The notes under the pieces were generated by a model that did not search any database, had not been told where the DNA came from, and saw only the letters and a list, made by a program, of their open reading frames with translations. The translations under genes and the position numbers were made by a program. A stretch of DNA of 64,000 nt from Geodermatophilus saharensis (GTDB taxonomy: Bacteria > Actinomycetota > Actinomycetes > Mycobacteriales > Geodermatophilaceae), in assembly GCF_900188205.1 (NCBI RefSeq), contig NZ_FZOH01000002.1:1-64000 (forward strand). The letters are read 5' to 3'. Position 1 is the stretch's first letter. Each line of letters begins with the position of its first letter. This document shows, one piece after another, positions 1-64,000 of the stretch.

Positions 1-94
1 CCTCACCGGGACCGGGATCGGGCACCAGCACCGTCTCCACACCGACCGGCGCTCCCTTGCTGCGGGCGACGACACCCTTCACCTCGTAGGCCAT
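1..94 (-). CDS. S-(hydroxymethyl)mycothiol dehydrogenase-like zinc alcohol dehydrogenase, N-terminus only (runs off window)
   Basis: Only 31 codons are present. Read from the ATG at 94 they include VKGVVARSKGAPV followed by VPDPGPGE. That opening is typical of class III-type zinc alcohol dehydrogenases of actinobacteria, where the mycothiol-dependent formaldehyde dehydrogenase uses mycothiol instead of glutathione to detoxify formaldehyde. The catalytic zinc and NAD-binding regions lie outside the window, so the mycothiol assignment rests on N-terminal similarity alone. It is divergent from the MFS gene at 239. Confidence 0.7.
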   Translation of the reverse strand, partial: MAYEVKGVVARSKGAPVGVETVLVPDPGPGE

Positions 95-106
95 GGACCG
101 AGCCTA

Positions 107-125
107 GGGGCGCCGTCGGCGCCCC
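107..125. promoter_or_regulatory. 8-bp-arm inverted repeat between divergent genes
   Basis: GGGGCGCC-GTC-GGCGCCCC is a perfect inverted repeat about 13 bp upstream of the dehydrogenase start, in the shared upstream region with the MFS gene. It could be an operator or a leader hairpin; nothing in the sequence decides between them. Confidence 0.3.
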
Positions 126-238
126 CGCCCGCTGGTCAGCAGCCTGCTCGACGCGCGGGTTCCGGGACACCGACGTAGCGTTCTCCACTGGTCAGGACCC
201 CGGGCGGGGCCGGCCGTCCCGACCGAGCGGAGGTCACC

Positions 239-1657
239 GTGGCGCTACCCGGCTTCCTGCGGCGAGAGCGGATCGTCGCCCGACCCGGCTTCAACCGCTG
301 GCTGATCCCGCCGGCGGCCCTGGCGGTGCACCTGTGCATCGGCCAGGCGTACGCCACGAGCGTCTACAAGACCGCCCTCGTCGAGGACTTCCAGACGACC
401 CAGACGGCGATCGGCATCGTCTTCTCCATCGCCATCGTCATGCTGGGCCTGTCGGCCGCGCTGTTCGGCACGTGGGTGGACCGCAACGGGCCCCGCGCGG
501 CGATGTTCACCGCGGCGTGCTTCTGGGTCACCGGCTTCCTCGTCGGCGGGCTCGGGATCTCCACCGGCCAGCTGTGGCTGCTCTACCTCGGCTACGGCGT
601 GATCGGCGGCATCGGCCTGGGCATCGGCTACATCTCGCCGGTCTCCACGCTGATCAAGTGGTTCCCCGACCGGCCGGGCCTGGCCACCGGCATGGCGATC
701 ATGGGCTTCGGCGGCGGCGCGCTGGTCGCCTCGCCGCTGTCCCGGCAGCTGATGAGCTGGTACGACCCGGCCTACGACCCCGGCACCCAGGGCTCGGTGC
801 CCAGCGGGGCCGCGGTGGCCGCGCTGTTCTTCACCTTCGCCGCCGTCTACCTGGTCTTCATGATGTTCGGCGCGTTCATCGTCCGGGTGCCGGCCGAGGG
901 CTGGAAGCCGGCCGGCTTCGACCCCTCGACGGTCAAGCAGAAGGCGCTGGTCACCACCGAGAGCGTCTCGGCGAACAACGCGATCAAGACGCCGCAGTTC
1001 TGGCTGCTGTGGACGGTGCTCTTCTGCAACGTGACCGCCGGGATCGGGATCCTCGAGCAGGCCGCCCCGATGATCCAGGACTTCTTCCGCTCGGGGGACA
1101 CCTCGACGGTCGCCGCCACCGCCGCGGCCGGCTTCGTCGGCGTCCTGTCGCTGTTCAACATGGCCGGCCGCTTCGTGTGGTCCACGACGTCGGACTACAT
1201 CGGCCGCAAGCCGATCTACATGGTCTACCTCGGCGTCGGCCTGCTGCTCTACGTCGCGCTGGCCACCATCGGCAGCAGCGCCACCTGGGTGTTCGTGCTG
1301 CTGGCCGCGGTGATCATCTCCTTCTACGGCGGCGGGTTCGCCACCGTCCCGGCCTACCTGCGCGACCTGTTCGGCACCTACCAGGTGGGCGCCATCCACG
1401 GCCGGCTGCTCACCGCGTGGTCGGCCGCCGGTGTGGCCGGGCCGCTGATCGTCAACAGCGTCCTCGACACCCAGGGCGAGCCGGGCAGCCTGGTGGCGGC
1501 CAACTACCGGCCGGCGCTGTTCATCATGGTCGGCCTGCTCGCCGTCGGGTTCGTCGCCAACCTGCTGGTGCGCCCCGTGGCCAGCAAGTGGCACGAGCCG
1601 CGCCACGACGCCTCCCCGGCCACCTCCCCGACCCGCGAACGGAGCGCCACGCGATGA
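239..1657 (+). CDS. OFA-family MFS transporter (oxalate/formate antiporter type)
   Basis: This 472-residue protein has about 12 hydrophobic segments and the MFS loop 2-3 motif near residue 80 (GTWVDRNGPR). The GLGIGYISPVSTLIKWFPDRPG region after segment 4 (positions about 128-149) is characteristic of the oxalate:formate antiporter (OFA) family, usually uptake or exchange carriers for small carboxylates at the inner membrane. The GTG start has a good ribosome site (GGAGG) a few bases upstream. Its stop overlaps the next small gene by ATGA, so the two are probably translated together. The substrate cannot be read from sequence. Confidence 0.85.
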   Translation: MALPGFLRRERIVARPGFNRWLIPPAALAVHLCIGQAYATSVYKTALVEDFQTTQTAIGIVFSIAIVMLGLSAALFGTWVDRNGPRAAMFTAACFWVTGFLVGGLGISTGQLWLLYLGYGVIGGIGLGIGYISPVSTLIKWFPDRPGLATGMAIMGFGGGALVASPLSRQLMSWYDPAYDPGTQGSVPSGAAVAALFFTFAAVYLVFMMFGAFIVRVPAEGWKPAGFDPSTVKQKALVTTESVSANNAIKTPQFWLLWTVLFCNVTAGIGILEQAAPMIQDFFRSGDTSTVAATAAAGFVGVLSLFNMAGRFVWSTTSDYIGRKPIYMVYLGVGLLLYVALATIGSSATWVFVLLAAVIISFYGGGFATVPAYLRDLFGTYQVGAIHGRLLTAWSAAGVAGPLIVNSVLDTQGEPGSLVAANYRPALFIMVGLLAVGFVANLLVRPVASKWHEPRHDASPATSPTRERSATR

Positions 1658-1812
1658 GCACGTCCCTCTCGGAGGAGCAGTCCGCCGACGGCCGGCAGCC
1701 GGTGCACACCCCCGTCGGGTTCATCGCCTTCGCCTGGACGCTGGTCGGCGTCCCGCTGGCCTACGGCCTGTACCAGACGGTGAAGACGGCGCTGACCCTC
1801 TTCACCGGCTGA
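1654..1812 (+). CDS. MFS transporter small subunit (52 aa, single membrane span)
   Basis: A 52-residue protein that starts inside the stop codon of the OFA carrier (ATGA overlap). It has a polar N-terminal third and then one hydrophobic span (VGFIAFAWTLVGVPLAYGLY, residues about 22-41). Small proteins of this size and layout are recurrently encoded directly after OFA-type carriers in actinobacteria and are annotated as MFS small subunits. The role, whether assembly or stability of the carrier, is inferred from the coupling only. Confidence 0.75.
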   Translation: MSTSLSEEQSADGRQPVHTPVGFIAFAWTLVGVPLAYGLYQTVKTALTLFTG

Positions 1813-1819
1813 CCCCCTC

Positions 1820-1845
1820 CCGTGCACTTCCGCGGAAGTGCACGG
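1820..1845. repeat. 26-bp perfect palindrome, CACTTCCGCGGAAGTG family copy 1
   Basis: The core CACTTCCGCGGAAGTG is extended on both sides by matching bases (CCGTG / CACGG) to a perfect 26-bp palindrome. It lies 8 bp after the small-subunit stop and just before the convergent stop of the sterol-carrier-like gene. Further copies with the identical core lie at 18631-18662 and 21973-21994. The position fits a bidirectional terminator, but the fixed core sequence goes beyond what a terminator needs. Confidence 0.8.
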
Positions 1846-1846
1846 A

Positions 1847-2235
1847 TCAGGGCCGGCGGAGGGGCGGCAGGGGCAGGTGGGCCGACAGGTCGGCGCGGTT
1901 GCCGCTGGCGCTGACCCGCCCCTCGGCGACGGCCTCGGCCCAGCCCAGCTCGCCGGTGGCCAGCCGCAGCCAGGTGGCCGCGTCGGTCTCGACGACGTTG
2001 GGCGGCGTGCCGCGGGTGTGCCGCGGCCCGGGCACCAGCTGGACGGCGACGTGCGGCGGCACCCGCAGCTCCACCGAGCGGCCGGGCACCTGCTGGGCCA
2101 GCCACCGGGCGCTGGTCTTCACCGCCGCGCCGAGCACCGACCGCGGCGGCTGCTCGGCCTCGCCGGCCAGCCACGGGCGCACCGCGTCGACGGCGGTCCG
2201 CAGCTCCTCGGCGGGGATGGGCTGCTGCGCCGGCA

Positions 2236-2236
<1 letters not shown>
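1847..2236 (-). CDS. sterol carrier family protein (SCP2-like), downstream of purL
   Basis: A 129-residue protein beginning [12 protein letters not shown]. Its ATG overlaps the purL stop by one base (TGATG), so it is translationally coupled to purL. The segment around [26 protein letters not shown] and the [11 protein letters not shown] motif match the small SCP2-like proteins that follow purL in many actinobacteria. No catalytic residues are recognised. The link to purine synthesis is only by conserved position. Confidence 0.7.
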
Positions 2237-4532
<2,296 letters not shown>

Positions 4533-4536
<4 letters not shown>

Positions 4537-5204
4537 GCGCTCACGACCGCCTTCAGCACGCTGGTGAAGAAACCGAGTCCGTCGGTGGAGGGCCCGGTGA
4601 GCTCCTCGACGGCGTGCTCGGGGTGCGGCATCAGCCCGACCACCCGGCCGTCGGCGCTGGTGACCCCGGCGATGTCGCGGAGGCTGCCGTTGGGGTTGCC
4701 GCCGACGTAGCGGACGGCGACCCGGCCCTCGCCCTCGAGCCGCTCGAGGTCGGCCGGCGCGGCGACGTAGCGGCCCTCGCCGTTCTTGACCGGGACGACG
4801 ATCTCCTGGCCGGGCGCGTAGGCGTGCGTCCAGGCGGTGTCGGCCCGCTCGATGCGCAGCCGCTGGTCGCGGTTGCGGAAGTGCAGGTGGCTGTTGCGGG
4901 TGAGCGCGCCGGGCAGCAGGCCCGCCTCGCACAGCACCTGGAAGCCGTTGCAGATGCCCAGCACCGGCAGGCCGCTCCTCGCGGCCTGCACGACGTCCTG
5001 CACCAGCGGCGACCGTGCGGCGATGGCGCCGGCGCGCAGGTAGTCGCCGTAGGAGAAGCCGCCGGGCAGGACGACGGCGTCGACGGCCTTGAGGTCGTGC
5101 TCGGCGTGCCACAGGACGACCGGGTCGGCGCCGGCCAGGCGCACCGCGCGGGCGGCGTCGACGTCGTCGAGGGAGCCCGGGAAGGTGATGACCCCGATGC
5201 GCAC
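4533..5204 (-). CDS. purQ: phosphoribosylformylglycinamidine synthase subunit PurQ (glutaminase)
   Basis: A 223-residue class I glutamine amidotransferase that supplies ammonia to PurL. The nucleophile is Cys85 in GICNGFQVL, with the His/Glu of the triad in MPHPEH near residue 195. The [13 protein letters not shown] opening is typical of PurQ. The gene starts 3 bp after the purS stop and ends overlapping purL by 4 bp. Confidence 0.97.
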
Positions 5205-5207
5205 GGT

Positions 5208-5447
5208 TCAGGCCCCCGGCAGGTGCAGCTCGACGTCCTCGATGACCGGGTTGGCCAGCAGCGTCTCGGCGATCTGCTCGAGCGCGGCCCGGTCGGGCGT
5301 GCCCTCGACGTCGAGGACGAAGTGCTTGCCCTGGCGGACCCCGGTGACCTGCGTGTGGCCGAGGCGGCCGAGCGCGCCGAGCACCGCCTGCCCCTGGGGG
5401 TCGGAGATCTCGGGCTTGAGGACGACGTCCACGACCACCTGAGGCAC
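5208..5447 (-). CDS. purS: phosphoribosylformylglycinamidine synthase subunit PurS
   Basis: PurS is the roughly 80-residue bridging subunit of the PurSQL complex. From the GTG at 5447 the protein is 79 residues with the [17 protein letters not shown] opening of the family. An in-frame GTG at 5480 would add 11 residues unlike PurS. The 5447 start was chosen because it gives the usual length and has GGGAG just upstream, although that ribosome site is very close. Its upstream region is occupied by the palindrome cluster 5481-5609. Confidence 0.92.
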
Positions 5448-5480
5448 GGCTCCCGAGCGTACCGGGGCCCGCGCCCTCAC

Positions 5481-5609
5481 CGAGATCGGCGATCTCGTAC
5501 GCCGGCGTCGAGATCACGGGATCTCGACGCCGAGGTGCCTCCCTCCCGCCGAGATCACGTGATCTCGACGCGGGAGGAGGGTCGCTGCGGTCGAGATCGC
5601 GTGATCTCG
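5481..5609. repeat. cluster of four GAGATC...GATCTC palindromes (family A, copies A1-A4)
   Basis: Four palindromes lie in 129 bp: 5481-5497 (GAGATC-GGC-GATCTC), 5503-5532 (GAGATC-ACGG-GATCTC within CGGCGTC/GACGCCG arms), 5538-5580 (GAGATC-ACGT-GATCTC within CTCCCGC/GCGGGAG arms) and 5592-5609 (GAGATC-GCGT-GATCTC). The six-base arms are constant, while the outer arms differ between copies yet stay self-complementary, as in REP-like hairpin elements. The last copy abuts the stop codon of the nuclease-like gene 5610-6482. Two more copies lie on its other side. Confidence 0.85.
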
Positions 5610-6482
5610 TCAGCGGAGCGCTGCTCGCACGGCCGCGATGACCTCGCCCGGGCGCCCGAGGACGTCGGCCGAGGTGAAGCGGAGCACGGTCCACCCGGCG
5701 GCGACCAGGCGGTTCTGCCGGCGCAGGTCGCTGACGAAGACGTCGCGGTCGCGGTGGACGTCCCCGTCGAACTCCACGACGAGACGGTGCTCGGGCCAGG
5801 CCAGGTCGACGCGGGCCACGAACCCTCCCGCGTCACGGATCTCGTGCTGGACGACGGGAGCCGGTACGCGGGCCTGGTGCAACAACCAGCGGAGCACGGA
5901 CTCCATGGGTGACTCGGATCGCACGTCGGCTGTGGGGAGAACCACCCTGGCCCGGGCCGCACCGCGACCCGTCGGCCGGCGCGTCAGCTGACGCTCGAGG
6001 TCGGGGACCGTGCACAGGCCGGCCAGGACCTGGTCGGTCGCCGCCAGCAGGGCCGCGGGCTCGAGGACGGCGGCCAGGTCCCGCCAGGTGCGCGACGGGC
6101 TGGTGACCGGCTGCCCCCACCGGTGCGTCACCTCGTCGTCGTGCAGGGGCAGACGGTGCACGAGCCGGTCGCGCCGGCTCTCCGCCCGGGTGGGTCCCGG
6201 GACGGTCAGGTCGACGCGCCGGTCGGCGCCGTCCTGCAGCGGGAGCTGCAGACCCCACAGCTCCGCAGCCGTGCGGTGGCTGACGACAGCACTCGGCGGC
6301 GCGGTGAGCAGCACGGCGGCGACCCGAGCGCCGACGTCGTCCGCCAGCGCCCGCGGCAGGTAGGTGTCACGTGACAGTCGGTGGACCAAGGGGTCGCGCA
6401 GGTGCCTGTCGCCGAGCCCCGCGGCGTGGGCGGCGGCTCGGGTGGTCGGTCCGGAGATGCGGCGACGGCGTCGGCTGGGCAC
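5610..6482 (-). CDS. solitary AbiEi-like / DUF559 endonuclease-domain protein, flanked by palindromes
   Basis: This 290-residue protein has an N-terminal basic stretch and a middle region ([13 protein letters not shown], residues about 67-79) resembling AbiEi-type antitoxin proteins. The C-terminal domain (residues about 188-290) resembles DUF559, a Vsr-like PD-(D/E)XK nuclease fold. Candidate catalytic residues are Glu190/Glu194 (SESPMES), Asp226 and Glu237-Phe-Asp239-Gly. No ATG suits the frame. The GTG at 6482 was chosen because it is the first in-frame start giving family length. No AbiEii toxin gene lies next to it. Four palindromes of one family follow it and two precede it. A second gene of this kind is at 37575-38567. 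Nuclease activity is inferred from family only. Confidence 0.75.
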
Positions 6483-6532
6483 CGCGGCACTCTGCCGTGA
6501 CAGCCGCCAGCCCTGCTGTCGCTGTCCACAGC

Positions 6533-6598
6533 CCCGTCCAGATCCCGTGATCTCGACGGGAGAGGGCCCCCGACGCGTCGAGATCACGTGATCTCGAC
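6533..6598. repeat. two GAGATC...GATCTC palindromes (family A, copies A5-A6)
   Basis: Copy A5 (6533-6560) has CCCGTC/GACGGG arms around CAGATC-CCGT-GATCTC. Copy A6 (6577-6598) is a perfect 22-bp palindrome centred on CACGTG. They lie between the hydrolase stop at 6617 and the nuclease-like gene start at 6482, so this family brackets that gene on both sides. Confidence 0.85.
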
Positions 6599-6616
6599 CG
6601 AGGAGGGCGGGCAGGG

Positions 6617-7387
6617 TCAGGGGGCCGACGGGGACAGCAGCGACCAGACGGCGTCCGGGGCCTCCCAGTGCGCGTTGTGGCCGGCGCCCTCGATCACCAC
6701 CGCGTCGGGGTCGACCCGCCGCATCGCGGGCAGGCCCACCATCGGGTCCGCCGAGCCGGCCGCCAGCCGCAGGGGCGCGACCGAGCGTCGCAGCACCTCC
6801 TCGACCGGCGGGCCGACGGCGCCGAACGCACGGGGGTCGAGAGCCGGCGTCCACCCGCCGTCGACCTCCCGGACACCGGCGGCGGCCACCCCGGAGGAGG
6901 GGTCCACGAGTCCGGTCAGCCCGGCCAGCCGCAGGTGCCGCTCGGCGGCCTCCTCCCGCGTGGCGAACACCTGCGGGGGACGGGACGCGAGGCGGCGGGC
7001 GCCGGCCTCCTCCTCGGGCGTCCACTCGATCTTGACGCCGACCGCGACCACCCGGGCCACCTCGACGCCGTACCACCCACCGGCGAGCACCGCGCCGACG
7101 ACGCCGCCGAAGGAGTGCCCGAGCACCGTCACCCGCGCGGCACCGGCCTCGGCCGCGAGCGACGCCACGTCCGCGGCGTGCGCCGCGTAGCCGTAGGGCG
7201 GCTCGGCCAGCGACCGGCCGTGCCCGCGCAGGTCCGGCACCGCCCAGGACCCGGCCCAGGAGCGCTCGACCAGCGGCAGCAGCCGGTCCCACACCGCGCC
7301 GGTGGCACCGAGCCCGTGCAGCAGGAGCAACAGGTCGCCGCCCGAGCCTCCGGAGCGGTAGGTGATGCCGGCGCGCGTGGAGGACAC
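6617..7387 (-). CDS. alpha/beta hydrolase downstream of purC
   Basis: A 256-residue alpha/beta-hydrolase. It has the oxyanion strand LLLLLHGLGATG (residues about 20-31), the nucleophile elbow GHSFGG with Ser92, and the catalytic His in GHNAHWE near the C-terminus. The GTG start lies one base after the purC stop, so it is translated with purC and purB. The substrate is unknown; cytosolic, with no signal peptide. Confidence 0.85.
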   Translation of the reverse strand: MSSTRAGITYRSGGSGGDLLLLLHGLGATGAVWDRLLPLVERSWAGSWAVPDLRGHGRSLAEPPYGYAAHAADVASLAAEAGAARVTVLGHSFGGVVGAVLAGGWYGVEVARVVAVGVKIEWTPEEEAGARRLASRPPQVFATREEAAERHLRLAGLTGLVDPSSGVAAAGVREVDGGWTPALDPRAFGAVGPPVEEVLRRSVAPLRLAAGSADPMVGLPAMRRVDPDAVVIEGAGHNAHWEAPDAVWSLLSPSAP

Positions 7388-7388
7388 G

Positions 7389-8248
7389 TCAGCGGAAGGT
7401 AGTGCCCGTCAGCTGCTCGTAGGCGGCGACGTACCGGTCCCGCGTGGCGGCGACGACGTCGTCGGGCAGTGCGGGCGGCGGCGAGACGCGGTCCCAGCCC
7501 GTGGAGGTCAGCCAGTCGCGGACGTACTGCTTGTCGAACGACGGCTGCGGCGACCCCGGCGACCACGACGCCGCCGGCCAGAACCGGGACGAGTCGGGCG
7601 TGAGCACCTCGTCGCCGAGCACCAGCCCCCCGTCGTCGGCCAGCCCGAACTCGACCTTCGTGTCGGCCAGCAGGATCCCCGCCCCCGCGGCGATCTCCGC
7701 GCCGCGGCGGTAGAGCGCCAGCGTCAGCTCGCGCAGCTCCGCGGCCCGGGCAGCGCCCACCAGCGACTCCACGCGCGCGAAGTCGATCGCCTCGTCGTGC
7801 TCGCCCGCGGCCGCCTTCGTCGACGGCGTGAACACCGGCTCCGGCAGCCGCGACCCCTCGACCAGCCCGGGGGGCAGCGGCACGTCGCGGATCGAGCCGG
7901 TGCGCGCGTACTCCGCCGTCCCCGAGCCCGCCAGGTAGCCGCGGGCCACGCACTCCACCGGCAGCATCTCCAGCCGCCGCACCAGCACCGCCCGGCCGGC
8001 CACGGCGGCCGGCACGTCGGTGGCCGACAGCAGGTGGTGCGTGGCGCCGAATGCGTCGAGCACCGGTGCGAGCTGCTGGAACCACCACACCGACAGCTGG
8101 GTGAGCACCCGCCCCTTGTCCGGGATGGGCGTCGGCAGCACGTGGTCGTAGGCCGAGATCCGGTCCGAGGCCACCAGCAGCAGCCGCCCCGGCCCGGCAT
8201 CGTAGACCTCGCGGACCTTGCCGCGCGCGACGAGGGGCAGGTCGAGGG

Positions 8249-8252
<4 letters not shown>
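7389..8252 (-). CDS. purC: phosphoribosylaminoimidazole-succinocarboxamide synthase
   Basis: PurC (SAICAR synthase) joins aspartate to CAIR in purine synthesis. The 287-residue protein shows the LVARGKVREVY nucleotide-binding opening, the LLLVASDRISAYDHVLPTPIPDKG segment and a KQYVRDWL motif near the C-terminus, all typical of the family. The GTG start at 8252 overlaps the purB stop by four bases (GTGA), which decides the start. Confidence 0.97.
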
Positions 8253-9556
<1,304 letters not shown>

Positions 9557-9675
9557 GCGGGTACCGCCCGCACCCGGTCGGCTCGTCCACGGTCAGGTCG
9601 TCGCAGCACGGGGGCATCCTCCCGCAGGGCTAGCGTGATCGCGTACGGCCCCCACTCCCGCGGAAGGACCTGGCG

Positions 9676-11088
9676 ATGCTGCGACGGGCCACCCACCTGG
9701 TCGCCCGGGCGCGCGAGCGCATCCGGACCGCTAGCGAGCGCGACCCGTACACGTGGACCGAGCGCGACGACGACCGCGCGATCCTGGTGCGCGACGACGG
9801 CGCCGACGCCGTCCCCGAGGACCTCCCGCCCGACGGCGACCCGCCCCTGGGCAGCCCCGAGCCCGGCGCTCCCGACCTCGACGGCCCGCTGGCCCCCGGA
9901 GGCGTGAGTGGCCCGCCCGAGGGCGGCCGGCCGCACCGGCCCGCCGAGCGCACCCGCCGGCTGCTCGGGCCCGGGTACGAGCCGCCGCACGGAGACGCCA
10001 CGGTGCCCAGCGGCCTGCGCACGGCGGCCGCGTGGTCGTGGCGGATCATCGCCGTCCTGGCCGGCCTCTACGTGCTGCTGTACGTCGCCTCCCACGTCGC
10101 CGTCGTCCTCGTCCCGGTGATGGTGGGGCTGCTGCTGGCGGCCCTGTTCCAGCCCGGTGCGGCCGCGCTGATCCGGCACGGCTGGCCGCGGTCGCTCGCC
10201 GCCACCCTGATGCTCCTCGTGGGCCTGTCGGTGGTGGCCGGGATCATCACGATGGTCGTGCAGCAGGTGACCGCCGGCTTCACCGACCTCGCCGACCAGG
10301 TCACCGAGGGGCTCGACCAGATCCGCGACTTCGTCGTCGACACCTTCCCGGTCAGCCAGCGCCAGATCGACGAGGCGCTCACCCAGGTGCAGGACTTCTT
10401 CACCGCCAACCAGGAGACGCTCGCCAGCGGCGCGCTCACCACGGCCGCCACGGTCGGCGAGGTGTTCACCGGCATCGTCCTGACGCTGTTCACGCTGTTC
10501 TTCTTCCTCAAGGACGGCCGGTCCATCTGGCTGTGGCTGGTGGGCCTGTTCCCCCGCGACTCGCGCGCCTACCTCGACGAGGCCGCCCGCCGCTCCTGGC
10601 GCACGCTGATCTCCTACGTCCGCGCCACCGTCGTCGTCGCGGCCTTCGACGCCGTCGGCATCGGGATCGGCCTGGCGGTCCTGGGCGTCCCGCTGGTGGT
10701 CCCGCTGGCCGCCCTGGTCTTCCTCGGCGCGTTCATCCCGATCATCGGGTCGTTCCTGGCGGGCACGATCGCGGTGCTCGTGGCGCTGGTCTCCGTCGGT
10801 CTGGTCAAGGCCCTCATCGCGCTGGCGATCGTCATCCTGGTCATGCAGATCGAGGCGCACCTGCTGCAGCCGCTGCTGCTCGGCCGCGCCGTCCACGTGC
10901 ACCCGCTGGCCGTGGTGCTGGCGATCGCGGCCGGGCTGCTCCTCGCGGGGATCTTCGGTGCGCTCATCGCCGTCCCGGTGGTGGCCTGTGCCAACGTGGC
11001 CGGCACCTACCTGTCGCGCCGGCACGAGGGCCCGCGCCCGCCCGAGCCGCGCCCGGAGCGGGCCCGCCCGGCGGTGGGCGTCCGATAG
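9676..11088 (+). CDS. AI-2E family transporter (PerM/TqsA type)
   Basis: This 470-residue protein has a roughly 110-residue polar, proline-rich N-terminal extension, then about eight hydrophobic segments in the AI-2E transporter arrangement. The GVPLVVPLAALVFLGAFIPIIG loop region near residues 336-357 is typical. A GGAAGGA ribosome site precedes the ATG. Family members export varied small molecules or act in ion and osmotic tolerance; autoinducer transport should not be assumed. The long charged N-terminus may be cytosolic. Confidence 0.85.
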   Translation: MLRRATHLVARARERIRTASERDPYTWTERDDDRAILVRDDGADAVPEDLPPDGDPPLGSPEPGAPDLDGPLAPGGVSGPPEGGRPHRPAERTRRLLGPGYEPPHGDATVPSGLRTAAAWSWRIIAVLAGLYVLLYVASHVAVVLVPVMVGLLLAALFQPGAAALIRHGWPRSLAATLMLLVGLSVVAGIITMVVQQVTAGFTDLADQVTEGLDQIRDFVVDTFPVSQRQIDEALTQVQDFFTANQETLASGALTTAATVGEVFTGIVLTLFTLFFFLKDGRSIWLWLVGLFPRDSRAYLDEAARRSWRTLISYVRATVVVAAFDAVGIGIGLAVLGVPLVVPLAALVFLGAFIPIIGSFLAGTIAVLVALVSVGLVKALIALAIVILVMQIEAHLLQPLLLGRAVHVHPLAVVLAIAAGLLLAGIFGALIAVPVVACANVAGTYLSRRHEGPRPPEPRPERARPAVGVR

Positions 11089-11123
11089 GCGTCCTCCCGC
11101 ACGGTGGGCGGTGCGGGAGGACG
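11089..11123. terminator. GC-rich hairpin (CGTCCTCCC family) after the AI-2E-type gene
   Basis: GTCCTCCCGCAC / GTGCGGGAGGAC arms around a GGTGGGCG loop start directly after the stop codon. They lie between this gene and the convergent purD, fitting a bidirectional terminator. A similar hairpin with the same outer bases (CGTCCTCCC ... GGGAGGACG) occurs at 61387-61425. Confidence 0.7.
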
Positions 11124-11132
11124 GGCCGGCGG

Positions 11133-12389
11133 CTACGGGAGGCTGATCCGGCCCTCGACGGCGGCCAGCGCGATGTCGGTGCGCCAGTGCGCGCCGGCCA
11201 GCCGGACGGCGGCCACCCGCTCGTAGGCGGTCTGCCGGGCGGCGGCGAGGTCGGGCCCGGTCGCGGTCACCGCGAGCACCCGCCCACCGGCCGAGCGGAC
11301 CGTGCCCCCGGCGTCCGCGGCGGTGCCGGCGTGCAGCACGCCCTCGCCGTCGGCGCCGGTCACCGGGTCGCCGGTGCGCGGGGCCTCCGGGTAGCCGGGC
11401 GCGGCGACGACGACGGTGACGGCGGCACCGGACCGCCAGCGCAGCGGCGGGTGGCCGGCGAGCGCGCCGGTGGCCGCCGCGTGCAGCAGCCCGCCCAGCG
11501 GCGTCTCCAGCAGCGGCAGCACGACCTGCGTCTCGGGGTCGCCGAAGCGGGCGTTGAACTCCACCACCCGCACGCCGCGGGAGGTCAGCGCCAGCCCGGC
11601 GTAGAGCAGGCCGCAGAACGGCTCGCCGCGGCGGCGCATCTCGTCGACCGTCGGCTGCAGCACCGTGGCCAGCACGTCGTCGACCAGCCCCGGCGGCGCC
11701 CATGGCAGCGGCGCGTAGGCGCCCATCCCGCCGGTGTTGGGACCCGCGTCGCCGTCGTCGCGGCGCTTGGCGTCCTGCGCGGGCAGCAGCGGCAGCACCG
11801 TCGTCCCGTCGGTGACGGCGAACAGCGACACCTCCGGGCCGTCGAGGAACTCCTCGACCAGCACCGCGCCCCCGGCGTCGAGCACCCGGCGGCCGTGGGC
11901 GACGGCGGCGTCCCGGTCGGCGGTGACGACGACGCCCTTGCCGGCCGCCAGCCCGTCGTCCTTGACCACGTACGGCGCGCCGGCCTCGTCGAGCGCGGTC
12001 TCCAGCTCGGCGGGCCCGCCCACCGGCCACGCGCGCGCGGTCGGCACGCCGGCGGCGGCCATCACGTGCTTGGCGAAGGACTTGCTGCCCTCGATCTGCG
12101 CGGCCTGCGCCGACGGGCCGAAGCAGGCGATCCCGGCGTCGCGGACGGCGTCGGCGGCGCCGGCGACCAGGGGCACCTCGGGGCCGACGACGACGAGGTC
12201 GGCGCCCCAGCCGGTGGCCAGCGCCGCCACCGCGACCGGGTCGGCGACGTCGAGCGGCGCGGCCTCCGCGATCCGCGCGGTGCCGGCGTTGCCGGGCGCC
12301 CAGGCCACCGCGGTGACCGCGGGGTCGGACGACAGAGCGACGCACAGGGCGTGCTCCCGGGCTCCGGAGCCGACGACGAGCACTCGCAC
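11133..12389 (-). CDS. purD: phosphoribosylamine-glycine ligase
   Basis: PurD (GARS) makes glycinamide ribonucleotide from phosphoribosylamine and glycine with ATP. The 418-residue ATP-grasp protein begins MRVLVVGSGAREHAL (GTG at 12389), contains GLAAGKGV and the family block FNARFGDPETQVVLPLL. It stands apart from the two other purine operons but on the same strand, with the rsgA stop only 20 bp upstream. Confidence 0.96.
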   Translation of the reverse strand: MRVLVVGSGAREHALCVALSSDPAVTAVAWAPGNAGTARIAEAAPLDVADPVAVAALATGWGADLVVVGPEVPLVAGAADAVRDAGIACFGPSAQAAQIEGSKSFAKHVMAAAGVPTARAWPVGGPAELETALDEAGAPYVVKDDGLAAGKGVVVTADRDAAVAHGRRVLDAGGAVLVEEFLDGPEVSLFAVTDGTTVLPLLPAQDAKRRDDGDAGPNTGGMGAYAPLPWAPPGLVDDVLATVLQPTVDEMRRRGEPFCGLLYAGLALTSRGVRVVEFNARFGDPETQVVLPLLETPLGGLLHAAATGALAGHPPLRWRSGAAVTVVVAAPGYPEAPRTGDPVTGADGEGVLHAGTAADAGGTVRSAGGRVLAVTATGPDLAAARQTAYERVAAVRLAGAHWRTDIALAAVEGRISLP

Positions 12390-12409
12390 GGACGGCGACC
12401 CTACCCAGG

Positions 12410-13438
12410 TCACCTGACCCTGGTGGGCTGCGTGCGGTAGGCGCGGTGCAGCGCCCTGACCCGGGCGTGCTCGGCGGCGCGGGCGCGGGCGTCGGCCCGC
12501 AGCTCCTGCCGGCGGGCCTCGGCCTGCAGCTTGCGCCAGCCGAGCAGCCGGGCGGGGTCGAGCCGGCCGTCGTCGATGGCGGCGGCGACCGCGCAGCCGG
12601 GCTCGGTGCGGTGCTCGCAGTCGCGGAACCGGCACTCCCGGGCCAGCTCGGCGACGTCGGCGTAGGCGGTGTCGACGCCCTCGTCGTCGTAGAGGCCCAG
12701 CTCCCGCATGCCGGGGGTGTCGACGAGCAGCGCCCCGCCGGGGAGCAGGTGCAGCTCGCGGGAGGTGGTGGTGTGCCGGCCGCGGCCGTCGGCCTCCCGG
12801 ACGTCGCGCGTCGGCGCCACCTCGGCGCCGGCCAGCGCGTTGGCCAGGGAGGACTTCCCCACCCCCGACGGCCCGACCATGGCCGCGGTGCGCCCCTCGC
12901 CCAGCAGCGCCCGCAGTGCGTCGAGCCCCTCGCCGGTGTGCGCGCTGACGGCGAGCACGTCGACGCCGATCGCGTCCTCGGCCACCGCGGCGACCGCGGC
13001 CGGGACGTCGTCGCACAGGTCGGCCTTGGTGAGCACGACGACCGGCGTCGCCCCGCTCGCCCACGCGACGGCGAGGTAGCGCTCCACCCGCCGCGCCCGC
13101 GTCGGCCCGGCCAGCGCGTCGACGACGAGCACCAGGTCGAGGTTGGCGGCCACCACCTGCCCGGCGGAGGTGCGCCCCGCGACGGTGCGGGTGAACGCCG
13201 AGCGCCGCGGCAGCACGGCCACCGCGAGCTCGCCGCGCAGCGCCACCCAGTCGCCCACGGCCGGGGAGTCGATGCCGTCGGGGTCGTGCAGCGCCGGGGC
13301 GGGGTGCACCCGCCGCTCACCGTCGGCGGTGAGGACGGTCAACCGGCCGCGGTCGACGCGCGTCACCCGACCGGGTGACGTCCCGGGGGGCAGGTGGTCC
13401 GCTCGGTCGGCCGACCAGCCGATCCTCGAGAGATGCAT
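12410..13438 (-). CDS. rsgA: ribosome small subunit-dependent GTPase A
   Basis: RsgA is a circularly permuted GTPase that helps late maturation of the 30S subunit. In this 342-residue protein the G4 motif TKAD (137-140) precedes the P-loop GPSGVGKS (189-196) and the DTPG G3 motif, the diagnostic permuted order. A C-terminal zinc knuckle CRFRDCEHRTEPGC follows. The ATG at 13438 gives the N-terminal OB domain. Actinobacterial RsgA proteins of this type are standard. Confidence 0.92.
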   Translation of the reverse strand: MHLSRIGWSADRADHLPPGTSPGRVTRVDRGRLTVLTADGERRVHPAPALHDPDGIDSPAVGDWVALRGELAVAVLPRRSAFTRTVAGRTSAGQVVAANLDLVLVVDALAGPTRARRVERYLAVAWASGATPVVVLTKADLCDDVPAAVAAVAEDAIGVDVLAVSAHTGEGLDALRALLGEGRTAAMVGPSGVGKSSLANALAGAEVAPTRDVREADGRGRHTTTSRELHLLPGGALLVDTPGMRELGLYDDEGVDTAYADVAELARECRFRDCEHRTEPGCAVAAAIDDGRLDPARLLGWRKLQAEARRQELRADARARAAEHARVRALHRAYRTQPTRVR

Positions 13439-13546
13439 CACGCGCCGGATGATCCCGCGCAGGTCAGCGCGGTGTCCTCCCATTTCTCGGCGACGCGCCA
13501 GCCGGCGTTCGCCATCCCGACACCTCGCTCGGGTGTTGTGGATGAC

Positions 13547-14596
13547 ATGCACGCGACCGAGTCGCTCGCGACTCCCGCAGCTGCCCGGACCCCTCGTCCC
13601 GTGGTCGTCGGCCACCGCGGCGCCTGCGCGTACCGGCCGGAGCACACCACCGCGAGCTACGAGCTCGCGATCGACATGGGTGCCGACCTCATCGAGCCCG
13701 ACATCGTCGTCTCGAGGGACGGTGCGCTGGTCGCCCGGCACGAGAACGAGCTCTCGCGCACCACCGACGTCGCCACCCGGCCCGAGTTCGCCGACCGCCG
13801 CACCACCCGGCGGGTCGGCCGCAAGCGGCGCACCGGCTGGTTCGCCGAGGACTTCACCCTCGCCGAGCTGCGCACGCTGCGCGCCGTCGAGCGCCACCCC
13901 GACCTGCGCCCGCTCAACACCGCCTACGACGGCCGCTTCGGCGTGCTCACCCTCGAGGAGGTCGTGGAGCTGGCCCGCCGCCGGTCGACGCCGCAGCGGC
14001 AGGTGCGGGTGCTGGCCGAGCTGAAGAAGCCGACCTGGTCGGCCGAGCGGGGCCAGCCGATGACCGAGCTGGTCGCCGCCGAGCTGCGCCGCCTCGACGC
14101 CGCCTGCCCCGACGGGACCGTGGTCGTGCAGTCCTTCGACACCGCGGCGCTGCGCCGGCTGCGCGCCGACCTCGGCGACGACGGCCCGACGATGTTCCAG
14201 CTGGTCGACACCACGGCCGCCGACGAGCACCTGCTGACCAACGCCGGCCTGCGCGCGGTGTCCACCTACGCCCAGGGCATCGCGCCCAGCGTCGACCACC
14301 TGCTGCTGCGCGACGCGGAGGGGGATCTGCGCGGGGTCTCCGACCTGGTCGGCCGGGCGCACGCGGCGAACCTGCGGGTCGTGCCCTGGACGCTCGCCGC
14401 GGAGAACGCGTTCCTCCCACGCCAGCTGCGCAGCAGCGAGGACCCCGCCGCCGGCGGCGACGTCCGGTCCGCCGCGCGGCTGCTGCTCGCGCTCGGGGTC
14501 GACGGCGTCATCACCGACAACCCCGACGTCGTCGTCGCCGCCCGCGCGGAGCTGGACCCGGAGGCCACCCGGCCGGTGCGCCGCGTCGCCGCCTGA
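13547..14596 (+). CDS. glycerophosphodiester phosphodiesterase
   Basis: A 349-residue GDPD-family enzyme, hydrolysing glycerophosphodiesters to glycerol-3-phosphate and an alcohol. It has the catalytic HRGACAYRPEHT motif (His23, Arg24), the metal-binding IEPDIV segment, and a C-terminal VDGVITDNPDVV typical of GDPD. The ATG at 13547 has no signal peptide after it, so it is probably cytosolic. The ORF stays open further upstream but without family similarity. Confidence 0.9.
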   Translation: MHATESLATPAAARTPRPVVVGHRGACAYRPEHTTASYELAIDMGADLIEPDIVVSRDGALVARHENELSRTTDVATRPEFADRRTTRRVGRKRRTGWFAEDFTLAELRTLRAVERHPDLRPLNTAYDGRFGVLTLEEVVELARRRSTPQRQVRVLAELKKPTWSAERGQPMTELVAAELRRLDAACPDGTVVVQSFDTAALRRLRADLGDDGPTMFQLVDTTAADEHLLTNAGLRAVSTYAQGIAPSVDHLLLRDAEGDLRGVSDLVGRAHAANLRVVPWTLAAENAFLPRQLRSSEDPAAGGDVRSAARLLLALGVDGVITDNPDVVVAARAELDPEATRPVRRVAA

Positions 14597-14603
14597 ACCG
14601 CCG

Positions 14604-14624
14604 GACGAGATCGGCGATCTCGTC
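14604..14624. repeat. GAGATC...GATCTC palindrome (family A, copy A7)
   Basis: The 21-bp palindrome GACGAGATC-GGC-GATCTCGTC sits between the convergent stops of the glycerophosphodiesterase and purA. Its core equals copy A1 at 5481. Here no nuclease gene is adjacent, so this is a solo copy that may serve as a terminator. Confidence 0.8.
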
Positions 14625-14636
14625 GGGATTCTCCGG

Positions 14637-16608
<1,972 letters not shown>

Positions 16609-16610
16609 CA

Positions 16611-16684
16611 GGACCCTCCTGCCCCCCACCACTCGCAGGCTCGCGGCGGGGCCCCCTGCAGGAGGGCCGTTCCAGCACGTCACC
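16611..16684 (+). repeat. 3' element copy 1: hairpin followed by GGCCGTTCCAG
   Basis: Two bases after the stop at 16608 comes a hairpin with GGACCCTCCTGC / GCAGGAGGGCC arms (16611-16668), then the conserved core GGCCGTTCCAG and CGTCACC (to 16684). The same core follows the stops at 22643, 25348 and 26163, in the same orientation relative to the upstream gene. In the copies at 25348 and 26163 the stem pairs are different but still complementary. This copy lacks a strong second hairpin and runs into the permease gene start region. Confidence 0.75.
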
Positions 16685-16714
16685 GAGCTCGTCAGGACGC
16701 GCGGGGCCCCCGTC

Positions 16715-17821
16715 GTGGACACTGGGAGGGTCCCAGCCCGAGGAGGCCCCGCTGCGCCCCTGTCCGGTGACCCGGTGACCGTCGACCGGCTGCCCTTCAC
16801 ACGGGTCGCACCGCCGCGCCGGCGGGTCGTCGACCGCGTGCTCGCCCGGCCCAGCACCGCCGCGGTGCTCGGGCTCGCCGTCGTCGTCGTGGTCTTCGGG
16901 CTGCGCGTGCCCGAGCTGCTGGCCCCGGAGGGCCTCGCCGGCGTCCTCGACGCGGCGGCGCTGCTGGGCATCGGCGGGGTCATGGTGGGGCTGCTGCTGG
17001 TGGGCGGCCACTTCGACGTGTCGATCGGCACGGTCACGGTCGGCAGCGCCGCCCTCACCGGGGTGCTCGCCGGGCCGATGGAGTGGGGCATCTGGCCCGC
17101 GCTGACCGTCTCCCTGGGCGCCTCGCTGGCCGTGGGGCTGGCCAACGGCTGGCTGGTCGTGCGCACGGGGCTGCCGAGCTTCCTGGTCACCCTCGCGACG
17201 GCGCTGGTGGTGCAGGGCACCACGGTGTCCGCGCTGCCGCTGGTGGCCGGCGCCCCGCGTATCACCGGCCTGGACGAGGCGCCCGGGTGGTCGTCGGCGT
17301 CGGCGCTGTTCGGGTCGACGGTGGAGGTCGGCGGGGGCGTCTTCCCGGTCGCGCTGCTGTGGTGGCTCGCCGTCACCGCGCTCGCGGGCTGGCTGCTGTG
17401 GCGCACCCGCTTCGGCAACGACGTGCTGGCGATGGGCGGGTCCCGGCGGGCGGCGCGGGAGCTCGGCGTGCCGGTCCGGCGCACGACGCTGGTCCTCTAC
17501 CTGATCACCGCCGCCGCGGGCTGGCTGGTGGGCACGCTGGCGCTGGTGCCGGTGGCCAGCGTCGCGGGGACGCCGTCGCTGACCACCGCGATCGACTTCG
17601 TCGTCGTGGCCGTGATCGGCGGCTGCCTGCTCACCGGGGGCTACGGCTCGATGGCCGGTGCGGCGGCGGGCGCGCTGCTGTTCGCCGTCGCCCGCCGCGG
17701 GGTGGAGCTGTCGGGCTGGGACGCACGCTGGTCGCAGGTCCTGCTCGGCGTGCTGCTGCTGGTCGCGCTGCTGGTCGGAGGGGTGGTGCGCGGCCGGCTG
17801 CGGGCCGCGCCACGGTCGTGA
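16715..17821 (+). CDS. ABC transporter permease, ribose/sugar type (RbsC-like)
   Basis: A 368-residue permease of the BPD_transp_2 family used by ribose-, xylose- and similar sugar importers. It has about ten hydrophobic segments and the family loop (GGxFDVSIG near residue 93, and VIGGCLLTGGYGSMAGAAAGALL towards the C-terminus). The start is uncertain: GTG at 16715 gives a longer N-terminus, and GTG at 16775 would still keep every membrane segment. The stop overlaps the ATPase gene by GTGA. No periplasmic binding protein gene lies beside it. Confidence 0.8.
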   Translation: MDTGRVPARGGPAAPLSGDPVTVDRLPFTRVAPPRRRVVDRVLARPSTAAVLGLAVVVVVFGLRVPELLAPEGLAGVLDAAALLGIGGVMVGLLLVGGHFDVSIGTVTVGSAALTGVLAGPMEWGIWPALTVSLGASLAVGLANGWLVVRTGLPSFLVTLATALVVQGTTVSALPLVAGAPRITGLDEAPGWSSASALFGSTVEVGGGVFPVALLWWLAVTALAGWLLWRTRFGNDVLAMGGSRRAARELGVPVRRTTLVLYLITAAAGWLVGTLALVPVASVAGTPSLTTAIDFVVVAVIGGCLLTGGYGSMAGAAAGALLFAVARRGVELSGWDARWSQVLLGVLLLVALLVGGVVRGRLRAAPRS

Positions 17822-18630
17822 GCACGGTCGTGAGCACGCCCCCGGTCCTGGAGCTGCGCGGGCTGACGGTCCGCTACGGCGGCGTGCCCGCGCTCGACCG
17901 GGTCGACGTCTCGCTCCACGGCGGCCGGATCACCTGCGTCCTCGGGGAGAACGGCTCGGGGAAGTCGACGCTGGTGGCGGTGCTGTCGGGGCTGCGCCGG
18001 CACGACGACGGCGACCTGCTCCTCGACGGCGACCCGGTGCGCTTCCGCAGCCCGCGGGACGCGCGCCGGGCCGGCATCGCCACGGTGTGGCAGGACCTCG
18101 CCGTCGCGCCGCTGCTGTCGGTGTGGCGCAACCTGTGCCTGGGCGCCGAGCCCACCCGCGGGCGGTGGCCGCTGCGCCGCCTCGACGTCGACGCCGCCCG
18201 CGAGACCACCGTGCGGGCGCTCGAGCGCATCGGCGTCACCGGCGTCGACCCCGACCAGCCGGTCAACTCGCTGCAGCCCGGTGCGCGGCAGAGCCTGGCG
18301 ATCGCCCGCGCGGTCCACTACGGCGCCCGGGCGCTGGTGCTCGACGAGCCCACCGAGCCGATGACGATCGCGCAGCACACGCTGATCGGGCAGGCGGTGC
18401 TGGGTGCGCGGGCGCGGGGCCTGGCCGTCGTCGTGGTGACGCACAACCCCCGCTACGCCCACCTGGTCGGCGACCGGTTCCTGCTGCTGGCGCGCGGTCA
18501 GGTGGCCGGGGACCTCACCCACGCCGACGTCGACGCCGACGACCTCACCCGGCTCATGGCCGGCGGCGAGGAGCTCACCGCCCTGACCGCCCGGCTGCAG
18601 GAGCTGCACCCCGAACTCGGCGAGCGCTGA
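17818..18630 (+). CDS. ABC transporter ATP-binding protein, sugar type
   Basis: A 270-residue single-cassette ATPase partner of the preceding permease. Walker A is GENGSGKS (43-50), Walker B is ALVLDEPT and the H-loop is VVVTHN. The signature motif is degenerate: the usual LSGGQ-like sequence reads LQPGARQSLAIARA, and the residues after Walker B (EPTEPMT) are also unusual. It may still be active, since carbohydrate importers often carry variant signatures. It starts in the permease stop codon. Confidence 0.85.
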   Translation: MSTVVSTPPVLELRGLTVRYGGVPALDRVDVSLHGGRITCVLGENGSGKSTLVAVLSGLRRHDDGDLLLDGDPVRFRSPRDARRAGIATVWQDLAVAPLLSVWRNLCLGAEPTRGRWPLRRLDVDAARETTVRALERIGVTGVDPDQPVNSLQPGARQSLAIARAVHYGARALVLDEPTEPMTIAQHTLIGQAVLGARARGLAVVVVTHNPRYAHLVGDRFLLLARGQVAGDLTHADVDADDLTRLMAGGEELTALTARLQELHPELGER

Positions 18631-18662
18631 CCTCCGCGCACTTCCGCGGAAGTGCACGGAGG
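18631..18662. repeat. CACTTCCGCGGAAGTG palindrome copy 2 (32 bp)
   Basis: The invariant 16-bp core is extended to 32 bp by CCTCCG / CGGAGG arms with one mismatched pair. It begins at the base after the ATPase stop and precedes the convergent small membrane protein stop at 18680. The outer arms differ from copy 1 but pair with each other. Confidence 0.8.
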
Positions 18663-18679
18663 TCCCGGCCGGGAGTCGG

Positions 18680-18823
18680 TCAGGTGAAGACGCTGACGCC
18701 GCCGGGGCCCACGAGCAGGCCGACGACGATCAGCACGATGCCCCACAGCAGTTGCCCGCGGACGATCGCGAGGACGCCGGCGATGACGAGGACGACGGCC
18801 AGGATCCAGAGCAGTGTTGCCAC
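18680..18823 (-). CDS. GPGG-motif small membrane protein (47 aa)
   Basis: A 47-residue protein consisting of two hydrophobic stretches (LLWILAVVLVIAGVLAIV and LLWGIVLIVVGLLVG) ending in the GPGGVSVF motif that names this small family. The GTG start has a strong GGGAGGTGG ribosome site directly upstream. It is shorter than a usual gene-caller limit. It probably sits in the cytoplasmic membrane; function unknown. Confidence 0.75.
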   Translation of the reverse strand: MATLLWILAVVLVIAGVLAIVRGQLLWGIVLIVVGLLVGPGGVSVFT

Positions 18824-18966
18824 GTGCCACCTCCCGAGAGGCGCGTCCCGGACGGACGCTGAGGTCACGGAGTGTGCTCCCGGACCGGACATTCCGCCTG
18901 GTGAACGGACGACCTCCGCCGGCGGTCCCCCGTTCCGGTGACCCCCCGTCACCTCCCCGGCGCGAC

Positions 18967-19001
18967 GACGGCCGCCGTCCCGCGAGGGAGCGGCGGCCGT
19001 C
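18967..19001. terminator. GC hairpin downstream of the DUF3151 gene
   Basis: GACGGCCGCCG / CGGCGGCCGTC arms (11 bp) lie 13 bp beyond the DUF3151 stop on the minus strand. No T-tract follows, as is usual in such GC-rich genomes. Confidence 0.65.
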
Positions 19002-19013
19002 GGGCGCGGTCGG

Positions 19014-19436
19014 TCAGGGAGCGAGGCTCGGGTCGCAGTCACGCAGCAGCTGGGTGCAGCGCTGCTGCTCGTCGACCTCCCCGATGGCCTCCGCCGCCCG
19101 GGCCAGCACGATGACGCAGCGCAGGAAGCCCCGGTTGGGCTCGTGCGACCAGGGCACCGGGCCGTAGCCCTTCCAACCGTTCCTGCGCAGCGCGTCGAGG
19201 CCGCGGTGGTAGCCGGTGCGGGCGTAGGCGTACGCCTCGACGGTGTCGGCGAGGGCCCGCTCGGGACGGTCGATCGCCGCCTCCGCCAGCGCGGCCCACG
19301 CCGCGCTGGCCGTGGGGTGGTGCGCGGCGACCTCGGCGGGCGGGTCGCCCGCGGCGAGCTCCGCCTCCGCCTCGGGGGTGCCGGGTAGCAGGGTGGCCGG
19401 CGGCTCGCCGAGCAGGTTCTGGTGGGGGTGCGTCAT
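19014..19436 (-). CDS. DUF3151 domain protein downstream of fba
   Basis: A 140-residue actinobacterial protein beginning MTHPHQNLLGEPPATLLP, with the NGWKGYGPVPWSHEPNRGFLRC block typical of DUF3151. It starts just after the fba stop and is probably co-transcribed with it; the two are neighbours in mycobacteria too. Function unknown. Confidence 0.8.
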   Translation of the reverse strand: MTHPHQNLLGEPPATLLPGTPEAEAELAAGDPPAEVAAHHPTASAAWAALAEAAIDRPERALADTVEAYAYARTGYHRGLDALRRNGWKGYGPVPWSHEPNRGFLRCVIVLARAAEAIGEVDEQQRCTQLLRDCDPSLAP

Positions 19437-19439
19437 GGG

Positions 19440-20474
19440 TCAGGCGCTCGGCGACTGGCCGGCCGACAGCAGGTCCTCGCAGGCCTCGACGACGCGGGCG
19501 GCCATGTTGGTCTCGGCCAGCTTCATGTAGGAGCGCGGGTCGTAGGCCTTCTTGTCGCCGACCTCGCCGTCGACCTTGAGCACGCCGTCGTAGTTGCTGA
19601 ACACGTGCCCGGCGATCGGCCGGGTGAAGGCGTACTGGGTGTCGGTGTCGACGTTCATCTTGACCACGCCGTAGGACAGCGCCTCGCGGATCTCCGACTG
19701 CAGCGAGCCCGAGCCGCCGTGGAAGACGAAGTTGAACGGCTTGCTGCCCTCGGGCAGGCCGAGCTCCTGCGACACGACCTCCTGGCCCTGCTTGAGGATC
19801 TCCGGCCGCAGCTTGACGTTGCCCGGCTTGTAGACGCCGTGGACGTTGCCGAAGGTGGCCGCGAGCAGGTACACGCCGCGCTCACCGAGGCCGAGGGCCT
19901 TGGCGGTGGCCACGAAGTCGCCGGGGGCGGTGTAGAGCTTCTCGTTGATGTCGTGGGCGACGCCGTCCTCCTCGCCGCCGACGACGCCGATCTCCAGCTC
20001 GAGGACGATCTTCGCCGCGGCGCACTTGTCGATGAGCTCCTCGGCGATCTGCAGGTTCTCCTCCAGGTCGATCGCCGACCCGTCCCACATGTGCGACTGG
20101 AACAGCGGCGCCTGACCGGCGTCGACCCGGTCCTTCGACAGCGCGATGAGCGGCCGCACGTAGGAGTCGAGCTTGTCCTTGGGGCAGTGGTCGGTGTGCA
20201 GCGCCACGTTGACCGGGTACTTCTCGGCGACGACGTGGGCGAACTCGGCGAGCGCCACCGCGCCGGTGACCATGTCCTTGACGCGGGTGCCCGAGCCGAA
20301 CTCGGCGCCGCCGGTGGAGAACTGGATGATCCCGTCGCTGCCGGCGTCGGCGAACCCGCGCAGCGCGGCGTTGACGGTCTCGGACGAGGTGCAGTTGATC
20401 GCCGGGTAGGCGAAGCCGCCCTCCTTCGCCCGGCTGATCATGTCGGCGTAGACCTCGGGGGTCGCGATGGGCAT
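19440..20474 (-). CDS. fba: class II fructose-bisphosphate aldolase
   Basis: A zinc-dependent aldolase (344 residues) of glycolysis and gluconeogenesis, splitting fructose-1,6-bisphosphate. Metal ligands are in the HTDHCPKDK region near residue 95 and in GNVHGVYKPGN. FHGGSGS is the phosphate/Na-binding motif. The MPIATPEVYADMI start is typical of the long class II form. Confidence 0.95.
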   Translation of the reverse strand: MPIATPEVYADMISRAKEGGFAYPAINCTSSETVNAALRGFADAGSDGIIQFSTGGAEFGSGTRVKDMVTGAVALAEFAHVVAEKYPVNVALHTDHCPKDKLDSYVRPLIALSKDRVDAGQAPLFQSHMWDGSAIDLEENLQIAEELIDKCAAAKIVLELEIGVVGGEEDGVAHDINEKLYTAPGDFVATAKALGLGERGVYLLAATFGNVHGVYKPGNVKLRPEILKQGQEVVSQELGLPEGSKPFNFVFHGGSGSLQSEIREALSYGVVKMNVDTDTQYAFTRPIAGHVFSNYDGVLKVDGEVGDKKAYDPRSYMKLAETNMAARVVEACEDLLSAGQSPSA

Positions 20475-20554
20475 CCGGGCACTCCTCGTCGAACGGCGTC
20501 GGTCCGTGGTCAGTATCGCGCCCGCGCCGGGCGCGCCGACAGCGGGCGGGCGGC

Positions 20555-21955
20555 TCAGCCGCGGCGGCGCAGCACCTTCCCGGGGTTGAGCAGCCCCGCC
20601 GGGTCCAGCGCGTCCTTGATGCGCCGGTGCACGTCGAGGGAGACCGCGCCGACCTCCCGCTCGAGCCACTCGACCTTCAGCGACCCGATGCCGTGCTCGC
20701 CGGTCACCGTGCCGCCCAGGCCCAGGCCGAGCTCGAGGATGTCGTCGAAGGCGGCGAAGGCCCGGCTGCGCTGGTCGGGGTCGGCCGGGTCGAAGCAGAT
20801 GGTCGGGTGCATGTTGCCGTCGCCGGCGTGCCCGACGACGCCGATGGTCAGCCCGCGGCGGACGGCGATCGCGTCGCAGCCGTCGAGGAACGCCGCGATG
20901 TGCGAGCGGGGGACGGCGACGTCGTCGATGAGGGTGGTGCCCAACCGCTCGAGCGCGGGCAGCGCCATGCGGCGGGCGGCGAGCAGCAGGTCGCCCTCGG
21001 CCGGGTCGTCGGTGGTGTGCACGAGGTCGGCCCCGGCGTCCCGGCACAGCTGCGCCAGCGCCTCGACCTCGGCGAGCGCGGCCGCTCCCCCGCTGTCGGA
21101 CTGCGCGACCAGCAGCGCGTGCGCGTCGCGGTCGAGGTCGGCGTGCAGCAGGTCGTCGACGGCGCAGATGCAGGTGTTGTCCATGACCTCCAGCAGGCTC
21201 GGCACCAGCCCGGAGGTGACCACCCGCTCGACGACCTCGCCGGTCTGCGCGGTGGTGGCGAAGGTGGCCACCAGCGTCACCGGCCGCTCCGGTGCCGGGC
21301 GCAGCGCGAGGGTGGCCTCGGTGATGACGCCGAGAGTGCCCTCGGAGCCGACGAACAGCCGGGCCAGGTCGTAGCCGGCGACGCCCTTGACGGTGCGCCG
21401 TCCGGTGCGCAGCACCTGCCCGTCGGCGAGCACGACCTCCAGGCCCAGCACGTAGTCGGTGGTGACGCCGTACTTGACGCAGCACAGGCCGCCGGAGTTG
21501 GTCGAGAGGTTGCCGCCGATGGTGCACCAGTCGTAGCTCGACGGGTCCGGCGGGTAGAACAGCCCGGACCCGGCGACGGCGTCGCGCAGCGCCTTGTTGA
21601 CCACGCCGGGCTGCACGACGGCGAGGCGGTCGGCGGATGAGACCTCCAGGACGGCGTCCATGCGGGTCATGACCATGGTCACCGCGCCGTCGACGGCGTT
21701 GCTCGCCCCGGCCAGCCCCGAGCCGGCGCCGCGCGGGACCACCGGGACGCCGTGCCGCGAGGCGATCCGCATGACCGCGGCGACCTCCTGCGTGCTGCGC
21801 GGGAAGACGACGGCGGCGGGCGTGCCGGCCTCGGCGAGCATCGCCTGGTCGCGGGCGTAGGCGGCGGTGACGTCGGGGTCGGTGCGGACGCCGTCGGCGC
21901 CCAGGGCCGCGGTGAGCTCGTCGACCCAGGCGGTGGCGAGTGTGGTCACGCTCAC
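20555..21955 (-). CDS. FAD-linked oxidase, GlcD/D-lactate dehydrogenase family
   Basis: A 466-residue FAD-binding (VAO/PCMH) oxidase. It contains VVPRGAGSGLAGASN (FAD pyrophosphate loop), GGLCCVKYGVT, FVGSEGTLGVIT and the C-terminal GHAGDGNMHP metal/substrate motif, ending in LLNPGKVL. Family members oxidise glycolate, D-lactate or other 2-hydroxy acids. The substrate cannot be decided here, since no GlcE/GlcF partners are adjacent. Two close in-frame GTG starts exist (21955 and 21949). Confidence 0.88.
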   Translation of the reverse strand: MSVTTLATAWVDELTAALGADGVRTDPDVTAAYARDQAMLAEAGTPAAVVFPRSTQEVAAVMRIASRHGVPVVPRGAGSGLAGASNAVDGAVTMVMTRMDAVLEVSSADRLAVVQPGVVNKALRDAVAGSGLFYPPDPSSYDWCTIGGNLSTNSGGLCCVKYGVTTDYVLGLEVVLADGQVLRTGRRTVKGVAGYDLARLFVGSEGTLGVITEATLALRPAPERPVTLVATFATTAQTGEVVERVVTSGLVPSLLEVMDNTCICAVDDLLHADLDRDAHALLVAQSDSGGAAALAEVEALAQLCRDAGADLVHTTDDPAEGDLLLAARRMALPALERLGTTLIDDVAVPRSHIAAFLDGCDAIAVRRGLTIGVVGHAGDGNMHPTICFDPADPDQRSRAFAAFDDILELGLGLGGTVTGEHGIGSLKVEWLEREVGAVSLDVHRRIKDALDPAGLLNPGKVLRRRG

Positions 21956-21972
21956 ACGGTACGGCGACCCCT

Positions 21973-21994
21973 GGGCACTTCCGCGGAAGTGCCC
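21973..21994. repeat. CACTTCCGCGGAAGTG palindrome copy 3 (22 bp)
   Basis: A perfect palindrome GGGCACTTCC / GGAAGTGCCC around CGCG-centred core, 2 bp downstream of the pyrE stop. The outer bases (GGG/CCC) differ from copies 1 and 2 and still pair. Confidence 0.8.
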
Positions 21995-21996
21995 GG

Positions 21997-22542
21997 TTAC
22001 TCCAGGCCGAGGTCGGCGAGCTCGAACGCGGCGCGGTACTCCAGCCCCGCGGCCTCCACCGCGGCCCGCCCGCCGCGGTCGACCACCACGGCCACGGCGA
22101 TCACCTCCGCACCGGCCTCCTGCAGCGCCTCGGCCGCGGCCAGCGGGCTGCTGCCGGTGGTCGAGACGTCCTCGACGACGAGCACCGCCCGCCCCTCGAC
22201 GTCGGGGCCCTCGATCCGGCGCTGCAGCCCGTGCGCCTTGCCGCTCTTGCGGACGACGCACGCGTCGAGGAAGCCCTCGCCGGCGGAGGCCGCGTGCAGC
22301 ATCGCCGTCGCCACCGGGTCGGCGCCCAGGGTGAGCCCGCCGACGACGTCGTAGCGCAGGTCGCCGGTGAGCTGGCGCATCACGCGGCCGACCAGCGGGG
22401 CGCCCTCGTGGTGGAGGGTCAGCCGGCGCATGTCGACGTACCAGTCGGCCTCCTGCCCCGAGGACAGCGTGACCCGCCCGCGGACGACGGCCAGGTCGAC
22501 GACCAGCTCGCGCAGGCGGTCGCGGTCGGGGTGCTGCTGCAT
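21997..22542 (-). CDS. pyrE: orotate phosphoribosyltransferase
   Basis: A 181-residue PRTase of pyrimidine synthesis, transferring phosphoribosyl to orotate to give OMP. The PRPP-binding motif is VLVVEDVSTTGSS, and the RKSGKAHG loop is the flexible catalytic loop. The start MQQHPDRDRLRELV fits the family. It has no other pyr gene beside it. Confidence 0.94.
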   Translation of the reverse strand: MQQHPDRDRLRELVVDLAVVRGRVTLSSGQEADWYVDMRRLTLHHEGAPLVGRVMRQLTGDLRYDVVGGLTLGADPVATAMLHAASAGEGFLDACVVRKSGKAHGLQRRIEGPDVEGRAVLVVEDVSTTGSSPLAAAEALQEAGAEVIAVAVVVDRGGRAAVEAAGLEYRAAFELADLGLE

Positions 22543-22570
22543 GGTCAGCGACCCTACGCAGCCGGCCGGC

Positions 22571-22593
22571 CCGGCTCCCCCCGTGGGAGCCGG
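22571..22593 (-). terminator. GC hairpin after the fasciclin gene (second hairpin of the 3' element)
   Basis: CCGGCTCCC / GGGAGCCGG arms, located downstream of the fasciclin stop and of the conserved GGCCGTTCCAG core and upstream of pyrE. Its position relative to the core matches the second hairpins at 25236-25272 and 26049-26085. Confidence 0.65.
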
Positions 22594-22603
22594 ACCGGCC
22601 GGT

Positions 22604-22642
22604 GGTGACGCCCTGGAACGGCCGGGGCCGGGGCGCCCTTCC
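22604..22642 (-). repeat. 3' element copy 2: GGCCGTTCCAG after the fasciclin gene
   Basis: Read on the minus strand directly after the stop at 22643, a short GC-rich stretch is followed by GGCCGTTCCAG and GCGTCACC. This copy lacks the long first hairpin seen at 16611, 25288 and 26102, but keeps the core and the following hairpin. It has the same orientation and distance class as the other copies. Confidence 0.6.
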
Positions 22643-23341
22643 TCAGGCCGTGGGCGCCAGCACCTGGTCGACGATGTAGACGGTCGCGTTCGCCGTCTGC
22701 ACGTTGCCGCAGATCACCGAGGCCGGCGCGCCGGTGACGGTCTGGGCGACGGTGAACGCCTCGCCGGAGCCCTCGATGGTCACCTGGTCACCGGCGACCG
22801 TGGTGTGCGTGCCGGCCAGCTGGTCCGGGGAGAGCCGGCCCGGGATGACGTGGTGGGTGAGGATCTGGGTCAGCTGCGCGTTGTCGGCCAGCACCGCCTG
22901 CAGCTGGTCCTGCGGGATCGCCTCGAACGCGGGGTTGGCCGGGGCGATGACGGTGATGTCCGGCGTGGTGTTCAGCGTGTCGACCAGGTTGGCCTGCACG
23001 ACCGCCTGCACCAGCGTGGACAGCACCGGGTTGTTGCCGGCGGCGGTGGCGACCGGGTCGTCGGTCATGCCGGCGAAGCTGCCCTCGCCGTCGGCCGGCA
23101 CCGAGGAGCAGGCCGCGCCGAAGGGCTCGTCCGTCGCCGGCTCGGCCGCCGGGCTGCTGCTCTCCATCGAGTCCGAGCTCTCCGACGACGCCGGCTCCTC
23201 CGCGGAGGACGACGAGCTGTCGGCGTCGGAGGCCGAGCTGTCGGTGGCGCCGGCGTCGTCGGAGCTGCAGGCGCTCAGGGTGACGGCGAGGGTGGAGGCG
23301 GTGGCCAGCAGGAGGCCGCGGGTCAGGCTGTTCTTCGTCAC
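22643..23341 (-). CDS. fasciclin (FAS1) domain lipoprotein
   Basis: A 232-residue secreted lipoprotein. It has a signal peptide with lipobox LSAC (Cys25), a Ser/Asp/Glu-rich linker (residues about 26-72) and one FAS1 domain with VLSTLVQAVVQANLVDTL, ITVIAPANPAFEAI and HHVIPGRL. It resembles mycobacterial MPT70/MPT83 cell-surface proteins, proposed to mediate adhesion. The GTG start follows a GGAG site. It lies next to a membrane molybdopterin oxidoreductase. Confidence 0.9.
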   Translation of the reverse strand: MTKNSLTRGLLLATASTLAVTLSACSSDDAGATDSSASDADSSSSSAEEPASSESSDSMESSSPAAEPATDEPFGAACSSVPADGEGSFAGMTDDPVATAAGNNPVLSTLVQAVVQANLVDTLNTTPDITVIAPANPAFEAIPQDQLQAVLADNAQLTQILTHHVIPGRLSPDQLAGTHTTVAGDQVTIEGSGEAFTVAQTVTGAPASVICGNVQTANATVYIVDQVLAPTA

Positions 23342-23511
23342 GGTGGGGATGCTCCTCGGTCGTCGTGCTCGTCCGTCCGGGGACCGGGTGGTCCCCGCGG
23401 TGGTCCCTCCCGACCCGTCCGAGGGGTCGGGAGAGGCGTCTGCGGCCAGACGGCCGAGACGGGCTCTGGGGGTGTGCTGCCCGGCCGGCGGGGCCGTCCG
23501 GGCGGGGACCG

Positions 23512-25224
23512 CTACCTCGCGATCACCCGGGTGGAGTGCAGGCCGCTGGCCCCGTCGGGGAAGGGCCGGGCGCGCTGCTCGGTCTGCACCTCGCCGTCGG
23601 CCGCGGTGGCGCGGACGGTGAGCTGGTAGGAGCCGGGGGCGAAGTCGTGGGGCAGCACCCACTGCCGCCACACGTCGACGCCGGCCTGCGGGGCGAGCTC
23701 GGCCTCCTGCCACGCGCCGTCGTCGACCCGGACCTCGACGCGGGCGATGCCGCGGCCCTGGGCCCAGGCCACCCCGGCGATCGGCCGGCGGCCGGCGGGG
23801 AACGGGCGCAGCGGGGCGGGGGTGTCGATCCGCGAGGCCACCTTGACCGGCCCCTGCGCGGCCCAGTCGCGCTCGACCCAGTAGGCGTCGAAGGCGTCGA
23901 AGGTGGTGGCCTCGATCGAGGTCAGCCACTTGCAGGCCGAGACGTAGCCGTACAGCCCCGGGACGAGCATCCGGACGGGGAAGCCGTGCTCGACCGGCAG
24001 CGGCTCGCCGTTCATCCCGAAGGCCAGCATCGCGTTCCCGACGTCCAGGGCCGCACGGGTCGGGGTGCCGATGGTCATCCCGTCGGAGGAGCGGCAGACC
24101 AGCTGGTCGGAGTCGGCGGAGACGCCGTTCTCGCGGAGCAGGGCGCCCAGCGGGACGCCGGTCCAGCGGGCGGTGCCGGCCAGGCCGCCGCCGACCTCGT
24201 TGGAGACGCAGGTGAGCGTGACGTCGCGCTCGACGACGTCGTCGCGGTCGAAGAGGTCGGCCAGCGTGTAGCTGCGCGGCGCGTCGAACATCCCGGAGAG
24301 GGTCAGCCGGTAGGCGGCCGGCCGGATCTGCGGAACGGTGATCGCGGTGTCGACCCGGTAGAAGTCGCGGTTGGCGGTGAACAGCGGGGTCAGGCCGGCC
24401 ACTCGCTCGGCGAGGTCCGCGCCCGGGGGCAGGGCCGGTGCCGGTGACGACGGCGCGGGCAGCACCAGGCCGCCGCGGTCGGTGCTCACGTCGAAGCGCC
24501 GCTGCAGCAGCCGGCCGCCGCCGCCGGTGACCGCGGCCGCGCCGAGCGCGACACCGCCGGCGACGACGAAGCGGCGGCGGTCCATGCCGGCGCCCTTGCG
24601 GTCGGCCATGGCGAGGGCGCCGCGCAGCCGCTCGAGGACGTCGTCGTCGGCCGTGCCGGGGACGGCCCGCTCCCCGGCCGGCAGGGTCAGGGGGACGAGC
24701 AGCAGCAGGAGGGCGGCGGTCCCGGCGAGCGCGCCTCCCACCGAGGGCAGGGCGTCGAGTGCGGACCCGGACGGGCGGCTCATGGCCGCGAGGGCGCCGA
24801 CGCCCCCGAACAGCGCGATCCCGGCGACCCCGGCGGCGCGCGAGCGCAGCGAGACCAGGCCGACGAGCAGCGCGTAGACGGCGACGACCGCCAGCGTGCC
24901 CACGACGAGGGCGACCTTGTCGTTCTCGCCGAACGTGCTGACGGCGAACTGCTTGACCGGCTCGGGCACCAGGGTGATGACCGCGTCGCCGACCGCGACG
25001 ACCGGGGAGGACGCCGGTCCGACCAGGCCGGCCACCAGCTCGGCGACGCCCAGGGCGACGGCGGCGGCCAGCAGGCCGGCGAGCGCGGCGAGCAGCCGGC
25101 GCGGGCCGCGACCGGCGGCGGGGTGCGCCCCGTCCGGTCCGGTGGCCGGCGCGGGGGCCTGCTCGGTGGTGGTCACACCCGGGGTTCGGGACGGCACGGC
25201 GAGCGGTTCACCGGGGTCGGTCAC
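23512..25224 (-). CDS. membrane-anchored molybdopterin-dependent oxidoreductase (sulfite oxidase family)
   Basis: A 570-residue protein with about five hydrophobic spans in the first 190 residues, an RRRF-type sequence with a hydrophobic stretch near 215-235, then a sulfite-oxidase-type Mo domain and an Ig-like dimerisation domain at the C-terminus. The conserved Mo-ligand cysteine is in TLTCVSNEVGG, and GYVSACKWL follows. The electron acceptor and substrate are unknown. The catalytic domain probably faces the outside. It lies directly upstream of the fasciclin gene in the same direction, 170 bp away. Confidence 0.85.
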   Translation of the reverse strand: MTDPGEPLAVPSRTPGVTTTEQAPAPATGPDGAHPAAGRGPRRLLAALAGLLAAAVALGVAELVAGLVGPASSPVVAVGDAVITLVPEPVKQFAVSTFGENDKVALVVGTLAVVAVYALLVGLVSLRSRAAGVAGIALFGGVGALAAMSRPSGSALDALPSVGGALAGTAALLLLLVPLTLPAGERAVPGTADDDVLERLRGALAMADRKGAGMDRRRFVVAGGVALGAAAVTGGGGRLLQRRFDVSTDRGGLVLPAPSSPAPALPPGADLAERVAGLTPLFTANRDFYRVDTAITVPQIRPAAYRLTLSGMFDAPRSYTLADLFDRDDVVERDVTLTCVSNEVGGGLAGTARWTGVPLGALLRENGVSADSDQLVCRSSDGMTIGTPTRAALDVGNAMLAFGMNGEPLPVEHGFPVRMLVPGLYGYVSACKWLTSIEATTFDAFDAYWVERDWAAQGPVKVASRIDTPAPLRPFPAGRRPIAGVAWAQGRGIARVEVRVDDGAWQEAELAPQAGVDVWRQWVLPHDFAPGSYQLTVRATAADGEVQTEQRARPFPDGASGLHSTRVIAR

Positions 25225-25235
25225 GATGCGGTAAC

Positions 25236-25272
25236 GGACCCGCCGGCTCCCGGGAGGGGAGCCGGCGGGCCC
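25236..25272 (-). terminator. second hairpin of 3' element copy 3
   Basis: GGACCCGCCGGCTCC / GGAGCCGGCGGGCCC arms lie between the start of the molybdopterin oxidoreductase and the conserved core at 25272-25291. It probably ends transcripts of the membrane-protein gene 25348-25965. Confidence 0.65.
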
Positions 25273-25344
25273 GTGACGGTCTGGAACGGCCTCCCTGCAG
25301 GGGCCCGCCGCGAGCGTGCGAGCGATGGGGGGCAGGGAGGTCCT
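25272..25344 (-). repeat. 3' element copy 3: hairpin followed by GGCCGTTCCAG
   Basis: Read on the minus strand after the stop at 25348, a hairpin with GGACCTCCCTGC / GCAGGGAGGCC arms (25288-25344) is followed by GGCCGTTCCAG and CCGTCACG. Overall sequence similarity to copy 1 is high, including the internal CGCCGCGAGC stretch, while stem pairs have changed on both sides together. Confidence 0.75.
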
Positions 25345-25347
25345 CCA

Positions 25348-25965
25348 TCAGCGGCCGCGGGCGCGCTGCCAGCCGCGGTAGCGGTACCACTCGTTGGCCG
25401 GCTTGGCCGCGAGCGCGACGACGCCGACCACGATGAGCACCGTCTGCACCAGGGACAGCACGGTGAGCAGGCCGCTGGTGGCGGTGGCCCCGCCGGCCAG
25501 CCCGACCAGGCTCGAGAGGACCGCCAGGCCGCCCAGGACCCACAGCACGATCCGCGCCCAGTTGCGGCCCTGCCAGGCGAACCAGATGAACAGCAGCTGC
25601 AGCCCGATGAAGACCAGCGCGAACACGACGCCGGCGGTGACCACACCGGCGGCGGTGGCGTCGCTGACGCCCTGGTAGTCGGCCGGGTCGAGCCCCTGGT
25701 CGACCAGCGCCTGGTCGACGAGCTCGTCGAACTGGGCGAAGGTGACGATCGCGCCGAGGACGCCGAGCAGGGTGCTGGCGAGCCACGCGCCGACGCCGAG
25801 CCGGACCGCCTGCGGGCGCTCCACCGGCGCGGGGGCGCCCCACGAGTCGGGTGCGGCCGGCGCGGAGCCGTAGCCGCCGTAGGGGGCCTGGCCGTACGGC
25901 TGCTGGCCGTACGGCTGCTGGCCCGGGGGCGGCTCCCAGCCCTGCGGGCCCTGTCCTGCGGTCAT
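25348..25965 (-). CDS. membrane protein with Pro/Gln/Tyr-rich N-terminus
   Basis: A 205-residue protein. Residues 1-55 are low-complexity with repeated GQQPYGQ units, then about four hydrophobic segments follow, and the C-terminus is basic. This layout is common in actinobacterial membrane proteins of unknown function. The ATG has a GGAGGAG ribosome site. No catalytic motif is visible. Confidence 0.75.
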   Translation of the reverse strand: MTAGQGPQGWEPPPGQQPYGQQPYGQAPYGGYGSAPAAPDSWGAPAPVERPQAVRLGVGAWLASTLLGVLGAIVTFAQFDELVDQALVDQGLDPADYQGVSDATAAGVVTAGVVFALVFIGLQLLFIWFAWQGRNWARIVLWVLGGLAVLSSLVGLAGGATATSGLLTVLSLVQTVLIVVGVVALAAKPANEWYRYRGWQRARGR

Positions 25966-26048
25966 CGCGGTGCGTCTCCTCCGTGTCGGTGCTCGGCGGG
26001 GATCATGGTCGACCGCGCGGGGTCCGGCCAGCACCCCCGACACGCGAC

Positions 26049-26085
26049 GGGCCCGCCGCGTCCCTCGCGGGAGGACGGCGGGCCC
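26049..26085 (-). terminator. second hairpin of 3' element copy 4 (after clpB)
   Basis: GGGCCCGCCG / CGGCGGGCCC arms with an inner CCCTC/GAGGG pairing, directly following the conserved core in the clpB 3' region. Confidence 0.65.
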
Positions 26086-26158
26086 GGTGAGGTGCTGGAA
26101 CGGCCCCGTCGCAGGGCCCCGGGGCGCGCGGAGCGCGTCCCGGGGGGCGACGGGGTCC
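26086..26158 (-). repeat. 3' element copy 4: hairpin followed by GGCCGTTCCAG (after clpB)
   Basis: Four bases after the clpB stop comes a long hairpin (26102-26158) with GGACCCCGTCGC / GCGACGGGGCC outer arms and an inner CGGGACGCGC / GCGCGCCCCG stem. Then come GGCCGTTCCAG and CCTCACC. The outer arms share little sequence with copy 1 but form the same stem, which points to conserved structure. Confidence 0.75.
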
Positions 26159-26162
26159 CTCG

Positions 26163-28760
<2,598 letters not shown>

Positions 28761-28843
28761 GGTGGGTCCGGATGGTCCTCTCGTCGGGGTCGCCGGGACG
28801 GTCCCCGGCGCAACGGCGTGTCGACGGGTGCAACGGCCGGGAG

Positions 28844-28864
28844 GTTGAGTCTGTTCCACTCAAG
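28844..28864. promoter_or_regulatory. HAIR operator (HspR-binding) upstream of clpB
   Basis: GTTGAGT-N7-ACTCAAG matches the HAIR consensus (CTTGAGT-N7-ACTCAAG) at 13 of 14 arm bases. It lies between clpB and the divergent MarR gene. hspR is in this window at 32830-33303. Confidence 0.88.
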
Positions 28865-28935
28865 TCCGGCTCGTACCAGCCGATCGCGACGGCGCGAATC
28901 CGGCACAACTGCATGCCGCGCCACTATTTGGTCCC

Positions 28936-28941
28936 TACACT
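28936..28941 (+). promoter_or_regulatory. candidate -10 box for a leaderless MarR/OhrR-like transcript
   Basis: TACACT lies 7 bp before the ATG at 28948, a spacing that would start transcription at or next to the start codon. There is no ribosome site before this ATG, which fits leaderless translation. The matching -35 region is not clear. Confidence 0.4.
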
Positions 28942-28947
28942 CAGAAC

Positions 28948-29421
28948 ATGGAACAGACGAGCGTGGAGGGCCGCCTCCCCGCGCCGAGCGTGGCCCTGGA
29001 CGACCAGCTGTGCTTCGCGCTCTACGCGGCGTCGCGAGCGATGACGGCCCGGTACCGGCCGATGCTCGAGGAGCTCGGCCTCACCTATCCGCAGTACCTG
29101 GTGATGATGCTGCTCTGGGAGGAGGACCAGCAGACCGTCGGCCAGCTCGGCCAGCGGCTGGCCCTCGACAGCGGCACGCTGTCGCCCCTCCTCAAGCGGC
29201 TGACCGCCGCCGGCCTGGTCACCCGCCACCGGCGGGTGGAGGACGAGCGCTCCGTGGCGATCGCCCTCACCGACGCCGGGCGGGCGCTGCGCGACCGGGC
29301 CTACGCGATCTCGCAGGACATGATCTGCGCGCTGCGGATGGACGTGGACCAGTTCTCCGACCTCAAGCAGACGCTCAACGTGCTGACCCAGCGCGTCAGC
29401 GAGTCCCCCCGGGGGTCGTGA
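28948..29421 (+). CDS. MarR-family regulator, OhrR-like
   Basis: A 157-residue winged-helix regulator. Cys22 in LDDQLCFALYAASR is at the position of the reactive cysteine of OhrR, which senses organic hydroperoxides. YPQYLVMMLLWEEDQQTVGQLGQRLALDSGTLSPLLKRL is the DNA-binding region of that group. It is followed 95 bp later by an OsmC-type peroxidase gene, the expected target. Repression of that gene is inferred from arrangement. Confidence 0.88.
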   Translation: MEQTSVEGRLPAPSVALDDQLCFALYAASRAMTARYRPMLEELGLTYPQYLVMMLLWEEDQQTVGQLGQRLALDSGTLSPLLKRLTAAGLVTRHRRVEDERSVAIALTDAGRALRDRAYAISQDMICALRMDVDQFSDLKQTLNVLTQRVSESPRGS

Positions 29422-29516
29422 CCGGTCCCCGGTGGGTCGCTCGCCGTCCACCGGGGTAGGGCCGCGGGGTCCGACGCCGGCAGCAGTCGCCGGCTCCCCG
29501 TCCCGGAGAGGCAGCC

Positions 29517-29957
29517 ATGCCCACCCGTACCGCACGCACCGCCTGGAACGGCACCCTCGAGCAGGGCTCGGGGCAGGTCGAGCTGTCCAGCTCGAAGGTC
29601 GGCACGTTCGAGGTGAACTTCCCCAAGCGCGCGGCCGACGACGCCGGCGGCACGACCAGCCCGGAGGAGCTGATCGCCGCCGCCCACTCGGCCTGTTTCG
29701 CGATGGCGTTGTCCAACGAGATCGGCAAGGCCGGGGGCGACCCGCAGTCCCTGGAGATCAGCGCCGACGTCACGCTCGGCCAGAAGGACGGCGCGCCGCA
29801 CATCACGCGGATCGCGCTCACCGTCCGCGGTGAGGTCGAGGGTCTCGACGCCGCCGGCTTCGAGAAGGCCGCCCAGGCGGCCAAGTCCGGCTGCCCGGTC
29901 AGCAAGGCCCTCGCCGGGGTCGACGAGATCACGCTGGACGCCGCACTGGAGTCCTGA
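29517..29957 (+). CDS. osmC: OsmC-family organic hydroperoxide peroxidase
   Basis: A 146-residue thiol peroxidase with the two catalytic cysteines Cys60 (HSACFAMALS) and Cys126 (SGCPVSKAL). The sequence around them (PEELIAAAHSACF, CPVSKAL) is OsmC-type rather than Ohr-type. It reduces organic hydroperoxides in the cytosol. A GGAGAGG site precedes the ATG. Confidence 0.92.
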   Translation: MPTRTARTAWNGTLEQGSGQVELSSSKVGTFEVNFPKRAADDAGGTTSPEELIAAAHSACFAMALSNEIGKAGGDPQSLEISADVTLGQKDGAPHITRIALTVRGEVEGLDAAGFEKAAQAAKSGCPVSKALAGVDEITLDAALES

Positions 29958-29968
29958 GGCGGGACGAC

Positions 29969-30002
29969 GGAGGCCCGCTCCCCACGTGGGGAGCGGGCCT
30001 CC
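29969..30002. terminator. 34-bp perfect palindrome between osmC and the MFS exporter
   Basis: The arms GGAGGCCCGCTCCCCAC / GTGGGGAGCGGGCCTCC pair perfectly with no loop. It sits between the convergent stops at 29957 and 30028 and should end transcription from both sides. Confidence 0.8.
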
Positions 30003-30027
30003 GCGCCGTCGGGCTCGCGCCGACGGG

Positions 30028-31635
30028 TCAGGCCGCCTCGGACACCGGCTCGGCCTCGCGGGCCAGCCGCTCCTCGCCGCTCTCGGTCCGCAGCGCGACC
30101 TCGCGGACGAGCAGGATGGCCGCGACGGCCACCACCGCGATGACCGCGGAGACCAGGAAGATCCGGCCGGTCGCGTCGCCGTAGGAGACGCGGATGAGCT
30201 CCTGGATGGCCGGCGGCGCGTCCTTCAGGTCCGCCAGGCCGACGCTGCCCGAGCCGCTGCCGGCGGCGGCCACCTCCGGCGGCAGGCCGGCGGTGATCAG
30301 CGTGGTGACCCGGCTGCTGAGCACCGCGCCGAGGACCGAGACGCCGATGGTGCCGCCGAGGCTGCGGAAGAACGCCACCGCCGACGACGCCGCACCCAGG
30401 TCGCTCGCGGCCACGGTGTTCTGCACCGCGAGCACCAGGTTCTGCATGGTCATGCCGATGCCGACGCCGAGCACGAAGAGGAAGACGCCGAGCAGGACCA
30501 TGTCGGTCTCGTGGTCGATGGTCGACAGCAGCCCGAACCCGGCGACCACGAGCAGCGAACCGGCGACCAGGTAGCGCTTCCACCGGCCGTAGCGCGTGAT
30601 CAGCAGGCCCGAGACGGTCGAGGACAGCAGGAGCCCCCCGACCATCGGGATGGTGAGCAGGCCGGCCGCCGTCGGCGAGTAGCCGCGGGAGATCTGCAGG
30701 TACTGGCCGAGGAAGACCGTCGAGCCGAACATCGCCACACCGATCGCGACGCTGGCCACGATGGCGAGGGTCGTCGTCCGGTCGCGGAACAGCCGCAGCG
30801 GGACGATCGGCTCGGCCGCCCGCAGCTCGGTCACCACGAAGGCGACGACGGCGAGCGTGCTGCCGGCGAGGAACAGCGCCGTCTCGACCGAGGCCCACGC
30901 GAACCGGTCGCCGGCGAGGGTGACCCAGATGAGCAGCCCCGAGACGCCGGCGGCGAGGAACGTGGCACCGAGGTAGTCGATGCGGACCCGGCGCTTCGTC
31001 ACCGGCAGGTGCAGCGTGCGCTGCAGCAGCACCAGCGCCACCGCGGCGAACGGCACGCCCACGTAGAAGCACCAGCGCCAGCCCAGCCAGCTGGTGTCGA
31101 CCAGCAGGCCGCCGAGCAGCGGGCCGCCGACGGTGGCCACGGCCATGACGGCACCGAGCAGGCCGGAGTACCGGCCGCGCTCGCGGGGGCTGATCATCGC
31201 GGCCATGGCGATCTGCACCAGCGCCTGCAGGCCGCCGAGGCCCAGGCCCTGGAGCACGCGCCAGCCGATGAGCGTGCCCACCGACTGCGACAGGCCGGCG
31301 AGCATCGAGCCGACGATGAAGACGACGATGGAGAGCTGGATCAGCAGCTTCTTGCTGAAGAGGTCGGCGAGCTTGCCCCAGATCGGCGTGGACGCCGTCG
31401 AGGCGAGCAGGGTGGCGGTGACCACCCAGGTGTACTGGCTCTGACTGCCCCGCAGGTCGGTGATGATCGTGGGCAGGGCGTTGGAGACGACGGTCGAGGA
31501 CAGGAACGCCACGAACATCGCCAGCAACATCCCGGAGAGGGCCTCGAGGATCTGCCGGTGCGTCATGCGGCCCTGCTGCTCGACCGGCGCCTGCGCCGCC
31601 GGTGCGGTCACGGCGGGTTCGCGGGTGGTGGTCAC
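30028..31635 (-). CDS. MFS drug exporter, DHA2 (EmrB/QacA) type, 14 spans
   Basis: A 535-residue multidrug exporter of the 14-segment DHA2 family. It shows WVVTATLLASTASTPIWGKLADLF (motif A region) and GLGLGGLQALVQIAMAAMISPRERGRYSG. A C-terminal GSGSGS loop separates the last segments. The GTG at 31635 follows an AGGAG site. An upstream GTG at 31686 overlaps the MarR stop but has no better ribosome site. It is encoded with and probably controlled by the MarR gene upstream. Confidence 0.9.
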   Translation of the reverse strand: MTTTREPAVTAPAAQAPVEQQGRMTHRQILEALSGMLLAMFVAFLSSTVVSNALPTIITDLRGSQSQYTWVVTATLLASTASTPIWGKLADLFSKKLLIQLSIVVFIVGSMLAGLSQSVGTLIGWRVLQGLGLGGLQALVQIAMAAMISPRERGRYSGLLGAVMAVATVGGPLLGGLLVDTSWLGWRWCFYVGVPFAAVALVLLQRTLHLPVTKRRVRIDYLGATFLAAGVSGLLIWVTLAGDRFAWASVETALFLAGSTLAVVAFVVTELRAAEPIVPLRLFRDRTTTLAIVASVAIGVAMFGSTVFLGQYLQISRGYSPTAAGLLTIPMVGGLLLSSTVSGLLITRYGRWKRYLVAGSLLVVAGFGLLSTIDHETDMVLLGVFLFVLGVGIGMTMQNLVLAVQNTVAASDLGAASSAVAFFRSLGGTIGVSVLGAVLSSRVTTLITAGLPPEVAAAGSGSGSVGLADLKDAPPAIQELIRVSYGDATGRIFLVSAVIAVVAVAAILLVREVALRTESGEERLAREAEPVSEAA

Positions 31636-31682
31636 GGTGCTCCTGGGTGGTTCGGCGCGGGTGGGGGACGGGCGGGTGTGCG

Positions 31683-32156
31683 TCACGAGGCCCGCGCGTG
31701 CGGACGCGGCGCCACGGTGCGGTCGAGGTCGGCGGCCAGCCGCTCGAGCAGGTCGCCGAGGTGGCGTGCGTCGTCCTCGTCCCAGTCGGCGAGGGCCTCG
31801 GCGGCCCACTCACCGCGGAGGGCGCGGGTCTGCGCCAGCGCGGCGGCGCCCGACCGCGAGAGCCGGATGAGGCTGGCCCGGCCGTCGCGCGGGTCGGGAC
31901 GGCGCTCCACGTGACCGGCGCGCTCCAGGGCGGCGACCTGGCGGCTGGCGACCGAGACGTCGACGCCGACCTGGGCGGCCAGCGCGCTGCAGCGCTGCTC
32001 GCCGTCGCGCTCCAGCGGCACGAGCAGCGCCCAGCCGAAGGAGGGCAGCTCGCCGTAGACGGCGTCGGCGGCGCGGGTGGAGACGTGCCGGCCGCTGCGC
32101 AGCAGCCGGGCGATCCCGGCGGTCAGCCGGTCGCGGGTGGCGGGCGTGACGGGCAT
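31683..32156 (-). CDS. MarR-family regulator of the adjacent MFS exporter
   Basis: A 157-residue MarR protein with the winged-helix region SALAAQVGVDVSVASRQVAALERAGHVERRPDPRDGRASLIRLS. It is followed by the exporter gene in the same direction (48 bp apart). A 42-bp inverted repeat lies just upstream, a likely autoregulatory operator covering the promoter of both genes. Confidence 0.88.
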   Translation of the reverse strand: MPVTPATRDRLTAGIARLLRSGRHVSTRAADAVYGELPSFGWALLVPLERDGEQRCSALAAQVGVDVSVASRQVAALERAGHVERRPDPRDGRASLIRLSRSGAAALAQTRALRGEWAAEALADWDEDDARHLGDLLERLAADLDRTVAPRPHARAS

Positions 32157-32182
32157 GGGGGTCCTCACGGGCGAGGGGGTAC

Positions 32183-32224
32183 TTGCAGACACCAACCATA
32201 CGTACAGTTGGTTGGGGTCTGCAA
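32183..32224. promoter_or_regulatory. 42-bp inverted-repeat operator upstream of the MarR-MFS pair
   Basis: TTGCAGACACCAACCA, ten bases, then TGGTTGGGGTCTGCAA: 15 of 16 arm positions are complementary. It lies 26 bp upstream of the MarR start. Its length suggests two adjacent MarR dimers (a nested CCAACC / GGTTGG pair lies inside). Autoregulation is inferred. Confidence 0.8.
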
Positions 32225-32256
32225 CGATTAGCCCACGGAGACGCTCACCACACGAC

Positions 32257-32291
32257 GACGGCGCCCGGACCGTGGTGGTCCGGGCGCCGTC
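32257..32291. terminator. GC hairpin after the second MarR gene
   Basis: GACGGCGCCCGGACC / GGTCCGGGCGCCGTC arms with a 5-base loop, 21 bp beyond the stop at 32312. It should end the dnaK-grpE-dnaJ-hspR-marR transcript. Confidence 0.75.
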
Positions 32292-32311
32292 GGCGTCGTG
32301 CGAGTGGTGGG

Positions 32312-32833
32312 TCAGCCCCCAGGCGCCGCCTGCGCCTCGCGGGCCTCCCCGATCCGGTTGAGCCGCGCCAGCAGCTCGGCCAGGGTGGCGACGTCGTCGG
32401 CCGGCCAGCCGGACAGGTCGGCCTCCCAGCGGGCGCGGCGCGCCTCGCGGATGCCCGACAGTCGCGCCGCGCCCTCCGCCGAGGGCCGGAGCACCTGGGC
32501 CCGCCCGTCGGCCGGATCGGGCTCGCGGTCGACCATGCCGAGGGCGACCAGTGACGACACCTGCCGGCTCACCGTGCTCTTGTCCAGGCCCAGCCGGGCG
32601 ACGAGGTCGCTGGCGCGCAGCGGGCCGCCGTCGGCGAGCAGCGCCAGCAGGCCGTAGGCGGCGCCGTCCAGGTCGGGGTGCAGTTCGCGGGCCAGCCGGG
32701 CGGAGATGGCCCGCGACCGGCGCAGCAGCAGGCCGATCTCGCGCTCGAGGCGCACGAAGGACTCGTGCTGCTCCGCACCGGTGCTGCCCACGTCCCACTC
32801 CACGACGGTGGTGCCGCCGGGGTTCCCGGTCAC
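32312..32833 (-). CDS. MarR-family regulator at the end of the dnaK operon
   Basis: A 173-residue MarR protein with a long N-terminal helix region and the wing DLVARLGLDKSTVSRQVSSLVALGMVDREPDPADGRAQVL. The GTG start overlaps the hspR stop by four bases (GTGA), so it is coupled to the heat-shock operon. Its target is unknown; no operator-like palindrome is seen nearby. Confidence 0.85.
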   Translation of the reverse strand: MTGNPGGTTVVEWDVGSTGAEQHESFVRLEREIGLLLRRSRAISARLARELHPDLDGAAYGLLALLADGGPLRASDLVARLGLDKSTVSRQVSSLVALGMVDREPDPADGRAQVLRPSAEGAARLSGIREARRARWEADLSGWPADDVATLAELLARLNRIGEAREAQAAPGG

Positions 32834-33303
32834 CGGGACTCGCGCGGCCGCCAGACGACCAGCGCGGAGGTCGCCTGCCGCATCGGCACCAGGTCGGCGC
32901 GGCTGTAGGAGGCCGCGAAGGTGCCGTGCAGCGCCGCCTCGGACGCCGCCCGACGGCGCTCGGACTCCTCGAGCTCGCCGAGCAGCTCGTGCACCCGCTG
33001 CTGCAGCGCCTCGACCTGCGACTCGAGGTCGATGATCCGCTTGATGCCGGCGAGGTTGACGCCGTCCTCCTGGGACAGCCTCTGGACCTCCCGCAGCAGG
33101 GCGACGTCGCGGGGGCTGTAGCGGCGGCCGCCGCCGGGCGTGCGCCCCGGGGTGACCAGACCCAGCCGGTCGTACTGGCGCAGCGTCTGGGCGTGCATGC
33201 CGGCCAGCTGGGCGGCCACGGAGATCACGAAGACCGGCGCGTCGTCGGCGACGGCCCGCGCGCCGTCCCGGCGGTCGCGCTCCTCGGCGCCCGGCGCGCT
33301 CAC
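32830..33303 (-). CDS. hspR: heat-shock repressor HspR (MerR family)
   Basis: A 157-residue MerR-like repressor. The helix-turn-helix [34 protein letters not shown] (residues about 30-63) and a coiled-coil C-terminal part match HspR, which binds HAIR sites with DnaK as co-repressor. Two HAIR sites are present, before clpB and dnaK. The GTG overlaps the dnaJ stop. The dnaK-grpE-dnaJ-hspR order is the classical actinobacterial autoregulated operon. Confidence 0.95.
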
Positions 33304-34565
33304 CGGGTGCTCCCGCCCTCGGCACTCCCCCGCCCGGCACCCGCCCGCTCGGCACCCGCCCGCTCCACGGCCGCGGTGATCTGCGGGCGCGGGTCGCCCA
33401 GCTCGGCGTCGAGGGTCTTCACGGCCCGCTCGGCCTCGGCCGAGAGCCGCTGCGGCACGGCCACCTCGACGGTGACCAGCAGGTCGCCGGACCGGCCGCG
33501 GCCCGGCACGCCCCGGCCGCGCACCCGCAGGGTGCGCCCGCTCGCGGTGCCCGCGGGCACCTTGAGCGTGACGGTGCCGTCGAGCGCCGGCACGGTCAGC
33601 GTCGTGCCGAGCACCGCCTCGGGGAAGGTGATCGGCACGGTGAGGGTGAGGTCGTCGCCCTTGCGGCCGAACAGCTCGTGGTCGCTGACGTGCACGACGA
33701 CGAACAGGTCACCGGCCGGGCCACCCCGTCGTCCCGGCGCGCCCTTGCCGGCCAGCCGGATGCGCTGGCCGTCCTTGACGCCCGCGGGGATCCGCACGGT
33801 GATCGTGCGGGTCTGGGTGGTGACGCCGTTGCCCGCGCAGGTGGGGCACGGGTCGTCGACCACCTGGCCGGTGCCGCGGCAGTTGCGGCAGGGCTCGGAG
33901 AACGCGAAGGCGCCCTGGCTGCGGCTGGTGACACCGGCGCCGCCGCAGACCTCGCAGGTGTGCGGGCTGGTGCCCGGCTTGGCGCCGGTGCCGGCGCAGG
34001 TCGGGCAGGTGCCCGGGCTCTGCATCCGCAGCGGCACGGTGACGCCGAGGACGGCCTCGTCGAACGACAGCGTGGCCTCGGTCTCGACGTCCTGGCCGCG
34101 GGCCGGCCCGGACGCCGCCTGCGAGCGCGCCCGGGCCGAGCCGGCCGTGGTGCCACCGCCGCCGCCGCCGCCGAAGAGGTTGCCGAACAGGTCGCCGAGC
34201 CCGCCGGCCCCGGCCCGCCCGGCGTTGCCCGCGGCGCCGAAGAGGTCGCCGAGGTCGAAGGACTGGCCGCCGGCCGCCGACCCGGGGAAGCCACCGGGGA
34301 ACCCGGCCCGGGCCCCGGCGCCGCCGGCGCCGAACAGCCGCCGGGCCTCGTCGTACTCGCTGCGCCGCTTGGGGTCGGAGAGCACGTCGTAGGCCTCGGA
34401 GACGTCCTTGAACCGGGCCTCGGCGTCGGCGTTGCCCGGGTTCTTGTCCGGGTGCAGGTCCCGGGCCAGCTTCCGGTAGGCCTTCTTGATCTCCGCGGCA
34501 TCGGCGTTCTGGGAGACGCCCAGCGCCTTGTAGTAGTCCTTCTCGATGAAGTCCCGAGTGCTCAT
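33300..34565 (-). CDS. dnaJ: co-chaperone DnaJ
   Basis: A 421-residue type I Hsp40. It has the J domain with HPD at residues 38-40, a long Gly/Phe-rich region (about 85-165), and four CxxCxGxG-type zinc motifs ([32 protein letters not shown]). The substrate-binding C-terminal domains follow. It stimulates DnaK ATPase. The Ala/Arg-rich tail after residue 390 is not part of the fold. Confidence 0.96.
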
Positions 34566-34611
34566 CGGGCGCCTCCTCTCCTCGCGTCCGGCGTCGCTGG
34601 TCGGTGGCCGG

Positions 34612-35357
34612 TCAGCCGGCGGCCGGGGTCTCCCCCGGCGCGGCCTCGGGAGCCGGGTCAGCGCCGGCCGCGTCCCCGGTGGCGCCGTCACCGGCCGTCG
34701 CAGCGGCACCGGACGGCTCGCTCACCGCCACCATCGCCGTCCGCAGCACCCGGTCCCCGCGGCGGAAACCCTGCCGCAGGACCGTCGTCGCCGTCGGCAC
34801 GCTGACGTCGTCGGACGTGTCGTGCAGGACGGCCTCGTGCATCGCCGGGTCGAACGGGTCGCCGGCGACGCCGAAGGCCGACACGCCCAGGCCGTCGAGC
34901 AGCCCCAGGACGCGGTCGGCCACGACCTTGAAGGCGCCGGTCAGGTCACCGTGGTCGCGGGCCCGCTCGATGTCGTCGACGATCGGGAACAGCTGGGCGG
35001 CGAACCGCTCGGCGGCCTGGTCGACGACCAGCGCGCGGTCGCGGTCGACCCGCCGCCGGTAGTTGGCGTACTCGGCCGTGACCCGCTGCAGGTCCTCGGT
35101 CCGCTCGGCCAGCTGGCGCGACAGGTCGCCGTCGCCGGCCCTGTCGTCGGCCGTGCTCTCCTGCACGGGCACCTGGGTGACCGTCTCGTTCTCGCTCATG
35201 CGCTCCCCTGGCGATGGGTGGTCAGGTGTCTGTGCCGGAGTCGGGCCCGGCGGGGCGCCGGCCGGCTGCTGGCCGGCCGGCGCCCGCACCGCGCCGCTGA
35301 CGGGGTCGATCCGCCGCTTGTCACGGATCACGACCCGCGGCTGCTCGTCCCCCTGGC

Positions 35358-35361
<4 letters not shown>
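34612..35361 (-). CDS. grpE: nucleotide exchange factor GrpE
   Basis: A 249-residue exchange factor for DnaK. The long helix ([26 protein letters not shown]) and the beta-wing region with [12 protein letters not shown] are present. The ATG at 35361 was chosen because it overlaps the dnaK stop by ATGA and gives the [11 protein letters not shown] opening common in related actinobacteria. The ATG at 35199 would give a shorter GrpE. The C-terminal 35 residues are low-complexity Ala/Gly/Pro. Confidence 0.94.
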
Positions 35362-37235
<1,874 letters not shown>

Positions 37236-37301
37236 GGAGCTGGCTCCTCTTCCGTGTGCGTGCGGGTGCTGTGCTGGGTCGTGTGGCGAGCTGGTGTCCG
37301 C

Positions 37302-37322
37302 CTTGCGCGGGGTCCACTCAAC
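37302..37322. promoter_or_regulatory. HAIR operator (HspR-binding) upstream of dnaK
   Basis: Read on the minus strand, GTTGAGT-N7-GCGCAAG matches the HAIR consensus at 11 of 14 arm bases. It lies about 65 bp from the dnaK ATG, the usual place for autoregulation of the dnaK operon by HspR. Confidence 0.8.
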
Positions 37323-37440
37323 TTTCCTGCCCACCCTAACGGCACGCCTCGCGCCGGTGTTCCCGGGGTCACCACGACACGTCTCCGTGACTCGGGTCAC
37401 AGGGGTCCGGGCCGGCCCGCGCACGATCACTTCCCACCGT

Positions 37441-37499
37441 CCTCACCGCGCGGTACCCGACCTCGCGCTACGGGACGAGGTCGCGCACCACCCGGTGAG
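37441..37499. repeat. hairpin repeat (family B, upstream copy)
   Basis: A 59-bp element with CTCACCG / CGGTGAG outer arms and GGTACCCGACCTCG / CGAGGTCGCGCACC inner arms. It aligns with 38572-38630 over its length with most bases identical, in the same orientation. The nuclease-like gene lies between the two copies. Since this copy lies upstream of both flanking genes, a terminator role is unlikely. Confidence 0.8.
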
Positions 37500-37574
37500 T
37501 CCAGATACGGCCCGCTCGTCCACGGATCGCGACAGGACGCCCACCGGGGCGGGTCCCGTCACCACGCTGGCCCG

Positions 37575-38567
37575 GTGCACCCCGTTCTCCGAGCCGCAGC
37601 CGAACGCCAGGGGGGCCTGCTCACGGCCCTGGATGCCCGCCGGGCGGGATACGGGCACGACGAGATCCGGTCCCTGCGCTCCACCGGGGAGTGGGTGCGA
37701 CTGCAGCGGGGCGTCCACACGACGGCGGAGCGACCGGCCCGCCTGGGCGGCCGTCCCCACGCCGTCGACTGCCTCGCCACCCTGCTGTTCCTCGACCGGC
37801 CCGGCGCCGTCGTCAGCCACGGCTCGGCCGCGCGCCTCCTCGGCCTCCCGGTGTCGGACGGCCTGGAACGGACGGTCCGGCTCACCGATCCGGACCAGTG
37901 GCGCAGGGGCTCGACCTTCCGGATGAACCGCGCCCCGTTGGACGCCGACGAGGTGGTCCGGCGCGGCCCCCTCCGCCTCACGTCACCGGCTCGCACGCTC
38001 GTCGACTGCGCCCGGGAGTGGGAACTCGAGCACGCCGTCGTCGCGATGGACGCCGCTCTGCTCGCCGGGGCGACGACAGCAGGCGAACTGGTGCGCGTCG
38101 CCGCCGCGCAGCACTGCTGGCGGGGCACACCCAGGTCCCGGCGCGCCGTCGGGCTGGCCGACGGGCGCGCCGAGTCACCGCTGGAGACCCGGGGCCGCCT
38201 GCGGCTCGTCGGGTCGGGCCTGCCGGCGCCCGAGCTGCAGGTCGAGATCCGCAGCCAGGGTCGCCTGGTGGGGGTCGTCGACGCCTGGTTCGACGGCGCC
38301 GCCGTCGCGGTCGAGTTCGACGGCCGGGTCACGTACACCGACCCGTGGCGCGACCGCACGGCGCGGCAGGTCCTGTGGGAGGAGAAGCGGCGCGAGGACA
38401 AGCTCCGCGCTCTCGGCACCCGCGTGGTCCGGATTGTCGACGCCGACCTCGGCGACCGCTGGCCGACCCTCGCCGCGGAGGTCGCGGCACTCCTGGCCAT
38501 CCCGGGGCCGGCGGTCCGACGCTTCACCGCGACTGCGCGGGCACGGGGCCGGCGACGGTCGGCCTGA
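37575..38567 (+). CDS. solitary AbiEi-like / DUF559 endonuclease-domain protein, second copy type
   Basis: A 330-residue protein. The N-terminus (QGGLLTALDARRAG, about 12-25, then GEWVRLQRGVH) is an AbiEi-type winged-helix antitoxin-like domain, and VVSHGSAARLLGLP follows. The C-terminal DUF559/Vsr-like domain has candidate catalytic residues Glu200/Glu204 (AESPLET), Asp236, and Glu247-Phe-Asp249-Gly, with a basic helix EEKRREDKLRALG. The GTG at 37575 gives the expected start. No AbiEii partner is adjacent. Family-B hairpin repeats flank it on both sides. It resembles the protein of 5610-6482 in layout but is clearly diverged. DNA binding or cleavage is inference. Confidence 0.78.
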   Translation: MHPVLRAAAERQGGLLTALDARRAGYGHDEIRSLRSTGEWVRLQRGVHTTAERPARLGGRPHAVDCLATLLFLDRPGAVVSHGSAARLLGLPVSDGLERTVRLTDPDQWRRGSTFRMNRAPLDADEVVRRGPLRLTSPARTLVDCAREWELEHAVVAMDAALLAGATTAGELVRVAAAQHCWRGTPRSRRAVGLADGRAESPLETRGRLRLVGSGLPAPELQVEIRSQGRLVGVVDAWFDGAAVAVEFDGRVTYTDPWRDRTARQVLWEEKRREDKLRALGTRVVRIVDADLGDRWPTLAAEVAALLAIPGPAVRRFTATARARGRRRSA

Positions 38568-38571
38568 GAGC

Positions 38572-38630
38572 CCTCACCGTGTGGTGCCCGACCTCGCGCT
38601 GCGCAGTGAGGTCGGGCACCACACCGCGCG
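38572..38630. repeat. hairpin repeat (family B, downstream copy)
   Basis: GTGTGGTGCCCGACCTC / GAGGTCGGGCACCACAC arms form a 17-bp perfect stem around an 11-base loop that contains GCGCTGCGC. It is a direct repeat of 37441-37499 and begins 4 bp after the nuclease-like gene stop. Confidence 0.82.
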
Positions 38631-38800
38631 GACACGCGCCGGGGCCGACACCCCGGGTGAGGACCGTCACTGTCGCTGCCGGCGCCCTCCCCGCGGCGAC
38701 GCACCCGGGGACGGCCGACGCAGCGAACGGGCCGGTCGACCCCACGGCGGGTGGGCGGTGAGCACCGTCGACGGCGCCGGAGGAGGGCGCGGCGCCCCGG

Positions 38801-38816
38801 GTTACCGGCGGGTAAC
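38801..38816. promoter_or_regulatory. operator-like palindrome upstream of the EtfD-like gene
   Basis: GTTACCGGCGGGTAAC. Its reverse complement matches 63479-63494, upstream of the FadE5-like gene, at 15 of 16 bases, and a third related site lies at 63502-63517. It lies just upstream of a TATCGT that may be the -10 box, so it would overlap the -35 region. A TetR-type repressor of fatty-acid genes is a plausible ligand (inference). Confidence 0.75.
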
Positions 38817-38975
38817 CTGTGCTCGCGCAGCTATCGTGCTGGGTCGCGTGGGCACAGGCGCCCGCGCGCGATCCGCCGCCGGTCCGCAGGCCGGTCGACG
38901 ACGGCGGCGAGACCCCTCTCGCACCGTCCGTGCGGACCGACCAACCGACGCCGCCTGGCGTGGGGAGAGGGAATC

Positions 38976-41267
38976 ATGACGGGCCCCCTGCAGGTCGTGC
39001 TCGGCACGATCAGCGTGCTGTTCCTCATCGTGGCGGTCGTGCTGGCCTACCGGGCGGTCCGGGCGATGGTCCGCATCATCCGCACCGGCCAGCCCGACAG
39101 CACCCGCTTCGGGCCCTTCGGCCCGCGGATGAAGACACTCCTGGTCGAGTCGCTCGGCCACACCCGGATGCTCAAGTGGTCGGCCATCGGCGCCGCCCAC
39201 TGGTTCGTGTTCGTCGGCTTCTACGGCCTGTTCCTCACCCTGGTCGAGGCCTTCGGCGAGGTCTGGAACCCGGCCTTCCACCTGCCGCTGATCGGCGAGT
39301 GGAGCCTGTGGAACCTCTTCGCCGACGTGATCGGCACCGGCACGATCCTGGGGATCCTCTACCTGATCTACCGGCGCCAGAAGGACCACCCGCGCCGCCA
39401 GGGCCGCGCGAGCCGCTTCGCCGGCTCCAACGAGGGCCGCGGCTACTTCGTCGAGGCCGTCGTCCTCGTCGTCGGCGTCTGCATCCTGCTCATCCGCGCC
39501 CTGAAGATCTCCTCCGACCTCACCGAGGCGCCGGCCTGGTCGCACCCGGTCTCGGGCCTGCTGGCCACCGTGCTGCCCGACAGCCCGGACCTGCTCAGCG
39601 TCGTCGCGTTCGTCAAGATCGTCGTCTCGCTGGTCTGGCTGGTCGTGCTCGCTCGCACGCTCAACATGGGCGTGGCCTGGCACCGCTTCAGCGCCTTCCC
39701 GAACATCTACTTCAAGCGGCAGGACGACGGCGGCGTCGCCCTCGGCCCGCTGCAGCCCATGACCTCGAACGGCAAGCCGATCGACTTCGAGGACCCGGGC
39801 GAGGACGACGTCTTCGGTCGCGGCAAGATCGAGGACTTCACCTGGAAGGGGATGCTCGACTTCACCACCTGCACCGAGTGCGGGCGGTGCCAGAGCCAGT
39901 GCCCGGCCTGGAACACCGGCAAGCCGCTGAGCCCGAAGATGGTCGTGATGGACCTGCGGGACCACCTCTACGCCAAGGCCCCGTACCTGCTCGGCGCGAA
40001 GACGGCGAGCGAGACCGCCCCGGACTTCGACGTCCTCAAGCCCAGCGACGAGCAGGTCTGGGCGTCGGGCTACGCCCGCATCGAGGGCACCAACGACGCC
40101 CAGGCGCACCGCCCGCTGGTCGGCACCCTCGAGGAGGGCGGGGTCATCGACCCCGACGTGCTGTGGAGCTGCACCAACTGCGGCGCCTGCGTCGAGCAGT
40201 GCCCGGTCGACATCGAGCACGTCGACCACATCGAGGACATGCGCCGCTACCAGGTCCTCATCGAGTCCAACTTCCCGTCCGAGGCCGGCGTGATGCTGCG
40301 CAACCTCGAGAACCGCGGCAACCCCTGGGGCGTGAGCCCGAGCACCCGCGAGGACTGGATCAAGGAGATGGACTTCGAGGTGCGGATGGCCGACGGCCCG
40401 CTGCCCTACGAGGTCGAGTACCTGTTCTGGGTCGGCTGCGCCGGCGCCATCGACGACCGCGCCAAGAAGGTCACCAAGGCCGTCGCCGAGCTGCTGCACA
40501 CCGCCGGCGTCGAGTTCGCCGTCCTGGGCTCGGGCGAGACCTGCTCGGGCGACCCGGCCCGCCGCATGGGCAACGAGTTCGTCTTCCAGATGATGGCGCA
40601 GGAGAACGTCGAGACCCTCAACGGCGTCTTCGAGGGCCGCGTGCCGGGCACCCGCAAGATCGTCACCACCTGCCCGCACTGCTTCAACTCGCTGGGCCGG
40701 GAGTACCCGCAGGTCGGCGGCGAGTACGAGGTCGTGCACCACACGCAGCTGCTCAGCCAGCTCGTGGAGGAGGGCCGGCTCACGCCGGTCACCCCGGTCG
40801 ACCGCAAGGTCACCTACCACGACCCGTGCTTCCTCGGCCGGCACAACAAGGTCTACACGCCGCCGCGGGAGATCCTCGACAGCGTGCAGGGCCTCTCCAC
40901 CCAGGAGATGCACCGCTGCAAGGACCGCGGCTTCTGCTGCGGCGCCGGCGGCGCGCGCATGTGGATGGAGGAGAAGATCGGCAAGCGGATCAACGTGGAG
41001 CGCACCGAGGAGGCCCTCGGTCTCGACCCCGACGTCATCTCCACCGCCTGCCCGTTCTGCATCACGATGCTGTCGGACGCCCTGACGTCGAAGAAGCAGA
41101 ACGGCGAGGCCGCCGAGCACGTCGAGGTCCTCGACGTCAGCCAGATCCTGCTGCGCTCGATGGCGCCGGTCGGCACCCCGGGCACCGAGCACGGCACCGA
41201 GGTCGGCACGTCCGACGACGACGTCGCCGGCACCGGCTCGGCCGCGACGGGACACGGCCAGGCCTAG
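38976..41267 (+). CDS. etfD: EtfD-like membrane iron-sulfur oxidoreductase (ETF:menaquinone type)
   Basis: A 763-residue protein. It has about six N-terminal hydrophobic segments (NarI-like haem/quinone domain), then two 4Fe-4S motifs (CTECGRCQSQCP and CTNCGACVEQCP), and two CCG-type cysteine domains (CPHCFNSLGREY and CCGAGGARMWMEE, CPFCITML). This order matches mycobacterial Rv0338c (EtfD), which passes electrons from electron-transfer flavoprotein, fed by acyl-CoA dehydrogenases, to the quinone pool. A GGGAGAGGG site precedes the ATG. The upstream operator is shared with a FadE5-like gene. The acidic tail after residue 735 is disordered. Confidence 0.88.
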   Translation: MTGPLQVVLGTISVLFLIVAVVLAYRAVRAMVRIIRTGQPDSTRFGPFGPRMKTLLVESLGHTRMLKWSAIGAAHWFVFVGFYGLFLTLVEAFGEVWNPAFHLPLIGEWSLWNLFADVIGTGTILGILYLIYRRQKDHPRRQGRASRFAGSNEGRGYFVEAVVLVVGVCILLIRALKISSDLTEAPAWSHPVSGLLATVLPDSPDLLSVVAFVKIVVSLVWLVVLARTLNMGVAWHRFSAFPNIYFKRQDDGGVALGPLQPMTSNGKPIDFEDPGEDDVFGRGKIEDFTWKGMLDFTTCTECGRCQSQCPAWNTGKPLSPKMVVMDLRDHLYAKAPYLLGAKTASETAPDFDVLKPSDEQVWASGYARIEGTNDAQAHRPLVGTLEEGGVIDPDVLWSCTNCGACVEQCPVDIEHVDHIEDMRRYQVLIESNFPSEAGVMLRNLENRGNPWGVSPSTREDWIKEMDFEVRMADGPLPYEVEYLFWVGCAGAIDDRAKKVTKAVAELLHTAGVEFAVLGSGETCSGDPARRMGNEFVFQMMAQENVETLNGVFEGRVPGTRKIVTTCPHCFNSLGREYPQVGGEYEVVHHTQLLSQLVEEGRLTPVTPVDRKVTYHDPCFLGRHNKVYTPPREILDSVQGLSTQEMHRCKDRGFCCGAGGARMWMEEKIGKRINVERTEEALGLDPDVISTACPFCITMLSDALTSKKQNGEAAEHVEVLDVSQILLRSMAPVGTPGTEHGTEVGTSDDDVAGTGSAATGHGQA

Positions 41268-41291
41268 CCGGCCGCACCCGCACCACCCGAC

Positions 41292-41329
41292 GGACGCCGC
41301 CGGTGAGGATCGCCTCACCGGCGGCGTCC
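41292..41329. terminator. GC hairpin after the EtfD-like gene
   Basis: GGACGCCGCCGGTGAG / CTCACCGGCGGCGTCC arms (16 bp, perfect) with a 6-base loop lie 24 bp beyond the stop. Confidence 0.78.
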
Positions 41330-41368
41330 GCCGTCTGCGGGGCCGTCTCCTCCGGTAGAACACCGCGC

Positions 41369-42340
41369 GTGCTCCTCCACCTGCGGGTGACCGTGCCGCC
41401 CGACCGCACCGACGACGTCCGGGACCTCTTCGACCGCTGCCCCGGCACCGCCCACCTCGCCGTGCTCCCCGGGGCCTCGGTCAGCCCGGCCGGTGACCTC
41501 GTCCTCGCCGACGTCGCCCGCGAGTCCGCCGACGCCCTCGTGGCCGGGCTGCGTGAGCTGCACGTCGACCGCGACGGCGGGATCACCGTCGAGGCCGTGG
41601 ACACCGCCGTGTCGGCCAGCGCCGAGCGGGCGGAGGAGGCCGCGCCCGGTGACGGGTCCGACGCCGTCGTGTGGGAGCAGGTGGTGCGCACGACGGCGGC
41701 CGACTCGTCGCTGTCGGTGTCCTACCTGTCCTTCCTCACCATCGCGACGCTGCTGGCCGCCGTGGCGGTGGTCAACGACTCCGCGGTCCTGCTCATCGGC
41801 GCGATGGTGCTCGGGCCGGAGTTCGCCCCGCTGGCGGGACTGGCCGTCGCCCTCGTCCACGGCCGGCGCTCGGTCGCGCGGTCGGCCGGCCGGGCGCTGG
41901 GGGTCGGCTTCCTCGTGGCGATCGCGGTGACGACGGTGGTCACGCTGACCGGCCGGCTGCTCGGCTGGTTCGGCCCCGAGGTGCTCACCATGGCCCGGCC
42001 GCAGACCGTCTTCATCACCGAGCCCGACCACTGGTCGCTGGTGGTCGCGGTGCTGGCCGGCATCGCCGGCGTGCTGTCGCTGACGTCGGCCAAGAGCGCC
42101 GCCCTGGTCGGCGTCTTCATCTCGGTGACCACGGTGCCGGCGGCAGCGGACATGGCGGTGTCGCTGGCCCTGGGCAGCGGCGGCGAGTTCGCCCGCGCGG
42201 CGCTGCAGCTGGGCATCAACCTCGTGGGCATCGTCGCCGCCGCCGTGGTGACGCTGGCCCTGCAGCGGGTGCTCTGGCGCCGGGTCCCGCAGATCGTCCC
42301 GCGGGTGCAGACCACCGCCCGCACGGAGCTGCGCGCCTGA
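41369..42340 (+). CDS. DUF389 family membrane protein
   Basis: A 323-residue protein. The N-terminal roughly 100 residues form a soluble domain (LLHLRVTVPPDRTDDVRDLF). They are followed by a DUF389 membrane region with about six segments, including LLIGAMVLGPEFAPLAGLAVALVHG and LTSAKSAALVGVFISVTTVPAAADMAV. Function of DUF389 is unknown. The GTG start follows the terminator of the previous gene, so it has its own promoter. Confidence 0.85.
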   Translation: MLLHLRVTVPPDRTDDVRDLFDRCPGTAHLAVLPGASVSPAGDLVLADVARESADALVAGLRELHVDRDGGITVEAVDTAVSASAERAEEAAPGDGSDAVVWEQVVRTTAADSSLSVSYLSFLTIATLLAAVAVVNDSAVLLIGAMVLGPEFAPLAGLAVALVHGRRSVARSAGRALGVGFLVAIAVTTVVTLTGRLLGWFGPEVLTMARPQTVFITEPDHWSLVVAVLAGIAGVLSLTSAKSAALVGVFISVTTVPAAADMAVSLALGSGGEFARAALQLGINLVGIVAAAVVTLALQRVLWRRVPQIVPRVQTTARTELRA

Positions 42341-42351
42341 CCGGCGTGACT

Positions 42352-42368
42352 GGTTGCACAGTGCACCC
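42352..42368. promoter_or_regulatory. candidate operator upstream of the CynX-type carrier
   Basis: GGTTGCAC-A-GTGCACCC is an inverted repeat (7 of 8 arm pairs) 40 bp before the start of the carrier gene. No regulator gene lies beside it. Confidence 0.35.
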
Positions 42369-42407
42369 GGTTGCGGGCGGCGACCCGGTGGGGCGCACCA
42401 TCGAACG

Positions 42408-43685
42408 GTGACCCGCACGGCCGCCGCTCCCCCGTCCGCCCCGGACGCCACCCAGCGACGCCGGGGGCTGGTGCTGGTCGCCGTGGCGATCGTCCTCACC
42501 GCGGCGAACCTGCGGACGGCGGTCAGCTCGGTCGGGCCGGTGCTCGCCGAGCTCGAGGCCGGCCTCGGCGTCTCCAGCGCCGCCGCCGGCGTCGTGACCA
42601 CCATGCCGGTGCTGTGCTTCGCCCTCATCGGCTTCGCCGGCCCCCCGCTGGCCGCCCGGTTCCCCGACGGGCACGTGCTCGCCGGCGCGCTGTCGACCAT
42701 GGCCGCCGGGCTGGTGCTGCGCGCCGTCGTCGACTCCTTCCCGCTGTTCCTCGTGGGGACGGCGCTGGCCATGGTCGGCGGGGCGCTGGGCAACGTGCTG
42801 CTGCCCGGCCTGGTCAAGCGCTGGTTCCCCGAGCGCACGGGCCTGCTGGTGGGCGCCTACAGCGCGAGCATGGCCATCGGCGGCGCGGTCGCGGCGGTGA
42901 GCACCGCACCGATAGCCGCCGCGCTGGGGCAGGACGGCTGGCGCTGGGCGCTGGGCATCTGGGCGGTGCTCGCGCTGGCCGCCGCGCTGCCCTGGCTGGT
43001 CACCCCGCGCCGGCCGGGCGCCTCGCGCGGCAGCCACCGGTCGGTGCGCATGGCCCCGCTGCTGCGCAGCCCGCTGGCCCTCACCCTCGCCGCCTTCTTC
43101 GGCCTGCAGGCGACGCAGGCCTACGTGGTGATGGGCTGGTCGGCCCAGTACCTGCGCGACTCCGGCCTCAGCGCGGCGACCGCCGGCCTGCTTCTCGGCA
43201 TCAACTCGATCGTCGTCATCCCCGTCAACGCGGTCGTCCCCTCCCTCACCGTGCGGCAGCGGTGGCAGCGGCCGCTGCTGCTGGGGTTCATGGCCTGCTA
43301 CGCCGTGGGCTGGACCGGGCTGTGGCTGGCGCCGCGCACGATGCCGTGGCTGTGGATGAGCGTGCTCGCCGTCGGCATGGGGACGTTCTCCATGGTGCTC
43401 ACGCTGCTGGGCCTGCGCGCCCGGACGCCGGAGACGGTGTCCGCGCTCTCGACGGTCACCCAGGGCTGGGGCTACGTCCTCGCCGGCGCCGGCCCGCTGC
43501 TGGTCGGTGTGCTGCGCGGGGCCACCGGCGGGTACGGCGGCATGTTCGTGCTGATCGCCGTCGCCACCGTGGGCCTCACCGTCACCGGGTGGCTCGTCAC
43601 CCGGGACCGGTTCGTCGACGACGAGGTGCCCGGCTGGTCGCCGGCGGCGGTCAGTCCTGCGGCCGCCGGGTCTCCGCGCGGGTGA
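42408..43685 (+). CDS. MFS transporter, CynX/NimT (cyanate permease-like) family
   Basis: A 425-residue, 12-segment carrier. [20 protein letters not shown] near the N-terminus is the signature opening of the CynX/NimT group, and [28 protein letters not shown] is the loop 4-5 region. Substrates in the family include cyanate and 2-nitroimidazole; none can be assigned here. Its last 35 bp overlap the convergent dcd gene. Confidence 0.88.
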
Positions 43686-44241
43686 AGTTGCGGAAGGACC
43701 GCGAGGGCGTCGGGCCGCGCTGGTCCTGGTAGCGGGAGCCGTAGACCGCCGAGCCGTAGGGGTGCTCGGCCGGGCCGGTGAGCCGGAACAGGCACAGCTG
43801 GCCGATCTTCATCCCCGGCCACAGCGTGATCGGCAGGTTGGCCACGTTGGACAGCTCCAGCGTGATGTGCCCGGAGAAGCCGGGGTCGACGAAGCCCGCC
43901 GTGGAGTGCGTCAGTAACCCGAGACGGCCCAGGCTCGATTTTCCTTCCAGTCTCGCTGCCAGGTCGTCGGGGATGGAGACCACCTCGAGGGTGGACCCGA
44001 GCACGAACTCGCCCGGGTGCAGCACGAACGGCTCGTCGCCGTCGGGCTCGACCAGCGTGGTGAGGTCGTCCTGCTGCTGCGCGGGGTCGATGTGCGTGTA
44101 CCGGGCGTTGTTGAACACCCGGAAGTAGCGGTCGAGCCGGACGTCGATGCTCGACGGCTGCACCAGGCCCGCGTCGTGCGGCTCGATGCCGAGCCGCCCC
44201 TCGGCGATCGCGGCGCGGATGTCGCGGTCGGACAGCAGCAT
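43651..44241 (-). CDS. dcd: dCTP deaminase
   Basis: A 196-residue trimeric dUTPase-like enzyme producing dUTP (or dUMP in the bifunctional type) from d[24 protein letters not shown], the [25 protein letters not shown] nucleotide-binding block and the C-terminal [17 protein letters not shown] are typical. Actinobacterial enzymes of this size are often bifunctional dCTP deaminase/dUTPases. Its 3' end overlaps the carrier gene on the other strand. Confidence 0.95.
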
Positions 44242-44385
44242 GGCGCGGAGTCTAGGGAGGCGGCCGCGCCGGCTCCGCGGACTGCCCGCCGGGACCTTGG
44301 TCCCGACCTGCACCGCTCGGATCGCGTCCCGGCGGCGCGTGCCGATACCCGGGTGCACGACCGATCGACACAGGAGGACACCGCG

Positions 44386-44964
44386 TTGCTGGACACCCAC
44401 CCCCGGACCGCGGTCCCCCGTCCCCGCCGGACCGCCGTGCGGCCCACCGGTGAGGAGCGGTCCTTCGGCGCCGACGAGCTCATCGTCTCCAAGACCGACG
44501 GCCGCGGGGTGATCACCTACGCCAACGACGTCTTCCTGCGGGTCGGCGCCTACTCCCTCGACGAGGTCGTCGGGCAGCCGCACAACCTCATCCGGCACCC
44601 CGACATGCCGCGCGCGGTGTTCTCGCTGCTGTGGGACACCCTCGCCGCCCGCCGCGAGCTGTTCGCCTACATCCAGAACCTCGCCGCCGACGGCGCCTCC
44701 TACTGGGTCCTCGCGCACGTGACGCCGTCCTACGGCCCCGACGGCTCGGTGGTCGGCTACCACTCCAGCCGGCGCCGGCCCTCCCGCCGGGCGCTGGACC
44801 GCGTCCGCCCGCTGTACCGGCAGCTGCTCGCCGAGGAGCGCCGGCACCCGACCGCCCGCGCCGCCGTCACGGCGTCCTCGGCGCTGCTGCACCGGCTCGT
44901 CGCCGAGCAGGCCGCGTCCTACGAGGACCTCGTGTGGTCGGTCATCAGCCAGGAGGAGGACTGA
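44386..44964 (+). CDS. Aer-type PAS sensor protein (split aerotaxis receptor, sensor half)
   Basis: A 192-residue protein with one PAS domain. [43 protein letters not shown] is the Aer/Aer-2 type PAS signature, usually binding FAD for redox sensing. There is no membrane segment or signalling domain. The TTG start at 44386 is supported by AGGAGG ten bases upstream. One base separates it from the chemoreceptor gene that follows, so the two probably form one receptor system. Confidence 0.82.
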
Positions 44965-44965
44965 C

Positions 44966-45910
44966 GTGGGACGCACCCGCACCGACGCAGCGGAGCTCGA
45001 GGTCTTCCGCGCGTTCGTCCGCCGGCTGACCGAGACCTGCGAGGCGGCCGCCCGCGGCGACCTGGAGGCCCGGGCCGTCCCGGTCCCCGGCTCCGAGGCC
45101 GTCCCCGACCTCGTGGCGCTGCAGCACGGTGTCAACCGGGCCCTCGACGTCAGCGACGCGTTCGTCCGCGAGTCCCGGGCCGCGCTGACCGCCGCCGCCG
45201 AGGGCCGCTACCACCGCAGCGTGCTCCGCACCGGCCTGCAGGGCGCCTACCGGCAGGCCGCCACCGACATCAACACCGCGCGCGACGCCATGCGCGCGAC
45301 CGCCGCGCGGGTGACCGACGCGCAGACCTCGCGGCTGCGGCTGGCCGACGACTTCGAGTCCGTCGTCCTCGCCATGAGCGAGCAGGTCGCGACGGCGGCG
45401 ACGGAGATGAGCGCCTCGGCCGCGGGCCTGACGACGGCGTCCTCGGCGGCGACCGGCGCGGTCGGCGACGCCTCGGCCACGCTGACCTCCCTGACGCGCA
45501 CCTCCGCGGAGATCCGCCAGGTCATCGCGCTCATCGAGTCCGTCGCCGCGCAGACCCGGCTGCTGGCGCTCAACGCCACCATCGAGGCGGCGCGGGCCGG
45601 CGAGGCCGGCACGGGCTTCGCGGTCGTCGCCTCGGAGGTCAAGGACCTCGCCGACCAGACGGCGCGGGCCACCGAGCGGGTGACCGCGCAGGTCGAGGCC
45701 ATCCGCGCCGCCTGCGACGAGGTCACCGCCGTCATCGGCTCGGTGGGCACGACGGTGGGCGAGATGAACGGCCTGGTGGACGGCATCGCCGCGGCGGTCG
45801 ACGGCACGGCGTCCCTGGGCGCCGCGGGCACCGACGTCACCGGCCTGTCGCAGATGGCCGAGCGGCTGCGGTCGGAGGCCACCGGGTTCCTGGCCGAGAT
45901 GCGCCGGTGA
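44966..45910 (+). CDS. soluble methyl-accepting chemotaxis-type signalling protein (signalling half)
   Basis: A 314-residue protein without membrane segments. Residues about 120-300 form the MCP coiled-coil with the hairpin-tip-like sequence [46 protein letters not shown]. The tip reads [20 protein letters not shown], as in chemoreceptors. The GTG has an AGGAGGA site inside the end of the PAS gene. No che genes are in the window. Confidence 0.85.
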
Positions 45911-46057
45911 GCGGGCACCCCGCCCGGGGGACGGACCCGGCGGACACCCAGCCGCCGGATGTACCGTGCACGCAGTCGGTGGCCGGTGCGGCCACCAGGT
46001 CCTGACGCCGCCGTGGGCTCCCCCCTGCGCCGGCGCCGCCGTGTCCGGGAGGTGTGC

Positions 46058-48760
46058 GTGGCCCCGGAGCCCGCCGTGGGGACCGGGGCCCGCGGCACCG
46101 GGGCGCCGGCCGCCGAGGACGTCTTCGCCGGCGGCAGCGAGAACGGCCGGCTGATGGCCGCCCTGGACTGGGCCGCGACACCGGTCGGGCCGGTGGACAC
46201 CTGGCCGGCGAGCCTGCGCTACGCCATCCGCACGGTGCTGGTCTCGCGGTTCCCGATGATCCTCACCTGGGGGCCGCAGTACACCCAGTTCTACAACGAC
46301 GCCTACGCCACGCTCATCGGCGCCAAGCACCCCGGCGCCCTGGGCGACGACCTGCGGATCACCCTCGCCGAGGGCTGGGCCGCCCTGCAGGACCCGGTCG
46401 AACGGGCGATGGCCACCCGCGAGGCGTCCTGGATCCCGCAGCTGCTGCTGCTCCTGGAGCGCGCCGGGTACCGGGAGGAGACCTACTTCACCGTCTCCCA
46501 CGCCCCGGCCTTCGGGGACGACGGCGAGGTCGCCGGCATGCACGCGGTGTGCACCGAGGTCACCGGCCAGGTCGTCGCCGAGCGGCGGCAGCGGCTGCTG
46601 CACGAGGTGGCCACCGCCGCCGGCCGCCGCGAGGACGAGCGCGACCTCGCCGTCGGCGTCTGCGCGGCGCTGGCCACCGACCCGCTCGACGTGCCCTTCG
46701 CCGCGGTGTACCTCACCGAGGACGGCGGGCCGCGCCTGCGGCGGGCGGCCACGGTCGGCGTCGACCCCGGCCTGCTGCCCGAGGCCGCTCGCGGGGTCGG
46801 GCACCTCGGCGACGCCGCCGTCGCCGGCCTCGGCGTCAGCGGCGGGCCGTTCGGCGACCCGGTCACCCAGTCGGTGGTGCTGCCGCTCACCGGCGGCGCG
46901 GGCCGCGAGCCGGTCGGCGCGCTGCTGGTCGGCGTCAGCCCGGCCCGGGCGCTCGACGAGGACCACCGCACCTTCCACGAGCTGCTCGCCGGGCAGGTCG
47001 CCGGCGCTGTCGTCGACGCGCGCGCCTACGCCAGCGAGCGCGCCCGCGCCGAGGCGCTCGCCGAGCTCGACCGCGCCAAGACGACGTTCTTCGCCAACGT
47101 CAGCCACGAGCTGCGCACCCCGCTGACGCTGCTCCTCGGCCCGATCGCCGACGCCCTCGCCGAGTCCGGCGCGGACCTCCCCCCGGCCGTCCACGACCAG
47201 CTGACCCTCGCGCTGCGCAACGGCCAGCGGCTGCAGCGGCTGGTCAACGACCTGCTGGAGTTCGTGAGCATCGAGGCCGGGCGGACGGCGCCGGTGCGGG
47301 TGGCCACCGACCTCGCCGCCGACACCGCCGAGCTGGCCGGTGTGCTACGCGCGGCCGCCGAGCGGGCCGGGCTGACGCTCACCGTCGACTGCCCCCCGCT
47401 GGGCCGGCCCGCCGCGGTCGACCCCCGGATGTGGGAGAAGATCGTCCTCAACCTGGTCGCCAACGCCGTCAAGTACACGTTCGTCGGCGGCATCACGGTG
47501 GCCCTCACCGCCGAGGACGACGACGTGGTGCTGCGGGTCTCCGACAGCGGCGTGGGCGTCCCCGCCGCGGAGCTGCCGTACCTGTTCGACCGGTTCCACC
47601 GGGTCGCCGACTCCCCCGCGCGCAGCCGGGAGGGCACCGGCCTGGGCCTGGCCCTGGTGCGCGAGCTCGTCGAGCTGCACGGCGGGACGGTCGCGGCGGA
47701 GAGCCGGCCCGGCGAGGGCAGCACCTTCACCGTCCGGCTGCCCTCCGGCGAACCGGACACCGACGCGGCTCCCCCGCCCACCACGGCCCCGGTGCGCGCG
47801 GCCGCGCTGACCCCGTGGGACGACGACCTCGGCTGGCGGGCCCGGACCGCCGACCCGGCCGGCCCGCTGGGCACGGTGCTCGTCGTCGACGACAACGCCG
47901 ACATGCGCGCCTACCTGACCCGGCTGCTGTCGCCGTCGTGGGTGGTGCGGACGGCGGCCGACGGCACGCAGGCCCTGGCCGACGCGTCCGCCGCCCCGCC
48001 CGACGTGGTGCTGACCGACGTGATGATGCCGGGGCTGGACGGCTTCGCGCTGCTCAAGGCGCTGCGCGCGGACCCCGCCACCCGGGCCGTGCCGGTCGTG
48101 ATGCTCACCGCGCGGGCCGGCCAGGAAGCGGCCGTCGAGGGGTTCGACGCCGGTGTCGACGACTACCTGCCCAAGCCGTTCGAGTCCGCCGAGCTGCTCG
48201 GCCGGCTGCGGGCGGTGCTCGAGCGCGCCCGGGGCCGGCGGGAGGCCGGGCCACCGCCGGCCACCGCGGCCGCTCCGCGGCCGGGCCCGCCGGCGCCCCC
48301 GCCGCCCCGCCCCCGCACCGGTGGGCGGGCCGGGCTGTCGTCGGTCCCGCCGGCACCTGCCGGGGCCTGGCAGGACGGGCGCGGCGTGCGGCGGACCTGG
48401 CGGTTCCCGTCGCGGGCGAGCTCGATCCCGCCGCTGCGGCGCCGGCTGCGGGCGCTGCTGGCCGAGGCCGGCCTGGACGACGAGCGGGCCTACGACCTCG
48501 TGCTGGCCGCCTGCGAGGCGGCCACCAACGCGATCGAGCACGCCCAGCACCCCACCGAGCCGGTGATCGAGGTCCGGGTGGCGGTGGGCGACGGCGAGGT
48601 GGAGATCGCGGTGCACGACACCGGTCAGTGGCGGGAGCGGACGTCGAGCATGGACCGTGGCCGCGGGTCGATGCTGATGAGCGCCGTCGCCGACGTCACC
48701 GCCGTCCCCGGCCCGGCCGGCACCACGGTGACCATCCGCAGCCCCCGCCCCGAGGGGTGA
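46058..48760 (+). CDS. hybrid sensor kinase: PAS-GAF-HisKA-HATPase-REC-RsbW-like domain
   Basis: A 900-residue cytosolic protein. Domains in order: a PAS-like sensor (about 30-175), GAF (about 180-320), HisKA with His350 (ANVSHELRTP), HATPase (about 395-565, N-box LNLVANAVKYT), receiver (about 608-725, acceptor Asp in VVLTDVMMPGLDG), a Pro-rich linker, and a C-terminal RsbW-like ATPase (about 785-895, EAATNAIEHA). The last domain resembles anti-sigma-factor kinases, so the protein could link a phosphorelay to sigma-factor partner switching. The GTG start has a GGGAGG site. No partner genes adjoin it. Confidence 0.85.
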   Translation: MAPEPAVGTGARGTGAPAAEDVFAGGSENGRLMAALDWAATPVGPVDTWPASLRYAIRTVLVSRFPMILTWGPQYTQFYNDAYATLIGAKHPGALGDDLRITLAEGWAALQDPVERAMATREASWIPQLLLLLERAGYREETYFTVSHAPAFGDDGEVAGMHAVCTEVTGQVVAERRQRLLHEVATAAGRREDERDLAVGVCAALATDPLDVPFAAVYLTEDGGPRLRRAATVGVDPGLLPEAARGVGHLGDAAVAGLGVSGGPFGDPVTQSVVLPLTGGAGREPVGALLVGVSPARALDEDHRTFHELLAGQVAGAVVDARAYASERARAEALAELDRAKTTFFANVSHELRTPLTLLLGPIADALAESGADLPPAVHDQLTLALRNGQRLQRLVNDLLEFVSIEAGRTAPVRVATDLAADTAELAGVLRAAAERAGLTLTVDCPPLGRPAAVDPRMWEKIVLNLVANAVKYTFVGGITVALTAEDDDVVLRVSDSGVGVPAAELPYLFDRFHRVADSPARSREGTGLGLALVRELVELHGGTVAAESRPGEGSTFTVRLPSGEPDTDAAPPPTTAPVRAAALTPWDDDLGWRARTADPAGPLGTVLVVDDNADMRAYLTRLLSPSWVVRTAADGTQALADASAAPPDVVLTDVMMPGLDGFALLKALRADPATRAVPVVMLTARAGQEAAVEGFDAGVDDYLPKPFESAELLGRLRAVLERARGRREAGPPPATAAAPRPGPPAPPPPRPRTGGRAGLSSVPPAPAGAWQDGRGVRRTWRFPSRASSIPPLRRRLRALLAEAGLDDERAYDLVLAACEAATNAIEHAQHPTEPVIEVRVAVGDGEVEIAVHDTGQWRERTSSMDRGRGSMLMSAVADVTAVPGPAGTTVTIRSPRPEG

Positions 48761-48818
48761 CCGGGCCTGACCGACCGCCGGTCGGCCTTGCTACGCTGAG
48801 CGCGGCCTCCGGGCCACC

Positions 48819-48889
48819 GCGGGTGTAGTTCAATGGCAGAACATCAGCTTCCCAAGCTGACAGTGCGAGTTCGATTCTCGTCACCCGCT
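48819..48889 (+). tRNA. tRNA-Gly (anticodon CCC)
   Basis: The acceptor arms GCGGGTG / CACCCGC, a D-arm with GTTCAATGGCAGAAC, the anticodon stem TCAGC / GCTGA with loop TTCCCAA (anticodon CCC), and the T-arm GCGAG-TTCGATT-CTCGT form a complete cloverleaf. The 3' CCA is not encoded. The genes after it look accessory, a common situation at tRNA sites. Confidence 0.96.
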
Positions 48890-49273
48890 CCGCATAGAGC
48901 TCCAGCGACCTGTAGAGACACGAAGTAGCCGACGACCGTCGAGTCGGTGCCAGTTGCACCCTCGTGTGCCCCAGCTGCGAGCCGCCGGGCCCGGAGGCTG
49001 ATCGGTCATCGGCGATGCGCCGAGAGGCCGGGCCCGCAAGGAGCGGCCCCAGGAAGTCGGTCGCCTTCGCTCGCACCACGCCCATGGTCGGCTGACCACG
49101 GTTCAGCACGCCGGGCCGACCGGCATGTGCAAGACCCGAGGTCTGCAAGCCCGCCGCCCGAGACCGGAGTCGTGTGGCTGCCACCCGAGCACCATGGCAC
49201 GCCGGTCTCTCATCCCTTGTGGATCGGAGTCGTCGGTCACATCCTGGTAGGTGGACCAACCGGGAGGATGACC
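48890..49273. other. 384-bp gap after tRNA-Gly without a recognisable gene
   Basis: This gap has slightly lower GC and more short direct and inverted sequences (for example GGTCTGCAAG and CGACCGTCGAGTCGGT) than the rest of the window. No ORF has a convincing start, ribosome site and coding pattern. I see no clear repeat of the tRNA 3' end that would mark an integration boundary. Confidence 0.4.
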
Positions 49274-49873
49274 GTGTCGGCCAAGCGGGAGGCGATCGTG
49301 GCGGCAGCGCTCGACGTCATCGAGGAGGACGGGCTCAGCGGCTTCACCCAACCGCGGGTCGCTCGGCGCGCTGGGCTACGCCAGAGCCATCTCACCTACT
49401 ACTTCCCCACCCGTGCCGACCTGCTGCTCGCTGTCGCCGAGGAGGCGGTGCGCCGACGGATCGAGGCCCTGCGTGTGGCGGTGTCGGCCGAGGATCCTGC
49501 GGCGAAGGTCGCCGGACTCGTCGAGGTGCTCGTCGACCTGCGTCAGGCGCGGATCCTGACTGCGCTCACGCAGAGCGCCGACACCGACCCGGGCGTACGC
49601 CGTGCGTTTCGCGCGCTGGGCGCCGGCATCCCTCCGCTCGGCGCCGCGCTGCTCGAGTCCTTCGGCGTGGAGCCCACAGAGGCCTCACTCACCCTGCTGC
49701 AGACGACCTCCACCGGGATCGCCGTCCTCGCCCTGGCCACCGGTGGGGAGTCCTTCCGTGACCGGGCCGAACAGATCCTCATCCAGATGATCAGCGGGCT
49801 CCTCGCCGAGCAGCACCGCACCGGACCCGCCACCACCCACCGCAGCACCGACGCACGGGAGGCATCGCCATGA
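49274..49873 (+). CDS. TetR-family regulator next to the CocE-type hydrolase
   Basis: A 199-residue TetR regulator with the N-terminal DNA-binding domain REAIVAAALDVIEEDGLSGFTQPRVARRAGLRQSHLTYYFPTRADLL. The GTG at 49274 was preferred over the ATG at 49268 because GGGAGG then sits at the proper distance. The stop overlaps the hydrolase start by ATGA, so both genes form one unit; repression of that unit by its own product is likely. Confidence 0.85.
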   Translation: MSAKREAIVAAALDVIEEDGLSGFTQPRVARRAGLRQSHLTYYFPTRADLLLAVAEEAVRRRIEALRVAVSAEDPAAKVAGLVEVLVDLRQARILTALTQSADTDPGVRRAFRALGAGIPPLGAALLESFGVEPTEASLTLLQTTSTGIAVLALATGGESFRDRAEQILIQMISGLLAEQHRTGPATTHRSTDAREASP

Positions 49874-51639
49874 CCTCGCACGTCCCTCTGAAGGGCTCCA
49901 CCGCCGGCCGGCAGTACGCCGGCTGGGAGCCGCGAGCCGTCGCGATGGCCGGCCTCGGCGACCGTGTGCTGGCCGACCAGCGCGTCCCGGTCGCCGATGG
50001 CGCGGAGTTGCACGCCGACGTCTACACCCCGCGCTCTCCGGGCCGGTATCCGGCCGTCGTCTCCTTCGGTGGGTACGCCACGGAGACGGCCACGGCGGGC
50101 ATCCCGACGGGGTCGAACGAGATCGGCTCGCCGCCGGTGTTCACCGACCGCGGCTACTGCCCCGTCATCGTCGAGCGCCGAGGGATGGGGCGATCGACCG
50201 GCGAGCAGGTGATGTTCTTCGACCCGCAGGACATCGACGACCACGAGGCGGTGATCGCCTGGGCGGCCGAGCAGCCGTGGTGCAACGGAGAGGTCGTGCT
50301 CTTCGGCACCTCCTACTACGCCGTGTCCCAGCTCAGCGTCGCCGCGCGCAAGCCGCCGGCGCTCAGGGCGCTGTTCTGCAACGAGGTGTCGACCGACCTG
50401 TGGCGCCACCTGGTCCACTTCGCCGGCGTGCCCGCCTGGTTCTTCACCAGTCTCTGGATGGGCGCGAACTACACCCAGGAGAACTACGACCAGCGCCTGT
50501 CACCGGATCGCCGCGCGCTCGTCAGCCACATCACCAACGGACCGCTGCACCCCCTGCTCGAGCGGCTGGTCCACCGCAGGGTGTCGGGGATGTTCGAGTC
50601 CTTCGAGCACGCCACGCCCGTGGAGTTCATGCGGCGGATCTACGCGGCCTGGATGTTCGACGAGAAGACGCGCGCGCAGGCGACGATCCCCGAGGGCCCG
50701 ACCGCCACGCTCGGCGACGTCGAGGTGCCGTTCACGGTCGTGCAGAACCTCGGGTACTTCAACCTGCACCAGTTCGGCTGCTACGACCTGGTCGCCAACG
50801 CGGGGACGCCCGCCGACTCCCGGTGGCTGATCCTCGCCCCGCCGGCCTACGACCTGCCGGTCTACTCGTGGCAGGGTGAGGCGCTCGCGTTCTTCGACCA
50901 CGTCCTGCGAGGCACCGACAACGGCTACGCCGAGCAGCCGCACGTGCGCTATTGGGTCGAGGGCGCCGAGCGCTTCGAGACCGCCGAGGACTTCCCACCC
51001 GCCAGCGGCGACGTCCGGCGTCTCCATCTCGGTGCACCCGGCGAGGACGCCACGACCCACCGGCTGAGCCGGGACGTGACGGCCGAGGGCACCGGCTCCT
51101 GGGTGGCGGTCCCCCTGGGGCTGCCACTCCTCGGCGGCTTGGACGAAGTGGCCGACCAGACCCTGGCCTTCGACCTGCCGGTCGAGCAGGACACCCAGCT
51201 CGCAGGTCCGATCACCGCACGGCTCACCTACAGCTGCAACGAGATCGACTCCTACGTCGTGGCACGACTGTCCCGGCTCGACGCCGCCGGGGAGCGCCAC
51301 CAGCTCTCACTCGGCGCGATCCGCCCGGTGTCCCGCACGGAGGAGGTGGAGCGGAGCACGCCGCTGGAGATCGCCATCGACGCCGGGCGCCGCGAGCCCC
51401 TCGTCCCGGACGAGCCGGTCGTCCTCCGCTTCAGCCTGACTCCCGGGCCGACGTTGCTGCGCCGCGGCGACACCCTGCGGCTCGAGCTCGCCAGCCGGAT
51501 CGACCTGCTCCGCAAGGACCCGAGCGAGGGCTACGCCCAGTTCGACATGCCGGTGCCGCCGTACCCCTGCCGCAACACCGTGCACTTCGGTGGGGACAGC
51601 TGGGTCGAGGTCACGGAGGTGCCCCTCTCGACCGGCTGA
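49870..51639 (+). CDS. CocE/NonD-family (X-Pro dipeptidyl peptidase-like) hydrolase
   Basis: A 589-residue serine hydrolase with an alpha/beta core (VPVADGAELHADVYTPRSPGRYPAVVSFGGY), an ERRGMGRSTG segment and a C-terminal jelly-roll domain (about 375-585). The nucleophile elbow reads GTSYYA (Ser148) rather than the usual GxSYxG with a final glycine. Relatives hydrolyse esters or Xaa-Pro peptides; the substrate is unknown. It has no signal peptide. It is coupled to the TetR gene. Confidence 0.85.
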   Translation: MTSHVPLKGSTAGRQYAGWEPRAVAMAGLGDRVLADQRVPVADGAELHADVYTPRSPGRYPAVVSFGGYATETATAGIPTGSNEIGSPPVFTDRGYCPVIVERRGMGRSTGEQVMFFDPQDIDDHEAVIAWAAEQPWCNGEVVLFGTSYYAVSQLSVAARKPPALRALFCNEVSTDLWRHLVHFAGVPAWFFTSLWMGANYTQENYDQRLSPDRRALVSHITNGPLHPLLERLVHRRVSGMFESFEHATPVEFMRRIYAAWMFDEKTRAQATIPEGPTATLGDVEVPFTVVQNLGYFNLHQFGCYDLVANAGTPADSRWLILAPPAYDLPVYSWQGEALAFFDHVLRGTDNGYAEQPHVRYWVEGAERFETAEDFPPASGDVRRLHLGAPGEDATTHRLSRDVTAEGTGSWVAVPLGLPLLGGLDEVADQTLAFDLPVEQDTQLAGPITARLTYSCNEIDSYVVARLSRLDAAGERHQLSLGAIRPVSRTEEVERSTPLEIAIDAGRREPLVPDEPVVLRFSLTPGPTLLRRGDTLRLELASRIDLLRKDPSEGYAQFDMPVPPYPCRNTVHFGGDSWVEVTEVPLSTG

Positions 51640-51844
51640 CCACGCGACTGGAGGTCGACGGCCGGTGCGCTGTGGGCTGGTGTCGCGTGAACAGGGGACG
51701 GTGAGGCTGTGGAACACCTCATCGGCGCATCAGGGAGGCATTGGGTGTCCAGGTGGTGTCCGCGGATCGACGGACCAGCCTGGCGAGCTGAAGACCAAGG
51801 GGTCGCGCCATCTGCAGGCGACCGTCACCGGGCCGGGGTCTGCG

Positions 51845-52488
51845 CGGAGGAGGCGCCGCTGCGCCGGAGCGTGCTGGCCGACCACCGGCGCCTGGCGGCC
51901 GAGGTGCCCGGCGTGGTTCGGGGTCGCGGTCTCCGCCCTCCGGGTCGAGGGCGGCCGGGTGGTGGAGGTCGACACGTCGGCGGGCCGCGTCCCGGCCCGC
52001 GCTGTCGTCCTGACCGCGGGTGCCGGCACGCCCGGGCTGTGCGCCCCGCTCGCGGTTCGACCTGCCGGTGGCACCCTCACCGGCGCTGCTGGTGCGCCTG
52101 ACCGCTCCTCCCGGCCTGGTCCGCACGCTGGTCGCCACTCCCCGCCCGGAGGTCCGCCAGGCCGCGGGCGGTGACCTGCTGGTGGCCCGGGACCTCGACG
52201 GCGGGACCACCCGGGAGGACCTGCGGCTCGCCGGGGAGGAGGCGCGGGAGCCGATCGCGGCCACCTCCACCGGCGCGGACGGCGTGCGGCCGGGTGGGCA
52301 CGCGACCGGTGCCGGCCGACGGGTCCCCGGTCGTCGGCCCCGTGCCGGGGGTGGCCGTCGTCCACCTGGCGGTCGTGCACTCGGCCCTCACCCTGGCCCC
52401 GGTCGTCGGGCGGCTGGTCGCCGCGGAGGTCGTCTGCGCGTCGACGCCGTCGAGCTGCGCGCTGCGGCCGGTCCGCCTCCTCGCCTGA
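51845..52488 (+). pseudogene. decayed FAD-dependent oxidoreductase (DAO family), several frameshifts
   Basis: Fragments in different frames read consecutively like the second half of a DAO-type oxidoreductase. They are RRSVLADHRRLAAEVPG, then LRVEGGRVVEVDTSAGRVPARAVVLTAGAG, then LTAPPGLVRTLVATPRPEVRQAAGGDLLVARDLDGG, then RPVPADGSPVVGPVPGVAVVHLAV with LAPVVGRLVAAEV. At least three frame changes separate them, and the N-terminal FAD-binding half is missing. The boundaries are approximate. The next gene upstream (CocE) is intact. Confidence 0.7.
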
Positions 52489-52501
52489 GTCAGATGACTC
52501 A
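52486..52501. promoter_or_regulatory. perfect inverted repeat TGAGTCA-GA-TGACTCA
   Basis: Seven-base arms pair perfectly around a two-base centre. It lies about 180 bp upstream of the alpha/beta hydrolase gene, at the end of the pseudogene. It could be an operator for that gene; no dedicated regulator is adjacent. Confidence 0.35.
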
Positions 52502-52683
52502 CCCCGTCCGCGGACGGCGGTCTCGTCCCTCCTCCGGGCCGGTCCCCGGCGCGGGCCGGTCGCCGCCCGCGGGCAGCGCGTCCCGGGCGCCTGGGGCGAC
52601 GGGCGCAGAGTCGAACGACCGATGCCCGGCTCCCGAGCGGTCCCCAGGCTCGTCCCCGTCCGTCGATCCAGGAGGAGACACCC

Positions 52684-53424
52684 ATGACCCAGGCATCGTC
52701 CGCCACCGGCTCGGCTCCCACCGTCGCGCTCGTCCACGGCGCGTTCGCCGACAGCGCCGGCTGGAACGACGTCGTGGCGCAGCTGCTCGCCGCGGGTGTA
52801 CGGGTCCGGGCCGTCTCGAACCCGCTGCGGGGCATCGAGTTCGACTCCGCCTACGTCGGCAGCGCGCTCGGCCAGATCCCCGGCCCCGTCCTGGCCGTCG
52901 GCCACTCCTACGGGGGCGCCATCATCACCAACGCCGCGCTGAGGGCGGGCAACGTCGTCGGCCTCGTGTACGTGGCCGCCTTCGCCCCGGACGAGGGCGA
53001 GGCCCTGCAGGAGATCGAGGCCGACTCCAAGGACAGCGTGCTGGACTCGGCGCTGCAGCAGTGGCAGTACCCGGGCGAGGGCGGGCAGACCGAGGTCGAG
53101 TTCGCCATCGACCCCGAGCAGTTCCACGACGCGTTCGCCGCCGACGTCTCCGAGCAGCAGGCGCGCGTCATGGCCGCGACCCAGCGCCCGATCTCCGCCC
53201 GTGGGTTCAGCGAGCGCACCGGCACCCCGGCGTGGCGCAGCCTGCCCTCCTGGGCGGTCGTGGCGACCGGGGACCGCGCCGCCGGCAGCGACGTCGTGCG
53301 CCGCATGGCCGAGCGGGCCGGGGCCACGATCACCGAGGCCGAGGGCTCGCACGTGATCATGGTCAGCCGGCCCGAGGTGGTCACCGACGTCGTCCGGCAG
53401 GCGCTGGCCGCGCTCGCGACGTAG
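52684..53424 (+). CDS. alpha/beta hydrolase (esterase/lipase-like, stress type)
   Basis: A 246-residue alpha/beta-hydrolase. The oxyanion motif is VALVHGAFADSAGW, the nucleophile Ser75 is in GHSYGG, and a His is near the end in EGSHVIM. It resembles the EstC/plant-MeSA-esterase-like group often annotated simply as alpha/beta hydrolase. AGGAG precedes the ATG. Monocistronic, with a hairpin after it. Confidence 0.85.
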   Translation: MTQASSATGSAPTVALVHGAFADSAGWNDVVAQLLAAGVRVRAVSNPLRGIEFDSAYVGSALGQIPGPVLAVGHSYGGAIITNAALRAGNVVGLVYVAAFAPDEGEALQEIEADSKDSVLDSALQQWQYPGEGGQTEVEFAIDPEQFHDAFAADVSEQQARVMAATQRPISARGFSERTGTPAWRSLPSWAVVATGDRAAGSDVVRRMAERAGATITEAEGSHVIMVSRPEVVTDVVRQALAALAT

Positions 53425-53435
53425 CCCGCGGGACC

Positions 53436-53469
53436 GGGCCGTCGCGACCCGCCCCCGTCGCGACGGCCC
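53436..53469. terminator. GC hairpin after the alpha/beta hydrolase
   Basis: GGGCCGTCGCGAC / GTCGCGACGGCCC arms (13 bp, perfect) with an 8-base loop, 11 bp after the stop. Confidence 0.78.
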
Positions 53470-53536
53470 ACCCGGCGGCACGGGCACCCGGGCCGGGGTC
53501 CAGAGTGGGCGGGTCCCCCCACCCCCGGAGGCTGCG

Positions 53537-54352
53537 CTGCCCGTCGAACTCCCGCCCGGCGCCCTCGCCGACCTCGTCGCCCGGCTCCGCTCCGCGGGCT
53601 GCGTGTTCGCCGAGGACGAGGCCCGCCTGCTCGCCGGGGCAGCCGCCGGTCCCGCCGAGCTCGCCGCCTGGACCGCCCGCCGGGTCGCCGGCGAGCCGCT
53701 GGAGCACCTCGTCGGCGCGGTCGTGTTCTGCGGGCTGCGGGTCGCGGTCGGCCCGGGCGTCTTCGTGCCCCGCCAGCGCACCGCGGCGCTGGTCGCCCGG
53801 GCGGTGGCGGCAGCCCGCGCCGTCCGCGGCCACCGGCCGGTCGCCGTGGACCTGTGCTGCGGCTGCGGCGCGGTCGGGCTCGCGCTGGCCTCCGCCGCCG
53901 ACCTCGCCGAGCTGCACGCCGCCGACGTCGACCCCGCGGCGCTGCACTGGGCTCGTCACAACCTCGGCCCGGTCGGCGGGACCGTGCACGGCGGGGACCT
54001 CTACGACGCACTGCCCCGCCGGCTGCGCGGCCGCGTCGACGTCCTGGTCGCCAACGCCCCCTACGTGCCCACCGCCGCGGTCGGCCTGCTCCCGCCCGAG
54101 GCCCGGCTGCACGAGCCGCACAAGGCCCTGGACGGCGGCGGCGACGGGCTGGACGTGCACCGGCGCATCGCGGCCGGCGCACCGGACTGGCTGGCGCCCG
54201 GTGGGGTGCTGCTGGTGGAGGTCGGCGAGGACCAGGCCCCGGTGCTCGCCGGGGTGCTCGCCCGCGCGGGTCTGCAGGCCGGCACGACCCCGCCCGAGGA
54301 GGACGGGACGACGGTGGTGACCGGCGTGCTGACCGGCCATCCGTCCGGATGA
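53537..54352 (+). CDS. HemK/PrmC-like protein N5-glutamine methyltransferase
   Basis: A 271-residue SAM methyltransferase with an N-terminal helical domain (ARLRSAGCVFAEDEARLL), the SAM motif VAVDLCCGCGAVGLALA and the NPPY-type catalytic motif NAPYVP. It resembles the 'putative protein N5-glutamine methyltransferase' group rather than PrmC itself. The conserved region begins upstream of the first GTG at 53603. The only candidate start with a ribosome site (CCGGAGG, 5 bases before) is a CTG at 53537, an unusual start codon. Confidence 0.75.
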   Translation: MPVELPPGALADLVARLRSAGCVFAEDEARLLAGAAAGPAELAAWTARRVAGEPLEHLVGAVVFCGLRVAVGPGVFVPRQRTAALVARAVAAARAVRGHRPVAVDLCCGCGAVGLALASAADLAELHAADVDPAALHWARHNLGPVGGTVHGGDLYDALPRRLRGRVDVLVANAPYVPTAAVGLLPPEARLHEPHKALDGGGDGLDVHRRIAAGAPDWLAPGGVLLVEVGEDQAPVLAGVLARAGLQAGTTPPEEDGTTVVTGVLTGHPSG

Positions 54353-54413
54353 GTTCCGTTGACCGGGCCCTTGGGCCCTGTCCGATCGGGCAGGAGCCGG
54401 TCAGTATCCGGGT

Positions 54414-56563
<2,150 letters not shown>

Positions 56564-56582
56564 CCGCGGCAGGCCCGGCCGG

Positions 56583-57224
56583 TCAGCCGCCGGGGCGCCG
56601 GCCGCGCAGCTCCGTGGCGAGGATCGCCGCCTGCGTGCGCCGTTCGAGCCCGAGCTTGGCCAGCAGGTGGCTGGTGTAGTTCTTCACCGTCTTCTCGGCC
56701 AGGCCCATCCGGTCGCCGATCTGCCGGTTGGTCAGCCCCTCGCCGATCAGCCCGAGCACGGTGCGCTCCTGCTCGGTGAGCCCGGCCAGCCGCCGGTCGG
56801 CGCCGTCCCGGGACGGGCGGCCGGGGGCGGCGACGAGCGTGCCGCCGGCCGCGACCGTGTGCACGGCCGACACGAGGTCGGCCCCGCGGACCTGCTTGAC
56901 CAGGTACCCGGCCGCGCCGGCGGCCAGCGCCGCGGCCACCGCGTCGTCGTCGGCGTAGCTGGACAGCACCAGGCAGCAGCAGCCCGGCACCCGCTCCCGC
57001 AGCGCGCGGACGACGTCGGCGCCGTCGCCGTCGGGCAGCCGCATGTCGACGATGGCGACGTCGGGCCGGACCGCCGGGCCGCGGGCCAGCGCCTCCGCGG
57101 CGGTGCCGGCCTCGCCGACGACGACCAGCGCGGGGTCGTCCTCCAGCAGCTCGGCGACGCCGCGGCGGACCACCTCGTGGTCGTCGACGAGGAACACCCG
57201 GATCGAGCGCGGGACAGCGGCCAC
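56583..57224 (-). CDS. DosR/DevR-like response regulator
   Basis: A 213-residue NarL-type regulator. The receiver has phospho-acceptor Asp60 ([13 protein letters not shown]). The LuxR-type DNA-binding region [53 protein letters not shown] is close to DosR. The GTG follows GGGAGGGGAGG. It lies on the opposite strand from the kinase, 19 bp apart tail to tail, and downstream of the polyketide synthase gene. Confidence 0.9.
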
Positions 57225-57292
57225 GGGCGCCTCCCCTCCCTGACCGTCTCGGCGGTCACAGAGGGTAGCGCCGACGCGGCCCCCGCGGGGCG

Positions 57293-58321
57293 TCAGGCGG
57301 GCAGGAGCAACGCTGCGTACAGGGTCAGTCCCGGACCGAAGGCCATGGCCACCACCGGGCCGTCGACGTCGGCCAGCTCCTGCAGCACCAGCAGCACGGT
57401 GGCCGACGAGCAGTTGCCGTGCTCGGCGAGCACCCGGCGGGATGCGCCCATCTGCTCCTCGGTGAGGCCCAGCTCGTCCCGGGCGACGTCGAGGATCCGC
57501 GGGCCGCCGGGGTGCACCGCCCAGCCGGCGACGTCCTCGACCCGCAGACCGGCCCCGTCGAGCAGCTCGGCGACCACGTCCCCGACGTGCCGGGACAGCA
57601 CGTCGGGGACACGGGGGGACAGCCCCATGCGGAAGCCGAGGTCGGTGACGTCCCAGGTCATGTGGTCGGCCGTGGACGGGTCGGTCCGGGCCACCACCCC
57701 CGCCAGCCGCCGCCCGCGCCCGGCGCCGGGCTCGACGACGACGGCCGCGGCGGCGTCGGAGAACAGCGCGTGCGCGACCACCTGGTCGAGGTCCCGCTGC
57801 GCCGGCTGCACGTGCAGGCTGGTCAGTTCGCAGCACAGCAGCACCGCCGGGCGGGAGCGGGCGGTGACGAAGTCGCCCACCGCCGCCAGGCCCGGGATCG
57901 CGGCGTAGCAGCCCATGTGCCCGACCAGCAGGCGCTGCAGCCCGGGCGGCATGCCGAGGTCGCTGGCCAGCCGGATGTCCAGGCCCGGGGTGGCGTAGCC
58001 GGTGCAGGTGGCGACGGCGAACAGGCCCACGTCGCCCGGGGCGAGCCCGGCGGCGTCGAGCGCCCCGGCGACCGCCTGCTTGCCCAGCGGCAGCGCCTCC
58101 TGGACGTAGCGGGCCATGCGCGCGCCGGTGCCCCACGAGCTGAGGTCCTCGTCGACCGGGTTGGCCACCGCGTGCCGCGTGCGCACCCCGGCGCTGGACC
58201 AGATGCGGCGGGCGGCGCGGACGCCCTCGTAGTGGCGGGCGAAGAAGCCCTCCCACGCGGCGTCCTGGTCCAGCGTCGTCGGCAGCGCCGCACCGGCCCC
58301 GGTGAGGACCGCGGCGCTCAC
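57293..58321 (-). CDS. type III polyketide synthase (chalcone/stilbene synthase superfamily)
   Basis: A 342-residue ketosynthase with the catalytic triad Cys106 ([10 protein letters not shown]), His270 (HPGG) and Asn303 (HGNCSSAT). Bacterial members make alkylpyrones, alkylresorcinols or related phenolic lipids from fatty acyl-CoA and malonyl-CoA. The starter cannot be read from sequence. The preceding gene is a SAM methyltransferase, suggesting methylation of the product. The GTG start is 40 bp after it. Confidence 0.92.
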
Positions 58322-58361
58322 CCGCGCGGCCCCGGGACGAACGGGCTGCTCACGTGCGGGG

Positions 58362-59138
58362 TCACGACCCGACCGTACGACCGGGGGTCGCGACCCGCTC
58401 CCGGAGGGGTGGTCCGCCGTCCGGCGGCGCCTCACGCTTGCGGCCGTACCCGGCGAAGATGACGGCCGTCGTCGGCAGCTCCCGCATCCGGACGACGTCG
58501 CGACGTCCCCGGCGCCAGGCGACGACGTCGCGCACCGACGGCCGCAGCCCGACCAGCCGCAGGTCCAGCCCCAGCCGGTCGGCCGCGGCCAGCAGCCGCC
58601 GCCGGTCGACGAAGAGGGCGGGGTCGTGGATGCCCGGCGGCGGCCCGCCGGGCAGCCGCTCGGCGATGCGGACCGCGATCACCTCGGCCAGCCGGGTGGC
58701 GGCGATCGCGTCGAGGACGAGCGTCCCGCCCGGGCGCAGCAGCCGGGCCGCCTCGGCCAGCACCGCCACGTCGTCGTCGACGTGCTCGAGGACCTCCCCG
58801 GCGACGACGACGTCGGCGCAGCCGTCGCACAGCGGGACCGCGAGCACCGAGGCCCGCACCGGGAGGACCCCGTGCCGGGCGGCGACGGCGAGCCCGGCCG
58901 CCCCGAGGTCCACCCCGACGTGCCGGTAGCCCAGCCGGGCGGCGTACGGCGCCATGAGCCCGCCGCCGCAGGCGAGGTCGACCAGCAGGGCGCCGGGGCG
59001 CGGCGCGGGCGGGATGTGTTCGGCGCGCGAGGCGGCGAACCAGTGCAGCATCGCGAAGCCGCCGGAGGCCTCCCACCACTGGTCGGCCAGCGCGTCGTAC
59101 TGCGCCGGGTCGTTGCGCCGGGGGTCGTCGATGCGCAT
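58362..59138 (-). CDS. class I SAM methyltransferase (UbiG/UbiE-like) in the polyketide operon
   Basis: A 258-residue methyltransferase with the SAM loop LLVDLACGGGLMAPYAARLG, VGVDLG and the EVLEHVDDD motif IV. It resembles 3-demethylubiquinone O-methyltransferase-like enzymes, here probably acting on the type III PKS product. The ATG overlaps the DUF3140 stop by one base (TGATG). Confidence 0.88.
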   Translation of the reverse strand: MRIDDPRRNDPAQYDALADQWWEASGGFAMLHWFAASRAEHIPPAPRPGALLVDLACGGGLMAPYAARLGYRHVGVDLGAAGLAVAARHGVLPVRASVLAVPLCDGCADVVVAGEVLEHVDDDVAVLAEAARLLRPGGTLVLDAIAATRLAEVIAVRIAERLPGGPPPGIHDPALFVDRRRLLAAADRLGLDLRLVGLRPSVRDVVAWRRGRRDVVRMRELPTTAVIFAGYGRKREAPPDGGPPLRERVATPGRTVGS

Positions 59139-59479
59139 CACTTCTTCAGCGGGTCGTGACCCCAGTTCATCAGCGAGTACCGCCACCTCGACGTCTCGAC
59201 GTCCTCCTTCTGCGGCTCCTGGGCCAGGTGCCGCCGGACGTAGCCGTGGACCTTGCGCATGTGCGCGTGGTCGTCGTCGGTGAGGTCGCCCTCCTCCGCG
59301 CGCAGCAGCTCGACGATCCGGCGGCCGGACTCGTGCCCCGTCGACTCCCCCGACCCGCCGCTCCTCTGCCCGACCGACTGCGACTCGTCGGTCTGCAGCC
59401 ACCTCTCCAGCTCCGCGGCGCTCATGTTCACCGCCTCGTCGAACTCCCTGCGGACGGTGTCCCTGTCGTCGTCGGCCAC
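59138..59479 (-). CDS. DUF3140 domain protein
   Basis: A 113-residue protein containing REFDEAVNMSAAELERWL, ESTGHESGRRIVELLR and the C-terminal SRWRYSLMNWGHDPLKK, all typical of DUF3140. Often annotated as a DNA-binding or nucleoid-type protein, but function is not established. The GTG has a GAGGAGGA site. It is the first gene of the DUF3140-methyltransferase-PKS unit. Confidence 0.85.
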   Translation of the reverse strand: MADDDRDTVRREFDEAVNMSAAELERWLQTDESQSVGQRSGGSGESTGHESGRRIVELLRAEEGDLTDDDHAHMRKVHGYVRRHLAQEPQKEDVETSRWRYSLMNWGHDPLKK

Positions 59480-59570
59480 GGCTCCTCCTCGGTCGCGTCC
59501 CCGGGGGCGGTACCTCCGCGCCGACCTCGGGAAACGGGTGGCGGGACGCCGGCTCGGGTACGGCGTCGGG

Positions 59571-60149
59571 ATGACCCGGGACGGGACGGCGACGCGGGAG
59601 GGGCGGCGGCAGCCGCCGGTGCCGGCCTCGGCACTGCGCAGCGCCGAGGCCCGTGGCGAGACCGTCGACCAGCTGCTCGACCGCAACCTCGCCGAGCTGC
59701 TGCAGGAGCTCCGGGTGGCGATCACCGGGGTGCAGGTGCTGTTCGCGTTCCTGCTCGGCCTGGCCTTCACCCAGCGCTTCGCCGACCTCGACGGCTTCGC
59801 GCGCACCGTCTACACCGTCACGCTGCTGGCCACCGCGCTGGCCACGGTGCTGCTCATCGCGCCGGTCTCCTTCCACCGGCTGGTGTTCCGGCGGCGGCTC
59901 AAGGCCGCCCTGATCGTGGTGGCCGACCGGATGCTGGTGGCCGGCCTGGCGCTGCTGGTCCTCGCCATCAGCAGCGGCGTGCTGCTCGTCCTCGACGTCG
60001 TCCTCGGGCGCGGTCCGGGCATCGTGGCCGGCGCGGGGGTGCTGCTGGTGGCGACGGTGACCTGGTACGGGCTGCCGGTGTGGGCCCGGCGCGCGTCCGC
60101 GGCCGGGCACCCCGACCCGCCGGAGCCGGGGAGCGGTTCCGCAGGATGA
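59571..60149 (+). CDS. DUF6328 family membrane protein
   Basis: A 192-residue protein with a LLQELRVAITGVQVLFAFLLGLAFTQRF motif and four hydrophobic segments, typical of the small DUF6328 (sodium-proton antiporter-like annotated) family. Function unknown. The start ATG is in a region with no clear ribosome site. Confidence 0.78.
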   Translation: MTRDGTATREGRRQPPVPASALRSAEARGETVDQLLDRNLAELLQELRVAITGVQVLFAFLLGLAFTQRFADLDGFARTVYTVTLLATALATVLLIAPVSFHRLVFRRRLKAALIVVADRMLVAGLALLVLAISSGVLLVLDVVLGRGPGIVAGAGVLLVATVTWYGLPVWARRASAAGHPDPPEPGSGSAG

Positions 60150-60183
60150 GGAGCCCGCTGTCCCGCGTCCCCCGGGGGTCCCC

Positions 60184-61332
60184 GTGTCCGTCACCGTCGT
60201 CGGCAGCCTGAACGAGGACGTGCTGGTCGCCGTCGAGCGGCTGCCGGGACGCGGCGAGACCGTCGTCGGCCGCGGCGCCGTCCTCGCCGCCGGCGGCAAG
60301 GGCGCCAACCAGGCCGCCGCCGCCGGCCGGCTGTCGGCCGCGGCGGTGACCATGGTCGGCCGCGTGGGCGACGACCCGGCCGGGGAGCGGCAGGTGGCCG
60401 CGCTCACCGGGGCGGGTGTGGACACCGCACTGGTGCGGCGCACCGCGGGCACCCCGACCGGCTCGGCGACGATCCCGGTGGAGGACGACAGCGGGGAGAA
60501 CCTCATCGTCGTGGTGCCGGGCGCCAACGCCGCGCTGACCCCGGCCGACGTCGACGTGCCCGCCGTGCGCGACGCCGCCGTCGTCCTGCTGCAGCTGGAG
60601 GTGCCGCCGGCCACGGTGCAGGCGGCCGCGGAGGCCGCGTCGGGGACGGTGGTGCTCACCCCCGCGCCGCCGGTGCCGCTGCCGCCGGCGCTGCTGCGGC
60701 GGGTGGCGGTGCTGGTGCCCAACGAGCACGAGCTGGCCGCCCTCGCCGGCGCCGGCCCGGGCGCGCGCTCCCCCGCGGAGCTGGCCGGGCTGGCCCGCAC
60801 GCTCGGCCTGCCGGCGGTCGTCGTGACGCTCGGCGCGCGGGGAGCGCTGGTCGTGCCCGGCGACGGGCCGGTGTGGCTGCAGGCGCCGCCCCCGGTCGAG
60901 GCGGTCGACACCACCGGTGCCGGCGACTGCTTCACCGGCGCGCTGGGCGCCGCCCTCGCCCGCGGTGCCGAGCTGACCACCGCGGTGCGCGAGGCGGTCG
61001 CGGCCGCGGCGCTGTCGACCACCGGAGCGGGCGCGCGCGCCGCGCTGCCGGACGCCGGCGCCGTCCGCGACGTGCTGCCCCGGGTGCCCGCGGCCGTTCC
61101 GGTCGGCCGGCCGGGTTCGACGCCGCCCCCCGCTGGGCAAGGCCCCGGTGACACCGCCCCGAGACCCGAGGAGGACGCCGTGACCGAGCCCGAACGGCCG
61201 CCGCGCACGCCCGAGCGCGCGGAGGGCGACCCCGGCGACCAGCAGACCGACGACGGCCGCACGCCGCGCGCCGAGGACCCCGCGGAGGGCTCCGACGTCG
61301 GCGGCGAGGGCGCGGACACGCCCGGCCCCTGA
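60184..61332 (+). CDS. ribokinase-like PfkB sugar kinase with a disordered C-terminal tail
   Basis: A PfkB kinase of about 300 residues: VVGSLNEDVLVAVERLPGRGETV, AAGGKGANQAAAAGRLS and VDTTGAGDCFTGALGAALARG with catalytic Asp248. It resembles ribokinase. The frame continues with about 80 further residues rich in Pro, Glu, Asp and Gly and no stop. Within this tail a GAGGAGG followed by a GTG (61180) could start a separate 50-residue product. The GTG start at 60184 has only a weak ribosome site. Confidence 0.85.
   Translation: MSVTVVGSLNEDVLVAVERLPGRGETVVGRGAVLAAGGKGANQAAAAGRLSAAAVTMVGRVGDDPAGERQVAALTGAGVDTALVRRTAGTPTGSATIPVEDDSGENLIVVVPGANAALTPADVDVPAVRDAAVVLLQLEVPPATVQAAAEAASGTVVLTPAPPVPLPPALLRRVAVLVPNEHELAALAGAGPGARSPAELAGLARTLGLPAVVVTLGARGALVVPGDGPVWLQAPPPVEAVDTTGAGDCFTGALGAALARGAELTTAVREAVAAAALSTTGAGARAALPDAGAVRDVLPRVPAAVPVGRPGSTPPPAGQGPGDTAPRPEEDAVTEPERPPRTPERAEGDPGDQQTDDGRTPRAEDPAEGSDVGGEGADTPGP
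61180..61332 (+). CDS. possible internal-start 50-aa acidic protein within the kinase frame
   Basis: An in-frame GTG at 61180 is preceded at 5 bases by GAGGAGG, a better ribosome site than that of the kinase gene itself. The product would be a 50-residue Pro/Glu/Asp/Gly-rich protein. Either the kinase ORF has lost its stop and fused to a small gene, or the small protein is a second product. Coding cannot be proved from sequence. Confidence 0.4.
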   Translation: MTEPERPPRTPERAEGDPGDQQTDDGRTPRAEDPAEGSDVGGEGADTPGP

Positions 61333-61333
61333 C

Positions 61334-61365
61334 GGCGGGACGGACCGGTCCGGTCCGCGCCCGCC
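61334..61365. terminator. GC hairpin after the ribokinase-like gene
   Basis: GGCGGG / CCCGCC outer arms and CGGACCG / CGGTCCG inner arms, directly after the stop at 61332. Confidence 0.7.
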
Positions 61366-61367
61366 GG

Positions 61368-61450
61368 GATCAGGTGACCTGATCGTGGGGCGTCCTCCCT
61401 CGCGGTGTGCGGTGAGGGAGGACGCCCGCGGTGAGGGAGGACGCGCGGCG
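61368..61450. repeat. palindrome GATCAGGTGACCTGATC followed by a CGTCCTCCC hairpin and direct repeat
   Basis: A 17-bp perfect palindrome (61368-61384) is followed by a hairpin with GGGCGTCCTCCCTCGC / GGTGAGGGAGGACGCCC arms (about 61388-61428). Then a direct repeat of GCGGTGAGGGAGGACGC follows. The hairpin shares its outer CGTCCTCCC / GGGAGGACG with the hairpin at 11089-11123. It lies between the ribokinase-like gene and TetR. Confidence 0.65.
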
Positions 61451-61606
61451 GCCCCGTGGCCCGCCGGGGCGCAGTCACAGCGGTCCCACCGCCCACCACC
61501 GTCCCGAACTGCGCGTTCGCCCCTCGGCACCCAGGAGCGAGCAGTCGTGCGGGAGATCCGGCGTGCCGCGAACTGATCCGTCACGGGAGACGGCAGCATC
61601 GCGGTC

Positions 61607-62242
61607 GTGACCGCCCCTGCCCTCTCCCTCGCCGACGCCGACGCCCCGGGCCCGGTCCGCCGCAGCCGCGCGGAGCGCGAGGCGATCGTCCTGGACACCG
61701 CGGAGCGGTTGTTCGCCACCCGCAGCTCCCGCAGCGTCGGCATGGACGAGCTGGTCCGCGAGACCGGCCTGGGCAAGATGACCGTCTACCGGCTGTTCCG
61801 GAGCAAGGACGAGCTGGTCGGCGCCTACCTGGCCCGCAAGGCGGCCACCGTGCTGAACCGGATCGACGAGACCATCCGCCGCGAGCGCGACCCGCGTGCC
61901 GCGCTGCTCGCCGTCGTCGGGTCCGTCGAGGCCGAGGTCACCCGCGCCGGCTTCCGCGGCTGCCCGTTCACCAACGTCAGCAGCGAGTACGACGACCCGC
62001 AGCACCCCGCCCGCAGCGCCGCCGCCGACTACAAGTTCGAGCTGCACGCCCGGCTGGAGCGGCTGGCCGAGGCCGTCGCGCCCGGCACCGGCGAGGACCT
62101 CGCCGCGCAGGTGCACCTGATCATCGACGGCATGTACCTCTCCGGCGGCCTGCTCGGGCCCGACGGCCCGGCCGCGCACGGCCGCGACCTGGCCGAGCGG
62201 CTGGTCGACATCGCCGTCGCCCGGTCGGCGGCGGGCGCCTGA
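61607..62242 (+). CDS. TetR-family regulator
   Basis: A 211-residue regulator. The DNA-binding domain is EREAIVLDTAERLFATRSSRSVGMDELVRETGLGKMTVYRLFRSKDELVGAYLARK (about 22-77), and the ligand domain follows with FRGCPFTNVSSEYDDPQHPA. This C-terminal motif is typical of a TetR subgroup next to oxidoreductases or exporters. No neighbour is an obvious target. The start is a GTG at 61607. Confidence 0.85.
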   Translation: MTAPALSLADADAPGPVRRSRAEREAIVLDTAERLFATRSSRSVGMDELVRETGLGKMTVYRLFRSKDELVGAYLARKAATVLNRIDETIRRERDPRAALLAVVGSVEAEVTRAGFRGCPFTNVSSEYDDPQHPARSAAADYKFELHARLERLAEAVAPGTGEDLAAQVHLIIDGMYLSGGLLGPDGPAAHGRDLAERLVDIAVARSAAGA

Positions 62243-62297
62243 GGGCCGCTCCCCCGCTCGCCGGGCGGAGGCGTCCGGCAGACCCCAGGATGATCCG

Positions 62298-62723
62298 GTG
62301 AGCGCCGACCGCAGCCGCCCCGACCTGGACGACACGACCGTGGAGGGGCTGGGCAAGCTCTCCGAGGCCCTCGAGACGATCGAGCAGGCGCGCGGGCAGC
62401 TCTACGGCTTCCACCAGCACTCCGGGAAGGCCGACCTGCTGCTGCAGGACGCCGTCGAGCTGTTCCGCAAGGCCGGGCACACCGAGCTGGCCGACGACCT
62501 CGACCGCGACCTGGTGGGCCGCAACGTCATCGCCGACCGGTGGACCTTCCAGATCGTCGAGGACTACGACGCGACCTACTGGTCGGTCTTCCGCGCCTTC
62601 GACGAGCGGGCACGCACCGAGCTCGCCGACGGCGACCGGCACGTCTACGAGGCCCGCATGAAGCAGCGCGAGCGGACCCAGGGACACCCCGCGCACGAGG
62701 CCGGCCCGGCGCTCTCGGAGTGA
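62298..62723 (+). CDS. conserved actinobacterial protein of unknown function (141 aa)
   Basis: A soluble, mostly helical protein: LSEALETIEQARGQLYGFHQHSGKADLLLQDAVELFRKAG, then a conserved-looking RWTFQIVEDYDATYWSVFRAFDERAR block. I do not recognise a named domain. The GTG start lacks a strong ribosome site; the coding pattern is convincing. Confidence 0.7.
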   Translation: MSADRSRPDLDDTTVEGLGKLSEALETIEQARGQLYGFHQHSGKADLLLQDAVELFRKAGHTELADDLDRDLVGRNVIADRWTFQIVEDYDATYWSVFRAFDERARTELADGDRHVYEARMKQRERTQGHPAHEAGPALSE

Positions 62724-62769
62724 CCGCCTGCGGTCGCCGCCGACCCGCGGCGGCCGCAGACTCGGACCG

Positions 62770-62958
62770 GTGAACACGCGCGAGCAGAAGATGCCCGAGC
62801 CGGAGTCCCCGCGCTCGGTCGGCCCCCTCGGCAGCAGCACGTCCGGCCCGCCGGCCCCCGACTCCGACGGCCCCGAGGGCACCGGCCCGGCCGACGGCGC
62901 CGCGGGCCCGTCCTACCCGCCCGCGGAGACCGAGCCCGCGGCCCACCGCCGCGACTGA
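62770..62958 (+). CDS. short Pro/Gly-rich protein (62 aa)
   Basis: A 62-residue, low-complexity acidic protein (Pro, Gly, Ser, Glu), without recognisable domain. A GTG start at 62770 is the only candidate. It could be a real disordered small protein or chance; no strong ribosome site. Confidence 0.4.
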   Translation: MNTREQKMPEPESPRSVGPLGSSTSGPPAPDSDGPEGTGPADGAAGPSYPPAETEPAAHRRD

Positions 62959-63009
62959 CCGGCGCCGGCCGGCGGTTTGAGTGCGCGTCCCGGCGGACAG
63001 ATCCGGGGC

Positions 63010-63387
63010 GTGACCGCTCCCGGATCGCCTGCCGAGCCCCGGCCGTCCGCCCCGGGTACCGACCCGTTCGCCACCGGGACCTCCCCGTACGCGACGGGCG
63101 GCACCCCGACGGCGCCCACCCCCACCCCTGCCCCTGCCCGGACGCCGTCCCGCACCCGGTCGGCCGGTCGCACGCTGGGCAGGGGCCTGGCGCTGGCCCT
63201 GCTGATCACCGTCACGGTGGTCCTCGTGCTGTTCATCGTGTTCAACGGCGAGACGGTGCCGATCAGCCTCGTCTTCACCGACGTGCGCGCCCCGCTGGTG
63301 GTGGCGCTGCTCATCGCGGCGGGGCTCGGTGCCCTGATCGGCCTGCTCGCGGCTGCCGTGCTCGCCGCCCGCCGCCGCAGCCGCTGA
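63010..63387 (+). CDS. LapA-domain (DUF1049) membrane protein
   Basis: A 125-residue protein with a disordered N-terminal half rich in Pro, Thr and Ala, then two membrane segments in the LapA arrangement. The first segment is followed by FIVFNGETVPISLVFTDVRAPLVV and then a second segment ending in RRRSR. The GTG at 63010 was preferred over a TTG at 62977. Role in actinobacteria is unclear. Confidence 0.78.
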   Translation: MTAPGSPAEPRPSAPGTDPFATGTSPYATGGTPTAPTPTPAPARTPSRTRSAGRTLGRGLALALLITVTVVLVLFIVFNGETVPISLVFTDVRAPLVVALLIAAGLGALIGLLAAAVLAARRRSR

Positions 63388-63415
63388 CCCGCGCCGGACC
63401 CACCGGGCACCCCGA

Positions 63416-63464
63416 CGGCCCGGGACACATCCGCAGCTGACCCCTGCGAGCGTGTCCCGGGCCG
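63416..63464. terminator. GC hairpin after the LapA-like gene
   Basis: CGGCCCGGGACAC / GTGTCCCGGGCCG arms (13 bp) with a 23-base loop, 28 bp beyond the stop. Confidence 0.7.
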
Positions 63465-63478
63465 CGGCCTTGCTCCTG

Positions 63479-63517
63479 GTTACCCGCCGGTAATAACGTT
63501 GGTTACCGGCGAGTAGC
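63479..63517. promoter_or_regulatory. two operator-like sites upstream of the FadE5-like gene
   Basis: Site 1 (63479-63494) reads GTTACCCGCCGGTAAT and site 2 (63502-63517) reads GTTACCGGCGAGTAGC. Their centres are 23 bp apart. Site 1 matches the reverse complement of the site before the EtfD-like gene (38801-38816) at 15 of 16 bases. The arrangement fits two repressor dimers, most likely of a TetR-type fatty-acid regulator. Confidence 0.75.
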
Positions 63518-63562
63518 CACTGCTCGCCGCCCACCGGCACGGAGCAACGGAGCCAGACCGCC

Positions 63563-64000
63563 ATGAGCCACTACACCGCGAACCTGCGGGACCTCGAGTT
63601 CAACCTGTTCGAGTTCCTGGACACCAAGGACCGGTTCGGCACCGGCCCGTTCGAGCAGATGGACGCCGAGACCGCGCGCGGCGTGCTCGCCGAGATCCGC
63701 CGGCTGGCCGAGGGCCCGATCGCCGAGAGCTTCGCCGACGCCGACCGCAACCCCCCGGTGTTCGACCCCGCCACGCACTCGGTGGCGCTGCCCGAGAGCT
63801 TCGTCCGGTCGGTGCGGGCCCTCGAGGACGGCGAGTGGTACCGCCTGGACCTGCCCGAGGAGCTCGGCGGCTTCGGCGCCCCGCACGCGCTGACGTGGGG
63901 TGCCTTCGAGATGGTGCTCGGCGCCAACCCCGCCGTCTTCGTGTACGGGGCGTGGGCGGCCTTCGCCGCCGTCCTGCACGAGCTGGGCAACGCCGACCAG
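63563..64000 (+). CDS. fadE5: acyl-CoA dehydrogenase, FadE5 type, N-terminal part (runs off window)
   Basis: The first 146 residues: MSHYTANLRDLEFNLFEFLD, RLAEGPIAESFADADRNPPVFDPATHSVALPESF and LGANPAVFVYGAWAAFAAVLHELG. These match the opening of mycobacterial FadE5, a broad acyl-CoA dehydrogenase of beta-oxidation, which passes electrons to ETF. The catalytic base lies outside the window. AGCAACGGAG precedes the ATG. Two operator-like sites sit in its promoter region. Confidence 0.88.
   Translation, partial: MSHYTANLRDLEFNLFEFLDTKDRFGTGPFEQMDAETARGVLAEIRRLAEGPIAESFADADRNPPVFDPATHSVALPESFVRSVRALEDGEWYRLDLPEELGGFGAPHALTWGAFEMVLGANPAVFVYGAWAAFAAVLHELGNADQ

Follow-up and report, generated by a model that had tools for sequence, protein, structure and literature searches.

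AbiEi-DUF559 nuclease genes are paired with cognate palindromic elements, and we consider this pairing well supported and hold it with high confidence. The observations behind it are elements that bracket the genes on both sides, element families specific to protein subfamilies, co-divergence of element and protein, an association of copy number with the resident gene, dispersal over the genome and the occurrence of solo elements. For the locus described here the explanation we favour, at somewhat better than even confidence, is that it forms a REPtron-like module around a nuclease with no relationship to RAYT, in which the protein would spread the elements. The protein probably recognises its palindromes; that it spreads them may fairly be supposed, and cleavage of the element is predicted. 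A REP-type family paired with a nuclease, following the logic of RAYTs, had been proposed in an earlier note on this DNA. This proposal is borne out by brackets that are two-sided, specific to subfamilies and track the protein, and further by dispersed copies, which tend to match the bracket type of the resident gene.

The window gene, its protein and its palindromes

The window, the whole stretch of 64,000 nucleotides that was analysed, belongs to a genome of 4.89 Mb (G000). Its AbiEi-DUF559 gene lies between purS (5208-5480) on one side and an alpha/beta hydrolase gene (6617-7387) on the other (Table 1). Since the adjoining genes encode PurS and an alpha/beta hydrolase, the gene is without an adjacent toxin partner, and no cognate DUF1814 toxin gene was found among the immediate neighbours checked.

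Table 1. Positions of the genes, brackets and hairpins in the window.
Feature	Position	Strand	Basis or remark
Downstream hairpin, 3-bp-loop subtype (GAGATCGGCGATCTC)	5482..5496	.	pattern search
Downstream bracket hairpin, 4-bp loop	5510..5525	.	pattern search
Downstream bracket hairpin	5551..5566	.	pattern search; 41 bp from 5510..5525 hairpin
Downstream bracket hairpin	5593..5608	.	pattern search; 42 bp from 5551..5566 hairpin
AbiEi-DUF559 nuclease gene, 290 aa, start GTG	5613..6482	-	stop codon 5610-5612
CTGTGGAC box, between upstream bracket and start codon	6524..6531	-	CTGTGGAY counts in relatives
Upstream bracket hairpin with a single altered arm base (CAGATC..GATCTC)	6539..6554	.	
Upstream bracket hairpin	6580..6595	.	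pattern search
Lone dispersed hairpin, 3-bp-loop subtype	14607..14621	.	pattern search
Paralogue upstream bracket, different sequence family	37442..37499	.	hairpin score 14.0
Diverged nuclease paralogue, start codon inferred	37575..38567	+	39% identity over 230 aa; AbiEi E 1.1e-14
Paralogue downstream bracket	38579..38624	.	hairpin score 17.0; 38574-38633 DNA fold z -4.8

The protein joins an AbiEi-antitoxin-like N-terminal fold to a Vsr/homing-endonuclease-like nuclease domain. Fold comparison and a domain search both place an AbiEi domain in it. The N-terminal ~186 residues align to the two-domain fold of the type IV toxin-antitoxin proteins AbiEi of S. agalactiae (6y8q) and Rv2827c (1zel) with an rmsd of 6.2 and 4.5, respectively, and the domains are therefore shifted. 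Unlike type IV AbiEi, the protein carries an added nuclease domain and has no toxin gene immediately adjacent. The C-terminal ~100 residues have the fold of Vsr endonuclease and I-Bth0305I and share their conserved acidic and His residues. In difference to these enzymes the nuclease does not stand alone, and dispersed palindromes bracket its gene. In 61 sequences D226, H243, D252 and R255 of the PD-(D/E)XK active site are invariant and E237 and D239 nearly so, and the nuclease domain is under purifying selection. In Foldseek itself the best match had an E of 0.0095, so that none came within E <=0.001, which counts against the REPtron-like reading. A role in a defence system was considered and rejected, as PADLOC returned only AbiEi domains and a marginal ZorE match. 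Among the matches listed the nearest relative comes from Geodermatophilus sp. SYSU D00684 (86% identity), and at least 1297 relatives were obtained in one search.

The six palindromes reported earlier at the gene, four downstream and two upstream, were all found, one of the upstream pair with a changed arm base; the exact pattern misses this hairpin (6539-6554) because its first base is C and not G. The exact GAGATC...GATCTC pattern has six places in the 64 kb, five at the gene and one at 14607, against 0.01 expected. At the gene the 4-bp-loop hairpins are spaced by 41-42 bp, the 3-bp-loop hairpin at 5482 lies 28 bp from its neighbour, and the stretch 5504-5572 folds as DNA with -29.9 kcal/mol (z -6.6). 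The complementarity that had been claimed for the variable outer arms survives only weakly in the 52 hairpins of G000: next to the arms, positions one and three hardly vary, position two is paired in 32 hairpins where 23.4 would be expected, and beyond three bases pairing is at the chance level. Strong outer-arm covariation is thus not supported for G000. The G000 hairpins are mostly flanked by G(T/C)C and G(A/G)C, and a GTAG/GTRG foot was not seen beside them.

Near the upstream bracket, tens of bases 5' of the start codon, the window and relatives have a conserved CTGTGGAC box, which we take to resemble a DnaA box. Of 170 relatives, 117 have CTGTGGAY upstream of the gene in sense and 19 in antisense orientation, and for either strand 3 have it downstream; CTGTGGAC is present in 0.4% of control windows (n=2330). 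At dispersed copies a box of this type was seen in 0 of 40 and 0 of 23 cases (0/63 in total). The box goes with the gene and not with the element.

Brackets of related genes

A relative at E<=1e-20 is present in all 26 genus genomes searched, with 134 matches in total. In many relatives from Geodermatophilus and Blastococcus, and in some from Actinoplanes and Chloroflexi, the gene stands between two copies of an inverted-repeat element. When the flanks of 30 loci were read, many had elements of ~55-65 bp on both sides, whose sequences differ among the loci (GAGATC..GATCTC, GAGATCTGCACAGTGG.., GAGTCATGCGAACTCGTGG.. and others), and the left-right match was at least 17 in 25 of them. For 80 named loci, some of which are the same genes as in the 96-locus genus set described below, this score was reached in 44 compared to 4 of 150 cross-locus pairs. 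The closest 32 of these loci include 29 with such a match and the 48 more distant ones 15, so that the bracket is far from universal among the latter. Flank hairpins scoring at least 14 were found upstream in 40 of 79, downstream in 29 of 80 and on both sides in 23, in contrast to 4 of 1785 control windows.

The genus set of 96 loci comprises the 30 loci read first, 60 chosen roughly by E-value and six G000 paralogues; the 38 of the 134 genus matches that lie outside it are mostly weaker, partial or near contig ends. A left-right match of at least 18 was obtained for 51 of the 96 loci; random pseudo-genes reached it in 4 of 400 cases and cross-locus pairs in 22 of 400. For a match of at least 15 the numbers are 64, 23 and 39, respectively. 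Some of the cross-locus pairs combine loci of the same subfamily. The remaining 45 loci score below 18 in the ungapped left-right test, which counts against the REPtron-like reading. At genus loci without a match the bracket is either absent or carries indels and was missed by the ungapped test.

Further away, the bracket of a relative from Actinoplanes liguriensis was matched 41 times in forward orientation in its own genome and 0 times in five other actinobacterial genomes. For a palindrome taken from the bracket of a Chloroflexi relative (L136), three MAGs that contain related genes gave 13, 13 and 12 places, three further MAGs 2, 1 and 0, and three actinobacteria none. Upstream of the nuclease gene at L179, from a Chloroflexi MAG, the bracket element (TCGCGACTAACGAGG units) is repeated in tandem.

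Bracket families follow protein subfamilies. Of 90 genus loci, 54 have a bracket match of at least 16, and over these the protein score ratio and the bracket match correlate with r 0.53, a value reached by 0 of 999 permutations. Brackets are shared (match of at least 16) by 12 of 12 pairs with a protein ratio >0.8, by 25 of 56 at 0.7-0.8, 16 of 159 at 0.6-0.7, 3 of 113 at 0.5-0.6 and 0 of 1091 below 0.5. Co-divergence would be expected by linkage alone for any flanking DNA and to this extent counts against the REPtron-like reading. However, linkage does not explain why one private sequence is shared by the two sides of a gene.

The same can be followed within G000. The upstream and downstream brackets of the window paralogue (GTGCCCGACCTCGCG..) match each other with a score of 24, and Pfam gave no match for 37728-38567 within this gene. 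In the part of G000 searched, one further copy of a 13-mer from this bracket was seen, at L033:5813. The ORF at 35358-37430 on the minus strand beside the paralogue presumably encodes DnaK. Four of the seven other G000 relatives have a left-right match of at least 18, each with its own sequence (C11:37773, which is the one in the window, C10:690007, C18:111532 and C18:138538). The match is below 18 at C20:80681, C16:311962 and C10:352818. Of these, C20:80681 has a hairpin on either side, but the two differ in sequence, and C10:352818 has no left-right match. Clear bracket hairpins were not seen at C16:311962, C18:292295 and C16:149303. When the brackets of five other G000 paralogues were searched as exact 13-15-mers in 605 kb of G000 sequence, four were not seen elsewhere and the fifth had one additional copy, which again counts against the REPtron-like reading.

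Dispersed copies and the comparison with REPtrons

Genome-wide, GAGATC...GATCTC has 53 places in G000 compared to 1 for the reversed control pattern. In the G000 sequence covered by a script, 52 distinct hairpins (3-4 bp loops) and 23 doublets were counted. As most places are doublets with a distance of 41-42 bp, the usual unit consists of two small tandem hairpins in a REPIN-like layout, and the gene has an array of them on each side. Only around the nuclease gene do two sites lie ~1 kb apart. The earlier note had named palindromes equally common at unrelated genes, and in genomes without such a DUF559 gene, as a refutation, and the outcome of this check is mixed. The palindromes stand mostly at unrelated genes, which is what dispersed copies would show. 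According to a crude GC3-based ORF caller 20 of 25 sites are outside called ORFs. A search for the Y1 (HUH) transposase PF01797 gave 0 matches in G000 and was positive in 5 of 14 control genomes, and with no Y1_Tnp match a RAYT proper was rejected for G000.

How many dispersed copies of an element a genome has tends to depend on which bracket its nuclease gene carries, although orphan families are an exception. The 4-bp-loop hairpin has 47, 44, 26 and 14 places in the genomes with the cognate bracket (G000, G019, G002 and G009, respectively) and 0-5 in the other 22 genus genomes. The 3-bp-loop form has 5 places in G000 and 0 in G019, G002 and G009, and is common in G003 (28), G013 (22) and G022 (20). 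Against expectation it has 19 places in G016, where the gene is bracketed by CACATCGGCGATGTGG; among other non-cognate genomes G024, G015 and G012 have 7 each and G007 has 6. The type-2 arm, counted on both strands, has 36 places in G003, 23 in G024, 21 in G008, 15 in G005 and 12 in G011, all of which contain a type-2 gene. It further has 27 places in G041 and 17 in G015, where no type-2 gene was found, 2-6 in G006, G009, G002, G012 and G020, and 0 in 14 of 21 non-cognate genomes. Rank tests of copy number against cognate status, which we assigned ourselves, gave p values of 0.0002 to 0.001 with shared ancestry ignored. In G003 two nuclease genes have two bracket types, and both element families are dispersed. 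The orphan families (type-2 in G041 and G015, 3-bp-loop in G016) count against the REPtron-like reading; with no cognate gene found for them, these three genomes are candidates for recent gene loss.

A loose form of the pattern has 0-15 places in sixteen genomes of other families in the order, and therefore only strict patterns discriminate. This loose pattern gave a divided answer on the earlier expectation that the palindromes should be scarce where their gene is missing. In genomes whose gene has another bracket they are few in G005 (0), G004 (1) and G021 (1) and more frequent in G016 (25), G024 (13), G012 (12) and G015 (10).

REPtrons are described as tnpAREP genes that are often flanked by their own REP family, with one family per gene type, and that apparently do not transpose as a unit (PMC6006769, PMC8266576). 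The arrangement seen here is alike in several respects. The gene is bordered by its own repeats and each gene type has its own family; several gene types can occur in one genome (two in G003) and not every paralogue is clearly bracketed; the repeats are dispersed as hairpin doublets, largely intergenic, and the gene is mostly found at one locus. It differs in that the protein is an AbiEi domain joined to PD-(D/E)XK and not a Y1 HUH transposase, that the G000 elements lack the GTAG foot and that copies come in tens, not hundreds. That so similar an arrangement is found around an unrelated enzyme points to convergence.

In the REPtron-like module that we propose, the AbiEi-type domain would recognise the palindromic element of 55-60 bp (two hairpins or one long inverted repeat), and the C-terminal Vsr/I-Bth0305I-like PD-(D/E)XK domain would nick or cut the DNA at the element. 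In favour of this are the binding of inverted repeats described for AbiEi antitoxins (PMC7319586) and the conservation of fold and active site. Host repair or copying could then carry the element to other intergenic sites. The gene would remain mostly stationary with a cognate copy on each side, and the sequences of element and protein would diverge together.

To our knowledge HUH RAYTs are the only enzymes that have been connected with dispersed REP palindromes in bacteria. A literature search brought up no link between DUF559 or AbiEi-DUF559 proteins and dispersed palindromes in those parts of the sources that it covered. We give an even chance to the broader proposal that AbiEi-Vsr fusions from Actinomycetota and Chloroflexota are a second, independent REP-dispersing class. 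Each would have a private palindrome that it recognises and spreads, a bacterium could hold several orthogonal pairs, and an operator binder of the antitoxin type would have turned into a repeat-spreading enzyme. If true, REP palindromes would have a second enzyme class with a chemistry different from that of the HUH RAYTs, the very large family of solitary DUF559/AbiEi proteins would gain a role, and many diverged natural protein-palindrome pairs would be available as a test set for co-evolving DNA recognition.

Locus history and element mobility

A purS match was obtained in 25 genus genomes, and in 18 of them the nuclease gene adjoins it. The module is thus old at the pur locus and not a recent insertion, which corrects the earlier note, where its position had been compared to that of an insertion. 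Relatives differ at this site and have the gene with brackets, a solo element, or neither as far as seen. Reading 420 bp upstream of purS by eye, we found a solo element and no gene in G014, G004 and G041, neither gene nor element in G012 and G018, and a different sequence without element in G010 and G013. G041, which has 27 type-2 places in total, retains a solo type-2 element beside purS and looks as if it had lost the gene. At L081, L084, L085 and L088 the nuclease gene is located away from purS.

These states of the pur site, together with the loci away from purS, would also suit a homing-type selfish gene, whose nuclease would cut a solo element so that repair from the donor copies in element, gene and element, the dispersed copies being sites or scars. 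The top fold match of the nuclease domain, the homing endonuclease I-Bth0305I, points in the same direction. However, homing leaves unexplained the tens of dispersed copies per genome and their tendency to match the resident bracket type, and both brackets are complete elements and not target halves. We regard it as unlikely.

In 40 type-2 copies from relatives no target-site duplication exceeded the threshold (offsets -4 to 7, lengths 3-6). A MITE with target-site duplication was rejected, as none stood out in these copies. In 38 type-2 copies the covariation score of the whole structure is higher than in all 500 shuffles, and the number of double-change pairs (9 against 8.6 expected) is not above the shuffles; the ends of these 38 copies were chosen by exact pattern, and their invariance is uninformative.

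Inverted repeats around a gene and dispersed repeat copies are also features of TIRtrons and MITEs, but the module has no transposase and no target-site duplication was seen. That the elements are MITEs of an unrelated transposase which flank these genes by chance is very improbable in our view, although they are palindromic, dispersed and in this sense MITE-like, and some families are orphaned. Against it, each of the different DUF559 subfamilies, several of which can occur in one genome, is associated with a particular bracket family, and protein and bracket have changed together. The 40 copies examined gave no conspicuous target-site duplication, and among the G000 and type-2 matches listed elements lie ~1 kb apart only at DUF559 genes.

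At the one orthologous region studied no clean filled/empty pair was found, which counts against the REPtron-like reading; instead, this intergenic region holds different hairpin families in different genomes, as if a hairpin were retained. This would agree with a regulatory role, in which the AbiEi-like domain would bind at the bracket to keep its own gene repressed, and the dispersed elements would be retained operators or terminators. AbiEi antitoxins are described as binding inverted repeats and regulating their own expression (PMC7319586), the distance of 41-42 bp corresponds to about four helical turns, and the copies are largely intergenic (the 20 of 25 sites of the crude caller). Regulation does not account for brackets on both sides of the gene, nor does it give a role to a nuclease domain under purifying selection. 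The CTGTGGAC box is found upstream of the genes but at none of the 63 dispersed copies, and terminators need no shared end sequences. We consider this explanation quite unlikely but, like homing, a serious rival, and the REPtron-like module remains the one we prefer.

The site orthologous to L249 carries type-1 or type-2 elements in other species and yet another hairpin in G014 (L257). At L258-L261 and L263, which are orthologous to L249 as well, we observed a hairpin family with a CGCCACTCGC..CTCG(Y)GGCGG core and C-rich/G-rich arms.
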